From Candidatus Geothermarchaeum rappei (GTDB taxonomy: Archaea; Thermoproteota; Nitrososphaeria; Geothermarchaeales; JDFR-13): a DNA stretch of 64,000 bases. A model generated the notes under the pieces. The model was not told where the DNA came from, searched no databases, and saw nothing but the letters and a program-made list of their open reading frames with translations. How positions within the stretch are numbered: the stretch's first letter is position 1; the number at the start of each line of letters is the position of its first letter. The DNA lies in NCBI GenBank assembly GCA_002011085.2, contig MTMB02000001.1, positions 415,820-479,819 of the forward strand, written 5' to 3'. The translations under genes and the position numbers were made by a program. Shown piece by piece: positions 1 through 64,000 of this stretch.

Positions 1-67
1 TACCCCAAATATGATTAATTATTATATTATATTAACCACATAAATTTTTAGGATAGTGGTGGTCCTC

Positions 68-1003
68 ATGAATCCTTCTATAGAGATGATTCCAATTAGT
101 AAGAGGATTGATGATAGTGTCATTCACCTAAAGAAAATAACTATAGGCTCTGGAAGCCCCCGCCTGTTTATAGGGGCTTCGATCCATGGAGATGAGCTTA
201 CACCGATTGGAGTCATATGGAAGCTCATCGAATACTTTAGGGTCTCTGAGGTTAAGGGAACCCTAACCATGATATCGGGAATGAACCCGGAGGGAATAGC
301 GTTTAAGAAGAGGGTGGATCCCTACTTTAATACTGACCTCAACCGGGTTTATCCGGGGGATCCGGAGGGGACTCTCCCACAGAGGATAGCCAATGCAATT
401 TATAGGATCGCGATTGAACATGATGTGGTTATCGATCTACATACCGCTGGAAACTGTGTTCCATTTATTCTTCTCGACCCAATTGAAGGTGGCCTTAGGA
501 AGGAGGTGGAGGACCTAGCATTGTCAATGGGGATCACGGTATTGGATGAGTATGTGGAGGATAAGTATGAGTCTCTAAAACTGGGGAACAGTCTCCCTCC
601 TCAGGTGCTGAAGAAGAATATCCCGAGTTTTACTGTGGAGTTACCTGGTGGTAGCAATATCGATTGGACGGGAGTAAATGTAGGTTTTAAGGCTGTTTTA
701 AACTTGATGATTCACATGGGCATGGTGGATGCTAAGAAAAATGAGATTACTGAGACGTTTGTATTGGAGGAGTTTGGATACAGGAGATATGACGTCTACT
801 CTAACAGAGCTGGTATACTTGAAAACTTTGTTAGGCTTGGTGAGCTAATAGAGAAGTTTACTCCACTAGGCGTATCCAGAGACTTCATTGGTAATGTAGT
901 CGAGTGGATAAAGAGTGAGGAGACTGGCTATGTAATATCATTACCAAGTAAATCCATAGTATACCCTGCTGACAGAGTCTATTTATTAGCTGTCAAAGAA
1001 TAA
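68..1003 (+). CDS. Succinylglutamate desuccinylase/aspartoacylase-family zinc hydrolase
   Basis: Zinc-dependent amidohydrolase of the AstE/AspA branch of the M14 carboxypeptidase fold. The zinc-site motif is visible as ASIHGDELTP near residue 40 (His and Glu ligands), followed by DLNRVYPG and then DLHTAG, which gives the third ligand His. The length of about 311 aa suits a single-domain archaeal member. The substrate cannot be read from sequence; deacylation of an N-acyl amino acid is the family role. I prefer the ATG at 68, which has GGTGGT just upstream; an in-frame GTG at 56 would add four residues. A T/A-rich promoter (about 20-50) precedes it. It is followed after 37 nt by a zinc-ribbon membrane protein on the same strand. 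Confidence 0.8.
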   Translation: MNPSIEMIPISKRIDDSVIHLKKITIGSGSPRLFIGASIHGDELTPIGVIWKLIEYFRVSEVKGTLTMISGMNPEGIAFKKRVDPYFNTDLNRVYPGDPEGTLPQRIANAIYRIAIEHDVVIDLHTAGNCVPFILLDPIEGGLRKEVEDLALSMGITVLDEYVEDKYESLKLGNSLPPQVLKKNIPSFTVELPGGSNIDWTGVNVGFKAVLNLMIHMGMVDAKKNEITETFVLEEFGYRRYDVYSNRAGILENFVRLGELIEKFTPLGVSRDFIGNVVEWIKSEETGYVISLPSKSIVYPADRVYLLAVKE

Positions 1004-1040
1004 ATAATTTTTAGCGTTTTATAGGGGCACGGTGTCGCCA

Positions 1041-1529
1041 ATGTCAAATTCAGAACACAGTCAGAAAGATGGTATGATTATATGTCCAAGATGCGGTGCT
1101 GAGAATCCTGACCATGCAAAATTCTGTATTAAATGCGGGTATAACTTGGCGTTGGTCAAGGGAGGGAAGGTCACAGAGGCCACGATAAAAATAGTGTTCT
1201 TTACTTCGATTGCATCCCTACTCGATTTCCTGCTTAACACAGGGATTCTTAAGGCTGCTGCGGCAAATAGCATGCTCGGTATATTGGAGATACTCAGTAT
1301 AATAAGCTCCATCGCAATCTTCTACATCTGGTATAAATATAGAGGGGTAGGGCTGCCATTCAGCGACACCTACTTTAAGATATTCATGATCTTACTCCTC
1401 ATACTCTTCCTAAGTTATCTCTCATACTATATAATATTCATCCTAGTAGGTGTCATCACAGTCAGCCCACTATGGATACTATATGGATATTTTTTGAGGA
1501 GTATCTATAAGAAGTACAAGGAGGCATAA
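1041..1529 (+). CDS. Zinc-ribbon membrane protein, function unknown
   Basis: A small protein with an N-terminal zinc ribbon (CPRCGAENPDHAKFCIKCG, two CxxC knuckles at about residues 16-34) followed by three or four hydrophobic segments. The architecture of one cytosolic zinc ribbon on a short membrane domain is common in archaea and mostly uncharacterised. An in-frame GTG at 1032 would add three residues; the ATG at 1041 is preferred. Its TAA overlaps by one base the ATG of the downstream RNA methyltransferase, so the two are probably co-transcribed and translationally coupled. I infer a membrane-tethered adaptor but can assign no function. Confidence 0.7.
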   Translation: MSNSEHSQKDGMIICPRCGAENPDHAKFCIKCGYNLALVKGGKVTEATIKIVFFTSIASLLDFLLNTGILKAAAANSMLGILEILSIISSIAIFYIWYKYRGVGLPFSDTYFKIFMILLLILFLSYLSYYIIFILVGVITVSPLWILYGYFLRSIYKKYKEA

Positions 1530-2905
1530 TGCTCTTCAGGGGGTATGGGGGAGTTTTGAAGGCATCTGAAGAGATTATTGAAGTCGAGGTAGTCAATATC
1601 GATGAAAAAGGAGTTGCATATGGCTATTATAATGGTAGGAAGATCAGGGTTAAATATGGTATTCCAGGAGATAAAGTAAGGGTTAAGCCATATATAGTTA
1701 GGAAAGGGAGGCGTGGCAGGGTTAAGGAGCTATGGGGAGACATCATAGAAGTCATATCCCCTGGTGTAGGGAGAATAGAGCCCAAATGTAAACATTTTGG
1801 GCTATGTGGCGGCTGCAGATTTCAGAACTGGGATTATAAGCATCAGCTTATGTATAAAAAGAGGCTGGTGGAGGAAGCTTTCAAGAGATATGGTATGGAT
1901 ATTGAGGTTGAGGATCCTCTCCCAAGTCCTAGGGAATACTACTATAGGAATAGGATGGATTATCCAGTTGGGATTGTAGATGGCTCTCCAGTCATTGGTC
2001 TGAAGATGGTGGGTAGGTGGGATGTAGTTGTTCCGCTGAAAGAGTGTCACTTGATGTCTATGGAAAGCATCGAGATAATCAATAAGGTACGGGATTTCAT
2101 GTCTAGAAGGGGGATACCGCCCTACAACATATTTACTCACGAGGGTTTTATGAGATACGTCGTTATTAGAGAGGGAAAGTATACAGGTGAGAGACTTATA
2201 TCACTAGTTACCGCATTAGGGCCTTTCCCATGGCTCGATGAGTTAATTGACATACTGAAGGAGGATGCCACAGGTATTATATGGAGTATTAACCCAAAGA
2301 TCACCGATCTATCTATTGGAAGCGAGATTCGTCCATTATATGGTAATGATCACTTGAATGAGGAGATATCTGGATTTAAATTCTATATTCATCCGAACGC
2401 CTTTTTCCAGACCAACTCTTTTCAGACGGTTAACCTAGTCTCACTGGTTAGGGAGCTGGCTGAGGGAGGTGATGTCCTCGTAGATGTATATAGTGGAGTC
2501 GGTCTCTTCAGCTTCAGCCTAGCCAGTGAGTATAGGGTGGTTTATGGCATTGAGATAGATGAGTATTCGATCTATAGTGCAGGGATTAATCTAAAGCGGT
2601 ATAAGGGTAGGAACGTTACCATACTTGAGGGCGCGGCGGAGGATATGTTGTCTAGAACACCTGCTGAGCCTGATACAGTTATAGTTGATCCCCCTAGGCC
2701 AGGGTTAAGTATAAAGGTTAAGGAACTCCTCCTAACTCTAAAGCCTAAGGAAATCATATACGTAAGCTGTAATCCAATTACCCTAGCCAGGGATGTTGAG
2801 AAGCTGTCTGAGAGTTATTTATTGGATGGCGCCGTAAAACCAATCGACATGTTCCCGCAGACTCCGCATATTGAATGTGTTGTACGGCTTATTAGAAAGA
2901 CATAG
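1529..2905 (+). CDS. TrmA/RumA-type RNA (uracil-5-)-methyltransferase with TRAM domain
   Basis: SAM-dependent m5U methyltransferase acting on tRNA or rRNA. Residues about 12-75 form a TRAM RNA-binding domain. A Cys cluster follows (CKHFGLCGGC, with another Cys further on), matching the [4Fe-4S] site of RumA-type enzymes. The C-terminal Rossmann domain shows VDVYSGVGLFSF (SAM site), VDPPRPGL, and YVSCNP with the nucleophilic cysteine. Length 458 aa is normal. In Pyrococcus, members of this family make m5U54 in tRNA or modify 23S rRNA; which target applies here is not decidable. The ATG overlaps the previous stop by one base, implying a two-gene operon. Confidence 0.88.
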   Translation: MLFRGYGGVLKASEEIIEVEVVNIDEKGVAYGYYNGRKIRVKYGIPGDKVRVKPYIVRKGRRGRVKELWGDIIEVISPGVGRIEPKCKHFGLCGGCRFQNWDYKHQLMYKKRLVEEAFKRYGMDIEVEDPLPSPREYYYRNRMDYPVGIVDGSPVIGLKMVGRWDVVVPLKECHLMSMESIEIINKVRDFMSRRGIPPYNIFTHEGFMRYVVIREGKYTGERLISLVTALGPFPWLDELIDILKEDATGIIWSINPKITDLSIGSEIRPLYGNDHLNEEISGFKFYIHPNAFFQTNSFQTVNLVSLVRELAEGGDVLVDVYSGVGLFSFSLASEYRVVYGIEIDEYSIYSAGINLKRYKGRNVTILEGAAEDMLSRTPAEPDTVIVDPPRPGLSIKVKELLLTLKPKEIIYVSCNPITLARDVEKLSESYLLDGAVKPIDMFPQTPHIECVVRLIRKT

Positions 2906-2937
2906 ACTATTATATTGAGGAGTCTAGGTGGGTACAT

Positions 2938-3828
2938 ATGGAGATAAAGATACTTGATGTCTCAGCAGGAAACGTCTCTGGAGACATTGCATCCTATCTA
3001 CTGATTACAGACAAATACTGTATCATCATCGAGACCGGACCCTCGGGAGCCGTAAAAAAGCTTTATCAGGGGCTTGAGGAAGAGGGGCTTACCGCAAGAG
3101 ACATAGACATAATAGTCGTGACACACATACACCTAGACCACGCCGGTGCATCTGGCCATATAGTGAAGAAGAACAGGGGCATAAAACTCTATGTACATCC
3201 CCGTGGGTATCCACATATGATCGACCCCAGTAAGCTATGGCAGTCTAGTAAAGAGACTCTGGGTGAGTTGGCTAGGATATATGGTCCTCCAATACCCATA
3301 GCCAGAGGTAATTTGGTTAGAGCGGACGACGGCTCCACATTGGACATTGGAGAGGATGAATTAGTATTTATACATACTCCAGGCCACGCCTCTCATCATA
3401 TGACGATATTACTTCGGGGAAATGGCTTCCTATTCAGTGGAGATGCAGCTGGGTTATATCATGATAATGTGTTGGTGCCAATAACTCCTAAGCCACATAA
3501 TCCTGAGAAGGCTATAAAGAGCCTTGAAAAACTCCTTGAGTATGATGTGAAGAAAGTCTTCTTCACGCACTACGGTGTCTATGCTCCTGGGAAGGATGCA
3601 ATTGAATATGCTATTAGAAAGTGGAGGGAGTGGAGGGACACAATCTACGAGTTCTATAAGAAGGGTTATGACCTGGATAGGGCTTATCAAGAGTTGGTTG
3701 AGGTTGATTTAGAGGCTGGTATAATGGATAAATACTTCAAGTCCAGGGGATATGCTGGTGATGAGCTTAAAGTTAGTGTAGAAGGAATGATGAGCTACTT
3801 TAAGTGGATTGAAGATAACCCTCGGTAG
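2938..3828 (+). CDS. Metallo-beta-lactamase fold hydrolase
   Basis: A 296-aa metallohydrolase of the MBL superfamily. The signature THIHLDHAG (about residues 61-69) gives the HxHxDH dinuclear metal site; further ligands are the His in TPGHASHH and the Asp in FSGDAAGLY. The helical C-terminal region (about 215-296) is longer than a minimal MBL domain and resembles the capped glyoxalase-II-like subfamily. No partner domain indicates a nitric oxide reductase, RNase J or lactonase, so the substrate is open. The ATG lies 32 nt after the RNA methyltransferase stop. Confidence 0.8.
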   Translation: MEIKILDVSAGNVSGDIASYLLITDKYCIIIETGPSGAVKKLYQGLEEEGLTARDIDIIVVTHIHLDHAGASGHIVKKNRGIKLYVHPRGYPHMIDPSKLWQSSKETLGELARIYGPPIPIARGNLVRADDGSTLDIGEDELVFIHTPGHASHHMTILLRGNGFLFSGDAAGLYHDNVLVPITPKPHNPEKAIKSLEKLLEYDVKKVFFTHYGVYAPGKDAIEYAIRKWREWRDTIYEFYKKGYDLDRAYQELVEVDLEAGIMDKYFKSRGYAGDELKVSVEGMMSYFKWIEDNPR

Positions 3829-3875
3829 GTTATTTAGGAATCAAAACAAATAAAATGGGGAGGCGGAGATAGGTC

Positions 3876-4136
3876 TTATCCACCGCCTACTACAGGCATT
3901 ATCGAGACCTTGTCCCCGTCTCTTACCTTTGTATCAAACCCTTTCATGTTATATATGCTTACACCATTTACTAGTATAATGGAGTTCTCGGGATGATTCT
4001 CTATGTACTCCGCCAGTTCAGGTGATATCCTCTTAAGTATGTCTCTAATGGCTATGGGCTTCTCTATCTCCAGTTCGATTTTTTTCTTGCCTACATAATC
4101 TTGGAAGAATCCTAGTACGACTACCTCGATCATCAT
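3876..4136 (-). CDS. MoaD/ThiS-family sulfur carrier protein
   Basis: An 86-aa beta-grasp protein whose C-terminus ends in a run of glycines (VVGGG), the tail that is adenylated and thiocarboxylated in MoaD/ThiS proteins. MoaD-type carriers give the dithiolene sulfur of molybdopterin. Its start overlaps the stop of the upstream aldehyde oxidoreductase by four bases (ATGA type), so it is translated from the same mRNA. Pairing of a MoaD-like gene with a tungstopterin enzyme suggests dedicated cofactor sulfuration, but an unrelated sulfur-transfer role is not excluded. One or two extra Gly residues after the canonical GG would need trimming or tolerance. Confidence 0.82.
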   Translation of the reverse strand: MMIEVVVLGFFQDYVGKKKIELEIEKPIAIRDILKRISPELAEYIENHPENSIILVNGVSIYNMKGFDTKVRDGDKVSIMPVVGGG

Positions 4137-6046
4137 GGCGTCAACTCTACGCCCATCGCCTCTAACTCCCTCGCCTCCTTGGATAGCCCAAGGTTATCGA
4201 ATGTACTTCTTCGTGGTATGCCGTTTCTATCCCATCCACGTAGCTCGTAATATGTGTCCAGCATCTGGTTATATGCGTCTAGACTTAGGTGGGCTCCCTT
4301 CTTCGGCCCCTGCGTCAATGGCTCCTCGAACCATCTCATTGGAGGCATATCCATACTCCTCATCCAATATCCATATTCCCTGATCCAAAATCCTCTGACG
4401 AGTGTATAGATTCTATCCGCGATCCTATTCAAGTCTTCTGCAGTGTATTTGATTCCTGTTGCAGCCTCCATAAAGGTCAGGTAATAGTCTAGGCTTAGAC
4501 CTACCTCAATCCACGGAAGCCTGCATGTGACAAATGTCTCGAACCACCCGCCTCTTATCCTCTGGAGTTCAATTACTTTCTCAACCTTGGTCTTATCCAC
4601 CTTCTCAAAGCCATACTGCGCCTCCCACGCTATTATCCACGCCTCCTTATGATGTGCACCTATAGATGATGTTCCAAATGCCAGTGCCATTCCCGGTGCC
4701 ACATGGGCGTCATATGCTGTTATCGGTAGACCCTTTACATGCATAGCGAATTTCACAGTGTCACCGCCAAGCCTTAGAGAGGCGTATCTGACGCCTGCTG
4801 CAAGAACTTCGCCGAACTTCTTCCTCTCCACAATTAAATGCATGATGTCCAATGCGGAGGATGCGTCTCCCCAATCAGGTTTTATACCATCTAAATCATC
4901 ATCCTTCAAATATCCCTTTTTATAGGCTTCAATTGCAAATGCTATCGCTGAACCCACCGATATAGTATCTATACCTAGGTCATCAGCTTCTCTAATTAGT
5001 TTGATCACGTCATCCATATTGGATACGCCGATGTTGGAGCTTAGCATTGCGACATTCTCATAATCCATCTCAGCCTTTGTACCTTTATAGCTCTCCCTAG
5101 CCTCAGCCACGTTACCACATGGCATGTTACAGTTCGGGCATCCCTTCTGATACTTCTTATACTGTTCAGCCATAACCTTACCAGTAACTTTATCAGCCTC
5201 CTCGAAGAATCCCTCTCTAAAGTTGTATGTTGGGAGAACACTATTCTCCTGACACCATTCATAGATCATCATTGTACCCTGCTCCATCCAATGAGGATAC
5301 ATAGGCGCACCCTTAATATCCTTATATGCCTTTGTACCCAGCTCCTTGATAGTCTTCTCATCAACAGCCGGGAGGGGTTTCTCTCCTCTTATCACCAGTG
5401 CCTTGAGGTTCTTACTGCCCATGACTGCAGCCATTCCAGGCCTTCCACCTGCCCTGTCCTCTTCAGACATTACAATGGCATATCTAACTAGATTCTCTCC
5501 TGCCTTCCCAATTGTGAGTATACCTGAGTCCTTACCATATTCATCTGTTAATTCCCTATGTACTTCCCTAACATCTGCTCCCCACAAGTCCCTTGCACTA
5601 TGTATGGTTACATCCTCCTCCTCTACATATACATAGACAGGTTCATCAGCCTTGCCCTCAACCACTATTGCATCGTACCCAGCTTTCCTCATCATTACCG
5701 AGGCCTTGGTACCGATGTTTCCGTCTCCATAGCCGCCTGTAAGCGGCGATTTTGATGCGACGACTAGTTTCCCACTGCTGGGTAGGGGGAATCCTGTTAG
5801 AGGGCCTACTGCAAATATTAGGAGGTTATCTGGATGCAGTGGGTCGACGCCTGGCTTTAAATGATCCCATAGTATCCTTATGGCGAATCCCCTTCCACCA
5901 ATATAATGTAGAGCCATTGACGGATCATATTTCCATATTGTTGACTTCTCTTTAGTCAAGTCTATCCAGAGGATCTTACCTGTCCAACCACCTTTAAGCA
6001 ATGTAATCACCCGCTTAACAGTAGATATATTAGGTTTATCTTTCAT
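4133..6046 (-). CDS. Tungsten-containing aldehyde:ferredoxin oxidoreductase family protein
   Basis: Oxidises an aldehyde to the acid and reduces ferredoxin, using a tungsten bis-pterin and a [4Fe-4S] cluster. The N-terminal AOR domain shows GGWTGKILWIDLT, the IGGRGFA segment and KSPLTGGYGDGN. The cluster cysteines lie in CPNCNMPCGN (CxxCxxxC), with a distal Cys in TCRLPW. Length of about 620-637 aa is normal. The start is uncertain: the ATG at 6046 lies close to an AT-rich promoter, while a TTG at 6001 has GGTGAT just upstream and begins nearer the usual N-terminus. A MoaD-like gene overlaps its stop. Which AOR subfamily (AOR, FOR, GOR, WOR) and substrate it has cannot be told. Confidence 0.9.
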   Translation of the reverse strand: MKDKPNISTVKRVITLLKGGWTGKILWIDLTKEKSTIWKYDPSMALHYIGGRGFAIRILWDHLKPGVDPLHPDNLLIFAVGPLTGFPLPSSGKLVVASKSPLTGGYGDGNIGTKASVMMRKAGYDAIVVEGKADEPVYVYVEEEDVTIHSARDLWGADVREVHRELTDEYGKDSGILTIGKAGENLVRYAIVMSEEDRAGGRPGMAAVMGSKNLKALVIRGEKPLPAVDEKTIKELGTKAYKDIKGAPMYPHWMEQGTMMIYEWCQENSVLPTYNFREGFFEEADKVTGKVMAEQYKKYQKGCPNCNMPCGNVAEARESYKGTKAEMDYENVAMLSSNIGVSNMDDVIKLIREADDLGIDTISVGSAIAFAIEAYKKGYLKDDDLDGIKPDWGDASSALDIMHLIVERKKFGEVLAAGVRYASLRLGGDTVKFAMHVKGLPITAYDAHVAPGMALAFGTSSIGAHHKEAWIIAWEAQYGFEKVDKTKVEKVIELQRIRGGWFETFVTCRLPWIEVGLSLDYYLTFMEAATGIKYTAEDLNRIADRIYTLVRGFWIREYGYWMRSMDMPPMRWFEEPLTQGPKKGAHLSLDAYNQMLDTYYELRGWDRNGIPRRSTFDNLGLSKEARELEAMGVELTP

Positions 6047-6100
6047 ATATAATTATCGCATAAAGAATATTTTTAGACGATACTCATAAAAACTATATCA

Positions 6101-6112
6101 AATTATATATAT
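6101..6112 (+). promoter_or_regulatory. TATA box for the MIP18-family gene
   Basis: AATTATATATAT is centred about 29 nt before the ATG at 6135, the spacing expected if transcription starts at or next to the start codon. No GGTG-type ribosome site precedes that ATG, which agrees with a leaderless mRNA. The same gap (6047-6134) must also hold the divergent promoter of the aldehyde oxidoreductase. Confidence 0.5.
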
Positions 6113-6134
6113 CCACCTAAGTTTGTATTCTATA

Positions 6135-6458
6135 ATGGTGTTATATTTGAGTGGGAAGGTTACGAAGGAAAGGGTTTTGGAGGCATTGAGAACGGTATAT
6201 GACCCGGAGATACCTTTCAACATAGTTGATCTCGGGCTTATATATGGGGTGGAGGTTAAGGACGATGTTGTCTATATCAAGATGACACTGACCGCCCCAG
6301 GCTGTCCACTAGCCCAATTTATAGTCGAACAGGCTAGGGATGCTGTGCTTTCAATAGAGGGAGTTAAGGACGTTAAAATCGATCTCGTATTTGACCCGCC
6401 TTGGACACCGGACATGATATCCTCTCAGCTGAAATCCGAGCTAGGATTTAAGGACTAA
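6135..6458 (+). CDS. MIP18/DUF59 family Fe-S assembly protein (SufT/PaaD-like)
   Basis: A single-domain protein of about 107 aa with family marks YDPEIPFNIVDLGLIYG and TLTAPGCPLA, the latter carrying the conserved cysteine. Proteins of this family help mature or load iron-sulfur proteins (SufT, Cia2/MIP18). The ATG at 6135 is chosen because a TATA box sits about 29 nt upstream; the in-frame TTG at 6123 is unlikely. It lies divergently beside the Fe-S/tungsten oxidoreductase, a sensible neighbour but not proof of a shared role. Confidence 0.85.
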   Translation: MVLYLSGKVTKERVLEALRTVYDPEIPFNIVDLGLIYGVEVKDDVVYIKMTLTAPGCPLAQFIVEQARDAVLSIEGVKDVKIDLVFDPPWTPDMISSQLKSELGFKD

Positions 6459-6600
6459 GCCCGTAATAAAACAACAGTATCCCTAATATCCCCATTTTAT
6501 TATAGGTATGTTTTAGGAGGGCATCCTATTTGTTATAATCCTGTCTTATTACTTTTATTAAGGTATTATAGTTAATTGTAGTGGTGAGGGGCGGATATAC

Positions 6601-6969
6601 ATGGATGATGAGATAGAGTTTATCAAACGCAAGAAGATGGTTGAGTATATGCAGAGGATTTTGGAGAGGCAGATGAAATCAGTTGAAGCAGGTGAGAAGG
6701 AGGACATCTATGAAAAGGTTAAGCCATTATTTACTCCTGATGGATTTAACTATCTAATAAGTATCCGGGATAAAAACCCAGGGCTGGCTGATAAGATATT
6801 GAAGAACCTATTGTTCCTATTGATCAATGGATTGGCGAGTGTACCGGTTGATAAACTTAGTGTAGAGATCCTGGAGAAAAAGCTAAGTGGCTATAAGGGT
6901 AAGATATATGTGGAGAAGAAGGGGGAGCTTAAGGAGTTTGGAGAGGCGTTGAAGGAAGACGAGGATTAA
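6601..6969 (+). CDS. PDCD5-like DNA-binding protein
   Basis: A 122-aa, charged, mostly helical protein. The order is the one known from archaeal PDCD5/TFAR19 relatives: an N-terminal charged helix (RKKMVEYMQRILERQ), a central bundle with LFTPDGFNYLISIRDKNPGL, and a C-terminal tail with KKLSGYKGKIYVEKKGE. The central LTPEA..RL..IR..RPELA pattern of the family is recognisable but diverged. Archaeal members bind DNA non-specifically in vitro; the cellular role is unclear. Its last four bases overlap the convergent HAD gene. Confidence is limited by divergence. Confidence 0.6.
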   Translation: MDDEIEFIKRKKMVEYMQRILERQMKSVEAGEKEDIYEKVKPLFTPDGFNYLISIRDKNPGLADKILKNLLFLLINGLASVPVDKLSVEILEKKLSGYKGKIYVEKKGELKEFGEALKEDED

Positions 6970-7556
6970 CCCTCCTCCTTATCCCTATAAAATATAAGTT
7001 TATTCCTATATAGACTGTGTGGGACGACCTTTATCCATGGATACATTCTCCTAATCGTCTCTATAGTCGCTGGATCATCCTCATGATACTCGACTATCTC
7101 AAGCCCTTCATCTATTAGTCTCTGGATTACACAAGGCTTATACCTCATATCTGGGTCTCTGTTTCCAGGTGGCCTCATTATCAGTAGGTTATATGGAATC
7201 CCGAAACGCTTCATCTGCTCTACAGTGTATCTCCTCATATCCTCAGGCCTACCAGTCAGCAATATTATTCCATATCCCTTGTCGTATAACCTTCTAACAA
7301 GGTTTATCGTCTCCTCATCAGGCTTGTCTAGATGGAGATATTTATCGCTGAGAAATATCCTCCAGAACTTCTGCCTTTTCCAATATGGCTCCTTATATAG
7401 TGACTTATCTAACTCTAGACCCGCTTCCCTAACACATGTTACGTATCTCTCGGACACATCGAGGAGTGTATTATCAATATCGAAGATAACTATTTTCTTA
7501 CCATGGATCTCACTAGGTATCTTAAGATCATGTTTTACACAGTCTTCGCTATTCAT
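6966..7556 (-). CDS. HAD-superfamily hydrolase
   Basis: A phosphatase-like protein of about 196 aa. The DxDxT motif VIFDIDNTLLD provides the nucleophilic Asp, LLTGRPEDM the motif-II Thr region, and a later YHEDDPATIE the acidic motif. The cap is small, resembling HAD subclass III or acid phosphatases and polynucleotide-kinase 3'-phosphatase-like members. The ATG at 7556 is preferred over a TTG at 7568. It converges with and overlaps by four bases the PDCD5-like gene. Substrate unknown. Confidence 0.75.
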   Translation of the reverse strand: MNSEDCVKHDLKIPSEIHGKKIVIFDIDNTLLDVSERYVTCVREAGLELDKSLYKEPYWKRQKFWRIFLSDKYLHLDKPDEETINLVRRLYDKGYGIILLTGRPEDMRRYTVEQMKRFGIPYNLLIMRPPGNRDPDMRYKPCVIQRLIDEGLEIVEYHEDDPATIETIRRMYPWIKVVPHSLYRNKLIFYRDKEEG

Positions 7557-7603
7557 ATTACTAATCAATAATGACTAACCCTAAATTTAAGTAAAATAAA
7601 GTG

Positions 7604-8230
7604 TCACTTGATGAAATCATCGAGGGGTCCCCGTTTAACGTCGGATGGCCTGGCATCGATATATTTCTTGATGGTCTTAAAGTCATCGATTAACATCTGC
7701 TTTAGACCTGGGTTGTATAAGGCGGCTGCGGGATGATAAGTGGGTATTATAATGACTTTGATCCTGCTTATCGTAGCAATATTAACTGTTCCGTGTTGTT
7801 TAGTTATGCTCGTAAATTTTAGGCCTGCTAGATCCATTATAACTCTCGCAGCATGCCGACCTAGTGTTACTATGAGACGTGGTCTAATTATATTTATCTG
7901 TCTCCTTAGATATGGGAGGCAAGTGTATATCTCCATCTGACTAGGGTCTCTGTTTCCAGGTGGCCTACACTTGATTACATTCGTTATATATACTTCCTCA
8001 CGAGTAAGCCCGATGGATTCTATTAACATAGTGAGTAGTTTACCTGCGGCTCCTACAAACGGCCTACCTGTCTCGTCTTCACGGCCACCCGGGGCTTCTC
8101 CGACAAACATAATCTTTGGATCGAGACTACCCTCGCCAGGAACGGGTTTTGTCCTGGTTTTGTGTAACTCACATTTCGTGCATTTTATTATCTCCTGAAC
8201 TAGGTTATCATATTCCTTTTTATCACTCAT
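7604..8230 (-). CDS. Family 4 uracil-DNA glycosylase (Fe-S type)
   Basis: Removes uracil from DNA, the first step in base-excision repair of deaminated cytosine, important at high temperature. The four cluster cysteines are visible: CTKC near the N-terminus, and a Cys pair separated by 15 residues around CRPPGNRDP. The catalytic region GEAPGGREDETGRPFVG and the later TYHPAA loop match family 4 (thermophile UDGa). Length of about 208 aa is typical. The ATG at 8230 is preferred; a TTG at 8242 would add four residues. It lies head-to-tail downstream of the Sir2 gene. Confidence 0.9.
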   Translation of the reverse strand: MSDKKEYDNLVQEIIKCTKCELHKTRTKPVPGEGSLDPKIMFVGEAPGGREDETGRPFVGAAGKLLTMLIESIGLTREEVYITNVIKCRPPGNRDPSQMEIYTCLPYLRRQINIIRPRLIVTLGRHAARVIMDLAGLKFTSITKQHGTVNIATISRIKVIIIPTYHPAAALYNPGLKQMLIDDFKTIKKYIDARPSDVKRGPLDDFIK

Positions 8231-8292
8231 CTTCTTATTCAAAAATAGGAATTTTACTCTTGAAGAATATAAATAGGGTGTCTCGGGCCTCT

Positions 8293-9036
8293 TTATAGTG
8301 ACGACAATAGTTTTTTTAGCTTTTTCATAGCTATACTCGCTTTTTCAGGCAAGTATACGTCTGCTACGGGCGTTATTGCGGATTCCTCTGGATTTATCTC
8401 AATGATGAAGGCTCCCATCGTCTTAGCCCTTACAGGTATGTGCCCCGCTGGATACACGACTCCACTTGTCCCTATAACAAGCATAACATCTGATTTGAGC
8501 CCCTCGTCAAATGCGAGTTGAAGGATAAGCGGGTCAAGCGCTTCTCCAAACCATACAACATCCGGCCTCATTATATTACCACATTTGTCACATCTCGGCA
8601 TTGACTTCGGAAGCTTCTTTAGCCTCTTCTTATTATCACAATATATGCATTTAATCCTCCATATGTTTCCATGTAACTCAATCACATTTTTGGAGCCTGC
8701 TTTCTGGTGTAGTTCATCTACATTCTGTGTAATTACGGTCTTTAAGATACCCTTCTTCTCCCATTCTGCGAGTATCTTATGGGCTTCACTAGGCTTCGTA
8801 TCCTTAAGTTTCTCCATCCTCATGATATACCATTGCCATACAAACTCAGGGTTTCTGATAAAAGCTTGATATGTAGCTATTTCCTCAGGCTTGAACTTTG
8901 TCCATAAACCGTCTTTACCTCTGAAAGTAGGTATACCACATTCTGCAGATATACCAGCGCCTGTGAATGCGACCAGATAATCAGCTTGTTTAACCGCCTT
9001 TGCTGCTCTAACATATTCCTCTTCCATGCGGCTCAT
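8293..9036 (-). CDS. Sir2-family NAD-dependent protein deacylase
   Basis: NAD-dependent protein deacetylase/deacylase. The NAD-binding motifs GAGISAECGIPTFRG and TQNVDELHQKAG (catalytic His in the following IELHG) are intact. The structural zinc is held by CIYC and CDKC. Length 247 aa fits archaeal Sir2, whose known target is the chromatin protein Alba. The start at 9036 is the first of two in-frame ATGs; the second is at 9027. The gene is divergent from the glycerophosphodiesterase, with a 43-bp gap holding both promoters. Confidence 0.9.
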   Translation of the reverse strand: MSRMEEEYVRAAKAVKQADYLVAFTGAGISAECGIPTFRGKDGLWTKFKPEEIATYQAFIRNPEFVWQWYIMRMEKLKDTKPSEAHKILAEWEKKGILKTVITQNVDELHQKAGSKNVIELHGNIWRIKCIYCDNKKRLKKLPKSMPRCDKCGNIMRPDVVWFGEALDPLILQLAFDEGLKSDVMLVIGTSGVVYPAGHIPVRAKTMGAFIIEINPEESAITPVADVYLPEKASIAMKKLKKLLSSL

Positions 9037-9079
9037 CCTAATATTATTAATTCATTACATAGACTATTATTATTTTGTC

Positions 9080-9793
9080 ATGAGTAGAAACTTAATGAGG
9101 GAGATATTAAGTGGTTTCTTCATCGTCGCCCATAGAGGTGCTAGCGGCTCTTATCCTGAAAACACTATGCTATCCTTCTCCAAGGCGGTTGAATTTGGAG
9201 CTGATGTTGTGGAGCTAGACGTAAGACTCTCTAGAGATGGAGTGCCTATTGTATTTCATGACAATACGTTAGATAGACTAATTGGATTGTCTGGTAAGAT
9301 AAGTGACTATGATTATAATGATATAAAGACGTTTAGGGTAGGTGGCGAGCCTATTCCCTCTCTAGAGGAGGCCCTCGGCTATCTAGTGGATCACGTCGGG
9401 GTCTTTATCGAGGTGAAGGAAGATGCTGGTATCCAGGCTATAACAGATATTATTATCGAGAATGGCTATGAGAAGAATGTTGCAGTCATATCCTTCAATG
9501 AGGGTCCCCTAACCTATATTCATAACACGACTCCAACCGTAGTCACGGGATACATATATATGAAGCCCGGTGATGGGATCGTCAAGGCTAAGAAGATAGG
9601 TGCTGAGATTGTTTTACCATATTATAGACTGGCCAGTTCCAAGGCTATTGCATTTGCACATAGACTCGGGTTAAAAGTCGTTGTCTGGGTAATCAATGAT
9701 ACTGATATGGCTTTGGAGTATCATAGACGTGGAGCAGATGGTATTGCAACTGATTATCCTGAGAAAATTATAGAGGCTTTGAAGAGCGTCTAG
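9080..9793 (+). CDS. Glycerophosphodiester phosphodiesterase
   Basis: TIM-barrel phosphodiesterase of the GDPD family, releasing glycerol phosphate from glycerophosphodiesters; in archaea it probably works on ether-lipid head groups. Visible catalytic motifs are VAHRGASGSYPENT (His, Arg, Glu), VELDVRLSRDG and FHDNTLDR; the late VVWVINDTD segment is also typical. At 237 aa the length is normal and there is no signal peptide, so it is cytosolic. I chose the ATG at 9080, since the upstream extension overlaps the divergent Sir2 gene and is not family-like. It converges with reverse gyrase, overlapping by four bases. Confidence 0.87.
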   Translation: MSRNLMREILSGFFIVAHRGASGSYPENTMLSFSKAVEFGADVVELDVRLSRDGVPIVFHDNTLDRLIGLSGKISDYDYNDIKTFRVGGEPIPSLEEALGYLVDHVGVFIEVKEDAGIQAITDIIIENGYEKNVAVISFNEGPLTYIHNTTPTVVTGYIYMKPGDGIVKAKKIGAEIVLPYYRLASSKAIAFAHRLGLKVVVWVINDTDMALEYHRRGADGIATDYPEKIIEALKSV

Positions 9794-12700
9794 ACATAGT
9801 CTTCTTCATACTCCTTCAGTTCAGGTGATGCTTCTTCAACCTCCTTAATCTCTTTATATATCTCTCTCAATGTCTCCATATAGTCTCTCTTCCCCATCTC
9901 AATCTCTAGCATGAATTTCTCAGTTATTCTGGTTCTGTCTTCGGAGACTAGGTGTCCGTATCTCTGTGATAGATAGCTGTATACCATCTCTCCCTTTGGC
10001 CTGGGTATAAGCCAACGTGCATTCTTACTTTCAAATACATATCTCCTGTCAAGTAGGGTCTTAACTATCTTTGCATATGTACTTGGTCTACCTATCTCCT
10101 TCTCCTTCATTAGTTTTATAACGTCTCCCTGTGTATATCCGGGAACCAAGAACTTCTCTCTAGTTTCTACGCTAATAGGCCTTACATTTTCCCTCGCCGG
10201 GGCTTGTGACTTAACCCGTGTGAATCCATATATCTTTAGGAAGCCTTCATCCAATATCTCCACGATCCTATCCTCATTTAGAACCTCTTTATCCATGAGT
10301 CTTACCTTAACATTCTGTTTAACAGTCTTAGCAGGAGCCATCTGACTAGCTATGAACCTGTTGAATATTAGGCTGTAAAGTCTGTAGTGCATCTTTGTAA
10401 GCATTATGCCGAAGGCCATGTCTCCCTGCATTACTAAGTCGATCAATGTCTCTGTATCAATAGGCCGTGTAGGTCTTATACATTCGTGGGCCCCACCCTC
10501 CCCCCATTTCCTGGGTTTGAAGAGTCTCTTCCCAGCTTCTCCAAATCTATGCTGTAGATATTCCTTGGCTATCTGTATCCCTGCATCCGATACCCTACTG
10601 CTATCTGTCCTATGATAAGTTATCAATCCCTGTTCAAACAGGTCTTGGGCAAGTCGCATAACTTGGTCAGCGCCGATCTTCAACACCCTATTTGCCTCTT
10701 GAATAAGCATGTCTGTTGTGAATGGCGGAGGTGGATTAATCTCCTCCACATATTTTTCTCCTCCCTCCACTGTAAATTCAGTCTCACCAACCATATTCCT
10801 AAGCCTAGGCGATACATCATCTTCCTTTAACTCTATGTAGAGATCGTATGGGAGCTTTATCATAAATACCTTGGCCCTACTATTCTCGACCTCTCTCCAT
10901 CTCTTTATTATCCATCCTAATACAGGCGTCTGTACACGTCCAGCGCTCCATTCTCCCTTCCTCCATCTATACCAGTGTTTATCCCCAATCTGTTTCCTAA
11001 ACTCAGTCTTCAGTTTCCCAGTTAATACAAACCCTATCCACCTATCCTCTATCCTCCTGACTATCTGGGCCTCTACATATCTCTTTAGGAACCCCCTCTG
11101 CTCCTTTAAAGCTTTCAAAATCGCTTTTCTCGTGATCTCGTGGAACTCAAGCCTATGTATATTCTTTGTATAGGGTCTTAACAGCATAGCTATATCCCAT
11201 CCAATCTTCTCTCCCTCTACATCTGGATCGGTTGCTATCAGTACTATATCTACCTCAGTGGCTAAGTCTTGGAGAAACCTAACCCTATTTAATGAATCGC
11301 TTACGAGGTCTGACCCACATTTAGGGCATTTGATACTCTCTGAAGTAAATTGGTGTCCACATGATAGGCATCGTTTAATTGAGTTATAAAGTGGGATAAA
11401 CTCGTCATTCTTAACATATACTCCATGCCAGAGACCCTTCTCATATTCTATCTTCTTTGGTAATGTTATCAAGTCATATACATGTCCACCACTAGCCGTT
11501 ATCATTAGGATAAGGTTACCTATAGACACCTCATACACAGTATTTCCATCTCTTTTACGGACGGTTGGTCTACCAAAGAACCTCGCTATGGTTCTAGCCT
11601 TATTTGGTGACTCCACAACCATCAAGGCAGTTTTAACTGGATCCTCTATCTCCCTCTTAATTTCTCCTGTGACCACCTTCTTAACCATCTCCCTGTCCCG
11701 ATCGACCTCCTCTATCAGTTTCTCTATATCTATCTCATTGAAGTCTACCCAGCTTGTCTCTTCAATTATCCATCTCATCTTTCTCATAAGCCCCTCGAGT
11801 AGATTCGGATAGTCAATGATCGACACTGCTAACCCACGTGTAATTCCACCAGCGTACAACCTGCTTGTCCTCCCACTGGCTTGTATATATGTCATTAAAT
11901 CAGGGATCAGGATATAGAACTCTCCATTTTCCTCTAGGACCTGTATATGACTAAGTTTCTTAAGTCTTTCTCTAATAACAGGGTCAGAAAGCTTTGACCT
12001 AATATACTCGAGTATATTAAGCACAGTTTTCTCGGTCTTCGTACTAGCCTCGGCTTCTCCACGTAATACCCTTGTAAGCTTCTCGAGCGCTGAGAATGAG
12101 CTGGTTTTTACAATACGGTTCAATATCCTAAGCATCTTATCAAGCTCTTCCTTTTCCTTACTCTCAACCAGCTCTCTCAATAAACCGAGTGTCCTTAGCA
12201 TTTGAATGGGCCTGGGCTCCTCAAACTTGGCGCTGAACTTAAACCTAGGTATGCCCACGAATATGGCGTATCGGATTCTCTGTGGAAGATCTAGCCCTCT
12301 TACCATTACACCATAGTATATGGCCACTCCAACTAGGACATCTATTTTTCCATCTACAAACTTATTATATATGTCTAGCTTGCCAGATGTAAATACTTCT
12401 GCTGTGATCCCCTTTTTCCTGAGGTACCTAGCCACTTCCTCAGCATATTCTATCCCCTTGTCAACGGGGACATACACCAGTCCTCCTCCACCTAATCTGG
12501 AGACAAGTTTATAAACCACTTCGAGGATGCCGTCTTCCCCTGGGTGGATATATGCATCAACAATATTCCTCAAGGTTTCGGATCTGTATCCAACTTGGAA
12601 CCCCAGTAGTTCCCGGAAGAGTTTAACCCTCATCCCCCTAGGCCTACCGGTTGCAGAAGAGACTATAAGAATCCCCTTATCTCCCTTTCTAAGTTTCCCT

Positions 12701-13548
12701 AGCTTCTTCTTAAGCTTCTCTATCTCAGATAAAAGATTCTTCCTCTCTTCATCGTCTCTGGTCCTCACGATATTCGTCTTTAAACGTATAAGTTCTAGGG
12801 TGGTTGATATACTCTCCTTGGTAAATCCGAGTAGTTGTAGTACCCTGTCTATATTTCTACTACTTCTTAGAATGGCGTCTACATCATCGACGAAGATGAA
12901 GTGGAACTTCGTCCCCTCCAATGCATCGAATCTCCTCGCGATAAATTGGCTGGTGGTAACCAGTATATTAAACTCGCCTCCTCTAATTTTCTTCAAAACC
13001 TTCCTCCTACTCTTTATCTTGGAGTGGTATGCAACAATATCTATATTTAACCCAGCTCTATCTGAGAACTCGATTAGTCTCTCATATACCTGGTTGACCA
13101 GGGGCGTTGTAGGAACTATAATATAACATTTCTTATTCTTACTCCCAAGATATAGGCTCATAATCATCCCAAATAGGGTCTTACCTACTCCAGTGGGAGC
13201 TACGATCGAGAAGCTCTCTCCTTTTAAGACCCTCGTCGCCCAAGTCCTTTGGGCGCTCCAGGGTCTGCTCTCCAGGGTCTTATAAAATAATTTATTCAAT
13301 TCTTCTAGTCCTCTATGGAGTTCGTATAACTCCCTGTATGTTTTTTTGAGTGTTCCAATCTTCTTCATAATTTTGTATAGATTCTCGATATTTGCTTGCT
13401 CAATGACATCAGGGATACATCTGATGCATGGCAGCCCTCGGGATAGCCTATAGTCTTCATTCTCTCCATGGCAATTTATACAGCTATGCATATAATTTCC
13501 ATGGACTCTCTCTACATCTAGAACTATTGTACTATCGCCTTCTGGCAA
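9790..13548 (-). CDS. rgy: Reverse gyrase
   Basis: Introduces positive supercoils into DNA and is the hallmark enzyme of hyperthermophiles. At 1252 aa it is full length and single-chain. Order: N-terminal zinc finger (CxxC at 23-26 and 41-44), SF2 helicase domain with APTGVGKT (117-124) and the DEAD-like box VDDVDAI, a second RecA-like domain ending in YIQASGRTSRLYAGG, then the type IA topoisomerase domain. That domain starts at ALMVVESPNKA, has a zinc ribbon (CLSCGHQF...CPKC) and the active-site Tyr in ITYHRTDSSR. It is divergent from a KaiC-like ATPase. All expected motifs are intact, so the enzyme should be active. Confidence 0.97.
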   Translation of the reverse strand: MPEGDSTIVLDVERVHGNYMHSCINCHGENEDYRLSRGLPCIRCIPDVIEQANIENLYKIMKKIGTLKKTYRELYELHRGLEELNKLFYKTLESRPWSAQRTWATRVLKGESFSIVAPTGVGKTLFGMIMSLYLGSKNKKCYIIVPTTPLVNQVYERLIEFSDRAGLNIDIVAYHSKIKSRRKVLKKIRGGEFNILVTTSQFIARRFDALEGTKFHFIFVDDVDAILRSSRNIDRVLQLLGFTKESISTTLELIRLKTNIVRTRDDEERKNLLSEIEKLKKKLGKLRKGDKGILIVSSATGRPRGMRVKLFRELLGFQVGYRSETLRNIVDAYIHPGEDGILEVVYKLVSRLGGGGLVYVPVDKGIEYAEEVARYLRKKGITAEVFTSGKLDIYNKFVDGKIDVLVGVAIYYGVMVRGLDLPQRIRYAIFVGIPRFKFSAKFEEPRPIQMLRTLGLLRELVESKEKEELDKMLRILNRIVKTSSFSALEKLTRVLRGEAEASTKTEKTVLNILEYIRSKLSDPVIRERLKKLSHIQVLEENGEFYILIPDLMTYIQASGRTSRLYAGGITRGLAVSIIDYPNLLEGLMRKMRWIIEETSWVDFNEIDIEKLIEEVDRDREMVKKVVTGEIKREIEDPVKTALMVVESPNKARTIARFFGRPTVRKRDGNTVYEVSIGNLILMITASGGHVYDLITLPKKIEYEKGLWHGVYVKNDEFIPLYNSIKRCLSCGHQFTSESIKCPKCGSDLVSDSLNRVRFLQDLATEVDIVLIATDPDVEGEKIGWDIAMLLRPYTKNIHRLEFHEITRKAILKALKEQRGFLKRYVEAQIVRRIEDRWIGFVLTGKLKTEFRKQIGDKHWYRWRKGEWSAGRVQTPVLGWIIKRWREVENSRAKVFMIKLPYDLYIELKEDDVSPRLRNMVGETEFTVEGGEKYVEEINPPPPFTTDMLIQEANRVLKIGADQVMRLAQDLFEQGLITYHRTDSSRVSDAGIQIAKEYLQHRFGEAGKRLFKPRKWGEGGAHECIRPTRPIDTETLIDLVMQGDMAFGIMLTKMHYRLYSLIFNRFIASQMAPAKTVKQNVKVRLMDKEVLNEDRIVEILDEGFLKIYGFTRVKSQAPARENVRPISVETREKFLVPGYTQGDVIKLMKEKEIGRPSTYAKIVKTLLDRRYVFESKNARWLIPRPKGEMVYSYLSQRYGHLVSEDRTRITEKFMLEIEMGKRDYMETLREIYKEIKEVEEASPELKEYEEDYV

Positions 13549-13655
13549 AATATTTCACCAAATATTTAAACTGTATCTATTGAATATTTAACTATGTCCA
13601 TTTGAAGTATCCTGTATATTTAGTCTTATTATACATTTTATTATTTGGGGATCGT
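13549..13655. promoter_or_regulatory. Shared divergent promoter region of reverse gyrase and KaiC-like ATPase
   Basis: This 107-bp AT-rich gap separates the two divergent starts. It holds two related boxes, AAATATTTAAAC near 13559 and GAATATTTAAC near 13582, either of which could act as a TATA element. The ATPase ATG at 13656 is preceded by GGGGAT as ribosome site. No operator-like palindrome was evident. Confidence 0.4.
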
Positions 13656-14426
13656 ATGGAGAGACTGTCAACCGGGGTACCGTCTTTAGATAAACTTATG
13701 GATGGAGGTATCCCCAGGGGATTCTTTGTAGCGGTTGTTGGTGAGCCTGGGACTGGTAAAACCATTTTATGTATACATTTTATTGCTGAGGGAATAGCTT
13801 CAGGGGATTATAACATATATGTAACCACCGAAGAATCGAGGGATTCTATTATCAATCAGGCAAGTCAGTTCGGCTTCAACTTTAACAAGGCTATTAACGA
13901 GGGAAGGCTTATCCTGATCGATGCGTTGATGGGTGATGATGAATGGACCCTAAGGCACCTGGATATCGATGAACTGGTGGATATAGTTATAAGAGCCAAG
14001 AAAAAACTTGGATATGGAAGAACGAGGCTGGTTATAGACAGTGTATCTGCTTTCTGGCTGGCCAAGCCTAGCATGGCTAGGCAATATTCATACACTCTTA
14101 AAAAGATATTATCCAAATGGGACTTGACCACGCTAGTCACGAGTCAGTATGCCATCTCCACATCCGAAGCATTCGGCTTTGGAGTAGAGCACGTGGCGGA
14201 TGGTATTATCAGGTTTAGAAAGAGCATTAAAAACTCTATGCTAAGAAGATACGTGTTGATTGAAAAGATGAGACAGACAAACCATAGTCTCTATCTATAT
14301 GAGGTTCATATACTGTCTGGAAAGGGCTTGGTGGTCACAGCGCCAACCTTATTGAGAAAGGAGGATGTAGCCCTGCCTGAGAAGGTTAAAAAAAAGGTTA
14401 AGAAAGGTGGATTAACAGGTGAGTAA
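13656..14426 (+). CDS. KaiC/RadA-like RecA-superfamily ATPase
   Basis: A single-domain KaiC-like ATPase of about 256 aa. Walker A is GEPGTGKT (29-36), Walker B is the TRLVIDSVSAF segment near 125-135, and the family opening LSTGVPSLDKLMDGGIPRG is present. The tail has a Lys-rich stretch after residue 240. The ATG at 13656, with GGGGAT upstream, is chosen over a TTG at 13602 that would add a hydrophobic leader foreign to the family. Archaeal single-domain KaiC homologues are signalling or DNA-associated ATPases with few tested functions. Its position opposite reverse gyrase is notable but may be chance. Confidence 0.82.
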   Translation: MERLSTGVPSLDKLMDGGIPRGFFVAVVGEPGTGKTILCIHFIAEGIASGDYNIYVTTEESRDSIINQASQFGFNFNKAINEGRLILIDALMGDDEWTLRHLDIDELVDIVIRAKKKLGYGRTRLVIDSVSAFWLAKPSMARQYSYTLKKILSKWDLTTLVTSQYAISTSEAFGFGVEHVADGIIRFRKSIKNSMLRRYVLIEKMRQTNHSLYLYEVHILSGKGLVVTAPTLLRKEDVALPEKVKKKVKKGGLTGE

Positions 14427-14434
14427 CAGAAAGA

Positions 14435-15877
14435 ATGTACTCCGAGTTGGGGGTGGTTGAGTTGATTACGGCTGAGTCGATAAAAAAGAAGCTTGTGAAG
14501 TCATTTAAGGCGAAGCCTTGTCGGGCGTGTGAATACTCTGATAAGATGATCATGGACTTGCTATCCGTCGGCTTAGAGGCTGCTGATCCTACTGTAGCCG
14601 TTACCCGCTTCATATCTTTAGACGGGAAACGGATATTGCTGGATGAGGAGGGGAATAGGACTGTAGACATAAGTGGGGGTTGCTATGTGATCGGGTTTGG
14701 AAAGGCCGTCGTTGGGATGATGAGGGGGATACTGGATAGGAGCGAGGGATATGTAAAGGATAGCTGTATTATCGTGCCTAAAACACGTTTTATAAAAGGG
14801 GATGTCGAGTATCTGGTTGATAAAGGTGTGGAAGTTTTATACGGCGGCTTTCCTCTACCAAATAGCGATACAATAGCCTCTTCCAATAGGCTTCTAGATT
14901 TTATTATGGAGATTGATGAAGAAGCGACTGTAGTCGTCCTAGTAAGTGGAGGCGGTAGTTCTCTATTTGAGCTTCCTTTTGAAAATATTTCGTTGGATGA
15001 GTTGGTTAAGGCCTATTATACCATGATGATCCATGGCCTAAATGTTAAGGAGCGGGCTGTAGTTAAAAAACACCTCAGCAGGGTTAAAGGAGGTAGGCTT
15101 GCCTCAATCATCCACCCAAGGCGTACAGTAACCCTTGTATTATCCTCGGTATTCGACGACGACATCTCAGCGGTTGCATCAGGCCCGACGGTTCCCGATC
15201 CATCGACATATGAGGATGCCAAGAACATATTAGTTTACCATAAGCTTTGGCGGGTTATGCCCACTAGTATCGAGAGGACGATAATGGAGGGTATTGAGGG
15301 GCTTGTTCCAGAAACTCCTAAGCCTGGGGAACCCATCTTTGATAACGTTGATAACGTAATAGTTGGTAGTGGGCGTATTGGCCTTAAAATGATGAGGGCT
15401 TATGCAGAGTCCAAGGGATATAATGTTTTTCTCTTAACTAGTCGGTTTGAGGGTGAGGCTAGGGAGGTCAGTAAAGTAATTGGAGCCTTGATTGAGGAGA
15501 TATACAAGGATAACAACCCGATTGAGCCGCCAGCAGTCCTGTTAATCGGGGGTGAAACTACTGTAACCCTAAAGGGAGACGGCATCGGAGGCCGTAACCA
15601 AGAGCTTCTATTACCATTGATAAGTAAGGTTGCTGGAATGCATGGGGTTTCGATCATCGCATTTAACACAGATGGCAGGGATGGGATAAGCCCTGCAGGT
15701 GGAGCAGTTATAGATGGATGTACGATGCATGAGGCTTTGAAATATGGGCTTTCAATAGAAGATGCGCTGGAGAGGAATGATAGCTATAGCTTTTTCGATT
15801 CTCTTGGGAGAGCCCTTGTAACAGGGGATACGGGGACAGATGTAAATGACTATATCATTGCGTTGATCTCTATATAA
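14435..15877 (+). CDS. Glycerate 2-kinase (GckA/MOFRL family)
   Basis: Phosphorylates glycerate to 2-phosphoglycerate, as in the archaeal semi- or non-phosphorylative Entner-Doudoroff pathway. The N-terminal domain has IGFGKAVVGMM and LVSGGGSSLFELP; the C-terminal MOFRL domain has GGETTVTLKGDGIGGRNQE and NTDGRDGISPAGGAVID. Length 480 aa is slightly above the family average because of the N-terminus. The ATG at 14435 has GGTGAG about 10 nt upstream; a TTG at 14462 preceded by GGGGGTGG is a plausible shorter start. It ends eight bases inside the convergent dCTP deaminase-like gene. Confidence 0.87.
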   Translation: MYSELGVVELITAESIKKKLVKSFKAKPCRACEYSDKMIMDLLSVGLEAADPTVAVTRFISLDGKRILLDEEGNRTVDISGGCYVIGFGKAVVGMMRGILDRSEGYVKDSCIIVPKTRFIKGDVEYLVDKGVEVLYGGFPLPNSDTIASSNRLLDFIMEIDEEATVVVLVSGGGSSLFELPFENISLDELVKAYYTMMIHGLNVKERAVVKKHLSRVKGGRLASIIHPRRTVTLVLSSVFDDDISAVASGPTVPDPSTYEDAKNILVYHKLWRVMPTSIERTIMEGIEGLVPETPKPGEPIFDNVDNVIVGSGRIGLKMMRAYAESKGYNVFLLTSRFEGEAREVSKVIGALIEEIYKDNNPIEPPAVLLIGGETTVTLKGDGIGGRNQELLLPLISKVAGMHGVSIIAFNTDGRDGISPAGGAVIDGCTMHEALKYGLSIEDALERNDSYSFFDSLGRALVTGDTGTDVNDYIIALISI

Positions 15878-16412
15878 TCGGCTTATCTTGGCCAATATAC
15901 CTTGAGTTACGCCTCTCATCATATCCAACTTTCGCAGGGCTAGTCAGCTTATGAAATATTATCTGGACTATTTCGAGACCCGGGCTTAATAAGACAGGGG
16001 TATATCCCCGGTTGGATATTTCAAGGGCCAGGGGAGCTGGTTTCTTTAAACCTGTTCCTGGATTGACGAGGCCAGCTGCATGCACAATGATCCCTATTCT
16101 AGCTAGACTACTTCTACCCTCTAATGTAGCTGCATATCCCTTTCCGATCCTAATCCTCTCCCTAGTTATACCTAGGATAAACTCGCCTGGCTTTATGATA
16201 TATCCTTCTTCACCAGTGTCAATTATCTTTACAAACTTCGGAATATCTTCCTTATTACGTGGGTCAATTAACCCTCCTCCTCTGAATATGGTGAATTTGG
16301 AGTCGAGTGTAAGGTCTACGCTACATGGGCCAAGCTTCTCCTCGTTAAAGGGGATTATTTCTATCTCCCCTTTCTCCATCGCCTTCAATATATCTTTATC
16401 TGAGAGTATCAA
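15870..16412 (-). CDS. dcd: dCTP deaminase/dUTPase-family protein
   Basis: A trimeric nucleotide-hydrolysing enzyme of the Dcd/Dut fold. LGPCSVDLTLDSKF, the signature LEGRSSLARIGI and VHAAGLVNPG are present. The C-terminal IFHKLTSPAKVGYDERRNSRYIGQ segment resembles the substrate-closing tail of dCTP deaminases. The length of 180 aa also favours dCTP deaminase over simple dUTPase; a bifunctional deaminase-dUTPase, as in Methanocaldococcus, is possible. It controls dUTP and so complements the uracil-DNA glycosylase in the window. It is divergent from the following small DUF protein. Confidence 0.85.
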   Translation of the reverse strand: MILSDKDILKAMEKGEIEIIPFNEEKLGPCSVDLTLDSKFTIFRGGGLIDPRNKEDIPKFVKIIDTGEEGYIIKPGEFILGITRERIRIGKGYAATLEGRSSLARIGIIVHAAGLVNPGTGLKKPAPLALEISNRGYTPVLLSPGLEIVQIIFHKLTSPAKVGYDERRNSRYIGQDKPII

Positions 16413-16488
16413 CTCTTCTCCCTCCCTCTAGATAAGTAGATTCTGGCTATGGATATATATTAATCCGAGGGCATATCCCTGTTGAAAA

Positions 16489-16505
16489 GTATATTTAAAA
16501 TATAC
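16489..16505. repeat. 17-bp perfect palindrome in divergent promoter
   Basis: GTATATTT-A-AAATATAC is a perfect 8-1-8 palindrome, flanked by AAAA on the left and, one base away, TTTT on the right. It lies about 77 bp from the dcd start and 70 bp from the ATG at 16575. It may be an operator or a bidirectional TATA-like element. A similar core, TATTTAAAATA, occurs at 62174-62190. Confidence 0.45.
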
Positions 16506-16574
16506 ATTTTAAGTTATTCAACTATATTTTAGTGGTTATTTAATTATATATTATGTAATTTGGGGGTGGGGGCC

Positions 16575-16922
16575 ATGTCTCTAGAGGATGTTTTCGAGGT
16601 AAGAACAGGCCCTGTTAGAGTTAGTGGATATGCTATAAAGCTTAGGAGGGTAATAAATGGTGTCTTGAGGAAATATTATCTAGACAAGGGATTAGACCCT
16701 AAGAAGATAAATGAAAGTGTGTCTCAGCTAAATAGCAAGTTATTTGAAGTCATAGTCAGGCGTTATAAGGTTCCAAAGGATGCCGTGGTAAATATACAGC
16801 TCAGGTTTAGTGTTAAGGACAACTCCATCGTTACAGAGGATATTAACGTAGATGTCTTCGATAAGGATGAGATTTTAAGTGGAAACATCACTAGTGACGT
16901 AAAAGAACTCTTAACAGGATAA
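16575..16922 (+). CDS. DUF2258-like small archaeal protein
   Basis: A 115-aa protein. The pattern SGYAIKLRRVINGVLRK, then LNSKLFEVIVRRYKVPKD, then a beta-rich tail (NIQLRFSVKDNSIV) resembles the crenarchaeal DUF2258 family as I remember it. No catalytic motif is evident and I do not know the function. The ATG at 16575 sits right after GGGGGTGGGGG, an unusually strong G-rich ribosome site, so the in-frame TTG at 16560 is rejected. The downstream MobA-like gene follows after 73 nt. Confidence 0.5.
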   Translation: MSLEDVFEVRTGPVRVSGYAIKLRRVINGVLRKYYLDKGLDPKKINESVSQLNSKLFEVIVRRYKVPKDAVVNIQLRFSVKDNSIVTEDINVDVFDKDEILSGNITSDVKELLTG

Positions 16923-16995
16923 TGACTGGGTTGAGAGGCAGGTCTGTACCCGAGTATATGGTTTGGATATAGGCGTGTTTTGAGGATGAGTAGGT

Positions 16996-17835
16996 ATGGT
17001 GGTAGGTGTTATACTCGCTGGGGGTAAGTCGACTAGATTCCGAGGAAACAAGCTCTTGGCGAATGTAGATGGTGAGCTGGTTCTTAAGAGAGTATATGAT
17101 AGGTTAAGGCCGATAGTAGATAAGGTATATATATCGGTAAAGTCGGAGGACCATGAGTCTACGTATAGGGAGCATCTTAAGAAACATGGAGTAGACATTG
17201 ATTCAATAGGTTTTGTATATGACTATCCAGGGGGTGAGGGCCCTCTTAACGCTATCCTCACCGCATTGGATACGATTGATGAGGATGAATTCGTGATAAC
17301 GCCAGGTGACCTACCATGGATAGAGTCTTCTGTATTGCTACGTCTCATAGCATATGGGAGGGAGAATAGTGCGACTGTTGCTGTACCTGTATGGGGCAAT
17401 GGATGGAGTGAATGTCTTGTTGTCTATTTTAACAAGGACATGTGTAGAGGCTTCTTAAAGATACTACGGTGGTTGAGGAGAGAAGGAAGGGCTACAGACT
17501 TACAGAGAACAGTCTCTAAACTTACTTTGGTCCCGATATCGATGTTGACGTCGAATCCATATTCATTTGTACATATCACTACTAGGGAAGACCTTGTTAA
17601 CCCAAAGCTTAAAAACTCTTTGGAGGGTCCAGTGAAGGAGATCATCAATATTGATAGGCGGCTATGGTCTAGAAGCCCCTTCATAAGAGCTATGGAGTCG
17701 GCTTCAGACGGTGATTATATTACCGCCATAAAGTACTTGATTGAAGAGGTAAATACCTATATCTCATACCATTTGATACAGCTTGTACATCATACATTAA
17801 TTGACGCCCTCAAACTGTCTTCGGCCGCGGTCTAA
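16996..17835 (+). CDS. MobA-like molybdenum cofactor guanylyltransferase
   Basis: Nucleotidyltransferase of the MobA type, predicted to attach GMP to molybdopterin. The N-terminal signature LAGGKSTRFRGNKLL (residues 7-21) is the nucleotide-binding loop, and EDEFVITPGDLPWI carries the metal-binding Asp. The protein has 279 aa, longer than a typical 190-200 aa MobA, with a C-terminal helical extension from about residue 215. Other NTP transferases (CTP:cytidylyltransferases, MobA-like XDH cofactor enzymes) share the fold, so the substrate is inferred. It fits the tungsten/molybdenum enzyme and MoaD-like gene near 4-6 kb, though AOR enzymes themselves use a pterin without nucleotide. Confidence 0.7.
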   Translation: MVVGVILAGGKSTRFRGNKLLANVDGELVLKRVYDRLRPIVDKVYISVKSEDHESTYREHLKKHGVDIDSIGFVYDYPGGEGPLNAILTALDTIDEDEFVITPGDLPWIESSVLLRLIAYGRENSATVAVPVWGNGWSECLVVYFNKDMCRGFLKILRWLRREGRATDLQRTVSKLTLVPISMLTSNPYSFVHITTREDLVNPKLKNSLEGPVKEIINIDRRLWSRSPFIRAMESASDGDYITAIKYLIEEVNTYISYHLIQLVHHTLIDALKLSSAAV

Positions 17836-17879
17836 AATTAAATCATGATTAAATAATAATATTCTTAAGCACTCGGAGG

Positions 17880-18494
17880 ATGAGTCAATTGCTATGGGGT
17901 CTGATGAAGCTAGCGATAGCCATTGGACTTTTTTTACCAGCATATTATGATTGGAAGACTAGATGGGTAGATGATAGGAGTTGGCTGGCTCTTCTCCCAG
18001 CATATCTACTATTAGGATATGGTGTTTTGATAGAAGCATATCCCCTCATCTCTGTTTTAGAAGGAGTGATCTTCTCCATTATAATCATCGGATGTATGTA
18101 TCTATTTAGGAAGATGGGTTATGTATTGGGAGGCGCAGACTTCATATTAATGGCTATAGTTGCTCCCCTATCCTTCGTCTATAAATGTCCGTATCTCTCC
18201 ATTGGAGAAGTATTTCCAGGCTTTCTCCTCTTCCTATTTCTAACGAGTATTTTAAGCGTAACTTACGTCTTCATAGTCGCTATATGGCGGAACAGAGATA
18301 GATTTCATAGAGTTAAGGGGATAAAGGACTTTATTAGACTTCTATATTCATATGAGACTGAGGAGGTTGACGAGGATAAGGAAATACTTGTGTATGATAG
18401 GGATGGCGTCAAGTATGTCACCCCAGGAATCCCCATGGTCTCCTTCGCATTTATAGCTAGTCTCCTACTCCTCATATTAGATTTCATACCATAG
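17880..18494 (+). CDS. A24-family prepilin/preflagellin peptidase
   Basis: Membrane aspartyl protease that cleaves class III signal peptides of archaeal pilins or archaellins. The two catalytic aspartates are visible: one in YYDWKTRWVDD after the first membrane helix, and one in GGAD (GxGD-type motif) near residue 84. Four or five hydrophobic segments are followed by a charged cytosolic loop (130-178) and a last helix. Length 204 aa is usual. The start ATG follows a GGAGG ribosome site directly. No pilin gene is adjacent. Confidence 0.8.
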   Translation: MSQLLWGLMKLAIAIGLFLPAYYDWKTRWVDDRSWLALLPAYLLLGYGVLIEAYPLISVLEGVIFSIIIIGCMYLFRKMGYVLGGADFILMAIVAPLSFVYKCPYLSIGEVFPGFLLFLFLTSILSVTYVFIVAIWRNRDRFHRVKGIKDFIRLLYSYETEEVDEDKEILVYDRDGVKYVTPGIPMVSFAFIASLLLLILDFIP

Positions 18495-18561
18495 CCTTTT
18501 ATTGCATAGTATGCCATATTTTTTAATAACTTCCTAGGGCTACAATTAATTATAGTCGGGT

Positions 18562-19596
18562 ATGAATAAGCTAATGGGTTCTAAGGATCTGAAGGTTGCC
18601 AGTTTCTGGAGAAGGGAGGACGCTCTAGTCCACTGTTTTTTATGTGCTAGGCACTGTAAGATACCTGAGGGCCAAATAGGGTTCTGTGGAGTTAGGAAGG
18701 TTGTTAATGGCACGTTATACTCCCTAAATTATGGACGGCTTATTGCAATGGCTATGGACCCCATTGAAAAAAAGCCGCTTAATCATTTTAAACCTGGATC
18801 TGATGTATTATCAATAGCAACGGTTGGATGTAACTTCGCATGCCAGTACTGTCAAAATTGGGATATTAGTCAGAGGAAAAAGGTAACGGGATCATATGTT
18901 CCTCCCGAGGATGTTATTGAGACTGCAGTGAGTTACGGTGCGTTGGGCCTCTCATATACTTATAATGAGCCGACGATATTCGCTGAATACGCCATTGATG
19001 TTATGCGGCTTGCCCATGAAAAAGGTCTTTTTAATACATGGGTCACCAATGGATACATGACCGTAGAGGCCATGGATGAAATCGGTAAATACTTGGATGC
19101 GGCTACCGTGGATTTCAAGGGTCATGGCAACAGAGATTTCTATAGGAAGTATATCTATGTCCCAGACCCGTCTCCAATATACAATTCCTTGTTAGCTATG
19201 AAGGAGAAAGGGGTCTTTATAGAGATAACTGATCTCGTTGTTCCTGTGAAAGAGGGTTCATCGACTAAAGACCTTAGGAGACTAGTTAAATGGATCATAG
19301 AGAACCTTGGTCCAGAGACACCTTTACATTTACTTCGCTTCCATCCTCACTATCAGCTACTGGATGTGCCTCCAACTCCCATAGAGGTTTTGGAAGAGGC
19401 TGCTAAGGTTGCCATGGAGGAGGGCATGGAATATGTATACGTTGGGAATGTATGGGGCCATAGACTTGAGGACACATACTGCCCCAAGTGTAAATATAAG
19501 GTCTTGGATAGAGAAGGATTCTATATCCGGAAGATGGACATAACTGATGATGGTAGATGTCCTAAATGCGGATATAAGCTTAACTTCATCCTATAG
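18562..19596 (+). CDS. amrS: AmmeMemoRadiSam-system radical SAM enzyme
   Basis: Radical SAM protein of the AmrS family. CFLCARHCKIPEGQIGFCGVR forms an N-terminal Cys-rich segment (residues 22-42). The SAM cluster motif is CNFACQYC, followed by the family marks YTYNEPTIFAEYA and VDFKGHG. A C-terminal zinc ribbon (CPKC...CPKC) closes the protein. Length 344 aa fits. The family is widespread in archaea, often with AMMECR1 and Memo genes; neither is next to it here. Its reaction is not established. Confidence 0.85.
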   Translation: MNKLMGSKDLKVASFWRREDALVHCFLCARHCKIPEGQIGFCGVRKVVNGTLYSLNYGRLIAMAMDPIEKKPLNHFKPGSDVLSIATVGCNFACQYCQNWDISQRKKVTGSYVPPEDVIETAVSYGALGLSYTYNEPTIFAEYAIDVMRLAHEKGLFNTWVTNGYMTVEAMDEIGKYLDAATVDFKGHGNRDFYRKYIYVPDPSPIYNSLLAMKEKGVFIEITDLVVPVKEGSSTKDLRRLVKWIIENLGPETPLHLLRFHPHYQLLDVPPTPIEVLEEAAKVAMEEGMEYVYVGNVWGHRLEDTYCPKCKYKVLDREGFYIRKMDITDDGRCPKCGYKLNFIL

Positions 19597-19655
19597 CTGG
19601 GGATTGACGCCAAGTCCAAACATCTAGTATATATACCTACTATGCACACATCTGG

Positions 19656-19674
19656 ATTGTATAGACTTTACAAT
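19656..19674. repeat. Inverted repeat between amrS and the nickel importer
   Basis: ATTGTA and TACAAT face each other across a 7-nt spacer. It lies 60 bp after the amrS stop and 84 bp before the cbiM start. It could be an operator half-site pair or a weak terminator hairpin; the stem is A/T-rich, which argues against a strong terminator in a hyperthermophile. Confidence 0.3.
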
Positions 19675-19720
19675 ATGGTTGTAAAAACGATTTCTACACA
19701 ATATATTCGAAAGTAGATGT

Positions 19721-19753
19721 TTTTGGTGTTACCATTTTAAATTTTGGTGTTAC
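19721..19753 (+). promoter_or_regulatory. Tandem direct repeat TTTTGGTGTTAC before the nickel importer
   Basis: TTTTGGTGTTAC occurs twice, at 19721-19732 and 19742-19753, a 21-bp period equal to two helical turns. The second copy ends four bases before the cbiM ATG, so a bound protein would cover the start region. A NikR gene lies at 28924-29328 in the same window, which makes a metal-responsive operator a reasonable guess. NikR sites are normally inverted, not direct, repeats. Confidence 0.45.
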
Positions 19754-19757
19754 AATA

Positions 19758-20396
19758 ATGCACATTCCAGACGGGTTTCTGGATCCATGGATGGTTCTAA
19801 CCACGTTCTTAGTCGTCGGTGGATACACTATTATCTCATATAGGCGGATGGGAAGGCTGTCGATGGATAGAGTCTCCCTCTTATCATCATTCTCTGCTGG
19901 GATATTCGTGGCGCAGATGCTTAATTGGCCGTTGCCAGGGGGTACAAGCCTTCATTTAGTAGGTGGTGGATTAGCTGGGATATTATTAGGCCCCTATCTA
20001 GGGTTCTTCGCAATGTCCCTCGTCATCATTATACAATGTATAGTGTTTCATGATGGTGGGATCACCGCGTTGGGAGCAAATATACTGAATATGGCTATAT
20101 TGGGGGTGGTGACGGGGTATCTGGCGTATAAAATAGCTATATCAATTCTAGGTAAGAATAACAAAGGAAGGTTTATAGGCGGTTTTCTGGCTGGATGGCT
20201 AGGTATTGTAGTCGCTGGGTTGGCATGTGGTATAGAAATAGGCCTCTCGACATACTTTGGATTTAATCTTGATGTTACTATCCCAATAATGGTGTCTTGG
20301 CATGCAATCTTGGGGGTGATTGAAGGCCTCATTACTGCATTTATCGTCGAGTATATCCATACACGGAACCCTGGTATATCTTATCTGGAGGTGTAG
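19758..20396 (+). CDS. cbiM: CbiM/NikM-type substrate-binding membrane component of Ni/Co ECF importer
   Basis: Membrane S-component that binds Ni2+ or Co2+. It begins with MHIPDGFLDP; the N-terminal Met-His-Ile-Pro-Asp motif, with His2, coordinates the metal in this family. The protein has 212 aa and six or seven hydrophobic segments. It heads a four-gene operon: it is followed by a CbiN/NikN-like protein (3 nt gap), CbiQ (overlap) and CbiO (adjacent). Nickel is favoured over cobalt because the window also holds NikR and a [NiFe] hydrogenase, but sequence alone cannot settle the metal. Confidence 0.88.
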   Translation: MHIPDGFLDPWMVLTTFLVVGGYTIISYRRMGRLSMDRVSLLSSFSAGIFVAQMLNWPLPGGTSLHLVGGGLAGILLGPYLGFFAMSLVIIIQCIVFHDGGITALGANILNMAILGVVTGYLAYKIAISILGKNNKGRFIGGFLAGWLGIVVAGLACGIEIGLSTYFGFNLDVTIPIMVSWHAILGVIEGLITAFIVEYIHTRNPGISYLEV

Positions 20397-20399
20397 AAG

Positions 20400-20720
20400 A
20401 TGAGGGGACTAGATAAGCGGTATATGATTCTACTAGTGATACTAATATTGATTAGTCCTCTCTTCGGAGTCTATTTATCAGATTTAGTAGGTTATCATGA
20501 GCCTCTTGATCTAGCTGCTGAGCACATCGGTCTTCCTGATTTGAATGAGGAGCTTAACTGGACGCCCCTCTACGACTATGGTTTCCCCGCCTTGCATCCA
20601 GTGCTTGGATATATTGTCTCAGGCTTTATTGGAGTTGCCTTAATACTAGGGATTGGGATGCTTCTTACGAGGATTGTTAGTAAATCCGAGTGTGTTCTAG
20701 AGAATGAGGCTAAGGAGTAA
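20400..20720 (+). CDS. CbiN/NikN-like (PDGLE-type) accessory membrane protein
   Basis: A 106-aa protein with two hydrophobic segments (about 8-26 and 72-92) and an extracytoplasmic loop carrying GYHEPLDLAAEHIGL, the counterpart of the PDGLE motif of NikN/CbiN proteins. These small proteins help load the S-component with metal. Position three bases after cbiM and overlapping cbiQ supports the role. Sequence similarity is weak outside the loop. Confidence 0.72.
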   Translation: MRGLDKRYMILLVILILISPLFGVYLSDLVGYHEPLDLAAEHIGLPDLNEELNWTPLYDYGFPALHPVLGYIVSGFIGVALILGIGMLLTRIVSKSECVLENEAKE

Positions 20721-21504
20721 CTTATTCGATTATCTACTTCATTCCCTAGGAGAGATTTTCAGTCTATTATTTAGCGAACCTTCTAGATCAGTAAATATCC
20801 ATCCTGCTACTCTATTGATGATACTAGTCCTCCTATCCATATCTTCTTCGTTAACAGGCTCTCAACCCCTACTCACATTCTTTGCAGTGGTGTTAGCCAT
20901 GTTATCCATCTACCTAAGGATATCTATCTATAAGCTGGTCAAGATGATGCTCCTAATAGTTGTGATAACTATCTTAATATATTTGCCAATGACAGTCTAT
21001 CAAATTATAATCAAAAATCTCTCTCTAAATGAGACAGTCACCATCTTGATATATGGCAAGGGGTCCCTTGGATTGTTGATTATGAGGAGCTCTATAGCCG
21101 GTGGTTTCCTCATTTTAATACCATTATCCCTCGGGGCCCAAGGGATAGTTGCTGGGCTTAAATCAGCCGGGGTTAGTAGGGAGTCGATTCTCTTAATTAT
21201 GCTGACAATAAGGTCTATCCCGTCTATGATAAGGGAGGGAGTAAGACTTTTAGTTGGTAGGCGCTCCAGAATATTGGTTGAGGATAAAGGGATGTTATCA
21301 CTCTGGAGACTCTTCTCTACAGTAGCTGGTGAGCTTCTCATTAGGAGTATATATCGGGGGGAGCGGCTTAGACATACACTTGAATGTAGGATATGGATGG
21401 ATTCACCATTTTACAGCAACCCTATTTCAACAAGGGATATGATGATCATCCTCATGATGTTAGGGCTCATAATAATAACTATGGTGTTTATGGAGGGTCT
21501 TTAG
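20704..21504 (+). CDS. cbiQ: CbiQ/NikQ transmembrane energy-coupling (EcfT) protein
   Basis: The EcfT-type coupling protein that links the S-component to the ATPase. Hydrophobic helices occur at about 38-70, 80-98, 130-150 and the C-terminal end. The cytosolic ATPase-contacting region includes RSIPSMIREGVRLLVGRR and a following RGERLRHTLECR, similar to the Ala-Arg-Gly motif region of the family, though the exact motif is diverged. It overlaps the previous gene by 17 nt and abuts cbiO, indicating coupled translation. Confidence 0.82.
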   Translation: MRLRSNLFDYLLHSLGEIFSLLFSEPSRSVNIHPATLLMILVLLSISSSLTGSQPLLTFFAVVLAMLSIYLRISIYKLVKMMLLIVVITILIYLPMTVYQIIIKNLSLNETVTILIYGKGSLGLLIMRSSIAGGFLILIPLSLGAQGIVAGLKSAGVSRESILLIMLTIRSIPSMIREGVRLLVGRRSRILVEDKGMLSLWRLFSTVAGELLIRSIYRGERLRHTLECRIWMDSPFYSNPISTRDMMIILMMLGLIIITMVFMEGL

Positions 21505-22317
21505 ATGGATTGTGGCACACCTCTCTACATTTGTAGAGATGTATCATATACCTATCCAGATGGTTCCGCCGCTCTGGATAACGTGTCTCTAGAGATATGT
21601 CGAGGCACCTCCACAGCTATAATAGGTGTTAATGGTTCTGGTAAGTCTACTCTACTACTAATACTATCTGGATTGCTTAACCCTAGTAAGGGAAGCATCT
21701 TGTATAAGGGTGTGCCTCTAGATAAATATAGGGGTTTACGGCGGGAAGTAGGCATCGTGTTTCAGAATCCAGAGGATCAGTTTATAACATCTACTGTCTA
21801 TGAAGAAATTATATTTGGGCCGAGGCAGCTAGGCCTAGAAGATGATGAGTTAGAGTCTATTGTTGAGGAGGTATCAAATCAATTCATGGTTAAAGATCTT
21901 CTCGGGAAATCACCTTTTAGATTGAGTGGAGGGGAGAAGAGAAGGGTAGCCATTGCATCAATCGCATCATATGATCCAGAGATTTTTATCTTGGATGAGC
22001 CTTTCCAAGATCTTTCACTAAATTATAAGATCATGCTGATAAAATACTTGGTGAACAAAGCACGTGAGGGTCATACAATCATCTACTCATGTAATGATAC
22101 TGATATTCCAATATTCTTCGTAGATTATATAGGAATCCTCTATAGAGGGAAGTTAATTGCATATGGAGAAGCCGGTGATATAATTAGAGACATGGATCTA
22201 CTTAGGAGTGCGGAGCTAGATACTTCTATTCTCAAGACATTCTACCGGTTGCTGGATAATGAGGATGTTAATATCCCATTTAGTATCGACATTCTAGATA
22301 AGATACTGGATTTGTAG
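21505..22317 (+). CDS. cbiO: CbiO/NikO ATPase of the Ni/Co ECF importer
   Basis: ABC ATPase driving the importer. Walker A is GVNGSGKST near residue 45, the Q-loop is in VFQNPEDQF, the signature is LSGGEKRRVAIA, and Walker B is IFILDEPFQDL. The usual switch His is replaced: YSCNDTDI stands where family members show a THD-type motif, an oddity that could reduce hydrolysis or be compensated. The gene abuts cbiQ without a gap. A 69-bp AT-rich gap follows before the AlaX gene. Confidence 0.85.
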   Translation: MDCGTPLYICRDVSYTYPDGSAALDNVSLEICRGTSTAIIGVNGSGKSTLLLILSGLLNPSKGSILYKGVPLDKYRGLRREVGIVFQNPEDQFITSTVYEEIIFGPRQLGLEDDELESIVEEVSNQFMVKDLLGKSPFRLSGGEKRRVAIASIASYDPEIFILDEPFQDLSLNYKIMLIKYLVNKAREGHTIIYSCNDTDIPIFFVDYIGILYRGKLIAYGEAGDIIRDMDLLRSAELDTSILKTFYRLLDNEDVNIPFSIDILDKILDL

Positions 22318-22395
22318 TATAATCTAATGTTTAATGAGAAATAATTTTTATCTGTTTGAGGGACATTAATTTATTCTTATCTAGAGGTGGTGTAT

Positions 22396-23109
22396 TTGAA
22401 GACTGAGCTCCTCTATTTAACAGATTCCTATGTCAAGGAGACCGAGGCTAGTGTGCTCGAAGTGTTGGAGCAGGGTGTGATTTTTGACAAGACGGTTTTC
22501 TATCCCGGTGGAGGCGGGCAGGTACATGATACTGGATGGGTTGTGAAGCACGGTGTAGAATATAGTGTTCCCAGGGTATTTAAGAGCGAGGGTGAGGTGC
22601 TTCATGTGGTTGAAGGTTTGGAGTTGGAGCCGGGTGACTCCGTCGTTCTACGTATTGACTGGGATAGGAGATATCGGGTTATGAAGATGCATACAAGTCT
22701 ACATATCATAGGAGCAATTATGTATACGGACTATGGAGTCCTAATAACGGGGTCTAACATATTCCCTGACAGGGCGAGGATCGATTTTCCTATGGAAGAG
22801 ATGAATAAGGAGGTGGCGATGGCAATAGTTTCTAAAGCGGATTCAATAGCTAAGGAGGGGCATGAGGTTAAAGTATATTTTCTCCCTGCTGATGAGGCAA
22901 TTAAGAAGCGTGACCTATTTAGGGTGGCGGATTTCAGTAAGTATGAGAAGTATCTCAAGGGTGATGTAAGGATAGTCGAGATAGTTGGTATTGATGTAGA
23001 GTTGGATGGGGGGACTCATGTAAAGAATACTGGTGAGATTGGTGAAATTAAGTTTCTGAAATATGAGAGTAAGGGACGGAGAAATAGAAGGATATACATA
23101 ACTGTATAG
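22396..23109 (+). CDS. AlaX-type alanyl-tRNA editing protein
   Basis: Free-standing editing domain that hydrolyses Ser- or Gly-tRNA(Ala). A leading beta domain (GGGGQVHDTGWV) precedes the SAD domain, so it is the medium AlaX-M type of about 237 aa. The first zinc motif, MHTSLHI (HxxxH), is intact. The second reads LDGGTHVKNTGEIG, where the Cys of the common CGGTH is Asp. The start is taken as TTG at 22396, about six bases after GAGGTGGT and giving the usual N-terminus; GTG at 22387 is the alternative. It converges with the Mrp gene. Confidence 0.82.
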   Translation: MKTELLYLTDSYVKETEASVLEVLEQGVIFDKTVFYPGGGGQVHDTGWVVKHGVEYSVPRVFKSEGEVLHVVEGLELEPGDSVVLRIDWDRRYRVMKMHTSLHIIGAIMYTDYGVLITGSNIFPDRARIDFPMEEMNKEVAMAIVSKADSIAKEGHEVKVYFLPADEAIKKRDLFRVADFSKYEKYLKGDVRIVEIVGIDVELDGGTHVKNTGEIGEIKFLKYESKGRRNRRIYITV

Positions 23110-23112
23110 CCC

Positions 23113-24000
23113 CTATCCATCTAACTCTTTTAACACCTCTAGAAGCTTCTCAATAACTTTATTAAATTCTATTGTAAAAGGACTCTCTAGGTTTTTAATA
23201 AGGAATATTTCCCCCCTATCAGCTGATCCAGCTATATTTGGGTCAATAGGTATTCTGCCCAGAAGTGGAATTGAGTATTTATCTGAAAGCATCTGCCCTC
23301 CATCGCCTGGAAACACCTTATAGACCTTATTCTCAACTGGGCATAGGAATCCACTCATATTTTCCACTATTCCCAAGATCCTCACACCCGATTTCCTAGC
23401 GAAGTCAATTGATTTAGCGACGGATATCGCCGAGACTTCTGTTGGCTGTGTCACCGCAATCAACCCGGTTAGACTCGGTAGAGTCTGAACAAGGTTAATA
23501 GCCTCATCTCCTGTACCTGGAGGTAAGTCGATTAGCAAGAAGTCAAGGTATCCAAATAATGTTGAGGCGAGTATCTCCTCCAGGAAACTCTTTTTAAGCG
23601 GGCCTCTCCAAATAACCGCTGTAGTTGGATCAGGAAGGAAATAATATATGCTCATAACCTTGATTCCCAATGGCCCCTCCACGGGAATAAACTTCTTGTC
23701 TTCAGTGACTAAGACTCTCTCATCTTCAAGGCCAAGTATCTTTGGGATGCTTGGACCGTGAAAATCACTATCTATAACTCCTACTTTATACCCTTTATTG
23801 GCAAGAGCCACGGCTAAATTAGCCGTTACAGTAGACTTTCCAACTCCACCTTTTCCACTGATCACCCCAATTTTATACTTTATGTTCTTCATAGACTCCT
23901 CTATCAGCCTCTGCTTTGTCTTCATCGTTATCAAGGCTTGTAGTTTCTTCTTAGCTTCTTCCTTGGAGACCCCCGGTTTCACAGCCAATTTAAACACCAT
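23113..24000 (-). CDS. Mrp/NBP35-family Fe-S carrier ATPase
   Basis: P-loop ATPase of the Mrp/ApbC/NBP35 type, which binds and transfers [4Fe-4S] clusters. The deviant Walker A motif is SGKGGVGKST (about 49-58); DSDFHGPSIPKILG and LIDLPPGTGDE are further family motifs. A short helical leader (1-45) takes the place of the N-terminal DUF59 domain seen in some Mrps; a separate DUF59 protein is encoded at 6135-6458. The usual C-terminal CxxC is not obvious; a single Cys occurs in ENMSGFLCP. A second Mrp-like gene at 33613-34401 is assigned to hydrogenase maturation. Confidence 0.87.
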   Translation of the reverse strand: MVFKLAVKPGVSKEEAKKKLQALITMKTKQRLIEESMKNIKYKIGVISGKGGVGKSTVTANLAVALANKGYKVGVIDSDFHGPSIPKILGLEDERVLVTEDKKFIPVEGPLGIKVMSIYYFLPDPTTAVIWRGPLKKSFLEEILASTLFGYLDFLLIDLPPGTGDEAINLVQTLPSLTGLIAVTQPTEVSAISVAKSIDFARKSGVRILGIVENMSGFLCPVENKVYKVFPGDGGQMLSDKYSIPLLGRIPIDPNIAGSADRGEIFLIKNLESPFTIEFNKVIEKLLEVLKELDG

Positions 24001-24156
24001 CTATAATATGACAACACAATAACACCTAATTATATATCCATCTACATATGATTAAATAACATAGTTATAATGCTTAGAATATATTGTAAACCATGTTTGT
24101 CTTCCAAAGATCATATAGAGTAAAACCTTTAACCCTCTAGGAACCAAATTATAATA

Positions 24157-24408
24157 ATGGGTATGAGTATCGGAGTGTCAAGCTCAGACATTGGCTTTAT
24201 GCTTGTGGTATCAGGATTCATATTGGTATTTATAGGTATGGTGATGCTCTCTCGAGGCAGAGGTAAGGGAGGCGGAATATTATTAATCGGCCCTATACCA
24301 ATTATATGGGGAAGTGACAGGGAGAGCTTGAAATGGATTGCGCTTATATTCGCTTTACTAATCTTCATTTACATAGTCTTCTCACTCTTCTGGCTTTATC
24401 GGCCTTAG
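24157..24408 (+). CDS. DUF131 (TIGR00304-type) small membrane protein
   Basis: An 83-aa protein with two membrane segments separated by a short loop, KGGGILLIGPIPIIWGS, which is the mark of the archaeal DUF131 family. Function unknown. A second copy of the same loop occurs in the next gene, which follows after 10 nt, so the two form an operon of related membrane proteins. Confidence 0.75.
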   Translation: MGMSIGVSSSDIGFMLVVSGFILVFIGMVMLSRGRGKGGGILLIGPIPIIWGSDRESLKWIALIFALLIFIYIVFSLFWLYRP

Positions 24409-24418
24409 GTGGTCTAAG

Positions 24419-24838
24419 ATGAGTGACAGGGCCCGGGAAATCCCCTTGTGTGACCTCTGTGGAACTAGGGAAGCAGAGTATGTATGTAAGGGCTGTGGAA
24501 GACTTGTATGTAGAGTTGATTTTGACTACTCTACGGGTCTATGTAGGTCTTGTAGTGAAGATTTTAAGCCTCTTGTGCAGGTTGAAGGTGACATTTTTAG
24601 GGATATGATCTTGCCCACAATATTTATATTCCTAGGTTTTATACTGATATTCATTGGTTTTATATTATTATCCACGCCATATTTGGGTGCGATTCCGGGT
24701 AATGGAGGGGATTTTATCGTGGTTATTGGTCCTCTACCCATTCTATTGACTGGGCAGATCGGGTTATTGGCGGCAGTAATATACCTTGTTTTCATGATTA
24801 TAGTAATCTACTTACTTTTTAAATGGTTCTTGAAATAA
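24419..24838 (+). CDS. B-box-like zinc finger fused to DUF131-type membrane domain
   Basis: A 139-aa protein. Residues 10-42 form a Cys-rich finger (CDLC, CKGC, then C and CRSC), resembling B-box or AN1-like zinc fingers. From about 62 on there are two membrane helices with the loop GGDFIVVIGPLPILLTGQ, the same DUF131 signature as the preceding gene. The fusion places a finger on the cytosolic or external face of a small membrane protein. Its last 31 bases overlap the convergent citrate synthase-like gene. Function unknown. Confidence 0.65.
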   Translation: MSDRAREIPLCDLCGTREAEYVCKGCGRLVCRVDFDYSTGLCRSCSEDFKPLVQVEGDIFRDMILPTIFIFLGFILIFIGFILLSTPYLGAIPGNGGDFIVVIGPLPILLTGQIGLLAAVIYLVFMIIVIYLLFKWFLK

Positions 24839-25713
24839 TCACTTAGCCTTCTACCTATAGGGCCCTTATACACTAGCTTATCAGGGACATCCCTGTAGCT
24901 ACTTGATTCAAGGATATAGGCTAGCATTCCGAATAACCCTGGTATCGATAGAATATCCGGCATATTACTAAGGATTCCATATTGCTCAAACAACAAGGGT
25001 GTATACAAGTCTATATTCAGATATTTGCCGCGTTCTCTCTTGATATTTCTCTCCATACTTTTTATTAAATTATATTTTTCTAGAAACGGTTTATCCCTTA
25101 ACTCACTGTGCACAACTTCCCTGATTATATTCAGTATATGTTGATTATAGTCCCTACAGTATTTTTTAATGAATGAGTCTTTGACCTCATTACCAGTCAT
25201 GAGATCCAATATGATTTCTTTATAGATAGTGGCTACCTTCTCAATATCCTTTTTTAGCCCGATACGATAATTGTTTAAGACATCAATGTAATTAACCCCC
25301 AATAACACATCCTTCAAAACCTTCAAGGTATCTTCATAGCCACGAGTATCTAAATATAAAATTAATATCTTCTCAAGGCCCCTTAGGACTTCAACTCTGC
25401 TGAATACTGATGAGATGAATAGCCCATAAACATCTGGTGATAGATGATTCTCCAATATACTATTAATTACTTCTCTAATCACCACATTGGCTCTATCTCC
25501 ATGGGTATTTGACGTCATATATCCCAGTATCTCAGAATGCGTGTGATATTCCCCTGATATTAGAAAATATGCTGTTTCTAAGAATGAGAAGTTATTGTTT
25601 ATAAAATCCTCTATGGGAAATCCCCTGTAATATATTCTTCCAAGCCATGGATGATGATAACTAATCTCTGTATCTACAATATATTTATCTCCCTTGGTCA
25701 TGGCGTCATACAA
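24808..25713 (-). CDS. Degenerate citrate synthase homologue
   Basis: A 301-aa protein whose ends match citrate synthase. Residues 11-58 (VDTEISYHHPWLGRIYYRG, IEDF, FSFLETAYFLISGEYHT) follow the N-terminal pattern, and GKYLNIDLYTPLLFEQYGI (about 231-249) mirrors the NVDFYSG region with the catalytic Asp, ending in VYKGPIGRR. The middle is about 75 residues shorter than normal. I cannot find the two catalytic His motifs (ADHE-like and GPLHGGANE-like) or the GFGHRVY motif. It is probably not an active citrate synthase. It lies 51 bp after pgk on the same strand. It could bind CoA or regulate a partner; the role is unknown. Confidence 0.7.
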   Translation of the reverse strand: MYDAMTKGDKYIVDTEISYHHPWLGRIYYRGFPIEDFINNNFSFLETAYFLISGEYHTHSEILGYMTSNTHGDRANVVIREVINSILENHLSPDVYGLFISSVFSRVEVLRGLEKILILYLDTRGYEDTLKVLKDVLLGVNYIDVLNNYRIGLKKDIEKVATIYKEIILDLMTGNEVKDSFIKKYCRDYNQHILNIIREVVHSELRDKPFLEKYNLIKSMERNIKRERGKYLNIDLYTPLLFEQYGILSNMPDILSIPGLFGMLAYILESSSYRDVPDKLVYKGPIGRRLSDYFKNHLKSK

Positions 25714-25764
25714 AATGGATTCCCCCTTGGACTATAATATAAATAAATCCCTTTTCCTGAGGGT

Positions 25765-27120
25765 CTATTTCTGCATCTCTAGTATCCTGTCGATGCTGGG
25801 ATATGCCTCGCCAGCCATTCCATGTAGGAAGGATCCGCCGCTGACGCAGAGAATTCCCCCTGTACTCATTATAATCCTATCAAGTCCATACATTGCTATT
25901 TCAGCAGTTGTATCTCCACCTAGGAATATTAGTCCATTTCCAGCTATCATTTTTGTAAACCTGACGCCATTATCAAATCCTCTCTCAAAGACTCCAAGCG
26001 GGCCCGCTCTAATTCTAATCTCCTTTCCCTCCACTTCCTTGGCGTACCACTCGACTGTCTCTGGCCCGATGTCGAATATCACTCCCTCAGTCTTATTTAT
26101 CTCTTTTAACGATACCTCCTTCTTCTCACCATTTTCAACAACTATAAAGTCTTTTGGATACCTTACATTGAATTTCTTTAGAAGGAGTTTTGCGGCTTCA
26201 AAATCCTTGTCCTTAAATTTCCTTCTCAAGAATCTATTGTTTACTTCATTTAAGTCATGCCCATCTGCATATGCAAGTAGTTGTCCAGGTAATCCACCGG
26301 TGTATCCATCTGCCCACTCAAGTATCTTAACAAGATAGTTTATCTTAGCTAGTTTGGAGCCTCCCATTATAAGCGCTACATCCCCACCCTTATTCTCTAG
26401 AACCTCATTTAAGGTCTTCAGCTCCAGAACCGACCTAACTCCTACATATGTAGGGGCTACATATGGTAATGCCATTAGACTTGTATGAGCCCTGTGCCAT
26501 ACTGGTATCGCATCGTTAACGGCTGTCTTTATCAACCCTCTAAAGAACCTGATAAATTTACTTGTCTCTGGGTTAAATTCCGTCTCTTCATCCATCATAC
26601 GGATATTATCAAGTAATATTATTCTTCCCCTATCTAGATCCTTAATCTTCTTCTTTGTTTCTTCGGTAAAAATCTCGTCAAAAGGTATGAACTCTATGTC
26701 AATATAAGACGGTAATAATTTCCTAAGGATTATCCAATGTTGTTTTAGACTTATAAAATCTTTCTGTCCCTTTCTTCCTTGGTGTGCTACAGCCACTATT
26801 CCCGCGTACTCAGAGACTAGTGTTAGGACATCCGCATATACATTTAGTCTATAACTATCTTCTACGATGCGTCCATTAACCACTGGTATATTAATATCTA
26901 TTCGCATAAGTGTCGGTGTATCCATCTGCCGAGATAAATTGATTAACCAGAAATCTCTGGTCTCGTTATAATAATCCTTCAACCGCCATCCCCCCGCCTT
27001 AAATAGCCTCATGAGAGGGTAAGATACTAAATATAATTTATCATGTAACGTCATTAATAAAGTATCCTTAAAAATCTCATCAAATTTTCTCCTATTTTTA
27101 TAAAGACTTTTAAACACCAA
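25765..27120 (-). CDS. pgk: Phosphoglycerate kinase
   Basis: Interconverts 1,3-bisphosphoglycerate plus ADP and 3-phosphoglycerate plus ATP. Recognisable motifs are MRIDINIPV, VAHQGRKG, LLDNIRM, VNDAIPVWHRAH, GGSKLAKI and the nucleotide-site segment FLGGDTTAE followed by STGGILCVSGG. The family's final STGGGA is altered here. Length is 451 aa against about 410 for most archaeal Pgk; the excess is a 70-residue N-terminal extension before the first strand. Starts at 27120 or the internal ATG at 27054 are possible. It lies six bases after the zincin stop and before the citrate synthase-like gene, forming a three-gene unit. Confidence 0.9.
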   Translation of the reverse strand: MVFKSLYKNRRKFDEIFKDTLLMTLHDKLYLVSYPLMRLFKAGGWRLKDYYNETRDFWLINLSRQMDTPTLMRIDINIPVVNGRIVEDSYRLNVYADVLTLVSEYAGIVAVAHQGRKGQKDFISLKQHWIILRKLLPSYIDIEFIPFDEIFTEETKKKIKDLDRGRIILLDNIRMMDEETEFNPETSKFIRFFRGLIKTAVNDAIPVWHRAHTSLMALPYVAPTYVGVRSVLELKTLNEVLENKGGDVALIMGGSKLAKINYLVKILEWADGYTGGLPGQLLAYADGHDLNEVNNRFLRRKFKDKDFEAAKLLLKKFNVRYPKDFIVVENGEKKEVSLKEINKTEGVIFDIGPETVEWYAKEVEGKEIRIRAGPLGVFERGFDNGVRFTKMIAGNGLIFLGGDTTAEIAMYGLDRIIMSTGGILCVSGGSFLHGMAGEAYPSIDRILEMQK

Positions 27121-27126
27121 AAATTC

Positions 27127-27486
27127 TCATGAAGACCTGGTTGCTTTATTTTTTGATAATGTTCTGATTTTAAAGGCCTGTATGAAGGAAGCGGCATATT
27201 TATCTGCATTCTGTTCAGTGCCTCTATGTCTCATATCCTGATACCTTAAATGATGATAATATTCATGTAGGACGACAAATGGGTTATTGAACAGCTCGCC
27301 ATTCTGTATCACGATTGTCTTCGTCCTAGGTAAATATACAGCTAATGCTCTAGATTTTCCTTTGACCCTGCCCACCTTAATCTTAGGTGGATCGATTCCA
27401 TATGAATCAGATAGTCTTTTAATGGCCTCAATAGTCTTTCCTTGGATTATCATAGAAACAATCTCTGCTTTAAAATCATCATCCAT
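27127..27486 (-). CDS. Small HExxH zincin-like metalloprotein
   Basis: A 119-aa protein with a VVLHEYYHHLR motif (HEYYH, residues about 73-77) and, 15 or so residues on, EQNADKYAA, a possible third metal ligand. The shape resembles minimal zincins of the SprT or phage-type metallopeptidase group. No signal peptide. It is the first gene of the zincin-pgk-citrate synthase-like unit. Proteolytic activity is likely from the motif but not certain. Confidence 0.65.
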   Translation of the reverse strand: MDDDFKAEIVSMIIQGKTIEAIKRLSDSYGIDPPKIKVGRVKGKSRALAVYLPRTKTIVIQNGELFNNPFVVLHEYYHHLRYQDMRHRGTEQNADKYAASFIQAFKIRTLSKNKATRSS

Positions 27487-27544
27487 CTCAATTCACTGCA
27501 ATACATACTGATTAGGGATTATTTAATTATTATTCTGATGAAGT

Positions 27545-27565
27545 AGTGTAAACATGCTTTACACT
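27545..27565. repeat. 21-bp 8-5-8 palindrome with neighbouring GTGTA boxes
   Basis: AGTGTAAA-CATGC-TTTACACT is a perfect inverted repeat. Further copies of the half-site follow: GTGTAAA at 27577-27583 and the palindrome GTGTACAC at 27618-27625. All lie in the 219-bp gap between the divergent zincin/pgk unit and the amidotransferase gene. This looks like a cluster of operator sites for a dimeric regulator. Confidence 0.55.
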
Positions 27566-27705
27566 TATTTACATAGGTGTAAACCGGGTGTCCATCGGGT
27601 TCAAAAATACCCTTATTGTGTACACTTGTATCGAGTTACATGAAAATTTAATTTTCCCTGAATACATATTATCCTGTTATAACTAGCTATGGTGTGATGA
27701 TAATT

Positions 27706-28479
27706 ATGTGTAGGCTACTAGCTTTAATATCACCTAAGCCGAGTAATGTCTATCACTGGGTTTATGAGGCGGAGTGGCCCTTAGTCCATATAGCGAGACC
27801 AGGCTATAGAAAAGAGTCACATAAGGGGCATAAAGATGGATGGGGCATCGCTTGGTTCACTAAGAATGGGTATATGCTTGTCAAAGAGCCAGTAGCTGTA
27901 TACGAGAGTAGCGTTGCAAAGGATGTAGTTGCAAACGCATACTCAGACATAATTCTCTTTCATATTAGGCATGCTACAAAGGGACTAGGGAGGGTTTATG
28001 TAAATACCCATCCATTTACATATGGTTCCTACGTATTCATACACAATGGTGAGTTGAAGAGAGATCCCATTCTATCGATGGTTTCAGAGGAGTTTAAGAA
28101 TCATCTACATGGGACGACGGATTCAGAGGCCTACTTCATTTATCTTATTAGCAGGATCATGGAAAAAGGTGATATTTTGGAGGCTCTTACCGATAGTCTT
28201 CCTAGACTGATTGAGATAGGAGATGGATTAACGATATCGGACATAGGCCCATCGCTAAACTTTGTACTTAGTGAAGGTGATAAGATCTATGCATTTAAAT
28301 GGCGCTTAAAAGATGATGAGACACACTATAGCCTATATTATAGGAGACTAGGTGGTGACGGTTTTCTAGTATCTTCGGAGCCTCTTGACTCTAGTAAGGA
28401 TTGGGTCTCTTTTAGGAATGGAGAGCTTATAGTAGTTGATAAAGATTTAAATGAGGAGCATATAATGATAAAAACTTAG
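27706..28479 (+). CDS. Class II glutamine amidotransferase-like protein
   Basis: An Ntn-hydrolase of about 257 aa of the YafJ/EgtC-type. The ATG at 27706 is followed at once by Cys (MCRLLALI), the N-terminal nucleophile, so this start is required; the upstream in-frame GTG and ATG codons are part of a GGTGTGAT ribosome site. Other marks are HKDGWGIAW, LFHIRHATKG and THPFTYGSYVFIHNGE. It has no synthase domain, so the acceptor of ammonia is unknown. It ends with a four-base overlap of the convergent membrane protein. Confidence 0.83.
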   Translation: MCRLLALISPKPSNVYHWVYEAEWPLVHIARPGYRKESHKGHKDGWGIAWFTKNGYMLVKEPVAVYESSVAKDVVANAYSDIILFHIRHATKGLGRVYVNTHPFTYGSYVFIHNGELKRDPILSMVSEEFKNHLHGTTDSEAYFIYLISRIMEKGDILEALTDSLPRLIEIGDGLTISDIGPSLNFVLSEGDKIYAFKWRLKDDETHYSLYYRRLGGDGFLVSSEPLDSSKDWVSFRNGELIVVDKDLNEEHIMIKT

Positions 28480-28823
28480 TTTTCAACGGTCTTCTTCCTT
28501 CCTATATATCCCCCCACAGCTCCACCCACCGCTGTGAAGATAATTATATTTAGGCCTGTAATAGTCGCTCCCCAACCAATAAATATACTAAGTAATATCC
28601 CTAGAGGTCCTAAGAAGGCTAGTCCAAGTAGGATTATTCCACCGACGATTATAAGTATGGATACCAGTCCTCCGACTAAACCTATAACTAATCCTTTTAC
28701 CACACCTTCTCCTACTAAATATCCTGGGATGAAGCCGGATAAGAAGGGCCCTAGAATAGGTATCCACCAGAACATTATCGTTAATACAAATACTAGGGCC
28801 ATTCCCAATATCATCTTATCCAC
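28476..28823 (-). CDS. Small Gly-rich membrane protein (DUF5518-like)
   Basis: A 115-aa, very hydrophobic protein with three or four membrane segments containing many GxxxG patterns (GLVGGLVS, VGGAVGGYIG). The opening with WWIPILGPFLSGFIPGYLVG resembles archaeal DUF5518-type membrane proteins. No catalytic residues are seen and the function is unknown. Confidence 0.55.
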   Translation of the reverse strand: MDKMILGMALVFVLTIMFWWIPILGPFLSGFIPGYLVGEGVVKGLVIGLVGGLVSILIIVGGIILLGLAFLGPLGILLSIFIGWGATITGLNIIIFTAVGGAVGGYIGRKKTVEN

Positions 28824-28923
28824 CTACTGAAACTCTGCCTATACCATCAAGTTACCACTATTATGTCAGGTTTAATACTTTAGGGATAGAAGAATATAAA
28901 TATATACTGAGTTTAAAGGCGTT

Positions 28924-29328
28924 TTAATCTATTTTGGATAATATATGCCTTAGGATCTTTATCCCACGTTTTTCCTCCAACTCAACTATTAATGATTTTA
29001 TTTTTGATATACTGCCTCTGACAACGATTATCTGCAGGCAGTTAGCCTCATCTAGATGTACATGGAGAGTTGATATGATTATATCTATGTAATCATGCTG
29101 AATATGGGTAAGTTCATGTTCTATATTTCCAGCATGATGCTCATATACAATAGCGATTATACCTACTGCTTTTCCTTCTTCGAGTAAGGCGCTTCTCTCT
29201 ACGATATATATGTTTAGCGCCTCGTTTATCAGTCTTGATCTACTTGTGTATCCCATGGCTTCCATGAACTGGTTTAACTTTTCTAATAGGTCCTTATCTA
29301 GGGTGACTCCAGTCTTAACTGTTCCCAT
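28924..29328 (-). CDS. nikR: Nickel-responsive regulator NikR
   Basis: Ribbon-helix-helix repressor with a C-terminal ACT-like nickel domain. The N-terminus (VKTGVTLDKDLLEKLNQFM) is the DNA-binding ribbon and helix. His78, His89, His91 and Cys97 have exactly the spacing of the square-planar nickel site in E. coli NikR (His76, His87, His89, Cys95). Length 134 aa is typical. GAGGAGGTGA precedes the ATG. It is divergent from the hydrogenase operon and presumably controls it, the importer at 19758-22317, or both. TACATATGTA at 29365-29374 lies just upstream and might be an autoregulatory site. Confidence 0.93.
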   Translation of the reverse strand: MGTVKTGVTLDKDLLEKLNQFMEAMGYTSRSRLINEALNIYIVERSALLEEGKAVGIIAIVYEHHAGNIEHELTHIQHDYIDIIISTLHVHLDEANCLQIIVVRGSISKIKSLIVELEEKRGIKILRHILSKID

Positions 29329-29470
29329 GATTCACCTCCTCAAAATAATATTCAACTATTCCCTTACATATGTAGGTTTAAAGTGATTGCTGAACATTTT
29401 TCAATTAATGGATAATTTGTTTTACAACGTAATATATTTTAAATACATTTTATATAAAATATCTGAATCA

Positions 29471-29533
29471 TAACACTGTTAATATTTCCGCGTTAAAATA
29501 ATTTTTGTTAAAAATATTAAAAAAAATTTTAAC
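29471..29533. repeat. Inverted repeats in the nikR-hydrogenase intergenic region
   Basis: TAACA-C-TGTTA (29471-29481) is a perfect 11-bp palindrome. GTTAAAA...TTTTAAC (29507-29533) is an imperfect inverted repeat with 7-bp outer arms. Both are upstream of the hydrogenase TATA box, 79-141 bp before the ATG. They are candidate binding sites for NikR or another regulator of hydrogenase expression. Confidence 0.4.
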
Positions 29534-29561
29534 ATAATATAGCCTATACTCTTAAGTAGGT

Positions 29562-29605
29562 AAAGCTTTATATATAGTTATATATAAAATTAATATCTTG
29601 AGGGT
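29562..29605 (+). promoter_or_regulatory. Core promoter and ribosome site of the hydrogenase operon
   Basis: A TAAAGC BRE-like element (29561-29566) abuts TTTATATATAG (29567-29577). A start about 25 nt downstream would give a leader of some 15 nt containing GAGGGT (29600-29605), six bases before the ATG at 29612. This is a well-formed archaeal promoter, consistent with a strongly expressed operon. Confidence 0.6.
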
Positions 29606-29611
29606 CCTAAA

Positions 29612-30691
29612 ATGAGTATTAGTAGACGTGATTTCTTAAAGATAGCCGCTGCTACAAGCGCGGCTTTCGTGCTTTCGCAGTACAAGGCTGACATAATTAA
29701 GGTCTTTGCTCAGAAAGGAGATTATGTCCATATCTGTTGGCTAAACGGAGCTGCTTGTACGGGTTGTAGCGTTTCACTTGCCCAGGCTGCAGACCCTGAT
29801 CTCCTTGAGGTCTTGATGAGCATAACTACATATACCTCTGGGTTGCCTATAGCGTTACCAGATTGGATGTATGTTGTTCACCCCGCTTCTGGGACACTTG
29901 CAGTGGAGTATATAAATGATTGGATAGCGCATGAGGGGCCTGGACCTAAGATCCTGGTTGTGGAAGGGGCTATGCAGATGCCTGGTTTCTGTGAGACTGG
30001 GGGGAGGGACTTTAGAGACTGGGTCAAAGATGCGGCGGCAGCCGCTGACTATATTGTTGCTTTTGGCTCATGCTCCTCATATGGTGGAATTCCACATGCA
30101 AAGGGTAATCCAACGGGTGCTATGGGCGTACAAGACTTTTTAAAGGAAGTTGGCATGGCTGATAAGGCTGCTGGAGTGGTAAATCTACCACGTTGCCCTG
30201 GCCACCCAGATAGCCTGATACTAACATTAGCCAGTCTATTACAGGGAGTAGTGCCTGAGCTAGATGAATATAATAGGCCAAAAGCCTTCTACGGAAGGAA
30301 TATCCATGAGGAGCAGTGTCCATTCAGGGCATTCTATGACCGGGGAATATTCGCCGACTATGGTGATAGCGAGCATGGATGTAGATTTAAGATCGGTTGT
30401 AAGGGACCCGCGACATGGGCAGATTGTCCAACGCGTAAGTGGAACGACCATACATCCTTCTGTATTGAAGTCGGCGCTCCATGTATAGGATGTTCGGAGC
30501 CGGCGTGGCCCGATGGAGACTTTGCACCGTTCTTCGTAGAGCTACCGCAGGTACCGACGCTACTAGGATATCCTGCGGAGACATGGGGCACTGCATTCGC
30601 TGGAGCCGCAGCCCTGGGCGTGGCAGTCCACTTAGCCCGTAGAGCAACTAGGAAAAAGAGTGGTGAAGAGAAGGAGGAGGGAGGTGAATAA
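29612..30691 (+). CDS. [NiFe] hydrogenase small subunit, Tat-exported
   Basis: Electron-transfer subunit of a membrane-bound uptake hydrogenase. The twin-arginine signal SRRDFLKIAAA (residues 4-14) sends the folded dimer outside the membrane. Proximal-cluster ligands begin with CTGC (49-52); the distal cluster has IHEEQC and HGCRFKIGC, and the medial one FCIEVGAPCIGC. The CTGC lacks the extra cysteine (CTCC) typical of oxygen-tolerant group 1 enzymes, so this one is probably oxygen-sensitive. A C-terminal hydrophobic anchor (about 325-345) and a charged tail finish it. The large subunit starts three bases after the stop. Confidence 0.95.
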   Translation: MSISRRDFLKIAAATSAAFVLSQYKADIIKVFAQKGDYVHICWLNGAACTGCSVSLAQAADPDLLEVLMSITTYTSGLPIALPDWMYVVHPASGTLAVEYINDWIAHEGPGPKILVVEGAMQMPGFCETGGRDFRDWVKDAAAAADYIVAFGSCSSYGGIPHAKGNPTGAMGVQDFLKEVGMADKAAGVVNLPRCPGHPDSLILTLASLLQGVVPELDEYNRPKAFYGRNIHEEQCPFRAFYDRGIFADYGDSEHGCRFKIGCKGPATWADCPTRKWNDHTSFCIEVGAPCIGCSEPAWPDGDFAPFFVELPQVPTLLGYPAETWGTAFAGAAALGVAVHLARRATRKKSGEEKEEGGE

Positions 30692-30693
30692 AG

Positions 30694-32421
30694 ATGCCGT
30701 CTTTTAAAGTTGATCCAATAAGTAGGATAGAAGGACACTTGAAGATTGAATGTAAGATTGAGAGGGTTCCTGACCTTAACAACGAGTATTTCGTGACAGA
30801 ATGCCGCGCACCAGTGACGATGTTTAGAGGATTCGAGATATTCATGGTTGGTAGAGATCCTAGGGATGCGCTGTTATTCACACCTAGAATATGTGGTGTA
30901 TGTCCAAATCCCCACAGCATAACATCTGCAATGGCCCTAGACGATGCCTTTGATGCTGTTCCACCGCCTGCTGCTATCTTAGTTAGGAATATAGAGGAGG
31001 CGGCTTACTATATCTATGACCACTTGATCCACTTCTATCTATTGATAGGTCCCGAGCTGGGAGTTATAATGGGTCCAGAATATGGTGCCCCCATACTACC
31101 TCCAGTCGCAGGTACTGCTGGCCTTGCACAGGGTATTGGAACTCACTATGCAAAATGTATAGAGGTTCAGAGGAGGGCTAATGAAGTAGTGGCGATGTGG
31201 GGAGGCAAATTCCCACATGTAACAAGCTATTATCCTGGAGGGGTTCTTGTAGAGCCTACTCTCGATAGGATCACAAATACAATTACTTCACTTGTACCAC
31301 TATGGGAGTTCGTCGCCTTAACCCATATGCAGGATATTATGAACCTACTCGAGGCTAATGAGAGGCTTAAAGAAGTTACCGAAGCAGTTCTCGGTGTGAG
31401 GGTCGGGTTGGAAGATATAGGCGTTGGGACGGGTAACTTCCTATCATTTGGAATGATGCCGCAGACCGATAACTATGAGGGAGACTGGCTAGAGACCTCC
31501 AATAGAAATAATTCACTTATAAAAGCTGGAGCATTTTACGATGGTTCTAGGCACTCACTTGATGAGAACAAGATCACCGAGGATGTTAAATACTCTTTCT
31601 ACGATGTTCCAGATGGACTACATCCATGGGATGGCGTGACAGTCCCCAATAAGGATAAGCCTGGTGCATATAGTTGGACTAAGGCGCCTAGATACGATAA
31701 TAAGGTGTTTGAAGTCGGTCCATTAGCGAGGATGCTAAATACATTCGGAATGGAGTGGAGAATTCCAAGGGTACATCCAATCACTGGAGAGAACTATGGT
31801 GATTTTGTGTACAGGGTTAGAAACCCCAAGGGATCTGTCTTGGACAGGATCGTTGCGAGAGCAGCATGTGTACTCCTCACTGCAAACGCTGTCTTCCAGT
31901 ATGTCAATGAACTAGTGAGCCTTGTTAAAGAGGGTAAGACCGAGGTTATGAATAAGAAGCCGGTGCCTAACGAGGCTAAGGGAAGGGGTCTATGGGAGGC
32001 TCCAAGAGGCGCGTTAAGCCACTGGGTCAAGATCAAGGACCATAAGATAGCTCATTATCAGTGTGTCGTGCCAGGTACATGGAACTGGAGTCCCAGGGAT
32101 AGTCAGGATAGGCCGGGGCCCGGTGAATCCGCTATTCAGTGTGGAACCACTTGGGTGCCTACGCTTAATGTAATCCAAATAGCCAACGCTCTATACTCAG
32201 GATGGGGAGATGTCTTGGCTCAGGCATTGACAACCCTCAATCCAAAGTATGCAAACCTGAATATGGAGCCTACGGAGACCGGTGAGTATGTGAATGCAAC
32301 CATAGCGCTTCTTGTAGTGAGGTCATTCGATCCATGTCTGGCATGTGGTGTCCACATCATTACTCCGAATAAGAAGACCTACGTTTTTGAAGTTGGCCAC
32401 GGACTATGTAGCATCTATTAG
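30694..32421 (+). CDS. [NiFe] hydrogenase large (catalytic) subunit
   Basis: Carries the Ni-Fe active site. The four cysteine ligands are Cys67 and Cys70 (RICGVCPNPHS) and Cys548 and Cys551 (DPCLACGVH). His554 marks the maturation cut; the 21-residue C-terminal peptide after it would be removed by the protease at 33122-33616. Length 575 aa and the presence of a Tat-bearing small subunit and cytochrome b place it among group 1 uptake hydrogenases that send electrons to quinone. Its stop is seven bases before the cytochrome b GTG. Confidence 0.96.
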   Translation: MPSFKVDPISRIEGHLKIECKIERVPDLNNEYFVTECRAPVTMFRGFEIFMVGRDPRDALLFTPRICGVCPNPHSITSAMALDDAFDAVPPPAAILVRNIEEAAYYIYDHLIHFYLLIGPELGVIMGPEYGAPILPPVAGTAGLAQGIGTHYAKCIEVQRRANEVVAMWGGKFPHVTSYYPGGVLVEPTLDRITNTITSLVPLWEFVALTHMQDIMNLLEANERLKEVTEAVLGVRVGLEDIGVGTGNFLSFGMMPQTDNYEGDWLETSNRNNSLIKAGAFYDGSRHSLDENKITEDVKYSFYDVPDGLHPWDGVTVPNKDKPGAYSWTKAPRYDNKVFEVGPLARMLNTFGMEWRIPRVHPITGENYGDFVYRVRNPKGSVLDRIVARAACVLLTANAVFQYVNELVSLVKEGKTEVMNKKPVPNEAKGRGLWEAPRGALSHWVKIKDHKIAHYQCVVPGTWNWSPRDSQDRPGPGESAIQCGTTWVPTLNVIQIANALYSGWGDVLAQALTTLNPKYANLNMEPTETGEYVNATIALLVVRSFDPCLACGVHIITPNKKTYVFEVGHGLCSIY

Positions 32422-32428
32422 GTGATAC

Positions 32429-33082
32429 GTGGTGAAGCGGGTTACGATAAAGAGGCACCTACTAGGTACAAGGATACTGCACTGGGCTATTGTTATTGAG
32501 GGCATTATACTTGGATTAACAGGGATGCAGCTTGGTGGAATCTGGGGAGTCAGAGTATTCCCTGGAGGAGGAGTATGGGCGATACACGTGGTCACAGGCC
32601 TTGCGTGGATATTCACCGCTCTCTTTCTGGTATATTACCTCGTGGCAACTGGAGAGTATAAGTGGTATGATTGCAGAAGACTTCCCTATGCATGCCGCTA
32701 CCTATATCAGGAGATCAAGGCGTGGTTCGGTCTTGGAGAGCATGTTCATGAGCCAATTAAGTACGATGAGAAAAAGGGCGAGTATATTGAGAAACTCGTC
32801 CCTACAGAGATAATCGTCTGGTGGCTATTCGTAGTGATAGGAGTCATTATAATGTTCTCAGGACTGGGCATGGCTTTCCCAGAGCAGTTCCTACCCCTGC
32901 TACAATTCTTCGATAGCCTAAAATATGTCTTCGGGGGAGGTGCCTATTCGATAGCGAGGTCAATGCATCTAATAACGATGTTCATAATACTGGGGATATT
33001 CATCCTTCATCTCTATGCAGTGTTTCTCTATAAGATGGTCAGGGGAATTATATTCGGCGACCGTGAGGAGCCAACCATATAA
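32429..33082 (+). CDS. Hydrogenase cytochrome b subunit
   Basis: Membrane diheme cytochrome b that passes electrons from the small subunit to quinone. Four membrane helices are visible. Candidate heme ligands are His18 and His53 in the first two helices and His180 and His194 in the last, a pattern like HyaC/HydC. The large loop (about 80-125) is cytosolic and charged. Start GTG at 32429 has a GGTGAT just before it. A T-rich tract follows the stop. Confidence 0.87.
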   Translation: MVKRVTIKRHLLGTRILHWAIVIEGIILGLTGMQLGGIWGVRVFPGGGVWAIHVVTGLAWIFTALFLVYYLVATGEYKWYDCRRLPYACRYLYQEIKAWFGLGEHVHEPIKYDEKKGEYIEKLVPTEIIVWWLFVVIGVIIMFSGLGMAFPEQFLPLLQFFDSLKYVFGGGAYSIARSMHLITMFIILGIFILHLYAVFLYKMVRGIIFGDREEPTI

Positions 33083-33092
33083 TCCCCCAAGA

Positions 33093-33117
33093 ATCTTTTT
33101 ATTCATTTCTTTCTTTC
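33093..33117 (+). terminator. Possible T-rich terminator after the hydrogenase structural genes
   Basis: TCTTTTTATTC followed by TTTCTTTCTTTC lies just after the cytochrome b stop. Archaeal transcription often ends at such T-tracts. The protease gene starts five bases later, so termination may be partial and would set protease levels below those of the structural subunits. Confidence 0.3.
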
Positions 33118-33121
33118 ATTA

Positions 33122-33616
33122 ATGGATATGAAGATGAATAAACCTCCTTTCATAATAGTCGGAGTAGGGAATATCCTATGTTCCGATGAAGGCATCGGCG
33201 TCCATATTATCAACAGACTTAAGGAGATGGATCTCCCAGACTATGTAGGTTTATATGACTGTGGCACTAATGGGATAGCTGTTTTGGAGGCTTTAGACGG
33301 TTGTAAGAAGGGTCTAATTATAGATGCGGTTTCAATGGGTGGTCCACCTGGAAAAATATATCGATTTAGTGTAGATGATATCCTCGGGATGGAGGATAAT
33401 CTATTTAAACTGGTTTCTCTCCATCAGTTCGATCTAATCTCCACATTGAAGGTAGCCCAAATAACAGACGTATATAACCTTCCAGAGGACATAGTTATAA
33501 TTGGTATAGAGGGTAAATCATTTGACTTTAGCCTTGAGCTGACAGATGAAGTCGCAAATGTGATTCCCGATGTAATTAGGATTGTTATGGATGAGATAAA
33601 GTCGTTTAAGGGCTAG
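33122..33616 (+). CDS. Hydrogenase maturation protease (M52)
   Basis: Nickel-dependent endoprotease that trims the large-subunit C-terminus once the metal centre is built. Metal-binding residues by family position are Glu23 (GNILCSDEGIG), Asp68 (LIIDAV) and His101 (SLHQFD). Length 164 aa is standard. Starts at 33122, 33128 or 33134 are all in-frame ATGs; no clear ribosome site picks one. It is the last gene of the hydrogenase block and converges with a four-base overlap on the hyp operon. Confidence 0.92.
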   Translation: MDMKMNKPPFIIVGVGNILCSDEGIGVHIINRLKEMDLPDYVGLYDCGTNGIAVLEALDGCKKGLIIDAVSMGGPPGKIYRFSVDDILGMEDNLFKLVSLHQFDLISTLKVAQITDVYNLPEDIVIIGIEGKSFDFSLELTDEVANVIPDVIRIVMDEIKSFKG

Positions 33617-34401
33617 TCTAGTAACGTTGTCTTTTTTAGACACTTTTCGAGTTCTAATCCAAATCGTGTTGATGTAATTTTATCTGCTCTCCCTTCATCT
33701 GCATATAGCGAGGCCTCTGGATCAATTGGAAGGCTACCTAGGAAATGTATGTTATATCTTGATGCCAAGTCCTTTGCCGCATCTACACCGAATGGAGAGA
33801 CCTTATTATCCTGGAGCTCAAGTCTAGACATATTCTCGATAATACCAATTATCTCTACACCCGTCTCATTCAACAGCCTTATCAGCCTGTCAACCACCTT
33901 TAGAGAAAGTTTGGAAGGCGTGGTCACTAGTATGACTCCCCTCCTACCCCTAAGATACGTGAGAGAGGCTAGTAGGACGTCTCCTGTCTCGGGTGGCATA
34001 TCCACTACAAGCACATCTGTTTCTCCCCAGTGTGTTAAAGCCAGTAACTCCTTTATAATCTCCCTCTTCTCTTTACCACTAACTGGAATCGGCCTTCCCT
34101 CCACAAATTGGTCTATAGACATTACCTTTACTCCTTCAACGACTGGTGGTATAAGCCCCTCTTCTTCTTCACTAGGCATCTCCAGATCCCCATATATCAC
34201 GCTTGATGAGGGGCCGTGGAAGTCTAGATCCAGTAGGCCCACGCTCAGGCCGTTCTTAGCTAGGATCAGGGCTGTGGTGGCAGATACGAGGCTTTTACCT
34301 ACCCCGCCTTTACCGCTGGCCACCAATAAAATATATTTGATCGTTTTCAACCTCTTGGGTATAAGAACCTCTCTATAATCGATTTTACTCCTCGAATTCA
34401 A
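33613..34401 (-). CDS. hypB: Mrp/MinD-type HypB (archaeal nickel-insertion ATPase)
   Basis: P-loop ATPase with SGKGGVGKS (deviant Walker A), LLDLDFHGPSSSVIYG and VVDMPPETGD. In Thermococcus kodakarensis the HypB role (nickel delivery with HypA) is filled by a Mrp/MinD-type ATPase, not the bacterial GTPase. Here the gene overlaps hypA by 17 bases and no GTPase-type hypB is in the cluster, so the same assignment is made by context. The alternative is a plain Mrp Fe-S carrier, but one is already present at 23113-24000. 262 aa. Confidence 0.8.
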   Translation of the reverse strand: MNSRSKIDYREVLIPKRLKTIKYILLVASGKGGVGKSLVSATTALILAKNGLSVGLLDLDFHGPSSSVIYGDLEMPSEEEEGLIPPVVEGVKVMSIDQFVEGRPIPVSGKEKREIIKELLALTHWGETDVLVVDMPPETGDVLLASLTYLRGRRGVILVTTPSKLSLKVVDRLIRLLNETGVEIIGIIENMSRLELQDNKVSPFGVDAAKDLASRYNIHFLGSLPIDPEASLYADEGRADKITSTRFGLELEKCLKKTTLLD

Positions 34402-34789
34402 CGTAACTCACCCTTATTCCCCTACCAGATCTAATCTCCAGGTCCCTCCCACCGCATTTGGGGCATCTAGAGAATGAGGAGACTAGTTCTGGGAGGAAAT
34501 GAATCATCTCCTTCTCATTTTCGCCAAGGGGTTCTATCAAGTCTGAGAATCCCCATGTAGATTCACATGACTTACATAGCACATCTGCCTTCTCAACCTC
34601 AACATCCACTTGGGTATCTTCTAAGATAGAGCCTTTTTTAACTTCATTGAGTAACTCTTCAATTAAGGCCCTATCAAAACTAGCTAGTTCCCCTACGGCT
34701 ACAGTAAACCTAAGGATTTTCTTATTCTCCTTCCTAGCTAGGTTTGAAACCGCCTCTATTATTCCACTTACAATGACGAGTTCATGCAT
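34385..34789 (-). CDS. hypA: Hydrogenase nickel-incorporation protein HypA
   Basis: Nickel chaperone that works with HypB. It starts with MHE, whose N-terminus and His2 coordinate nickel. The zinc domain has CKSC and, after a long insertion (about 35 residues), CPKCGG; this enlarged linker is typical of archaeal HypA. Length 134 aa. It overlaps the Mrp-type hypB, which matches their physical partnership. Confidence 0.93.
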   Translation of the reverse strand: MHELVIVSGIIEAVSNLARKENKKILRFTVAVGELASFDRALIEELLNEVKKGSILEDTQVDVEVEKADVLCKSCESTWGFSDLIEPLGENEKEMIHFLPELVSSFSRCPKCGGRDLEIRSGRGIRVSYVEFEE

Positions 34790-34855
34790 CTCTACTCACT
34801 ACAACCAATTAGAATATACGATATTCTAAATATAGTTTTGGTTGTTTAGTTGACG

Positions 34856-37150
34856 CTAACTCAACGGCATCCTACCTGCTATTGTAATCTGCCCTAGGGC
34901 AATCCCTCCATCACCAGGAGGAACATTATCGTTAGTTAAGAGCCTCACACCTTTTTCACGGCATTTCTGGCTTATCGCCTTAATAATAATAGTATTCACC
35001 GCTGCTCCTCCAGAGACTACTATTGAATTTCTAGCATATTTAAGCGCGATCTCAGCTAAGGCCTTTCCTAGACTCCATTGAATATTATATGCCAGCAGAT
35101 TCTTATCGAAGCCCTCATCTATATACATAAGCAAGTCTCTAAATAGAGCCGTGATATCTATTTTCCAGGTATCATCACCGTGTATTATGGGGGCTTCTAG
35201 AAATATCTCTCCAGGTGTAGAGGCGGCTTCCAGCTTCATAGCAGGCTCGCCCTCATATGTCCTTATATGGGCAATATCTAGTAACACGGATGCCGCGTCT
35301 AAAACCCTGCCCAGGCTTGATGACAATGGTCTTCCCAGCTGAATCTGCCTGAGAACTGCATTTAACTCATCAGGTTTTCTACCAGCCTTTTCGAGGAGTC
35401 TCCTCCTCTCCATAAACCTAGTCAACTCTTCTTCACTCAAAAACTGAGATAAGATGCCGGCCAATATCCTATATGGATAGTACGCTGCAGCGTCTCCTCC
35501 GGGCATGGGGAAATACTGAATATGCCCAATTCTTTTAAATTTCTCGTAGGAGGCTAGCAGAACCTCTCCACCCCATATATTCCCATCTATACCATATCCT
35601 GTTCCATCAATAGCTATGCCGACAATCTCACCATCTATCCTGTGCTCGGCCATCACAGACGCTATATGTGCCCAGTGATGCTGTATACGTATTATGTCAC
35701 TCCCATGTTTCTCTGCCCATTCCTCAGCTAGTCTCATGGTGGGATATCCAGGATGTAAGTCTACTGCTACAATTGCTTTTTTAGGATCTACTCTATATAA
35801 CCTAGACAGCCTCCTAAGATATATCTTAAGGTCTAGGAGCGTTCTAAAATCGTCACAGTCACCTATATATTGTGTGAGGACCGCTTTATCTTCAAATCCA
35901 ACTCCACCTGCATTCTGTAACATGGCGCCAAATGCAATAACCTCTCTATTAAGCTCTGAACCCAGTATCAACCAGTAGGGGGCATAGCCCCGTCCTCTTC
36001 TCAGCATACTCACCTTATCATATGTGAACCTTAGGACGGAGTCATCAACTCTATTAACTATCCTCCTATTATGTAGGAGATGGTAATCCACTATTCCTCT
36101 AAGTTTCTTAACCGCTTCATCATTTTTTATACACATCGGCTCTCCCGGGGGATTTCCACTAGTCATAATGGCGAACCCATCCCTTATCTCACCAAGTAAT
36201 ATATGATGGAGTGGAGTATATGGTAGAAATACCCCTAGATGAGCTAGTCCCGGGGCTATATATCTGCTTACATATCTCGAATCTTTTTTTGGCAGGAGTA
36301 GAATAGGATGCTGAGGGGTATTCAGTAGGTGTATAGCATCCTCATTTAGATAAACCAGTTTATCCAATACCTCTAAATCCCTTGCCATGATGGCGAAGGG
36401 CTTTTCTGGCCTTTTCTTCCTCTTTCTAAGCTCGATTACAACATCGTCTTCTGAGGCTAGGGCTGCTATATGGAAGCCTCCTATACCCTTGACAGAAAGT
36501 ATATTTCCCTCGTTAATCAATTTGGCAGCTTCGGAAATAGGGTCTCTACATTGAATTAGCCTTCCATCAGCATCTACCAGCCATATCTTGGGGCCGCATT
36601 CTGGACATGAGATTCCCTGGGCATGAAACCTCCTAATATTATCAGGGTCTTCATATTCACTTCTACATTTATCGCATAATGGGAAGTCCACCATACTAGT
36701 CTTATCCCTATCATATGGAATATCCTGCATTATACTATATCTCGGCCCACAATATGCACAGCTGTTAAACGGGTATCTATACCATCTGCTATTAGGGTTA
36801 TCAACCTCATCAATACATTCTCCACATACTGAGAAATCAGGTGGCACGATACTACGTAAAACACTCTTTTTGAGACTCGGCAGTATCTCAAATCCATTGT
36901 ATCCCTGTACCTCTGTATCTCTGATTCTAATATCATGTATCAATGCTACGGGAGGCAACTTTTCTCTAAGGAGCCTATGAAATTCTTCAATATCTTCTTC
37001 CAATCCCTCTATATGTATCTCAACCTCACTGCCGCCAAGGTTCCTAACGTAGCCCTTTACTCCTGATTTATACGCAATTCTATATATAAAGGGCCTAAAA
37101 CCAACTCCTTGAACGATTCCCAGGATAATTATCTTCTGTGCCTTTAACAT
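34856..37150 (-). CDS. hypF: Carbamoyltransferase HypF
   Basis: Turns carbamoyl phosphate into the thiocarbamate on HypE that becomes the cyanide ligand. Domains in order: acylphosphatase (VQGVGFRPFIYRIAY, residues 14-28), two zinc fingers (CGECIDEV...CAYCGPR and CDKC...CPECGP), YrdC-like ATP domain (SVKGIGGFHIA) and a Kae1-like domain (IQHHWAHIASVMAEH, then AIDGTGYGIDGNIWGGE). Length 764 aa is full. Its start overlaps the hypE stop by seven bases. Confidence 0.95.
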   Translation of the reverse strand: MLKAQKIIILGIVQGVGFRPFIYRIAYKSGVKGYVRNLGGSEVEIHIEGLEEDIEEFHRLLREKLPPVALIHDIRIRDTEVQGYNGFEILPSLKKSVLRSIVPPDFSVCGECIDEVDNPNSRWYRYPFNSCAYCGPRYSIMQDIPYDRDKTSMVDFPLCDKCRSEYEDPDNIRRFHAQGISCPECGPKIWLVDADGRLIQCRDPISEAAKLINEGNILSVKGIGGFHIAALASEDDVVIELRKRKKRPEKPFAIMARDLEVLDKLVYLNEDAIHLLNTPQHPILLLPKKDSRYVSRYIAPGLAHLGVFLPYTPLHHILLGEIRDGFAIMTSGNPPGEPMCIKNDEAVKKLRGIVDYHLLHNRRIVNRVDDSVLRFTYDKVSMLRRGRGYAPYWLILGSELNREVIAFGAMLQNAGGVGFEDKAVLTQYIGDCDDFRTLLDLKIYLRRLSRLYRVDPKKAIVAVDLHPGYPTMRLAEEWAEKHGSDIIRIQHHWAHIASVMAEHRIDGEIVGIAIDGTGYGIDGNIWGGEVLLASYEKFKRIGHIQYFPMPGGDAAAYYPYRILAGILSQFLSEEELTRFMERRRLLEKAGRKPDELNAVLRQIQLGRPLSSSLGRVLDAASVLLDIAHIRTYEGEPAMKLEAASTPGEIFLEAPIIHGDDTWKIDITALFRDLLMYIDEGFDKNLLAYNIQWSLGKALAEIALKYARNSIVVSGGAAVNTIIIKAISQKCREKGVRLLTNDNVPPGDGGIALGQITIAGRMPLS

Positions 37151-38187
37151 ATTCTCGGTACCAGCTCCCCTCTAGGCGCCTCCAATATCCTATATCCACC
37201 TACCACGCTCCTCAATAATACAATTCCCTTATACTTTTTGCTCTGCTTCACTTCTCCAATAATCACCGCATCCCTATATCCTAGGCTCCTTATCTCCTCT
37301 AGGATCTCTTCAGCTGCTGTTGGATCCACTCCTAGTAAGGCAACTCCTTCATTGGCAAGGCTCATCGGCTCAATCCCAAGCATTTCAGCATAGGATCTGA
37401 CAACCTCTCTTAATGGTATTCTAGACTCATCAACTACAATCACCGTATCCGTAGCTGCAGCCCAGTCGTTTAAAGCCATCGCAACTCCTCCTCTAGTAGG
37501 GTCTCTAGCAGCATGAACCTTATCAGGATACTTATCCAAAAGCATTGTCATAAGGTCGACCAGAGGTTTTGCGTCACTCTTCAATTCTCCTCCCTCGATA
37601 CTAAATCCATGTTGAAGAGCCAGTATTACAGCTCCATGTTCCCCAATTGGCCCTGTTAATATAATCTTATCCCCGGGCCTAAGTTCCTTATCAATAATTA
37701 GTTTATCGGCATAGCCGATTCCAACAACATTAATAACTATATTATCCAATGTATCCTTTGGCATTACCTTGAAGTCACCGCCTACGATAGCGACCCGATG
37801 TCTCTTGAATATCGATATCATCGTATCCACTATTTTCTTAAGATCCTCCTCAGGAAACCCCTCCTCCACAATTATACTGTCTAAGGCTGCCATAGGCCTT
37901 CCTCCAAGCATGAGGACATCGTTTATAGTTCCTGACGCGGCTAACCCCCCTATATTCGTCTCGGGGAAGAAAGGAGGGTTCACCGTATAGGAGTCAGTAG
38001 TGACGACAATATACCCGTCTCCCACTGGTATTGCAGCTGCATCATCAGGATAGTCTATTCCCAGTCCCTCGCCGATCTTCTTAAGATCCTCATCGACTTT
38101 GTTGAATATTAGTTTCTCCAGTATCTTCGTCGTCTCCACTCCTCCTGCTCCATGGGATAAAGTTATTTTACCCATCTCTATTTTCAC
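37144..38187 (-). CDS. hypE: Hydrogenase expression/formation protein HypE
   Basis: ATP-dependent dehydratase that converts its C-terminal thiocarbamate to thiocyanate, the cyanide donor for iron. Marks: ITLSHGAGG at the N-terminus, DDAAAIPVGDGYIVVTTDSY, GGDFKVM, and the C-terminal PRIC ending in the reactive cysteine. Length 347 aa. It overlaps hypC by 20 bases and hypF by seven; an internal ATG at 38175 would shorten the overlap. Confidence 0.95.
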   Translation of the reverse strand: MKIEMGKITLSHGAGGVETTKILEKLIFNKVDEDLKKIGEGLGIDYPDDAAAIPVGDGYIVVTTDSYTVNPPFFPETNIGGLAASGTINDVLMLGGRPMAALDSIIVEEGFPEEDLKKIVDTMISIFKRHRVAIVGGDFKVMPKDTLDNIVINVVGIGYADKLIIDKELRPGDKIILTGPIGEHGAVILALQHGFSIEGGELKSDAKPLVDLMTMLLDKYPDKVHAARDPTRGGVAMALNDWAAATDTVIVVDESRIPLREVVRSYAEMLGIEPMSLANEGVALLGVDPTAAEEILEEIRSLGYRDAVIIGEVKQSKKYKGIVLLRSVVGGYRILEAPRGELVPRIC

Positions 38188-38470
38188 CCAGTAGATATCT
38201 TATCCATTCCCTGACATTCTTCTCCGCCTCATCGGGATCCATTCCATCTTCAATAAGTGAATCCCTTAGGAGATCGCCATAAAGCTTCAATGTATTATCC
38301 AGCTCCTCTTCCTCAATTTTCCCAATTATTGTCCCTGCATGAACTATGACTAAGTCTCCAGGTTTGATATCTGTGTTTATTACTAGAACATCTTTTATTG
38401 AACCGCCGAAATCCACTTTAGCCATAACCCCATCTGTCTCCAAAACCTTTGCAGGTACTCCCCAACACAT
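38168..38470 (-). CDS. hypC: Hydrogenase assembly chaperone HypC
   Basis: Small OB-fold chaperone that carries the Fe(CN)2CO unit with HypD to the large subunit. The essential N-terminal Cys is present (MCWGVPAKV; Cys2). At 100 aa it is longer than the usual 75-90 aa, with a helical acidic tail (DGMDPDEAEKNVREWIRYL). It sits six bases after hypD. Confidence 0.93.
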   Translation of the reverse strand: MCWGVPAKVLETDGVMAKVDFGGSIKDVLVINTDIKPGDLVIVHAGTIIGKIEEEELDNTLKLYGDLLRDSLIEDGMDPDEAEKNVREWIRYLLGENRDG

Positions 38471-38476
38471 TTGTCA

Positions 38477-39679
38477 TCACCATAATCCAAGTGACTTCGC
38501 TATTTCATCAGCCTTTCCACCGCCACCAAACCTCGCCCAGACAGCGCATGTCCCCTCTAATGAGACCATACAAGGGCCCATAGGCCTCTCAGGAGTACAG
38601 GCCTTTAGAAACAAGCTGCAGTCAACTGGTTTTTTAAGACCCAAAACAACTTCTGCACACTTACATGAGGGATGAAGATCATCGACCCAACTATCTTTTT
38701 CAGGCTCTTTAATACCAAATCTGGTGTATGCATCGTAACCTAGGTGTTCATCCCTCAGCTTAAGGCCACTATCAGGTATGAATCCGATGCCTCTCCAAGA
38801 CGCCTCATGTTTATAGAAGACATTATACATGTATTCTAGGGCTTGTTGATTACCTGTATATCTAACTATCCTCTTATACTCCACCTCAACCCCGGCCTTC
38901 TCCTCACATATCATTTTAAGTATCATTGCTATTGACAGAAGAAGGTCTGTAGGCTCGAATCCAGAGACAACCGTAGGTATCTTATATTTCCTCGAGATCT
39001 CGTCCCATGGAGCAGCTCCTATTATTGTTGATACGTGTCCGGGGGCGACGATACCATTAACAGGCTCCAAGCCTCTCTCTATAACCGCTGATAAAGCGTA
39101 GTCTGCGGCAGGAGGCGTTAACCTCAGGACACTTAGTAAGTAAAGGCCTTCTGGAACCATATTATTAAATATGGGAACCGCGTAACTGGGCGCTGTGGTC
39201 TCAAAACCTATCCCTAGAAATACCGCTTCATTTACCCTACCCTTGTTTTCTCTAAAGTGTTTGATGGCGTCTAGAAAGCTGTATACAATTTCAATTTCTC
39301 CTCCAAGAGCCTTCGCCTCTGAGAGGCTAGCCGCTCCATTAACTTTAGTCACAGTCGGTAGTTTATAGGCGTCGCCAAAAACATATATTAGTACTCCCTC
39401 AAGCGAAAGCCTAATCGCCTCCTCGATATACTTACTGGGTGTGATGCATACTGGACAGCCGGGGCCAGCAACCAACTCTATCTCTGGAGGCAATAGACTT
39501 CTAATGCCATAATGTACAGTTGTCCATTCATGAGTGCCGCAGAAATTCATTATCTTAACTCTATCAAGCCCCTTCCTAACGAGTTTCTCAGTATATTTCT
39601 CAATTAAGTTCTTTACTCTATTGGCTAGCTCTATATTATCTCTAAAAATCTTGATTAACTGCTGTAGGGAGAGCGTCAT
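38477..39679 (-). CDS. hypD: Hydrogenase formation protein HypD
   Basis: Fe-S scaffold protein that assembles Fe(CN)2CO. Motifs are MNFCGTHEWTT, VAGPGCPVC, GIGFETTAPSYA and the C-terminal Cys cluster (HPSCKCAEV, then CMVSLEGTCAVW). The length of 400 aa is slightly above the usual 360-380. It is the first gene of the hypDCEFAB transcription unit; its promoter shares the 39680-39797 gap with a small divergent gene. Confidence 0.94.
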   Translation of the reverse strand: MTLSLQQLIKIFRDNIELANRVKNLIEKYTEKLVRKGLDRVKIMNFCGTHEWTTVHYGIRSLLPPEIELVAGPGCPVCITPSKYIEEAIRLSLEGVLIYVFGDAYKLPTVTKVNGAASLSEAKALGGEIEIVYSFLDAIKHFRENKGRVNEAVFLGIGFETTAPSYAVPIFNNMVPEGLYLLSVLRLTPPAADYALSAVIERGLEPVNGIVAPGHVSTIIGAAPWDEISRKYKIPTVVSGFEPTDLLLSIAMILKMICEEKAGVEVEYKRIVRYTGNQQALEYMYNVFYKHEASWRGIGFIPDSGLKLRDEHLGYDAYTRFGIKEPEKDSWVDDLHPSCKCAEVVLGLKKPVDCSLFLKACTPERPMGPCMVSLEGTCAVWARFGGGGKADEIAKSLGLW

Positions 39680-39797
39680 TCCTAATAATTAATTTTTGTC
39701 ATCGAGGTATTATATTCCTTTCCCAGTATCCGTATTTTAAAAAACCAAGATGGTTTTTATAGGCTTATCAATGTATAAATATTGTTTGGAGATTGAT

Positions 39798-40100
39798 ATG
39801 GAGCTCACAAATAGTGTTATGGAGCTTATATCAGAACATTACAAGCCATATGGATTGGACAAGGATGTATTAAGGCTGATTGAAGAGACTAGTAGAGAGC
39901 TTGAAAAAGACGGTATTGAGCTAACGGAGGAACTTATTCTGAAGGGCCTCAGACTTATGCTTGATCTTGCTGAGAGTGAAGCGTTGCGGCATAATAATAT
40001 AGAGCGGTTTGGGTATTTCCTATCAAAGGCTGTTCAGAAGAAGGTGTTGAAAAACTACCTCACTATCTATATAAGATTCAAAGGAGTATCTGGAGATTAG
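39798..40100 (+). CDS. Small helical hypothetical protein
   Basis: A protein of about 100 aa, predicted all-helical and charged, with no motif I recognise. The ATG at 39798 is preceded by GGAGAT (seven bases away); in-frame ATGs at 39771 and 39750 would give a longer form. It is divergent from hypD and its stop overlaps the convergent etfA stop by four bases. A link with hydrogenase is possible only by position. Confidence 0.5.
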   Translation: MELTNSVMELISEHYKPYGLDKDVLRLIEETSRELEKDGIELTEELILKGLRLMLDLAESEALRHNNIERFGYFLSKAVQKKVLKNYLTIYIRFKGVSGD

Positions 40101-41170
40101 AGGCTAGGTTTATTGGACCCCGATTTTTTCATCTTCATCTCATTAATGACTTCGATTAACGCCGGTATAATCTCCTTATAATCACCTACTATGCCATAAT
40201 CCGCATTCTCGAATATAGGTGCATCTGGATCAATATTTATCGCGACTACCCTCTTTGCCTCCCTAATACCAAATATGTGTTGTGCTGCTCCACTGATTCC
40301 TACGGCGAAGTAGATATTGGGTTTAACGGTTTTACCTGTCTGGCCTACCTGCCTATCATGAGGAATCCAGCCTGCGTCAACAGCCTTCCTAGATCCGGCG
40401 ATTACTCCGCCTAGAAGCTCTGCAAGTTCTTCTAATAGCTTGAATCCTTCTTTAGATCCTAGTCCCTTTCCACCAGATACGATGATATCCGCCTTCTCTA
40501 TAGGTATATCCTCAGTCTTCTCAATTGGAATATATTCTAGATACTCCATCCTGGAGTCTAGTACCTCCTTAATAGTCTCCTCTATAACCTCTCCATCCCT
40601 ATTTTCATTCCTCTCTGGAGTGGGGAAGATATTCGGCCTTACACTTCCCATAACCGGCCTCCGGTTCCTCGTCTTGATATGAGCCAGCATCCAAGCTCCG
40701 AATGGAGGCCTAATTAAAATAATGTCCCCAGTTTCTTTATCCACCTCAATAGATGTTAGATCGGCTGTTATCCCGGTCTTCAGATTATTCGCTATATAAG
40801 GTGCTAATTCACGTCCCCTCATGGTTCCTCCGACGAGGAGCGCCTCGGGTTTATGCTTTTTAGCCAGTTTGTAGACTACGTCTCCATATAGATTTGGATA
40901 ATATTTCTCAAGCCTGGGGTCGTCTACTACAAATACTTTATCTGCGCCATAGTATATGGGTTCCTTAGCCAGCTTCTTAACGCCATAGCCTATGATAACT
41001 GCACCTACATAGGTATCCAGTTCATCTGCAATTCTCCTAGCCTCTCCAAGTAGCTGGAGACTAGCCTCATGTATATTGCCGTTCTCAATCTCTACATATA
41101 CCCATATCCCTCTATACTCCATTGGATTTATGGGCTCCCACTCGGAACACAACATTTTTTTACTAGCCAT
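40097..41170 (-). CDS. fixB: Electron transfer flavoprotein alpha subunit (EtfA/FixB)
   Basis: FAD-binding subunit of the electron transfer flavoprotein. The C-terminal FAD domain shows VSGGKGLGSKEGF, GGVIAGSRKAVDAGWIP, RQVGQTGKTVKPNIYFAVG and ISGAAQHIFGI. The N-terminal domain covers about 1-200. The ATG at 41170 is chosen because GGGAGGGGTG lies just upstream and it removes an overlap with etfB; the longer form from 41209 is unlikely. It is the last gene of a fixC-fixX-fixA-fixB operon. Confidence 0.92.
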   Translation of the reverse strand: MASKKMLCSEWEPINPMEYRGIWVYVEIENGNIHEASLQLLGEARRIADELDTYVGAVIIGYGVKKLAKEPIYYGADKVFVVDDPRLEKYYPNLYGDVVYKLAKKHKPEALLVGGTMRGRELAPYIANNLKTGITADLTSIEVDKETGDIILIRPPFGAWMLAHIKTRNRRPVMGSVRPNIFPTPERNENRDGEVIEETIKEVLDSRMEYLEYIPIEKTEDIPIEKADIIVSGGKGLGSKEGFKLLEELAELLGGVIAGSRKAVDAGWIPHDRQVGQTGKTVKPNIYFAVGISGAAQHIFGIREAKRVVAINIDPDAPIFENADYGIVGDYKEIIPALIEVINEMKMKKSGSNKPSL

Positions 41171-41183
41171 GTTACACCCCTCC

Positions 41184-41993
41184 CTATAAATCCAGTAGTC
41201 CCTCCTCAATCAGCTTATTTAGCAACCATCTAGCAGCCTCCTTAGGGTCACTGCCTTGGAAAACCTCATTTTTCCTCGGGACTTTGGGGACAAAATCAAT
41301 TCCTGATACGACTGTAGGGGATCCTCTTAAACCAGCGCAATTTGGGTCGATATCCAAGTCTTTAATAGACCATATCTCTATAGGCTTTTCCATCTTAGCC
41401 CTAAGCTTCTCCGAGAGCCTTATCCTCCTAGGGTTAAATGTATGCATTGCTATTGATATCACGGCAGGTAGTCTTATCCTATATTTTTCATATGCGTTTT
41501 CCAGGATTCTAGTTACTTTAAGAGTCTCCCCATCATCTTCTAAAACCGCGTCAACAACATAATACACATAGGGCAGATCTAGCCAAGAAGCTACTTGTGC
41601 ACCTATGTGAGCTGTAGAACTATCTATGGTCTCATGACCCATTATAACTAGATCAAATTTTCCTACCTTCTCAATTACCTTTGCTAAGACATAGGATGTG
41701 GCCAACGTATCGGCCCCTGCAAAGGCCCTGTCTGAAGCTAGTATGCCTCTGTCAACCCCCATGCCAATCACATGTTCAAGGCCTGCCAATGCCGATGGAG
41801 GGGCCATTGATATTGCTGTAACCGATCCGCCATATCTATCCTTTAGCTTAAGAGCCATCTCAACCGCCGTTAAGTCATGGGGATTAACTACACTGGGTAT
41901 TCCCTCTCTGATAAGGGTTCCAGTCTTCGGGTCTATGTTTACGGCTGTCGTATTTGGAACCCATTTTATACCGACTATTATATCCAACGGCAT
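41184..41993 (-). CDS. fixA: Electron transfer flavoprotein beta subunit (EtfB/FixA)
   Basis: Partner of EtfA. Visible are IVGIKWVPNTTAV at the N-terminus, NPHDLTAVEMALKLKD and the VIMGHETIDSSTAHIGAQVA segment near the nucleotide site. The length of 269 aa agrees with FixA-type subunits. In EtfABCX complexes this subunit binds the bifurcating FAD and NADH with EtfA. It lies 20 bases after fixX. Confidence 0.92.
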   Translation of the reverse strand: MPLDIIVGIKWVPNTTAVNIDPKTGTLIREGIPSVVNPHDLTAVEMALKLKDRYGGSVTAISMAPPSALAGLEHVIGMGVDRGILASDRAFAGADTLATSYVLAKVIEKVGKFDLVIMGHETIDSSTAHIGAQVASWLDLPYVYYVVDAVLEDDGETLKVTRILENAYEKYRIRLPAVISIAMHTFNPRRIRLSEKLRAKMEKPIEIWSIKDLDIDPNCAGLRGSPTVVSGIDFVPKVPRKNEVFQGSDPKEAARWLLNKLIEEGLLDL

Positions 41994-42013
41994 TTACCCA
42001 ATTCACCCCATAG

Positions 42014-42310
42014 TCAACTAAATCTAAAGTGGATCCCCCTTCCACTAGTTGGGTATCTCCATTTAATCGCCTCCTCTGGGCATACTATCCTACAGGTACC
42101 GCATTCCAGGCATCCCTCGTAGCTAAATAGAACCTTGTCATCCACCATTGTATAGCATTCCGCTGGGCAGAGTCTTACACACGGCTTATATTCACATTTG
42201 GCACATTTAGAGGTGTCGACTATTATATGGGCTTCGTAGTCAACATCCCAAACATTATTATTTAGTATATCCTCTATCCTAAGCTTCTTCCTAACCACTT
42301 TCGTATTCAT
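42014..42310 (-). CDS. fixX: Ferredoxin-like protein FixX/EtfX
   Basis: A 98-aa ferredoxin-like partner of FixC. Two complete [4Fe-4S] ligand sets are visible: CAKCEYKPCVRLCP and CLECGTCRIVCP. It would carry electrons between the flavoprotein and quinone. The start overlaps the fixC stop by four bases. FixX proteins in nitrogen-fixing bacteria have a degenerate first site; here both sites keep all four cysteines. Confidence 0.9.
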   Translation of the reverse strand: MNTKVVRKKLRIEDILNNNVWDVDYEAHIIVDTSKCAKCEYKPCVRLCPAECYTMVDDKVLFSYEGCLECGTCRIVCPEEAIKWRYPTSGRGIHFRFS

Positions 42311-43593
42311 AGCTTCTTACTCACCTCATAAAGATCCCTTAATAGAGTGAACCAACCCACTTTACCCTCCTTAGCCCTTTTAATGGCCTCCAGGATCTTA
42401 GGAGACTCATAATCGATGTGGAAAAGTTCCCTAGCAATATGATTAGCTAAAGAAGGATATAACTCGAATAACCTTTCTTTCTTCATTAAGCTGTGAACAT
42501 CCTTGAACTTTTTGAGCTGTTTTAGGATAAAACTCTCCTCTAGATACTTTTTATAGACCGATAGATTCTCCTCGCTATATCCGCCATTGTCATGACCATA
42601 TTCCACAGCTTTGGCCGCTAAGTATCCAGAGTACGCCGCGAAGTCGACTCCTCTATACGTATATCCAAGGTTTAATAGGAATCCCCCTGCGTCACCCGCT
42701 ATCAACAATCCGTTATAATATGGTTTTGAGGGCATTATACTTCCTATGTCTTCAGGTATTAGGTGTGAAGAGTATTCCATTATCCTCCCTTCTCTAATAT
42801 ACTTATTTAGTAGGGGATGGAGCCTAAGTTCCTCAATATAATTGGAAATATGTCTATCAACCTTATATATCGCATCTTTAAGATAGACGACTAGACCTAG
42901 ACTTACAGAGTCCCTATTCGTATATATGAAAGCTCCTCCAGGAACTCCTTTTGTAACGTCTCCCATAAGAATCCATGCAAGCCCTTCATTACCCTCTAAA
43001 CCGAAATTAGTGTTTATCTCCTCGGCACTAAGCTTGATAACCTCCTTTATACCTAAAGCAACTTGACTTGGTCTTAACTTGGGGACGATGCCAGATCTCT
43101 CAAGTACAAGCCTATTGATGCCCTCGGCATCGATAACTACATCGGTCTTCAAAACCTCTTCTCCCACGACTATCCCTTTTACAAAGTCATCTTCTATATA
43201 GAGCCTATCAACGGTGACCTCGTTTAGTAGAAGGGCGCCCGCCTCCTCCGCCTGCTTAGCCATCCATCCAGATAATTGAGTTAGATAAGTTGTGAAACTC
43301 TTACTATCCCTAGCCTCATATTCTAGAGTAGTCATATTATCTCCATCTACTAAAGACACCCGTTCTCTAGTGACCCATCTATGTATAGGGGCCTTATTCT
43401 CGAAATCTGGATATATCTCCTTAAGTGGGGATACATATACTCTCCCACCAAACATATTCTTTGCGCCTGGGGTTCTTCCTCTCTCAACCAACAATACCTT
43501 GAATCCTCTCTTGGCTAGGGTATATGCGGCTGAGGAGCCGGCCGGCCCAGCGCCAACGACCACAACGTCAAACCTGTAGGAGGCGACATCCAT
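42307..43593 (-). CDS. fixC: FixC/EtfC-type ETF:quinone oxidoreductase
   Basis: FAD-dependent membrane-associated dehydrogenase that passes electrons to quinone. The N-terminal dinucleotide motif VVVGAGPAGSSAAYTLAKR (residues 10-28), the LVERGRTPGAKN strand and the later LIAGDAGGFLLN motif are intact. The ATG at 43593 with GGTGA upstream gives 428 aa; a longer in-frame form from 43671 adds 26 residues that are not family-like. It heads the fixCXAB operon. Confidence 0.9.
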   Translation of the reverse strand: MDVASYRFDVVVVGAGPAGSSAAYTLAKRGFKVLLVERGRTPGAKNMFGGRVYVSPLKEIYPDFENKAPIHRWVTRERVSLVDGDNMTTLEYEARDSKSFTTYLTQLSGWMAKQAEEAGALLLNEVTVDRLYIEDDFVKGIVVGEEVLKTDVVIDAEGINRLVLERSGIVPKLRPSQVALGIKEVIKLSAEEINTNFGLEGNEGLAWILMGDVTKGVPGGAFIYTNRDSVSLGLVVYLKDAIYKVDRHISNYIEELRLHPLLNKYIREGRIMEYSSHLIPEDIGSIMPSKPYYNGLLIAGDAGGFLLNLGYTYRGVDFAAYSGYLAAKAVEYGHDNGGYSEENLSVYKKYLEESFILKQLKKFKDVHSLMKKERLFELYPSLANHIARELFHIDYESPKILEAIKRAKEGKVGWFTLLRDLYEVSKKL

Positions 43594-43660
43594 TTTATTC
43601 ACCACTGTTATACCACAACTTTTTATTATTTTTCTCATTTTATATGAGGTCAAATATATA

Positions 43661-43681
43661 ATTCGAGACAACTTCTCGAAT
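43661..43681. repeat. 21-bp 8-5-8 inverted repeat upstream of the fix operon
   Basis: ATTCGAGA-CAACT-TCTCGAAT is a perfect inverted repeat lying 68-88 bp before the fixC ATG. It is set in AT-rich DNA but has a GC-containing core, which makes chance less likely. It may be an operator for the fixCXAB operon. The rest of the 43682-43815 gap is AT-rich, with no other structure seen. Confidence 0.5.
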
Positions 43682-43815
43682 ATATATAGTTAAAAAATCG
43701 CGTTCCTTTCTATATAAATCTCTTTAAATATTTAAATTTTCTATCAAAGATATATGTATTAGGCATATTCCTATAAATTTTTTAGGTAAATTATTATACT
43801 AAAAAATATATTGTT

Positions 43816-44946
43816 CTAGTTAGTCTTTAGGGGTCTTTTAACGATATCCGACAGGATTTCGGAGGCTAATATCACATCATTTATATTAATATGTTCTTTG
43901 GAGGAATGGGCGTATCTGATGTCTCCTGGGCCAAATAATATACTCGGCATCCCGCCCTTATGGAAGAGTTGATTAGCATCTGACTCACTCGTCATATGCG
44001 TGTATACCCCTTCTCTCTTAAGATGTTTCCTAGCTATCTTGGCAGCCATTTTAACCAGAGGATCCTCCCTATCTAGTTCATACCCCTCGCATCTATGTGT
44101 AACCATTAAATTGTATCTAATATCAAATATGTTTGTCTGATTAGATATGAATTTTTTCAGCCAATTCTCAACCTCGAGTGATGAATGTCTTGGGAGAAAA
44201 TGCAATAGGCACTCTACCTCTGCGTGTGAAGGGATCATCCATGGATTCTCCCCTCCACTAAACCTTCCTATGTTTAGAATACTTTTCATATTAGGGAGAT
44301 CCCCATCCTCATTGACGACATCCTCCAGCTGCAGGTTTTCCAGTAGTTTTATTAAGCCTGTTATGGCGTTTTTACCGTCTAATGATGCTGCATGCCCAGA
44401 TTCTCCTATACATTCTATCTTGAATTCAATGCATCCTGAGGCGCTTATGGCTATAGATAAGTTAGTTGGTTCAATAACTATTCCATAGTCCGCCAATATC
44501 CCATTCTCAATTAGATTTGAGGCTCCTCTCCCGCCTTGTTCTTCATCTACTACATATGCGAAAACTACTTGATGGGGCAGTGTTCTCTCAATTGAAATCA
44601 GTTTTTCTAAAGTAAGGAATGTAGAGACGATCCCTCCCTTTACGTCGCACGCCCCCCTGCCATATATAACATCGCCGATGATTCGTGGGATAAACGCATT
44701 CTTCATATCTAAACTTGGAACGACATCCATATGCGCCTCTACAAGTAACCTTGGCTCTCCCTCTCCAACCCTAGTAACGATATTAGTTCCACCTTCATAA
44801 ACAGGGTATTCTTCTACATGTAGACCGAGCATAGATAAATATTCTAATATGTATTTACCTATCTCCTCCTCCTTACCAGAAACGCTTTCTATTGATATCA
44901 AATCTGCTAGTATTGTTAAAACCTCTTTTTTACCCGGCATTTCCAA
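43816..44946 (-). CDS. M20-family metallopeptidase (ArgE/DapE-like)
   Basis: Zinc-dependent deacylase or dipeptidase of 376 aa. Marks are VEAHMDVVPS, YGRGACDVKGG (bridging Asp) and VVDEEQGGRGA (catalytic Glu pair), with the last His in the YAHSSKEHI region. The lid domain occupies about 175-285. Possible substrates are N-acetyl-ornithine/lysine or succinyl-diaminopimelate. Lysine and arginine synthesis in crenarchaea use a LysK of this family, but no LysW or other pathway genes are nearby. Confidence 0.82.
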   Translation of the reverse strand: MEMPGKKEVLTILADLISIESVSGKEEEIGKYILEYLSMLGLHVEEYPVYEGGTNIVTRVGEGEPRLLVEAHMDVVPSLDMKNAFIPRIIGDVIYGRGACDVKGGIVSTFLTLEKLISIERTLPHQVVFAYVVDEEQGGRGASNLIENGILADYGIVIEPTNLSIAISASGCIEFKIECIGESGHAASLDGKNAITGLIKLLENLQLEDVVNEDGDLPNMKSILNIGRFSGGENPWMIPSHAEVECLLHFLPRHSSLEVENWLKKFISNQTNIFDIRYNLMVTHRCEGYELDREDPLVKMAAKIARKHLKREGVYTHMTSESDANQLFHKGGMPSILFGPGDIRYAHSSKEHININDVILASEILSDIVKRPLKTN

Positions 44947-45072
44947 CCACTCAAATGTATATAGAAGTGAGAAGCATCTAATATCCTATATGTAATATAA
45001 TGCTAAGAATAATAGCACTTTCCTTTTTTAAGTCTCTACAGGGTCTAGTTACTTCCTAATTAGCCTGTTATA

Positions 45073-45138
45073 TTAATATATATACCTCGTTTTATCTTTT
45101 AATAACACCTTTTTCATGGTGAAAGTGGTGAATTTAAT
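45073..45138 (+). promoter_or_regulatory. Promoter and ribosome site of the thermosome gene
   Basis: TTAATATATATACC (45073-45086) is a clear TATA element, and a second TTTTAATA occurs at 45097-45104. GGTGA at 45127-45131 lies seven bases before the ATG at 45139. The implied leader of some 30 nt is long for this genome, where many genes look leaderless. Confidence 0.45.
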
Positions 45139-46794
45139 ATGTCACAACCAGTTTATCCAATGGCTGGACAGCCTATAATCGTATTAAAAGAAGGTACTTC
45201 AAGGGACAAGGGACGTGACGCTATGCGTAAGAATATCCTCGCTGCCAAGACCGTTGCAGAGATCGTTAAGAGCAGCCTAGGTCCAAAGGGCATGGACAAG
45301 ATGTTAGTCGATAATCTCGGCGATGTAGTTATAACCAACGACGGTGCTACCATGCTTAAGCAAATGGATATAGAGCATCCCGCTGCTAAGATGATGGTTG
45401 AGGTAGCTAAGACACAGGACGCTGAAGTAGGTGACGGAACTACATCTGTAGTTATTGTAGCTGGCTCCCTACTAGATAAGGCTGAGGAGCTCCTGGAGAA
45501 GAATATCCACCCGACTACGATTGTAGAGGGTTATAAAAAAGCCTCTGAGAAGGCTCTTGAGATTCTTAAGAAGATCGCTGTAGAGATAGATTCTAATGAC
45601 GATGAGGTTCTTAAGAGAATCGCTATGACATCCATGATAAGCAAGATCGTGGCAAGAGAGAGGGAGTATCTCGCAAAGCTAGTCGTTAAGTCAGTAAGGT
45701 ACATTATGCATGAGGAAGACGGTAAGCTGAAGATAGACCTAGATGACATTAAGATCGAGAAGAAGCCTGGTGGGAGCATTAAGGACACCATGTTTGTCGA
45801 TGGCATTGTTCTAGATAAGGAAGTTGTCCATAGTAATATGCCTAGGAGGGTTGAGGGGGCTAAGATCGCTTTGATCAATGCGCCGCTGGAGATTAAGAAG
45901 ACTGAGTTCGACGCAAGGATAAACATCGCTAATCCAGAGCAGTTAAAGCTCTTCATTGAGGAGGAGAGGAGGCTTTTGAAGGAGATGGTTGACAAGATCG
46001 TTTCAACGGGTGCTAATGTAGTGATTTGTCAGAAGGGTATTGATGATATTGCCCAGCATTACTTGGCTAAGGCGGGTATCCTCGCTGTTAGGAGGGTGAA
46101 GCAGAGCGACATGGAGAAGATATCCAAAGCCACAGGCGCAAGGATTGTTAATAGCATTGAAGAGTTGTCAAAGGCTGATTTAGGAGCCTCTAAGGTAGTT
46201 GAGGAGAGGAAGATTGAGGAAGATAAATTCGTCTTCATCGAGGGATGTACAAAGGCTAGGAGTGTAACGATCTTGGTACGTGGTGGTAATGAGAGAGTTG
46301 TTGATGAAGTCGATAGGAGTCTAAGAGATGCTTTGAGTGTAGTTAGAGATGCCTTATTGAAGCCTGCTATTGTTGCTGGTGGGGGTGCTCCTGAGGCTGA
46401 GGTTGCTAAGGAGATTAGGAAGTGGGCTGCGAAGCTCTCTGGTAGGGAGCAGCTAGCCGCAATGGCATTCGCAGACGCATTGGAGGCTATTCCATTGACA
46501 CTTGCTGAGAACGCAGGGCTAGACACAATAGACATAGATGTAAAGCTTAAAGCGGCTCATAACAGTGGTCAGAAATGGGCTGGTATCGATGTCTTCAAGG
46601 GATCAGTCGAGGATATGATGGAGCAGAATGTTATTGAGCCTCTACTAGTTAAGGAGCAGCTCATCAAGGCAGCCACAGAAGTAGCGTCAATGATACTAAG
46701 AATCGACGACGTAATCGCTGCAAGTAGGTTGAAGTCCGATAAAGATGCTGGAGGCGGGGCCCCGTCCCCCTATGGTGGAATGGGGATGGAGTGA
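45139..46794 (+). CDS. Thermosome (group II chaperonin) subunit
   Basis: ATP-driven protein-folding machine subunit, 551 aa. Diagnostic segments are [28 protein letters not shown], the [19 protein letters not shown] apical region and [17 protein letters not shown]. The C-terminus ends in a Gly/Met-rich tail typical of thermosomes. Crenarchaea usually have two or three paralogues; only one is in this window. Flanked by a T-rich tract after the stop. Confidence 0.97.
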
Positions 46795-46810
46795 TTCCCG
46801 CTCCACATGA

Positions 46811-46823
46811 TTTTTATTTCTCT
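46811..46823 (+). terminator. T-rich terminator after the thermosome gene
   Basis: TTTTTATTTCTCT follows the thermosome stop by 16 bp, in the short gap before the convergent aldolase gene ends. It fits the T-tract type of archaeal terminator. Confidence 0.35.
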
Positions 46824-46836
46824 AGTTAATCCTCGC

Positions 46837-47721
46837 TTAGATATTCTCCATTTTAGATATTATCTGGAGTAACCTGTTTTCATCATCGACTGAAGAAGGT
46901 AGTTTTAGCGGTGTCCTAGGAGGCCCTATGTTAAATCCCATTTTATTCAATAGATATTTTATAACCGGGATATTTCCACGTTCAACTGCCTCTAATACTG
47001 GATACATCATCCAGTAAAGCTCCAGCGCCTTATCCAGGTCTCCGCCCATTACATATTTATAGATTTTACTGAAGGTATTTGGCAATAGATTGGCTAGTGA
47101 CAGGATTAGTCCACTGCCGCCCATCACCAATGTAGGTATGGATAGCTTTGCACTACCTGTTATCAGGCTTCCTCTCTCATTGACTAGACGTATCATCTCG
47201 ATAAAGGCCTGCATATCCCCACTGCTATCTTTTATCCCCACTATCTTCTCTCCATCTATCAGCTTATCTACCGTGGTTGGCTCTATTCTAACACCAGCCA
47301 TCTGCGGAAATGAATAGAGCAATATTGGTGTATCAACTCTTCCAGCCAACTCCCTATAGTATTCGATTAGCCTCTCTTGACTATGCCTATAATAGTAGGG
47401 TGTGATCACAAGTAATGCGTCGACCCCCACCTTCTCCGCATCTCTCGAATAGACGAGTGTTTCTTTTAAGGATTGGGCTCCAGTGCCTGCAATTATCTTG
47501 ACATTATCCCCAAGCCTCTCTCTTGCAGTCTTTAGGAGGCTAACTCTCTCCTCCCTAGTTAGGAACGGTGCTTCGCCTGTGGAGCCCATTATAACTAGGC
47601 CATCTACACCCGATTTGACAAGCCACTCAATGTGCTTAGTAAATGCATCTAGGTTAAGACTTCCCCCCTCGGGATGGAAGGGTGTAACTACAGCAGGATA
47701 GACACCTTTGAACATCTTCAA
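46837..47721 (-). CDS. DapA/KDG-aldolase superfamily class I aldolase
   Basis: TIM-barrel, Schiff-base-forming lyase of 294 aa. Lys164 in IVGIKDSSGD is the expected Schiff-base lysine, Tyr136 (LYSFPQ) the proton relay, and GSTGEAPFL (46-54) the carboxylate-binding loop. The second position of that loop is Ser, where dihydrodipicolinate synthase usually has Thr. It may be 4-hydroxy-tetrahydrodipicolinate synthase, 2-keto-3-deoxygluconate aldolase or a related lyase. A KDG aldolase would fit the glycerate 2-kinase at 14435, but I cannot decide. Confidence 0.82.
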   Translation of the reverse strand: MKMFKGVYPAVVTPFHPEGGSLNLDAFTKHIEWLVKSGVDGLVIMGSTGEAPFLTREERVSLLKTARERLGDNVKIIAGTGAQSLKETLVYSRDAEKVGVDALLVITPYYYRHSQERLIEYYRELAGRVDTPILLYSFPQMAGVRIEPTTVDKLIDGEKIVGIKDSSGDMQAFIEMIRLVNERGSLITGSAKLSIPTLVMGGSGLILSLANLLPNTFSKIYKYVMGGDLDKALELYWMMYPVLEAVERGNIPVIKYLLNKMGFNIGPPRTPLKLPSSVDDENRLLQIISKMENI

Positions 47722-47725
47722 TCCC

Positions 47726-49303
47726 TCATATCTTTGTTAATGTATAATATATAGTATCAATTATCTCTTGAATATTTTCACGTATGAATGATACTGCATC
47801 AGGTAGATACTCCATTATATCCCCGGCTGTGATGCCGTCCATCCCAATATCGGTCGCGGCTAGATCCCCGGCAACTCCATGTAGGAAGACACCCATTCTA
47901 ACAGCTTCTTCAATATTTAGACCCAATCCATATAGTGCAGCTATACTACCTACCAATACATCTCCCGAGCCGGCTGTCGCCATACCTGGATTACCGCTGG
48001 TGTTTATATAGACCCTCCCATCGGGATAGCCGATCATGGTGTGTGCACCCTTCAAAACGATGATTGAACCAAATTTACCTGAGAATCTTCTAATTATATC
48101 AACTTTATTCTTCCTTATCTCCTCTATGTCTATACCTGTTAGCCTCGACATTTCCCCGAGATGTGGTGTTAAAATCGTAGGGGGTTCTCTCTTTTTCAGT
48201 AAAGTGGCTTCATTGGATATGGCTGTGAGTCCATCTCCATCTATTACTAGAGGCTTCTCAATTTTTATCGATAGTTCTCTGACTAGTTCCTGAGTCTCTT
48301 CATTTAAGGATAGGCCTGGACCAAGTACCACGATATCAACTTTCTTTGTAAGCTCCAGAATATATTCTAAATTATCCTTAGATATACTTCCATCTGGTGT
48401 CTCGGATAACGGTATTACCACGATTTCACTCCCCTTACTGGCGATATGAGGAGCTATACTCTTTGGAGTAGCTAGATACGATAAGCCTCCACCAGCTTTC
48501 AAGAATGAGAAGGAGGCGAAGTACGGCGCCCCCAGGTAGTTGGCTGACCCGGCTATAAACAAGGCCTTTCCATAATCTCCTTTATGTGTATCTCTCCTCC
48601 TAGGCGGTATCTCAACTGGTTTATTCAACTCAATCTTCAAACTGGGGTCACTATATAGCTCAGGTGGAAATGATATATGGCTAACATATAGTCTTCCTAC
48701 GTAGTCTGCACCAGGGAACAGGAATAAACCTATTTTAGGCAGCCCAAATGTAACTGTGAAGTCGGCTATAACTGCAGTTCCCATTACCTCGCCTGTATTA
48801 CCATTTATCCCCGATGGGATATCGATTGAGAATACTACCCTACCAGATTCATTAATCGAGTGTATAACCTTCTCATAAATACCTGAAACCCTCCTCTTTA
48901 ACCCGGTGCCGAATATCCCATCTATTACCGCATCTGCCCACTCCAAATCGCTGAGAACATCATCATTCCAGTTTGTTAGGACCATAGTATCAAGAGGTAT
49001 TTTCTTTATTATCCTAAGGTTTTCTCCGGCTTCTCCCCTATATTTCCGAGGATCCCCCAGTATATATAGTTTAACTTCCCCTCCACTTGAATAAAGTTTC
49101 CGGGCTACTACAAATGCATCACCCCCGTTATTACCCGGGCCTGCAAAAACTACAAACCTATTTCCATCAATACCCATCTCCATCTCAATGACTTGGTATA
49201 CAGCGGCTCCAGCGTTTTCCATTAAAAGCATAGGAGTAATACCATATTTTTCATAAGCCATTTTGTCAAGCCTCGTCATCTCCTCGACAGTAGTTACTTT
49301 CAC
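47726..49303 (-). CDS. nnr: Bifunctional NAD(P)H-hydrate repair enzyme (NnrE-NnrD)
   Basis: Repairs heat- or enzyme-damaged NAD(P)H hydrates. The N-terminal epimerase domain has MLLMENAGAAV and VFAGPGNNGGDAFV; the C-terminal ADP/ATP-dependent dehydratase has KGDYGKALFIAGSANYLGAP, LGPGLSL, DGDGLTAIS and the late NTSGNPGMATAGSGDVL. The length of 525 aa suits the fused form. The start is taken as GTG at 49303, directly after GGGGGGAT; the 37-residue upstream extension is hydrophobic and not family-like. It is divergent from the surface protein gene at 49421. Confidence 0.92.
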   Translation of the reverse strand: MKVTTVEEMTRLDKMAYEKYGITPMLLMENAGAAVYQVIEMEMGIDGNRFVVFAGPGNNGGDAFVVARKLYSSGGEVKLYILGDPRKYRGEAGENLRIIKKIPLDTMVLTNWNDDVLSDLEWADAVIDGIFGTGLKRRVSGIYEKVIHSINESGRVVFSIDIPSGINGNTGEVMGTAVIADFTVTFGLPKIGLFLFPGADYVGRLYVSHISFPPELYSDPSLKIELNKPVEIPPRRRDTHKGDYGKALFIAGSANYLGAPYFASFSFLKAGGGLSYLATPKSIAPHIASKGSEIVVIPLSETPDGSISKDNLEYILELTKKVDIVVLGPGLSLNEETQELVRELSIKIEKPLVIDGDGLTAISNEATLLKKREPPTILTPHLGEMSRLTGIDIEEIRKNKVDIIRRFSGKFGSIIVLKGAHTMIGYPDGRVYINTSGNPGMATAGSGDVLVGSIAALYGLGLNIEEAVRMGVFLHGVAGDLAATDIGMDGITAGDIMEYLPDAVSFIRENIQEIIDTIYYTLTKI

Positions 49304-49420
49304 AGCGTATCCCCCCGAAACTAATCGTCCAAATATAAATAGGATATATAGCAATAAAATATCTCTGTTTTTTATTGGAGTTAAAGGTATTCCGTAGCCG
49401 ACTATAAATATCATCCAGGT

Positions 49421-51229
49421 ATGCGGTGGCCTAGAGTGGAGATGTGTGCTAGGAACATATCGATATCATTATCCATGATGGTACTTCTGATAATAGTTAT
49501 GGGTATAGGCTCAGCCTATCTTTCAATATATGTAAGGGGTTCATTAGACGATGGTTTTGGAGAGGAATACGCTCTATATCTCCATAGCAGGCTTCTCTTA
49601 AACTATTATGAGATTAATGGAATTGCAAATAGATTGGCTTCAATGAGTCTGTATCCTCCTTTGGAGTTTCATGATTATATGAAGACTGTGGAAGATATAT
49701 TGAGTAGCATAGATATGCTAATAGATACGGGGGAATATGGAGATGTCATTAGGCTATCCACGCTTGGGTTAGAGATTCTAAGTGAAGCCAATGAGACACT
49801 AAATAAATTTATGAAAGACACTAAACCCATTGCTGATTCCTTCTACTACTATAGGCAGCGGTTCAGTAGGATATATAATAATACACTGATTTTACTGAAT
49901 ATCGCTAAGGGAATAATGTATTCAAATCTTGACAGCCTCATACCGATTAATCTCAGTGAGGTTGAAGAGGTATATTCTATTGCTAAGGAGATACGGTATA
50001 GCATATATAAATATTCGATATATGAGCTGGAGTCTCTTGCCAAGTATCTGGAGAGGAGGATATATAGATATTACTATACCCTAGGTATACGGGAAGAAGA
50101 CATATTTATGGATGTGGATCAAGGGGATATTATTAGGCGAATTAAGGATCTAAACTCTAGGCTATTGGATATTTATAACCTCGTCATGGAGAAGCATCTT
50201 CCAAGATCCCATCCTATATTTAGGGAGCTGAGTATGCTGAGAAATGTTTTGGACGATGCTGAGGATATGCTTTTATCTAGAGGAGACATCTATTATATCC
50301 AGTATATAACTATATTCTGTGAAAGGCGGTTGACATTTGTATATAAAGCGTTCTCCAGTGAAAACATCTTACTAGAGACTCAAAAGGGGAGTTTTGATGG
50401 TTTTTTCATCAGGTTTAAAATAGGGGGTGAAAGTCTCCTGTTATTTGATAGGTCTCTCCCACGCTTCTATATCTATCTGGATAAGGATGTGGAAAGTTAT
50501 AGGGTTACTGTAAGCCTTCTGACCCTCTTTAGAGACCTTGATGGAGATGGATATATGGATGAGAATGAGATTATATCAATCGTATACTTAGATGAGCTCA
50601 ACTGGACGATATTGCTTAATGAGGAGGGAGGACTAAAAACAATAAACTATGTTAATAAGGATCCCCTGTTCAATATCACACTGTCATTTAAGGTTTTGGG
50701 TGCCGATAATGGGGGCATTGATACAGATATTTTAGGAGAACCCCTAGTCTCTCTTGATGTGGAGGTAAGACACAGGCTAGACGGTGAAAAAGGCCTTAGA
50801 CTAGGATTCGGCCTACTTATTTCATCTAACTCAGAAGATTTTAACGGAGGTATATCTGACTACATCACTATTAGAGAGGCTATATTTAATGTAGGTTCAT
50901 CCAGGTGGCATCTATACATTATAGGTAGTAGGTGGGCTGATGTAGAAGATGTACCTGAGCCGTTGAATACGTATATTGAGGAGCCAAAATGTTGTAGAAA
51001 ATCCCTGTTATACATGAGTATAGTTGACTATGAGTCTACTGGAAATATAGTGTTATCCTATCAATATTACATAAAGGGAGCCCCAATGGAGGCGCCGAGT
51101 ATCGCCGATATTATACCTGTTATGATCCTACTTGGACTAATACTCGTCTCAGCAATACTCCTACTCTATCTCTATAAAAAAGAGCTGGTGGATTTTTCTA
51201 GGCTGACTAGGGTACCGATATCGAGGTGA
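49421..51229 (+). CDS. Large membrane-anchored surface protein, function unknown
   Basis: A 602-aa protein with an N-terminal membrane segment (about 13-36), a long extracellular part and a C-terminal anchor (about 565-587) ending in a basic tail. Residues about 60-290 are predicted helical with heptad-like patterns. A segment reading RDLDGDGYMDENEI (about 370-383) is a Ca2+-binding-like acidic loop (DxDxDGxxxxxE). Several N-glycosylation sequons are present. I find no homologous family; it could be a cell-surface or sensor-like protein. It opens 118 bp from the divergent nnr start. Confidence 0.65.
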   Translation: MRWPRVEMCARNISISLSMMVLLIIVMGIGSAYLSIYVRGSLDDGFGEEYALYLHSRLLLNYYEINGIANRLASMSLYPPLEFHDYMKTVEDILSSIDMLIDTGEYGDVIRLSTLGLEILSEANETLNKFMKDTKPIADSFYYYRQRFSRIYNNTLILLNIAKGIMYSNLDSLIPINLSEVEEVYSIAKEIRYSIYKYSIYELESLAKYLERRIYRYYYTLGIREEDIFMDVDQGDIIRRIKDLNSRLLDIYNLVMEKHLPRSHPIFRELSMLRNVLDDAEDMLLSRGDIYYIQYITIFCERRLTFVYKAFSSENILLETQKGSFDGFFIRFKIGGESLLLFDRSLPRFYIYLDKDVESYRVTVSLLTLFRDLDGDGYMDENEIISIVYLDELNWTILLNEEGGLKTINYVNKDPLFNITLSFKVLGADNGGIDTDILGEPLVSLDVEVRHRLDGEKGLRLGFGLLISSNSEDFNGGISDYITIREAIFNVGSSRWHLYIIGSRWADVEDVPEPLNTYIEEPKCCRKSLLYMSIVDYESTGNIVLSYQYYIKGAPMEAPSIADIIPVMILLGLILVSAILLLYLYKKELVDFSRLTRVPISR

Positions 51230-51357
51230 TGAGATCTCCTAGGATTATCTCAATATCGTTATGACAGCGATATATGGGAAATATTATTAGATAGAATGTG
51301 AATAGCAATTATTTATTAGCATATTCGCATATAATGATGGGCATATGGGTGTGGTTG

Positions 51358-52128
51358 ATGGCCATAGACTTCCTATTACTCGTGGGGCTTGTGACGGGGG
51401 CAGGAGCCTTCTTGGGTTCGATGCTTGGGCTGGGAGGAGGCTTCATAATCGTGCCTCTACTAACGATACTATTAGGCCTGTCTATTAAAGAGGCGGTTGC
51501 ATTAAGCCTGCTATCGATATTAGCGAATTCTCTCTCGGCATCAGTTGTTTATGTAAATAAAGATGTAGTTGATTTTAGACTGGGGCTGATATTAGAGACC
51601 TCAACCATGCTCGGCGCAATAGCGGGTGCAAATATAAATCTCATGGTCGAGGAATCGGTGATATCCACGGTATTCGGGTTTGTATTGATTTATGTAAGCT
51701 ATAGAATGTTCAGAGGCGCCTCATTCGAGGGTGTAACTGGGAAAAAGATTAGTAATAAACAGTTGGGAATAGGCGTGTTTGGGGCTTTCTTCGCAGGTAT
51801 ATTATCTGGGTTATTAGGCATCGGTGGAGGAATACTTAAAATGCCGATCCTCGTTTTACTACTTTCCGTCCCGACAAGAATTGCCATTGGGACAAGTATG
51901 TTCATGATATCACTAACCTCTGCTGCTAGTACCTATGTCTATTTCTCAAGCAACATGATAAATTTTCTATTTGGGGGGATAGCCGTTATAGGAGCTTTTT
52001 CCGGTGCACAAATAGGTAGTAGAGTAAGTCTACGCGTAAATGTAACTACCCTAAGAAAACTCTTTGGACTTATCTTGATAGTATTCTCAGTTCTAATGAT
52101 TTTAAAGGGGTTTGGGGTGATTACATGA
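51358..52128 (+). CDS. TauE/SafE-family sulfite/organosulfonate exporter-like permease
   Basis: An eight-helix permease of about 256 aa. Two repeated Gly-rich motifs are clear: LGSMLGLGGGFIIVPLL in the first half and ILSGLLGIGGGILKMPIL in the second, as in the TauE/SafE family of anion exporters. The ATG at 51358, preceded by GGGTG, matches the usual family N-terminus; an in-frame GTG at 51298 would add 20 residues. It overlaps a DUF1634 gene by four bases. The transported anion is unknown. Confidence 0.8.
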   Translation: MAIDFLLLVGLVTGAGAFLGSMLGLGGGFIIVPLLTILLGLSIKEAVALSLLSILANSLSASVVYVNKDVVDFRLGLILETSTMLGAIAGANINLMVEESVISTVFGFVLIYVSYRMFRGASFEGVTGKKISNKQLGIGVFGAFFAGILSGLLGIGGGILKMPILVLLLSVPTRIAIGTSMFMISLTSAASTYVYFSSNMINFLFGGIAVIGAFSGAQIGSRVSLRVNVTTLRKLFGLILIVFSVLMILKGFGVIT

Positions 52129-52415
52129 TCGTTAAAAAAGTCTATCGAATTGTTGTCCAGCCAATACTAGTATCATCTCTATTGATATTGGCCGTTGGAA
52201 TTATGCTGTCCTCCAGTAATGTGGCTATGGGCCCTGAGATTCTAAAGCTGGGGCTCTGGATGCTAATATCGATGCCTATGATACCCATACTGACTCTTCT
52301 CTACGAATATGCCATCAAGAAAGACCTGTATATTATCCTTGTCATAGCCATAATACTGGCTATAATTTTGGCAAATGTATATTATTATGGCTTTAATCAT
52401 CTACCATTTTCTTAG
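52125..52415 (+). CDS. DUF1634-family membrane protein, TauE partner
   Basis: A 96-aa protein with three membrane segments. The middle LKLGLWMLISMPMIPILTL and the final helix match the DUF1634 pattern as I recall it. The ATG overlaps the TauE stop by four bases; TauE-DUF1634 pairing is seen in many archaea, suggesting a two-component transporter. No catalytic residues. Confidence 0.65.
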   Translation: MIVKKVYRIVVQPILVSSLLILAVGIMLSSSNVAMGPEILKLGLWMLISMPMIPILTLLYEYAIKKDLYIILVIAIILAIILANVYYYGFNHLPFS

Positions 52416-52418
52416 TCT

Positions 52419-52883
52419 TTACTCAGGAGTATAGGCTAAGATGAGAGACTCTACTTTTTTAGGTTCTTCAAAGGCCAGCGACAATATGTTTAGAAGCTCA
52501 TCCTCATCCATATCCTTTGAATCAACTCCAGCAAGCTGTACATAACCGTCTTTTCTTAATGCAAATAAATACATATGCTCCTCTCCATATTCCTCGTGAA
52601 GCTCCCTACTCAGCTGGATAAGGAGTACAAAAACAGCATACTTACTAAAGTCTTCTCCCTCTGGGGACGTTATTTCAGTTAGTACGTCACCAGCCATATA
52701 ATGTTCATGCTCTATGATAAGGTGCTTCAGTTTATTCATAAACTCCTCCTTAAAAACAAGTGACGTATCGAACGCATCGAATAACTCGAGCTTAAAATCT
52801 GCACCGCCAATCTTAATCGTCGCATTCCAAATCCTATTCTCATCCTTAACTAGAGTCATGTTTAACCACAACCTTTTCTTCAA
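52419..52883 (-). CDS. Hypothetical protein
   Basis: A 154-aa soluble protein, acidic, with alternating beta strands in the first half (NATIKIGGADFKLELFDAF) and a helical, Glu-rich second half. It has no recognised domain. An internal ATG at 52859 is another possible start. It stands alone between the TauE pair and the gamma-glutamyltransferase gene; it is convergent with the former and divergent from the latter. Confidence 0.55.
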   Translation of the reverse strand: MKKRLWLNMTLVKDENRIWNATIKIGGADFKLELFDAFDTSLVFKEEFMNKLKHLIIEHEHYMAGDVLTEITSPEGEDFSKYAVFVLLIQLSRELHEEYGEEHMYLFALRKDGYVQLAGVDSKDMDEDELLNILSLAFEEPKKVESLILAYTPE

Positions 52884-53004
52884 CTAATATTATGATTATA
52901 ATCAAATAGATAAATAAAACAGCGTTTTCATGGATTTGGTAAACTATATCTATGTCGGAACTCATATACTACTTAATATTAGGGCTAAAAATCGGTGTAT
53001 AAAG

Positions 53005-54540
53005 ATGTTTAAAACCCCGTTCTTCTCACGTAAGGGAGTTATTGTATCGGAGAACCCCATTGCTACTATGAATGGTTTGGAAGTTCTTAAGAGAGGCGGA
53101 AATGCTGTTGACGCTGCTGTGGCGGTAAGCTTCTCTCTCGCCGTGACAATCCCGCATCTAGGTGGAGTAGGTGGAGACTTTTTCGCATTGATATACGATG
53201 GGTCTACTGGCAAGGTCAATCATATAAATGGTTCTGGATACGCGGGAAAAGGAGCTACTATTGATTTAATGCGGGATAAGGGCTTTAGTAAAATGCCTGT
53301 TAAAGGAGCGTATTCAGTTACAGTACCTGGTTTAGTCGATGCACTATATAATATGTGGAGGCGATTTGGATCAGAGGAGTGGAGTAGACTACTGGATAAA
53401 CCAAGTAAAATCGCTTACAGGGGTTTTCCCGCCTCCCATTCACTGTCTAGAGCATTGAATATGCTAGGTGGAGAACTGGCTAAGGATCCCGGGAGCAGGG
53501 TACATTATCCTCTGAATAGGGAGATACACCCTGGAGATTTAATCAAGTTCCCTGCTCTGGCAAGGCTATTAGATATATTGAGAGAGGACCCAAGGGCTTT
53601 TTATGAAGGAGATGTTATGGAGAAGATGGTTGAGTATATAAATAGGGAGGCGCCTCTATTCTCGGAGGAAGACTTCAGATCCTACTCATCTGAATGGCTA
53701 GACCCTATTAAAATCACTTTTAAGGGTTTCGAGGTTTATGAAATGCCTCCTAATACACAGGGCATATCGACCCTCCAGATGCTCCATTATTTGGAAGGTC
53801 TTACTCCCTCTGAGGTAGAGCCCAGTTCAAGTGAAAGGATAAACCTATTCCTAAAGCTATTCAAAACTATATTCTGCCTCAGAGACAAGTATATCACCGA
53901 TCCCCGGTATATGGATATATCGATTAGTAAATTACTGGACAAAGAGTTTCTAAAAACCGCTCTCAAGGAATGCATCTACCACCCCACGGGTAGTGGAGGG
54001 CAAGACACCACATATTTTGCGGTAATTGATGATAATGGGACCATTGTATCTGGTATACAGAGCCTATTCTACGGGTTTGGGTCAAAGGTGACTGAACCTA
54101 CATATGGAGTTACATTCAACTGTAGAGCCCACTCATTTTCACTTGATGAGCAGCATATAAATAGCCTAGCGCCTGGAAAGAAGCCGATGCATACGCTCTC
54201 ATCCCCAGTATTGGTCGGTAAAGACAGAGCATATGCACATGGCTTATCAGGTGGCCACTACAGGCCACAACTTCATTCAGAGATACTGACTAATATGCTT
54301 GTTTATGGGATGGATCCACAGACCGCCTTAGAATTCCCACGTTTTGTATGGAATATTGAGAATGGAGGATTGATAATCGAAGATGGATATGACTTGCAAG
54401 GCCTTGGCTATAAGGATGTTGAAGTTAAGAGTTATGGATCAAGACTCGGCGTAGCCGCTACAGTAGAATACAGATTTGATGGGTTACGAGCTGGATACGG
54501 TGATATTAGAGGGGATATGTATCCAGCGGGATTGGTATAG
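53005..54540 (+). CDS. Gamma-glutamyltransferase-family protein
   Basis: Ntn-hydrolase that cleaves itself into two chains and transfers or hydrolyses gamma-glutamyl groups. Marks are GGNAVDAAVAVSFSLAV, IPHLGGVGGDFF near the N-terminus, and GGQDTTYFAVIDDNG at the processing site, where a Thr becomes the nucleophile. The length of 511 aa is normal. The typical signal peptide is lacking, so it may be cytosolic. The ATG at 53005 has GGTG upstream; a start at 52930 is unlikely. Some homologues act on other amides, so the substrate is open. Confidence 0.83.
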   Translation: MFKTPFFSRKGVIVSENPIATMNGLEVLKRGGNAVDAAVAVSFSLAVTIPHLGGVGGDFFALIYDGSTGKVNHINGSGYAGKGATIDLMRDKGFSKMPVKGAYSVTVPGLVDALYNMWRRFGSEEWSRLLDKPSKIAYRGFPASHSLSRALNMLGGELAKDPGSRVHYPLNREIHPGDLIKFPALARLLDILREDPRAFYEGDVMEKMVEYINREAPLFSEEDFRSYSSEWLDPIKITFKGFEVYEMPPNTQGISTLQMLHYLEGLTPSEVEPSSSERINLFLKLFKTIFCLRDKYITDPRYMDISISKLLDKEFLKTALKECIYHPTGSGGQDTTYFAVIDDNGTIVSGIQSLFYGFGSKVTEPTYGVTFNCRAHSFSLDEQHINSLAPGKKPMHTLSSPVLVGKDRAYAHGLSGGHYRPQLHSEILTNMLVYGMDPQTALEFPRFVWNIENGGLIIEDGYDLQGLGYKDVEVKSYGSRLGVAATVEYRFDGLRAGYGDIRGDMYPAGLV

Positions 54541-54597
54541 TCCATGGGAATAATTTTTTCCTTCCACAGTCTCTTCTATTTTATGGTGAAATTATAT

Positions 54598-55341
54598 ATG
54601 GATCTCGAGGATAAAGTGGCTATAGTCACAGGGTCCTCTAGAGGAATTGGGAGGTCTATTGCACTTAGACTTGGAGAGGAGGGATGTAGGGTCGTCGTCA
54701 ATTATAGAAGAAATAAGGATCTGGCTGTGGAGACGGTTAAAGCTATTGAAGAGGCGGGTGGCTATGCGATTGCCGTTAAGGGAGACGTATCCAACTATAA
54801 GGACTGCATGTATATAATTGATGAAACCCGTGCTCAATTTGGTGGTATAGATATACTTGTTAATAATGCGGGAATCTTCTTTGCGAAGCCGTTTATAGAG
54901 TTGGATCCCCAGGATTGGGAGTACATGTTTAGGGTAAATGTCTTTGGAATGTTTAACATGACTCGATGTGCCCTCCCTCATATGATTGAAAAGGGCCAGG
55001 GTGTTATAATCAACATATCTTCCATAGCATCCTCCATTAGAAATAGTAGGTGTATTCCCCATCCTGGTAGGGTAGCGTATGCAGCTTCTAAATCAGCTGT
55101 AAATGGCTTCACCTTGTCACTTGCTAGTGAGTTAGCTAGATACAATATACGTGTAAATGGGGTTGCACCAGGTCTAACCGATACAGATATGGTTAGAAAT
55201 GTCCCAAATCTACCGGAGAGAGCTAAGAAGGTTCCATTGGGTAGAATTGGGCGGCCTGAGGAGATAGCGGAAGCAGTTTTATTCCTTATTCGGAACGACT
55301 ATATAACAGGGGAGATCATTGTTGTATCTGGTGGAGATTAA
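54598..55341 (+). CDS. Short-chain dehydrogenase/reductase
   Basis: NAD(P)-dependent SDR of 247 aa, FabG-like. TGSSRGIGRS is the cofactor loop, NNAGIF the structural motif, ISSIASS holds the catalytic Ser, and YAASKSA the Tyr and Lys. A small insertion (RNSRCIPHPGRV) precedes the Tyr. The start ATG at 54598 follows GGTGA; the upstream in-frame ATGs are less likely. The substrate is unknown; in archaea such genes often act on sugars or ketones. Confidence 0.84.
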   Translation: MDLEDKVAIVTGSSRGIGRSIALRLGEEGCRVVVNYRRNKDLAVETVKAIEEAGGYAIAVKGDVSNYKDCMYIIDETRAQFGGIDILVNNAGIFFAKPFIELDPQDWEYMFRVNVFGMFNMTRCALPHMIEKGQGVIINISSIASSIRNSRCIPHPGRVAYAASKSAVNGFTLSLASELARYNIRVNGVAPGLTDTDMVRNVPNLPERAKKVPLGRIGRPEEIAEAVLFLIRNDYITGEIIVVSGGD

Positions 55342-55390
55342 ATATATCTTCATAAGTTAAATCATTAGTGTATCGAGGTGTATATAGTTG

Positions 55391-55618
55391 ATGGATGAGG
55401 CGTGGCTAGATATATCTATTCTAAAATGCCCCAACTGTGGCAAAATATATGCTGATGCATCGTGGTATGTGGTTGTAATGGAGTCTGACATAGAATGTAA
55501 CATATGTGGAAATATCTTCAATACTACTAGAAACCTTATTGACAGAGTTCTCTTGAGGATATCAATAGAGGGTAATCGGGTTAAGGATGTTGAAATCGGT
55601 GGTAGACCAGAGGAGTAA
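55391..55618 (+). CDS. Small zinc-ribbon protein
   Basis: A 75-aa protein with two CxxC knuckles (CPNCGK and CNICGN) separated by about 20 residues, a classic zinc ribbon, followed by a short beta-rich tail. A GAGGTG site precedes the ATG at 55391; a TTG at 55388 is equally possible. It might bind nucleic acid or a protein. Function unknown. Confidence 0.6.
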   Translation: MDEAWLDISILKCPNCGKIYADASWYVVVMESDIECNICGNIFNTTRNLIDRVLLRISIEGNRVKDVEIGGRPEE

Positions 55619-55667
55619 CATACCACAACATATATAGGTATAAGGCTTATCCTCAAATATGTAGGCG

Positions 55668-56129
55668 ATGTCGAAGCGTAGTCATCTTACAAAACTACTT
55701 GTCTTGGAGTTTATAATACTCTTCTCCATAGCATACATTCTTTACATAACGTTTCTCTATCCAATCTTCATCCCAGGATATGGCTTTGGTGAAACATTCT
55801 CTCTGAATAGTGATAACGAGTATACGGTGTCAATAACTGTATCCGCGCCTAGAACAGCTCTCAATATACGTTTAACAGGGAATACGTCATTTGATGTCAA
55901 TATACATGGTGTTCATCATAAAGCACTTGGGTCATTTGAATATAAGATTCCAGCCTACCGTAGTATAAATATAACCCTGTCATCAGGCTCTCCCGCCGTA
56001 ATAAAATTGAGTGGTAGAAGTGAAATACCATATATGGAGCTGGTCTTCTTCGGCTTTCTTCTAATTCTCTCAACCATAATGTTTATCAAAACATATGGTG
56101 AGTGGAAGCGTATGCTAAGTTCAAAATAA
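55668..56129 (+). CDS. Two-helix membrane protein, function unknown
   Basis: A 153-aa protein with an N-terminal membrane helix (about 9-33), an extracellular beta-rich section of 80 residues with sequons such as GNTS, and a C-terminal helix (about 124-142) ending in a basic tail. It has the same two-anchor layout as the larger surface protein at 49421 in small form. No family recognised. Confidence 0.55.
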   Translation: MSKRSHLTKLLVLEFIILFSIAYILYITFLYPIFIPGYGFGETFSLNSDNEYTVSITVSAPRTALNIRLTGNTSFDVNIHGVHHKALGSFEYKIPAYRSINITLSSGSPAVIKLSGRSEIPYMELVFFGFLLILSTIMFIKTYGEWKRMLSSK

Positions 56130-56165
56130 CCTAAACGTATATACACATGGCTTGAGATTCTCCTT

Positions 56166-56184
56166 TCTATATAGACTATATAGA
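56166..56184. repeat. 19-bp palindrome upstream of the phosphate transporter
   Basis: TCTATATAG-A-CTATATAGA is a perfect 9-1-9 palindrome, and TCTATAGA recurs at 56196-56203. Both lie 78-115 bp before the PiT start codon. They are candidate operator sites for a phosphate-linked regulator, though an AT-rich palindrome can arise by chance. Confidence 0.5.
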
Positions 56185-56280
56185 TTATTTAGAGTTCTAT
56201 AGAGTTAATATGATAAATTATTCTTTATTAGGGAGTGATATATTGAATTAGACCTCCGGGTTGGAGGTGTATATGGGACA

Positions 56281-57315
56281 TTGTTTGAGAATATAATATT
56301 AGTCACGGGCTTCATACTATCGTTTCTAATGGCTATAACACTAGGAGGTAATGATGCCGCGGAACCTACTGATGCTGCAGTGGGAGCTGGAGTAATATCA
56401 ATTAAAAAAGCAGTAATATTTTTCGCCGTCTTTGCAGCTATAGGTGCGATGACTCAGGGATTTATGGTTATGAAGACCATTGGGAAAGGAATTGTTCCTG
56501 AGATTAGTATTGCAGGTGCCTTCGCCTCTGTAGCAGCAGCAGTGATATGGGTGAATTTCATAGCGTCTAAAATGGGGCTGGATGTCTCTGTGACCCACTC
56601 AATTATAGGAGCAGTCCTAGGATACGGGCTTGTATCCCAGGGAATGGAGATGATAAACCAAAAAGTACTGTATATGGTGATATTGAGCTGGGTCAGCTCA
56701 CCATTCGCGGCATTATTCCTTGCATACATATTGTATAAGCTGATAGTCTTTCTAATTAAGACACTAAAAATAGATGTTTATAACGAACGGTTTGAAAAGT
56801 TCCTATCCTATTCTCTGATATTTGCGCTTGCATTTTCGGCTTATGCATTCGGCACCAATGACATCGCGAACGCGACTGGGGTATACGTCACTATTGCACA
56901 GAAGCTTGGGCAGATGCCTGATTATAATGCAATGCTAGTACTAGCTGCCTTCGGATCTATAGGTATAGCTATAGGAGGATACTTTATTGGCCCAAAGGTA
57001 ATATCTACAATGGCCTTTAAAATAACTAGGCTTGATCTATTGACTGGCTTGGCGGCTGAGCTAAGCAATGCATTAGTAGTATATCTATTCACGACATTAC
57101 CATACATTTTCATCGGATTTGGTCTACCAATATCAACTTCATTGGCGACTGCTGGCTCTCTAATAGGCGTGGGTATAGCTGCAGGCGGTAAGGAGAACGT
57201 CGATAAAGATACTGCACTTAGACTTGCATCGTTCTGGGTTCTAACTGTGCCGGTTACAATGATTCTCTCGGCGGGGATATATCTAGTCTTATACTATTAT
57301 CTGGGGGTTCCCTAG
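56281..57315 (+). CDS. PiT-family inorganic phosphate transporter
   Basis: Cation-coupled phosphate permease of 344 aa with about ten membrane helices. The two family repeats are visible as GGNDAAEPTDAAVGAGV near the N-terminus and FGTNDIANATGVYV in the second half. In this family they bind phosphate and cation. The start is read as TTG at 56281, with GGAGGTG about 11 bases upstream. It converges with the DUF47 gene, overlapping by four bases. Confidence 0.88.
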   Translation: MFENIILVTGFILSFLMAITLGGNDAAEPTDAAVGAGVISIKKAVIFFAVFAAIGAMTQGFMVMKTIGKGIVPEISIAGAFASVAAAVIWVNFIASKMGLDVSVTHSIIGAVLGYGLVSQGMEMINQKVLYMVILSWVSSPFAALFLAYILYKLIVFLIKTLKIDVYNERFEKFLSYSLIFALAFSAYAFGTNDIANATGVYVTIAQKLGQMPDYNAMLVLAAFGSIGIAIGGYFIGPKVISTMAFKITRLDLLTGLAAELSNALVVYLFTTLPYIFIGFGLPISTSLATAGSLIGVGIAAGGKENVDKDTALRLASFWVLTVPVTMILSAGIYLVLYYYLGVP

Positions 57316-57974
57316 CCGGTAACCGCCAATCCCCTTATTATATCTCCTGTATCCTCCATACTATCTGACATCATCTCGATGTTCTCAACAGCCTCTTTCA
57401 TCATTAGCCAGTGACTTATAAAATCAACTTTATCAGCCCATCTCAATATCTGAGATATCATCTCTTCTCTAAACTCGTCTATAGACTCCTCTATTCTCTC
57501 TACTTTATTCGTCTCTTCCATAGCTTTCTTTGCATCTTTCATTAGATAGTCTAGGGCATTCTTCAGATGCCTCATCTCATCAAGGGACATCTCTCCAATC
57601 TTAACTAGATTATCTAGAATCTCGTTTGGCACGACACTTGGATCAACATATACAAGTTTTCTAGCAGCGGCTTTCGCATATGAAGCAACGTCATCGGCGG
57701 AGTAAATAAGCCTCATTATATCTTCTCTATCTATAGGGTGTATAACTCCTCCAGTTAACTCGGAGATTATCTCCTCCTTGATTGTATCCGCCTCACGCTC
57801 AAGGTTAAATATATCTTGAAATATCTCCCTATACTCCTCATCCGCCTCCTTAAATTTAGCTAGAAAGACATTAAGCTTCTCAACTATCTCAAGTAGTTTG
57901 TCAAAATGTTTCTTACATATCTTGTAGACTTCTCTCTCCCTCTTCCAACCAAGCCATTTATATGGGTTACCCAT
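57312..57974 (-). CDS. DUF47/PhoU-like protein, PiT accessory
   Basis: A helical, charged protein of about 220 aa related to PhoU, of the DUF47 family that regulates or partners PiT transporters. Recognisable pieces are FNLEREADTIKEEI and the IYSADDVASYAKAAARK segment. The ATG at 57974 is preferred over a start at 57983. It is convergent with the transporter, unlike the usual head-to-tail operon. Confidence 0.78.
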   Translation of the reverse strand: MGNPYKWLGWKREREVYKICKKHFDKLLEIVEKLNVFLAKFKEADEEYREIFQDIFNLEREADTIKEEIISELTGGVIHPIDREDIMRLIYSADDVASYAKAAARKLVYVDPSVVPNEILDNLVKIGEMSLDEMRHLKNALDYLMKDAKKAMEETNKVERIEESIDEFREEMISQILRWADKVDFISHWLMMKEAVENIEMMSDSMEDTGDIIRGLAVTG

Positions 57975-58148
57975 AGATATCACCAGGAGAATATATTTTT
58001 ATTATGTAAAAAATCTTCATGGTACTAGTTAAAGATTTGTAGCTAAAAATACCGTGGTAATTGATATTCAACAATTTTTAATATATATCTTTCAGAAGCC
58101 TGTCTAAATTTTTAGAGACCATAATTGTTTACAACTGGTGTAGTTGAC

Positions 58149-58595
58149 ATGGGTTTAGATGAAAAAGTAAGGGAGCTAATAAATAGCCTTGGAGGGGAAA
58201 TAATCACTTTAGATGTTCCTGTTAAGACCGTAAAACAAGCAGCTGAGGCGGTGAAATCATCACCGAGCAACATAATTAAATCCCTACTATTTATCGCTGA
58301 GGGTAATACACCTGTTCTTGTGATCGTCTCGGGGGATTCGAAGGTGGATATGAAGAAATTATCTAGGGTATTCAAGAATCCACGTTTAGCCTCTCCTCCT
58401 GAAGTCCTAGCTCTTACTGGATTCCGGGTGGGAGGGGTTCCACCAGTTGGGGTGGCTGTGAAGACAATTATAGATAAGAAGGTTTTAAAAAATAAGTATG
58501 TTTATGGCGGGGGAGGAAGCATAAATAAACTATGTAAGATAGATCCGAGAAAGATAGTTGAATACCAGAATGCCGAGGTCTTAGACATAACCTAA
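58149..58595 (+). CDS. YbaK/EbsC-type aminoacyl-tRNA deacylase
   Basis: Trans-editing protein of about 148 aa that removes a wrong amino acid from tRNA. NIIKSLLFIAEG carries the conserved Lys, VSGDSKVDMKKL the next strand-helix, and GGVPPVGV the substrate loop. The ATG at 58149 is preceded by a GGTG. With AlaX it is the second tRNA-proofreading protein in the window. The target amino acid is not clear. Confidence 0.82.
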   Translation: MGLDEKVRELINSLGGEIITLDVPVKTVKQAAEAVKSSPSNIIKSLLFIAEGNTPVLVIVSGDSKVDMKKLSRVFKNPRLASPPEVLALTGFRVGGVPPVGVAVKTIIDKKVLKNKYVYGGGGSINKLCKIDPRKIVEYQNAEVLDIT

Positions 58596-58598
58596 AAT

Positions 58599-60272
58599 TT
58601 ATGAGGATTTTCTTCTAGCACGAGTTACCAAGAAGGTTATAGAAGGCAATAGAATAGGCGTCACGAGAAGCAGTAGAATGACAGGCAGGTTTTCATATAT
58701 ATCAATCTGGATCAATACATCTCCAGATAATATATCACTACAATTTTCCTCATCCATCGTCGGGATCTGTAGACAGAGCCTATATCCTTCCATAGCCGCA
58801 ATGAAGGGGATGTCAGGTTTCATATTAATACTTATGACGTGGGGCATGAGTAGAAATATCCTTTGGAAACTCTCGACAGTTGGTTCAAGGGCCGTCTTTA
58901 CAAAGCTTCCTTCAAGGGTCATCGACGACTTGTTGAGATAGAATATTCTTATGGTTAAATCCACCTTTACGTATCCCAGAGTCTCATCTGCATATAGGGA
59001 TGAAATACTTACATTCGCCTTGATCCCTGTTTCCCCTTCAATATACTTTCCGCTGTTTACAGGTACAGCAAGACTCTCCTTATAATGATGGAACTCTACT
59101 TGGGAGGCAGCAAATACAAGTGATATACCGATCAATAATATGAATATCTTATACTTTATAGAGCGTGGAACGATTATAACAAGGGGAGCCATGGATACAA
59201 TTAGGGAGATAAATGAAGAGATCACCATGGACTCGATAAATAGAGATGTGGTTATGAAGACTGATACATATAATAGGACTAATCCCAATGTTCTCCTGCC
59301 CATCTTCATCAATAGGCCCGTGCATAGCGGGAATACAACGCCTATATATGGATAGAATGCTGTCAAGAAGCCGGACTGGTCAAAGGCATATGTTGAGGGT
59401 GAGAAACCAAAGAACCAACCCTCTATCCACAATATACCTCCTAAAAGCAACAAAATCCATAATCCAGTTTTTACACTATCTCCAATATATTTATCCAGTG
59501 AACCTTTGATCGATGTAAACTCAATATGTTCCTTCACTAAGATATAGCCTGGAACAAGTACATAGTACATTAGCAGCACATATCCTTGGTTTCCTCCATA
59601 TAGTTGACCTGATATGTTAGATGCGTGGAAAGCCAATGTTGTTATTACTGCTAAGATATTTATTAACGCAGATGGATACCTTATAGTCTGATATCCCAAG
59701 TTTATAGATAATATGAATGTAAGGTATGATACCAAGGTTGCCAATAGGAGAGTGTGCATTAGGAATCCAACGTATTCGTATTTGGTAACAGCCACCATGA
59801 TATCCGAGGCCATAGATAGAGCGATAAATACAAATCCCGTGTATATGTACCACTCCTTTTCACTTATCTCTTCTAGGGAAAGGGTAAATACGATGGTTAG
59901 TAACCCGATATATCCCGTTGCGGATACTAAGTAGGCAAGTCCATTGTCATATGTTGACGGTGGTCCTGCCAGCATCTCTACTAAGAGGCTATATAGAGAG
60001 AGTAGAATTAGGAGGCGTATTGAGTATCCTTCTTTCTCTAAATCAAACAATATTGTAGTCGCGATGGTAGATAATCCAGCTATCAGAATTGAATGCCCGA
60101 CAATACTATTCAAGAAAAGAGCGAAGGAGGAGCTAAAAGCTGTTATCGCAGATAACTGTATTACATAGAAGTATTTCTTGGATTTAGGGGCGAGATACAG
60201 GAGGATATTAGTAAAAATAATTGCTGCTATAGGAAGTAAATATAAAAAAGGTTGGTAGTTCGCTGCAGGCAT
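58599..60272 (-). CDS. Polytopic membrane protein linked to multiheme cytochromes
   Basis: A 557-aa protein with about 12-13 hydrophobic helices (residues 1-400), then a beta-rich extracellular domain of about 120 residues (410-525, with NVSISS and NKSS sequons) and a final helix with a basic tail. It has no c-type heme motif and no family I know. Its ATG begins on the base directly after the stop of the tetraheme cytochrome, so the two are translated together. A membrane base, assembly or export factor for the cytochromes, or a quinone-linked electron entry point, are possible roles. Confidence 0.65.
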   Translation of the reverse strand: MPAANYQPFLYLLPIAAIIFTNILLYLAPKSKKYFYVIQLSAITAFSSSFALFLNSIVGHSILIAGLSTIATTILFDLEKEGYSIRLLILLSLYSLLVEMLAGPPSTYDNGLAYLVSATGYIGLLTIVFTLSLEEISEKEWYIYTGFVFIALSMASDIMVAVTKYEYVGFLMHTLLLATLVSYLTFILSINLGYQTIRYPSALINILAVITTLAFHASNISGQLYGGNQGYVLLMYYVLVPGYILVKEHIEFTSIKGSLDKYIGDSVKTGLWILLLLGGILWIEGWFFGFSPSTYAFDQSGFLTAFYPYIGVVFPLCTGLLMKMGRRTLGLVLLYVSVFITTSLFIESMVISSFISLIVSMAPLVIIVPRSIKYKIFILLIGISLVFAASQVEFHHYKESLAVPVNSGKYIEGETGIKANVSISSLYADETLGYVKVDLTIRIFYLNKSSMTLEGSFVKTALEPTVESFQRIFLLMPHVISINMKPDIPFIAAMEGYRLCLQIPTMDEENCSDILSGDVLIQIDIYENLPVILLLLVTPILLPSITFLVTRARRKSS

Positions 60273-61106
60273 CTACAGTGCCGTCTCCCTCTTCCTAACG
60301 AATAGGACACCGATACCAGCCACGCCCGTCATCGCCGCAATGATTATCGTAGACAATGGTGTCGAAGACTCTCCTCCAACTGTCTCAGTTAGTTGTGAAC
60401 TTGTAATCTCGTGTGGCGGTAGCTTTAATGCATATTCTGGTATCCCAATCTTCCATACACCATTATCTAGTTTATATGCACCTACCTGTGCAGGATTAGA
60501 TGCTAAGAAGTGACAACTGAAACATAGTTTCCAAGATGTAGATGATACACTTCCAGCTGGTAATGTACTTAGATACTCATTATTGAATCCGTCCCAAACC
60601 CCCACCTCAATCTCCATACCATTCGCTCCAGCCAGGTTCTTTATAGTTGTTCCCCAAGCAACATTTGTATAATTAGAGCTTGTTAATACCACTGTCTTTG
60701 CAACGAAATCATTTATTGTGGGCTCTAAGGCAGGAAGACTCGTTATATTAGGCTCGTATGCGAATATCCATGCAGCCCATGTACCAGAGTTGTTATAACC
60801 TATGTGTGTGACTGTGTGACAACCCTTACATCCAAGACTCTGATGCACAGTTCCTGACACATAGTTCGAGTGACACTGTAGACAATTACTCCATATCTGT
60901 GTAGCATTATTAGTGAGGTCGTGATCCCAGAAGCTATATGAAGTCCCATTTATTGTGTCTGTAGTTGTTGCTGTTGTTCCATGACATGGCTGACATGAAT
61001 CTGGATGTCCACTGCCAAATGCTAATACCCCTGGTATAGTTGAAGCTGTAAATATCAATAATGATAGTACGAATAGTGGCAATATCACTTTTATATATTT
61101 ATTCAT
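60273..61106 (-). CDS. Tetraheme c-type cytochrome, membrane-tethered
   Basis: A 277-aa secreted cytochrome. Sec signal peptide 1-29, ending LAF. Four c-heme motifs are CQPCH (38-42), CLQCH, CKGCH and CFSCH. Five other His residues (in GHPD, WDHD, VHQS, THIG, PPHE) could give a distal ligand to every heme, so bis-His ligation is possible. A C-terminal helix (about 250-270) and the basic RKRE tail anchor it or act as a sorting signal. GGTGAT before the ATG at 61106 decides the start. It follows the octaheme gene and abuts the polytopic protein. Confidence 0.83.
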   Translation of the reverse strand: MNKYIKVILPLFVLSLLIFTASTIPGVLAFGSGHPDSCQPCHGTTATTTDTINGTSYSFWDHDLTNNATQIWSNCLQCHSNYVSGTVHQSLGCKGCHTVTHIGYNNSGTWAAWIFAYEPNITSLPALEPTINDFVAKTVVLTSSNYTNVAWGTTIKNLAGANGMEIEVGVWDGFNNEYLSTLPAGSVSSTSWKLCFSCHFLASNPAQVGAYKLDNGVWKIGIPEYALKLPPHEITSSQLTETVGGESSTPLSTIIIAAMTGVAGIGVLFVRKRETAL

Positions 61107-61263
61107 TGTTATATCACCTAATAACATAAACATGCGGTATCCATTTAAAGATTTTCTATAGGTAAGCTATATAAGGTATTAATACGTATATATTTATAAA
61201 TTTTGTCCTTTTCGGTATATATGGTATAAAAAATATATGTGAATCTAGTATTTTGTTAACTTT

Positions 61264-62019
61264 CTAGTGGCCGTGACAATCTGTACAAGACTTTCCGGCT
61301 ACATTTGGTGGATTTAAAGGCGCTTGATGGCAGTCGAAACAGCTATTTCCTCTTAAAAGCCCTAAGACCGACTCTGGGCATATTTCTATTTGCCACTTTG
61401 CATCGGAGGAGTGGCACTTTAGACATACCTCGTCATTACCCTTATCAAGCTCTGCTAATGCTAGTGTATGGAACTCACTGTGGTCCTCTATAATCCTCTG
61501 GGGATTGTGGCAAGTGGAGCATGCAACATCTAACTCTTCAAGTGAATGAGGATTGTGACATAGGTTACAGGAGCCTGTACTTAGGGAGATCTTTATATGT
61601 GCGTCGTGTATAGGCATTTCAGTGAGGTCCTGTAGTTTATGGCATTCCAAACATTCGTCTAAAAGTCTTACGTTGACTGCTCCCCTCTCCTTAATTTCTT
61701 CTGGGCTTGGATTTTCGGTGAGGAAGACGATCAGCTCATTTACTACTGCAGGGGTCAGTTCATGGCATGTATGGCAGTTTAGGGCTCCATGAGGTGTTTC
61801 GTCTATAGCGTCTTTAAACGGCTGCATGCTATGACATACTGTACATAATTCGTTTGAAGCAGGGTTATATTCGGTATATGCCAATACAGTTGTAACGGAT
61901 AATATAATTACTGCCACAACTAGGATAGCTACACCGACGCGTGTTAGTAGAAAACCAGCGACCTTAGAGAATATGTTTCTAATGAAATTTACAATTCCTG
62001 AACCTATGGTCGATGCCAT
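61264..62019 (-). CDS. Octaheme c-type cytochrome with N-terminal membrane anchor
   Basis: A 251-aa protein with a membrane helix (about 23-47) and eight CxxCH motifs: CTVCH (59-63), CHTCH, CLECH, CNLCH, CSTCH, CLKCH, CFDCH and CTDCH near the end. Eight further His residues can serve as distal ligands. The anchor-then-heme layout and the first pair of motifs resemble NapC/NirT quinol dehydrogenases and related electron-transfer cytochromes. It lies 157 bp upstream of the tetraheme gene on the same strand. Likely role: moving electrons from membrane quinol to the outside. Confidence 0.85.
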   Translation of the reverse strand: MASTIGSGIVNFIRNIFSKVAGFLLTRVGVAILVVAVIILSVTTVLAYTEYNPASNELCTVCHSMQPFKDAIDETPHGALNCHTCHELTPAVVNELIVFLTENPSPEEIKERGAVNVRLLDECLECHKLQDLTEMPIHDAHIKISLSTGSCNLCHNPHSLEELDVACSTCHNPQRIIEDHSEFHTLALAELDKGNDEVCLKCHSSDAKWQIEICPESVLGLLRGNSCFDCHQAPLNPPNVAGKSCTDCHGH

Positions 62020-62336
62020 TATGCATCACCGAATACCTGACCAAAATTAATATTTCTGGCTGGAAACTGATAAATAAGTAATTAATATTGATAGATATCA
62101 GTAGATATTTATTTTTATCAAAAAAATATAAAAAACAAGATTTACCCTAATAACTAACTTTCAGATTTTGGAATAATATTTAAAATATTAATTTTGTTTC
62201 AATCAAAAAATAAATTTAGTCTATTGTCTTCATTGACTTAGGCCATAATGTTATGAAAATTAAAATAAGGATATTCATCAATAAAAATTTGTGATAGATA
62301 GGGGAGAGGGTTAATAGGTTCAGAGGTTGGTTATAC
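62020..62336. other. 317-bp AT-rich intergenic region
   Basis: No gene, RNA gene or terminator hairpin was seen. It must hold divergent promoters for the octaheme cytochrome and the following surface protein. The main structure is the 17-bp palindrome TAATATTTAAAATATTA at 62174-62190. Just before the ATG at 62337 is GAGGTTGG (62322-62329), a possible ribosome site. Confidence 0.5.
62174..62190. repeat. 17-bp palindrome in the cytochrome upstream region
   Basis: TAATATTTAAAATATTA is a perfect 8-1-8 palindrome. It shares the TATTTAAAATA core with the palindrome at 16489-16505. It may serve as a two-way TATA/BRE element or an operator. AT-rich composition makes chance occurrence possible. Confidence 0.35.
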
Positions 62337-64000
62337 ATGGTATACAATAAACTTAAAATTATATTCTACTTATTCATGATAACTTTATTAGTCCTTCCCC
62401 TAGTCTCGTCCTTACATGGAGGTTTATCCACAGTATATGGCTCTAGCGGATTCTCCTATTCATCTAAAAAGACATCAAACGGATTTTATGTAAATATGTA
62501 TTACAATGGAGTAGCAATAGGATTTGTTGAGGTATCTGTTGAGAGATTATTTATCTATCCTAGGGAGCCTTATGACATAATCATTGAATTCGGGATATAC
62601 ACAAGCACCTTAAAATCCATTTTAGGAGGGGGCAATGTAGATATCCATATAATTCTGGACTACACGTTTACAATAAACGATGAGGAATCCGTGTCGGGCA
62701 GTAAATTAATAGTTCATGGAGATATAATAAGATTATCTCTTATAACCGACCTCAATGATTTTGATAAAGTGGCTATTGATGAGCTATATTTCACTTTCGT
62801 CTCATATGCTGGGGATAAGGGGATTTCTGGAGTCGTTGATCTGTTGAGTGAGTTCAACAAATATGATGTGCCACGTTACTTCATTAAGAACCTGAATTAC
62901 TATGCTCTATATACTGACTTTAAACTAGTTGATCCAGGATGGGCAAACTATTATATATATCTCTTAGGCAGACGAGTCGGTATACTAAAGATATCTGCCT
63001 CATACTGGTTCAACTATACACCTGCTCTCAGGATATATCTCGATATCTATGACAGAGACCTAGCTAGAATGTTAAACACCACGATTCTCCTCAAGGCTAA
63101 GGCAGATAATCCTGGGGATGAGATAATAGTTACAGCCAATATAACACCTGGCGAAGACTTCATTATTCCTAAGGAGGCTCCCGAGCTAGAGGCTCATGAG
63201 AAGCTAACCATAACAAGTATATCTATTTTATTTAAGATATCCAAGCTGGACATCATGTTAAATGTCTCAAGAGATATTGGAACAATAAATATTGTGAGGA
63301 AAGAATATGAGTACTCTCTCCCATTCAACGCGACTCTATTGGATGTTAAGGAGCTGGGTAGGGGCTGGGTGGAGGCGGATATTGCCGTTGAAGGTAAATT
63401 TGATTATGGAAGCCTATTTATAGACTATGAGCCTTTCGACGGCTATCCATCTCCAGAAATTATAAAGGCTTTTGTCGCTAGGAATGTCGAGGAACATGAT
63501 CTCCTTATAAAGGTCTTAATGTGTTTCAAGGATACGGGTAGGATCATAGGATACGTTAAATTGGGTGAGTTGGCTCCAGAGAAAAGAGTGAGGGTAACTG
63601 ATGTTCCTATTGACATCATTCTATCAACAGCTAATATGATACGCGCATCGGATATCCCCTTAAACTATACAGCTTTGGAAGTCAACATGTCCTGGTACCT
63701 TGAATTAAGTAAATTATTGAGGTGGATCAGGCTAGGTATAGGTAGTGATGAGGAGATTCTCAAATATAGTAAGGAGGCTGCTATATTATCATCTCTCATA
63801 TCTAACTATAGATATTTAAGAGAGTATCTGGTGGAGATACCTATCTCCACCCAGCTGGATATAAGTGATAACATGCTCATCAACACGACGCTATGGATAG
63901 ATGTAGATGATCCAGATAGGCCTGTTGTAATATATATTGAGCCAGTTTATAGCGAGGAGTTTACTCCTTCACCGACAAGCTACAGACAGATGTATAACGG
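62337..64000 (+). CDS. Secreted cell-surface protein, 3'-truncated by the window
   Basis: Open from the ATG at 62337 to the end of the window (554 codons, no stop). The N-terminus has a Sec signal (YLFMITLLVLPLVSS). The rest is beta-rich and carries at least eight N-glycosylation sequons (among them NTT, NIT, NVS, NAT, NYT and NMS), as expected of an archaeal surface protein. No domain is recognised. It is divergent from the multiheme cytochrome genes, so it may or may not belong to their system. Confidence 0.75.
   Translation, partial: MVYNKLKIIFYLFMITLLVLPLVSSLHGGLSTVYGSSGFSYSSKKTSNGFYVNMYYNGVAIGFVEVSVERLFIYPREPYDIIIEFGIYTSTLKSILGGGNVDIHIILDYTFTINDEESVSGSKLIVHGDIIRLSLITDLNDFDKVAIDELYFTFVSYAGDKGISGVVDLLSEFNKYDVPRYFIKNLNYYALYTDFKLVDPGWANYYIYLLGRRVGILKISASYWFNYTPALRIYLDIYDRDLARMLNTTILLKAKADNPGDEIIVTANITPGEDFIIPKEAPELEAHEKLTITSISILFKISKLDIMLNVSRDIGTINIVRKEYEYSLPFNATLLDVKELGRGWVEADIAVEGKFDYGSLFIDYEPFDGYPSPEIIKAFVARNVEEHDLLIKVLMCFKDTGRIIGYVKLGELAPEKRVRVTDVPIDIILSTANMIRASDIPLNYTALEVNMSWYLELSKLLRWIRLGIGSDEEILKYSKEAAILSSLISNYRYLREYLVEIPISTQLDISDNMLINTTLWIDVDDPDRPVVIYIEPVYSEEFTPSPTSYRQMYN

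Follow-up and report, generated by a model that had tools for sequence, protein, structure and literature searches.

A degenerate citrate synthase-fold protein lacking nearly all active-site residues, encoded opposite a B-box-like membrane protein in one family of Nitrososphaeria

Few enzymes of central metabolism are as conserved as citrate synthase (CS). The described proteins closest to the one analyzed here are the archaeal type II-like CS (PF00285; PDB 6aby from Metallosphaera sedula, 1o7x from Sulfolobus solfataricus and 2p2w from Thermotoga maritima), together with citryl-CoA lyase and 2-methylcitrate synthase of the same superfamily (NCBIfam NF004864 and TIGR01800). A more general parallel is offered by metabolic pseudoenzymes, non-catalytic paralogues that are kept as scaffolds or regulators; no pseudoenzyme of CS was found in the literature searched.

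Here, we analyze a gene in a window of 64,000 nucleotides, the whole stretch of DNA under study, which is part of the single-contig, 1.58-Mb genome of Candidatus Geothermarchaeum rappei. Its product, hereafter pseudo-CS, has the fold of archaeal type II-like CS and shares with them the N-terminal ISY...YYRG hairpin region, the C-terminal NxDxY helix and the YxG strand, but it is about 79 residues shorter, is missing the active-site His and Arg residues and carries a single long predicted helix at the site of the catalytic GPLHG turn. Its resemblance to citryl-CoA lyase and 2-methylcitrate synthase consists of weak N-terminal matches, which score 22-31 bits where the cut-offs are 261 and 421, and the catalytic His of these enzymes is likewise gone. 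With metabolic pseudoenzymes in general, pseudo-CS has in common a retained fold, a lost active site and purifying selection, whereas it differs from them in being lineage-specific and tied to the gene of a membrane protein with a B-box-type zinc finger.

A short CS kept at one chromosomal position suggests that an old enzyme fold has been reused for a new, undescribed non-catalytic job. The reading that we tentatively prefer, with somewhat less than even confidence, is that pseudo-CS is a third, degenerate CS-fold member, specific to one Nitrososphaeria family and fast-evolving yet under purifying selection, which would act, together with the B-box and DUF131 proteins encoded beside it, as a soluble scaffold or adaptor that has no catalytic role. 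The comparison covered a small sample, eleven genomes from one family (f1), most of the relatives being MAGs: genus g1 (the window genome, G000, and its sister G001), g2 (G002, G006, G008), g3 (G003), g4 (G004, G007, G009, G010) and g5 (G005).

Relationship to citrate synthase

The pseudo-CS gene (24808-25713, minus strand) encodes 301 residues from a TTG start at 25713, with an alternative in-frame ATG at codon 5 (25701). As a preliminary description made from the window sequence had stated, it lies downstream of the phosphoglycerate kinase gene, pgk (25765-27120, minus strand; PF00162, 182 bits); the distance is 51 nt, and the strand is shared. That description also took the product for a CS homologue about 75 residues too short, and both points were confirmed: in an HMM search the protein passes the Pfam Citrate_synt cut-off (E=1.1e-13, 51.4 bits against 27), its best PDB sequence match is a CS, and a full-length CS from the same archaeal family has 380 residues. 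The Pfam match is carried mainly by the N-terminal 60 residues, and the PDB CS alignments extend over two parts, the hairpin region at the N-terminus and the C-terminal stretch NIDLYT...YKG, in agreement with the CS likeness that had been described for both termini. The NCBIfam cut-offs for CS, methylcitrate synthase and citryl-CoA lyase were not reached (best 38.6 bits against 502); profile-profile comparison of pseudo-CS with CS gave an E-value of 3.4e-9, against 0.4 for a reversed-column control. A second, intact CS, which the preliminary description had proposed to look for, is encoded in the same genome at C1:304006-305076, with both GPLHG and GFGHRVY present.

The predicted structure points in the same direction. 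An AlphaFold model from five homologues had a pLDDT of 72.8 and a pTM of 0.75, and one from ten homologues, with the g4/g5 proteins added, had values of 80.7 and 0.82. All 50 of the 50 matches listed by Foldseek were CS or methylcitrate synthase (best E 1.9e-8), and the moderate TM-scores against CS structures, 0.5-0.65, are consistent with a reduced, rearranged CS.

Loss of the active site

The active site was mapped by MAFFT, run in three modes, with the five g1/g2 proteins aligned against 19 intact CS of related genomes and residues given in pig CS numbering. In every mode, six of the seven mapped active-site residues are absent from all five proteins, namely the His of AEH (H238), GPLHG (H274) and GFGH (H320) and the Arg of DPR (R329), SR (R401) and RP (R421'), and the columns aligned to H274 and H320 hold K/E/D and R. 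The sole catalytic-site residue retained is D235 (pig D375), the N(I/V)D Asp, in the YLNIDLYT segment (25000-25023, minus strand); it is present in g1 and g2 and not kept in the g4/g5 homologues. The GFGHRVY CoA/catalytic loop is lost. In CS, the N-terminal region and the LILHAEH helix are separated by a segment that carries dimer-interface helices, and pseudo-CS lacks much of this segment. Both AlphaFold models predict a single long helix at residues 142-172 (25198-25290, minus strand; in the better model, block values of pLDDT are about 84-95), and, judged from secondary structure and alignment, this helix probably replaces the GPLHGGAN turn that bears the first catalytic His.

The absence of GPLHGGANE- and GFGHRVY-like motifs had been remarked upon in the preliminary description, and it withstood alignment, neither catalytic His being in place in any of the three modes. 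Its suggestion that catalysis had been lost is strongly supported by the absent residues and the predicted structure; from these, it is close to certain that pseudo-CS would be without citrate synthase chemistry, and in vitro the protein would presumably show no catalysis.

The accompanying proposal of a CoA-metabolite sensor found no such support. A sensor for CoA-thioesters or oxo-acids, in which a retained ligand pocket signals metabolite levels, could build on the kept CS fold and on the NIDLY Asp of g1/g2, and in g4/g5 the divergent neighbor of the gene is an ADP-forming acyl-CoA synthetase. However, every mapped oxaloacetate/citrate ligand is lost, including the oxaloacetate-binding His and Arg residues, along with the GFGHRVY loop, and no regulatory domain is seen in the protein. 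Because these ligand residues are gone and the Asp is not retained in g4/g5, we regard a sensory role as very unlikely.

Another possible reading is that the CS scaffold supports some other reaction, carried out by residues outside the citrate synthase set. Purifying selection on the gene, documented below, and the ISYxHP motif conserved in g1/g2 would both fit such an activity, but T15, G31, Y282 and G284, the only residues invariant across ten family members, form no obvious catalytic set, and we consider it quite unlikely. These four residues would also be thin for a conserved binding site, and comparison of the ten proteins revealed no surface motif that is conserved.

Distribution and selection across the archaeal family

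A pseudo-CS homologue is present in 10 of the 11 family genomes, representing four genera, and in all of them it is convergent with the B-box gene. Sequence-profile searches recognized orthologues in g1 and g2 only, with Pfam Citrate_synt scores of 35.7 bits in G001 and of 23.1 bits and lower in g2, against the cut-off of 27. The g4/g5 counterparts, found by reading gene neighborhoods, encode 261-293 residues at the same convergent position and have no Pfam match; their profile aligns with that of g1/g2 across 216 columns at an E-value of 2.3e-7 and a score of 55.6, where the best of 100 column-shuffled controls scored 22.3. Against intact CS, the score is 36.7, compared with a maximum of 23.7 after shuffling. 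Detectability thus grades from Pfam-detectable in g1 through sub-threshold in g2 to invisible in g4/g5, where the link is by profile-profile comparison only. Since intact CS, a Pfam-visible remnant, a sub-threshold form and an invisible one make up a graded series at one position, the loss of the active site and the drift of the fold past sequence detection can be traced stepwise. Several “hypothetical proteins” of the family are CS-derived; automated annotation would miss them in two genera and might mislabel pseudo-CS as citrate synthase in another.

Outside the family, wider profile searches of up to 400 genomes of the class and 398 of the phylum matched intact CS only, a combined profile gave no comparable match outside the family among 300 genomes of the class, and a scan of further genome contigs matched the sister genome G001 alone; a first-look genome search may overlook extremely diverged members in other genomes, having initially overlooked those of g4/g5. 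A short CS in genome G017 (L013) was rejected as another case, because only a break of the reading frame at the GPLHG motif, probably a sequencing error, splits a CS that is intact in other respects (L013:985-1752 and 549-1016). Within the family, G003 is the sole genome without pseudo-CS and has a different membrane protein in its place. The CS-A tree groups it with g1/g2 and the Mrp tree with g4, and since it falls inside the family in both, loss of pseudo-CS is likelier than late gain.

The short form is conserved in relatives, a point on which the preliminary description had called for a check: the G001 orthologue is an intact, full-length reading frame, equally short and 71% identical to that of the window. 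Between these two genomes, dN/dS over the whole pseudo-CS gene is 0.15 (Nei-Gojobori). Four neighboring genes have lower values (pgk, 0.04; B-box, 0.05; DUF131, 0.07; Mrp, 0.02), so pseudo-CS is under purifying selection, but a weaker one than its neighbors. The equally short orthologue and this ratio rule out a frameshift or assembly error as the cause of the short middle.

The protein evolves fast: its g2 versions are 38-44% identical to one another, where those of pgk are 86-88% identical. This rate, the loss in G003 and the constancy of the 3' overlap with the B-box gene would be in keeping with the view that a gene of little function is slowly decaying and is kept through that overlap. 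We find such decay unlikely, as dN/dS is 0.15 across the whole gene, the reading frame is open in ten genomes of four genera, the predicted fold is confident, and an overlap of 31-45 nt would shield the last 10-15 codons only.

The CS tree has long branches and does not place the origin of pseudo-CS among the CS paralogues. An origin by decay of CS-B was ruled out, since CS-A, CS-B and the short gene coexist in g4. CS-B, a second intact CS, adjoins isocitrate dehydrogenase in g3/g4 (G003, G004, G007, G009 and G010; L063, L064-L067); g1 and g2 are without CS-B but have isocitrate dehydrogenase.

Most genomes of the family, g1 included, have a full-length CS, and, the fold being shared, pseudo-CS might form hetero-oligomers with it and tune it as a regulatory subunit, like the non-catalytic subunits of some metabolic enzymes. 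Against this stands the loss of much of the segment that carries dimer-interface helices in CS, and the CS genes lie elsewhere in the genome, unlinked. Moreover, G005 and G002 keep pseudo-CS with no intact CS found, an absence that is uncertain in MAGs 84% and 74% complete, respectively; on this evidence, pseudo-CS could do without a CS to pair with, and a regulatory subunit appears improbable.

Gene neighborhood and a possible adaptor role

The gene that converges on pseudo-CS (24419-24838, plus strand) encodes a predicted two-TM membrane protein, its TM helices judged by eye, with a B-box-type zinc finger. Its Pfam matches, zf-B_box (0.0009) and others, are sub-threshold, and as the zf-B_box score of 19.8 bits falls below the curated cut-off of 24.1, “B-box-like” is a descriptive name only. 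Homologues occur in all 11 family genomes and are essentially family-restricted, and six Cys are invariant across 12 of these proteins. G009 and G010 carry the gene as a tandem duplicate (L080, L081). The 3' ends of the B-box and pseudo-CS genes overlap by 31 nt in the window (24808-24838), and by 31-45 nt in 10 of the 10 genomes that have the pair. Upstream of the B-box gene, and adjoining it in the family genomes examined, is the gene for a small DUF131 membrane protein (24157-24408, plus strand; PF01998, 44.5 bits); the order DUF131, B-box and convergent pseudo-CS is kept in those family genomes with contigs long enough to include it. Beyond DUF131, at the end of the module away from pseudo-CS, a gene for an Mrp/NUBPL-type P-loop NTPase (23113-24000, minus strand; PF10609, 283 bits) is conserved in g1, g2 and g4.

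On the other side of pseudo-CS, pgk is the upstream neighbor in g1/g2 only and is not adjacent in g3, g4 or g5. In g4/g5, the 5' neighbors are a divergent ADP-forming acyl-CoA synthetase pair and TYW3, of which the short G005 contig includes the acyl-CoA synthetase beta subunit and TYW3 only. Since the 5' neighbor varies by genus while the B-box/DUF131 side is fixed, pgk is not a constant partner. The pgk link of the preliminary description therefore stands for g1/g2 and fails as a general rule, the B-box gene being the constant element, and pgk is weakened as a candidate functional partner by its non-adjacency in g4/g5. The g4 phosphoglycerate kinase (L024-L027) is itself a different version, 30-35% identical to that of the other genera (L017-L023), which it replaces. 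Upstream of pgk in the window, a 119-residue protein (27127-27486, minus strand) has an HEYYH motif (HExxH, zincin-like) and no significant Pfam match. No PADLOC match pointed to a defense system.

The conserved gene order suggests that pseudo-CS may be a physical partner of the B-box module. As a scaffold or adaptor, its CS-type helical core would hold a partner, and the Zn-finger membrane protein would anchor pseudo-CS. Adjacency is weak proof of partnership, because convergent overlaps lack co-transcription and the order may persist as the overlap resists rearrangement; in addition, G003 has B-box and DUF131 genes but no pseudo-CS, so the module can function in its absence. A bolder form of the adaptor reading, to which we give distinctly less credence and which we regard as doubtful, is that an uncharacterized, family-wide CS-fold pseudoenzyme, invisible to sequence searches in half of its genera, works as soluble partner to a membrane complex of the B-box and DUF131 proteins, the fold of a TCA-cycle enzyme having been turned into an adaptor.

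Elsewhere in the window, another Mrp/NUBPL-type ATPase gene (33613-34401, minus strand) adjoins a HypA-like gene, at the place where HypB would be expected. Mrp-type substitutes for HypB are known in some archaea, and this gene possibly encodes one. A CbiM-type transporter cluster (CbiM by Pfam, members other than CbiM and NikR being named from sequence only) and NikR lie near a [NiFe] hydrogenase and maturation cluster (19758-22317, 28924-29328 and 29612-34789), an arrangement that suggests a nickel supply unit.

Follow-up and report, generated by a model that had tools for sequence, protein, structure and literature searches.

The three-gene locus and its surroundings

The window, that is, the whole 64,000-nucleotide stretch of DNA analysed here (G000:C1:415820-479819), belongs to a 1.58-Mb genome that is 89% complete. 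Three genes on its minus strand encode, in order of transcription, an octaheme c-type cytochrome of 251 aa (61264-62019), a tetraheme cytochrome of the PcECN type of 277 aa (60273-61106) and a polytopic membrane protein of 557 aa (58599-60272), in the co-directional order that an earlier sequence-only reading of this DNA had described. The ATG of the membrane protein follows the tetraheme stop codon immediately, and the two genes therefore abut. For the tetraheme protein, an alternative in-frame ATG is present upstream at 61133, and the sequence GGTGAT stands just before the ATG at 61106. A promoter and terminator scan, which does not cover archaeal promoters, returned nothing above shuffled sequence.

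The octaheme protein contains eight CxxCH motifs and the tetraheme protein four, and each has a transmembrane (TM) helix, in agreement with the earlier description of twelve motifs in two exported or anchored cytochromes. All 12 motifs fall inside 1.34 kb. The cytochrome count for the genome was obtained by motif search together with selected sequence stretches: the pattern TGYN6TGYCAY occurs 94 times genome-wide, compared with 63 for a reversed-pattern control, and only two other clusters hold at least five CxxCH motifs, with 5 and 7 respectively. The concentration of heme motifs at this locus is thus far from chance.

A divergent gene on the plus strand (62337-64000, continuing to 64367 past the end of the window) encodes a 676-aa protein with an N-terminal hydrophobic stretch and a C-terminal TM helix. 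Its family is present at several ECN loci, with E-values of 1e-46 to 1e-49 to proteins of genomes G008 and G009, and is linked through the G009 protein to a 559-aa relative in G511 (E 7e-8); the 676-aa protein is also a distant relative of a protein encoded upstream of the Pyrobaculum octaheme genes. Just past the window lies a ccm operon in the order CcmF-C-E-A-B (G000:C1:480887-485493), starting about 3 kb upstream of the octaheme gene. A complete CcmF with the motif WGGYWAWD is therein encoded about 5 kb from the gene for the polytopic protein.

Two cytochromes and their conserved gene order

When the tetraheme protein was compared with all PDB chains by phmmer, the sole match was 8e5f_A, the PcECN filament protein of Pyrobaculum calidifontis (E 9.8e-12), in an alignment covering both ends of the protein and including the C-terminal helix. 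A profile built from ten relatives matched the 8E5F chain with an E-value of 6.6e-25. Alignment to eleven relatives shows that each of the nine histidines of the tetraheme protein (four in heme motifs and five others) occupies a column where PcECN also has histidine. The heme sites, located by motif search and alignment on the minus strand, are CQPCH (60981-60995), CLQCH (60870-60884), CKGCH (60816-60830) and CFSCH (60510-60524). The third site is CxxCH in the window protein and in those of G001, G008 and G202, whereas it is CxCH in PcECN, in the G009, L035 and G577 proteins and in the other Pyrobaculum-type proteins. Hydropathy and alignment indicate a signal-peptide-like hydrophobic N terminus and a C-terminal TM helix. 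Phylogenetic analysis groups the protein with the Pyrobaculum ECNs and with the ECN-like halves of longer paralogues (split support 97/92).

Both sequence and gene order give good support for counting the tetraheme protein among the PcECN kind. The link to the P. calidifontis filament, which the sequence-only reading offered as inference, holds on these grounds and on that of the nine shared histidines, and so does its broader suggestion of a cytochrome system of the extracellular-filament kind. Filament formation is nevertheless not assured, since identity to PcECN is about 23%, PcECN has a large insert, and a 468-aa paralogue from the same genome as PcECN matches the tetraheme protein better with its C-terminal half (E 1e-36) than PcECN does (E 6e-12). 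Its AlphaFold model was unusable (pLDDT 39). The parallel drawn earlier with the filament of Archaeoglobus veneficus (AvECN, 8E5G) found no support: AvECN is likewise an archaeal tetraheme cytochrome and forms filaments, but it gave no match to the tetraheme protein, either in the single-sequence search (E up to 10) or by profile (E up to 0.1).

The octaheme protein has a single N-terminal TM helix and a NapC/NrfH-like start, with CxxCHxM at heme 1 (CTVCHSM, 61831-61845, minus strand), followed by the second heme motif (CHTCH, 61762-61776, minus strand). The sequence CHxMxPF after heme 1 is kept in all full-length octaheme homologues aligned. Comparison with NapC/NrfH, which the sequence-only reading had called for, bore out a likeness in the membrane anchor and first hemes, but it is limited to these parts: the protein has eight hemes, and its scores lie below the curated cut-offs, both for Pfam Cytochrom_NNT (PF03264; E 0.0017, 18.5 bits against a cut-off of 24.1) and for NrfH (TIGR03153; E 2.6e-5, 24.3 bits against 134.2). 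The octaheme protein is 37% identical to the one encoded at the PcECN locus (E 2e-50). NapC/NrfH-like starts are typical of quinol-oxidising proteins, and such a start in the octaheme protein makes a relay from quinol to filament plausible. Judged by its sequence, the protein is thus a plausible membrane-anchored electron feeder. The genome encodes a MenA-like enzyme (E 2e-27, just under the cut-off); neither the menaquinone-pathway family PF02621 nor NrfD was found in it.

The gene order recurs in other genomes. In a genome of the same genus (G001), the same three genes follow one another and their products are 98% (octaheme), 91% (tetraheme) and 79% (membrane protein) identical to those of the window. 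An octaheme gene, an ECN gene and a polytopic-protein gene directly 3' of the ECN gene were found in G001, G511, G546, G577, G868/L035 and G202, the last with the octaheme divergent; G008 carries the octaheme-ECN-polytopic set up to a contig end, and G437 has the set in a form that includes a fusion. This order is seen in several other Thermoproteota, mostly beside ccm genes and sometimes with a gene between octaheme and ECN; the same-family genome G009 encodes an octaheme protein and an ECN, but no polytopic protein adjoins them. ECN homologues are rare: samples of 400 genomes from the class and 398 from the phylum yielded 5 and 6 genomes with one, respectively. Conservation of the order in relatives leaves the sequence-only reading standing on this point. 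The possibility that L035, labelled Desulfurococcales, is a stray piece of the genome under study was rejected because its GC content is 55%, while the window region has 40%.

One of the proteins encoded by genome G416 agrees with the 8E5F chain at 385 of 385 residues, so that this genome provides the PcECN locus itself. There, the octaheme gene is followed by genes for a 602-aa protein, the ECN, a 438-aa protein with 10 TM helices and CcmF, and then for a second ECN-like cytochrome, CcmC, CcmE, CcmA and CcmB; one extra gene thus stands between octaheme and ECN, and an NrfD-type protein is encoded upstream of the octaheme gene. The two loci share the tetraheme family with its nine histidines and C-terminal TM helix, a neighbouring octaheme and polytopic membrane protein, and ccm genes alongside. 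They differ in the low identity of the tetraheme proteins and the large insert of PcECN, in the third heme site (CxCH there, CxxCH here) and in the NrfD-type protein, which has no counterpart found in this genome. In the genome under study, moreover, a tandem ECN-like cytochrome and an S16-protease-like protein are encoded at a second locus about 280 kb away.

The polytopic membrane protein

No Pfam or NCBIfam model matches the polytopic protein, which had earlier been described as belonging to no placeable family. Hydropathy gives 14 helices, and the AlphaFold model has consecutive membrane helices, then a beta domain spanning residues 396-527 and a final helix, close to the roughly 13 helices and outside domain first proposed. 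The beta domain (58692-59087, minus strand) is predicted to be extracytoplasmic, with a local pLDDT of about 50-69; its cysteines C500 and C511 are conserved in 6 of the 7 homologues aligned. The model was computed from eight input sequences, with no CcmF among them, and reached a pLDDT of 61 and a pTM of 0.64. A Foldseek search of this model (pLDDT 61) against the PDB returned CcmF (6zmq) with an E-value of 3.2e-5, a probability of 1.00 and a TM-score of 0.40. It was the sole significant match, the next having an E-value of 0.61, and kinship with an unrelated transporter family, which would have spoken against an electron-transfer cluster, did not emerge.

By sequence, profile comparison (hhalign) of the polytopic protein with CcmF gave E-values of 0.06-0.3, equal to those of controls. 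A mixed alignment reached 1e-4, but this was due to the G202 protein, and otherwise the value equalled controls; an assignment to CcmF by sequence was therefore rejected, and we cite the likeness to CcmF from the fold match alone. CcmF is characterised by a WWD motif and two pairs of heme histidines (PMC10663686). The WWD motif is absent from every member of the polytopic family. Residues of the CcmF-site kind that are common to most members are W286, H478, C500 and C511, and with just one histidine among them, no conserved set matches the P-His and TM-His pairs. In its model, which is of modest quality, the protein would thus resemble CcmF (6ZMQ) in an arrangement of helices, a late extracytoplasmic beta domain and a last helix, but it differs in having neither the WWD motif, nor the CcmF histidines, nor detectable sequence similarity.

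Relatives of the 557-aa type were seen exclusively at ECN loci in the genomes searched. The L035 relative is 24% identical over nearly the full length (E 9e-24), and profile comparison with the Pyrobaculum membrane proteins gave an E-value of 2e-5 over the C-terminal 233 columns, compared with 0.1-0.6 for controls. The protein in the same slot in G202 is a CcmF relative detectable by sequence (E 9e-10), also without WWD, whereas that of G577 shows no link to the 557-aa protein, to the Pyrobaculum group or to CcmF. The 557-aa family may also have arisen independently of CcmF. As a side observation, most of the loci found have the polytopic gene immediately 3' of the ECN gene, and one genome, G437, encodes a relative fused to an ECN-like cytochrome, an arrangement that suggests physical contact between the two proteins.

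The sequence-only reading had placed the membrane protein on an electron path from quinol to the cell surface. We do not retain this role, because the protein has no CxxCH motif, few conserved histidines and a predicted CcmF-like fold. From the predicted structure, we infer instead that it may be a CcmF-derived factor for maturation or assembly. CcmF-related genes beside multiheme cytochromes have been described in ANME archaea, where they can be recognised as paralogues of CcmF and one adjoins large S-layer cytochromes (PMC9012536).

A candidate filament system and alternative readings

Gene content, homology, conserved gene order, the predicted fold and the missing motifs are what the analysis shows. 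The best explanation of the whole, to which we assign a probability of about 0.7, is a PcECN-type extracellular filament with an electron feeder and a CcmF-fold partner in a Geothermarchaeales-like archaeon. The CcmF-C-E-A-B proteins would carry out heme loading at the membrane's outer face. With its N-terminal helix as anchor, the octaheme protein would accept electrons from a membrane donor such as menaquinol and hand them to the tetraheme subunit, whose newly made chain would bear a signal sequence as well as a membrane anchor at its C terminus. By homology to the P. calidifontis filament, the tetraheme protein could polymerise outside the cell into a heme wire leading to an external acceptor. 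The protein with 13-14 helices would be a relative of the CcmF fold that has lost its heme site and helps the filament subunit to mature or assemble.

The sequence itself is compatible with either direction of electron flow, and near the cluster neither a terminal reductase nor a donor enzyme was identified, so that electrons could also pass inward, entering the cell by way of the cytochromes from a donor outside. Such a direction is very improbable in our view, given that the octaheme start is of the type found in quinol-oxidising proteins. The TM helix in both cytochromes, together with the resemblance of that start to small quinol dehydrogenases, would also suit a membrane-bound respiratory complex, in which the two anchored cytochromes form a short relay to a surface acceptor with no filament and the polytopic protein is a structural subunit. 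The octaheme complexes of Pyrodictium delaneyi have been described as membrane-bound respiratory complexes (PMC8105010). The encoded PcECN, however, also has a C-terminal TM helix and yet forms extracellular filaments (PMC12954529), and all nine histidines of the tetraheme protein coincide with histidines of PcECN; we regard a complex of this kind as unlikely.

With regard to the polytopic protein, the lack of a CcmF link in sequence profiles, the contact suggested by the G437 fusion and the restriction of its relatives to ECN loci would be consistent with a platform for filament export or anchoring that does not descend from CcmF. Against it stand the fold search, in which CcmF was the sole significant match, and the similarity of the G202 same-slot protein to CcmF by sequence; we consider such a platform rather unlikely. 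The same fold match could be taken to indicate an active heme lyase specialised for this cytochrome, comparable to NrfE or the duplicated CcmF of ANME; there is precedent for dedicated CcmF paralogues encoded beside multiheme cytochromes (PMC9012536). Yet no family member has the WWD motif, one histidine is common to most of them, and the complete CcmF is encoded a few kilobases away, which renders a dedicated lyase the least probable of the readings considered here.

Geothermarchaeota have been placed as Geothermarchaeales within Nitrososphaeria (PMC12806544, a review), and a 2015 survey found archaeal multiheme cytochromes almost confined to four orders (PMC4429474). The cluster extends the PcECN gene set to the class Nitrososphaeria and adds a member to the PcECN kind, with what may be a dedicated assembly partner. 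The physiological role of the P. calidifontis filament has been called an outstanding challenge (PMC12954529), and in the literature searched, with the original PcECN/AvECN description excepted, we found no account of how PcECN is assembled or fed. With the genomes set side by side, the assembly problem comes down to a few conserved proteins that lend themselves to testing: the NapC-like octaheme protein as putative feeder, the protein with a predicted CcmF fold that lacks a heme site, and an S16 protease-like protein that is secreted.

The last of these is encoded at the second locus, at about 758-763 kb of the genome. Among its products is a 461-aa cytochrome made up of two ECN-like halves, each of which has four heme sites (7 CxxCH and 1 CxCH in all). 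Another, of 693 aa, contains an S16 (Lon C) domain that narrowly exceeds the Pfam cut-off, and a third is an FG-GAP propeller protein of 521 aa. The 693-aa protein has a relative in the 602-aa protein encoded between octaheme and PcECN (E 2e-25), and 8 of 8 members of this family have Ser and Lys at the candidate catalytic positions, which we take, from Lon, to be the catalytic pair. In G008, the genes for the tetraheme, octaheme and 659-aa proteins form one contiguous series with a propeller gene and the beginning of another cytochrome gene; this arrangement suggests that both loci are parts of a single system. A general scheme, in which PcECN-type nanowires employ both a dedicated CcmF-descended assembly factor without heme handling and a membrane-anchored extracytoplasmic S16 protease that processes the subunits, is put forward tentatively and is in our judgement considerably more doubtful than the filament reading itself.

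As a separate observation on gene position, Pyrobaculum has the S16 protease-like gene between octaheme and ECN, and the genome under study has it at the second locus.

Variation at the third heme site and ECN-type loci of relatives

In many proteins of the extracellular cytochrome filament (ECN) type, the third heme site is CxCH, with a single residue between the cysteines (stretches L026, L035, L054, L055, L056, L057 and L058), whereas the tetraheme ECN-type protein of the window carries CxxCH at this position. In genome G437, an ECN-like multiheme cytochrome is fused to a polytopic membrane domain (L055:7240-9987). Within 20 kb, genome G577 (L058) holds three octaheme genes, one tetraheme ECN-type gene and one longer ECN-like cytochrome; for the polytopic protein of this locus, no link was found either to P0003 (the polytopic protein of the window) or to CcmF.

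Other multiheme cytochromes and a second ccm run

The genome of the window (G000) has a second ECN-like locus (L012:6013-11054; C1 about 758012-763053), comprising a tandem ECN-like cytochrome of 461 aa, an S16-protease-like protein of 693 aa with TM segments predicted at both ends, and an FG-GAP propeller protein of 521 aa. A stand-alone pentaheme cytochrome (L011:8028-8519; C1 about 234027-234518) shares 41% identity with the first part of the window octaheme, and its PF03264 score lies at the cut-off. A second ccm run encodes CcmF, a thioredoxin-like protein, CcmC, CcmE, CcmA and CcmB (L009:8551-13479; C1 about 1563550-1568480), and the 20 kb stretch covering it contains no CxxCH genes.

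Neighbours of the window cluster

Near the cluster, the genes for a phosphate transporter of the PHO4 family and for a DUF47/PhoU-like protein are convergent (window 56281-57983). Between the divergent 676-aa gene and CcmF, a 147-aa protein with an N-terminal helix and a bacterial Ig-like domain (Big_7) is encoded antisense (L007:12220-12663).
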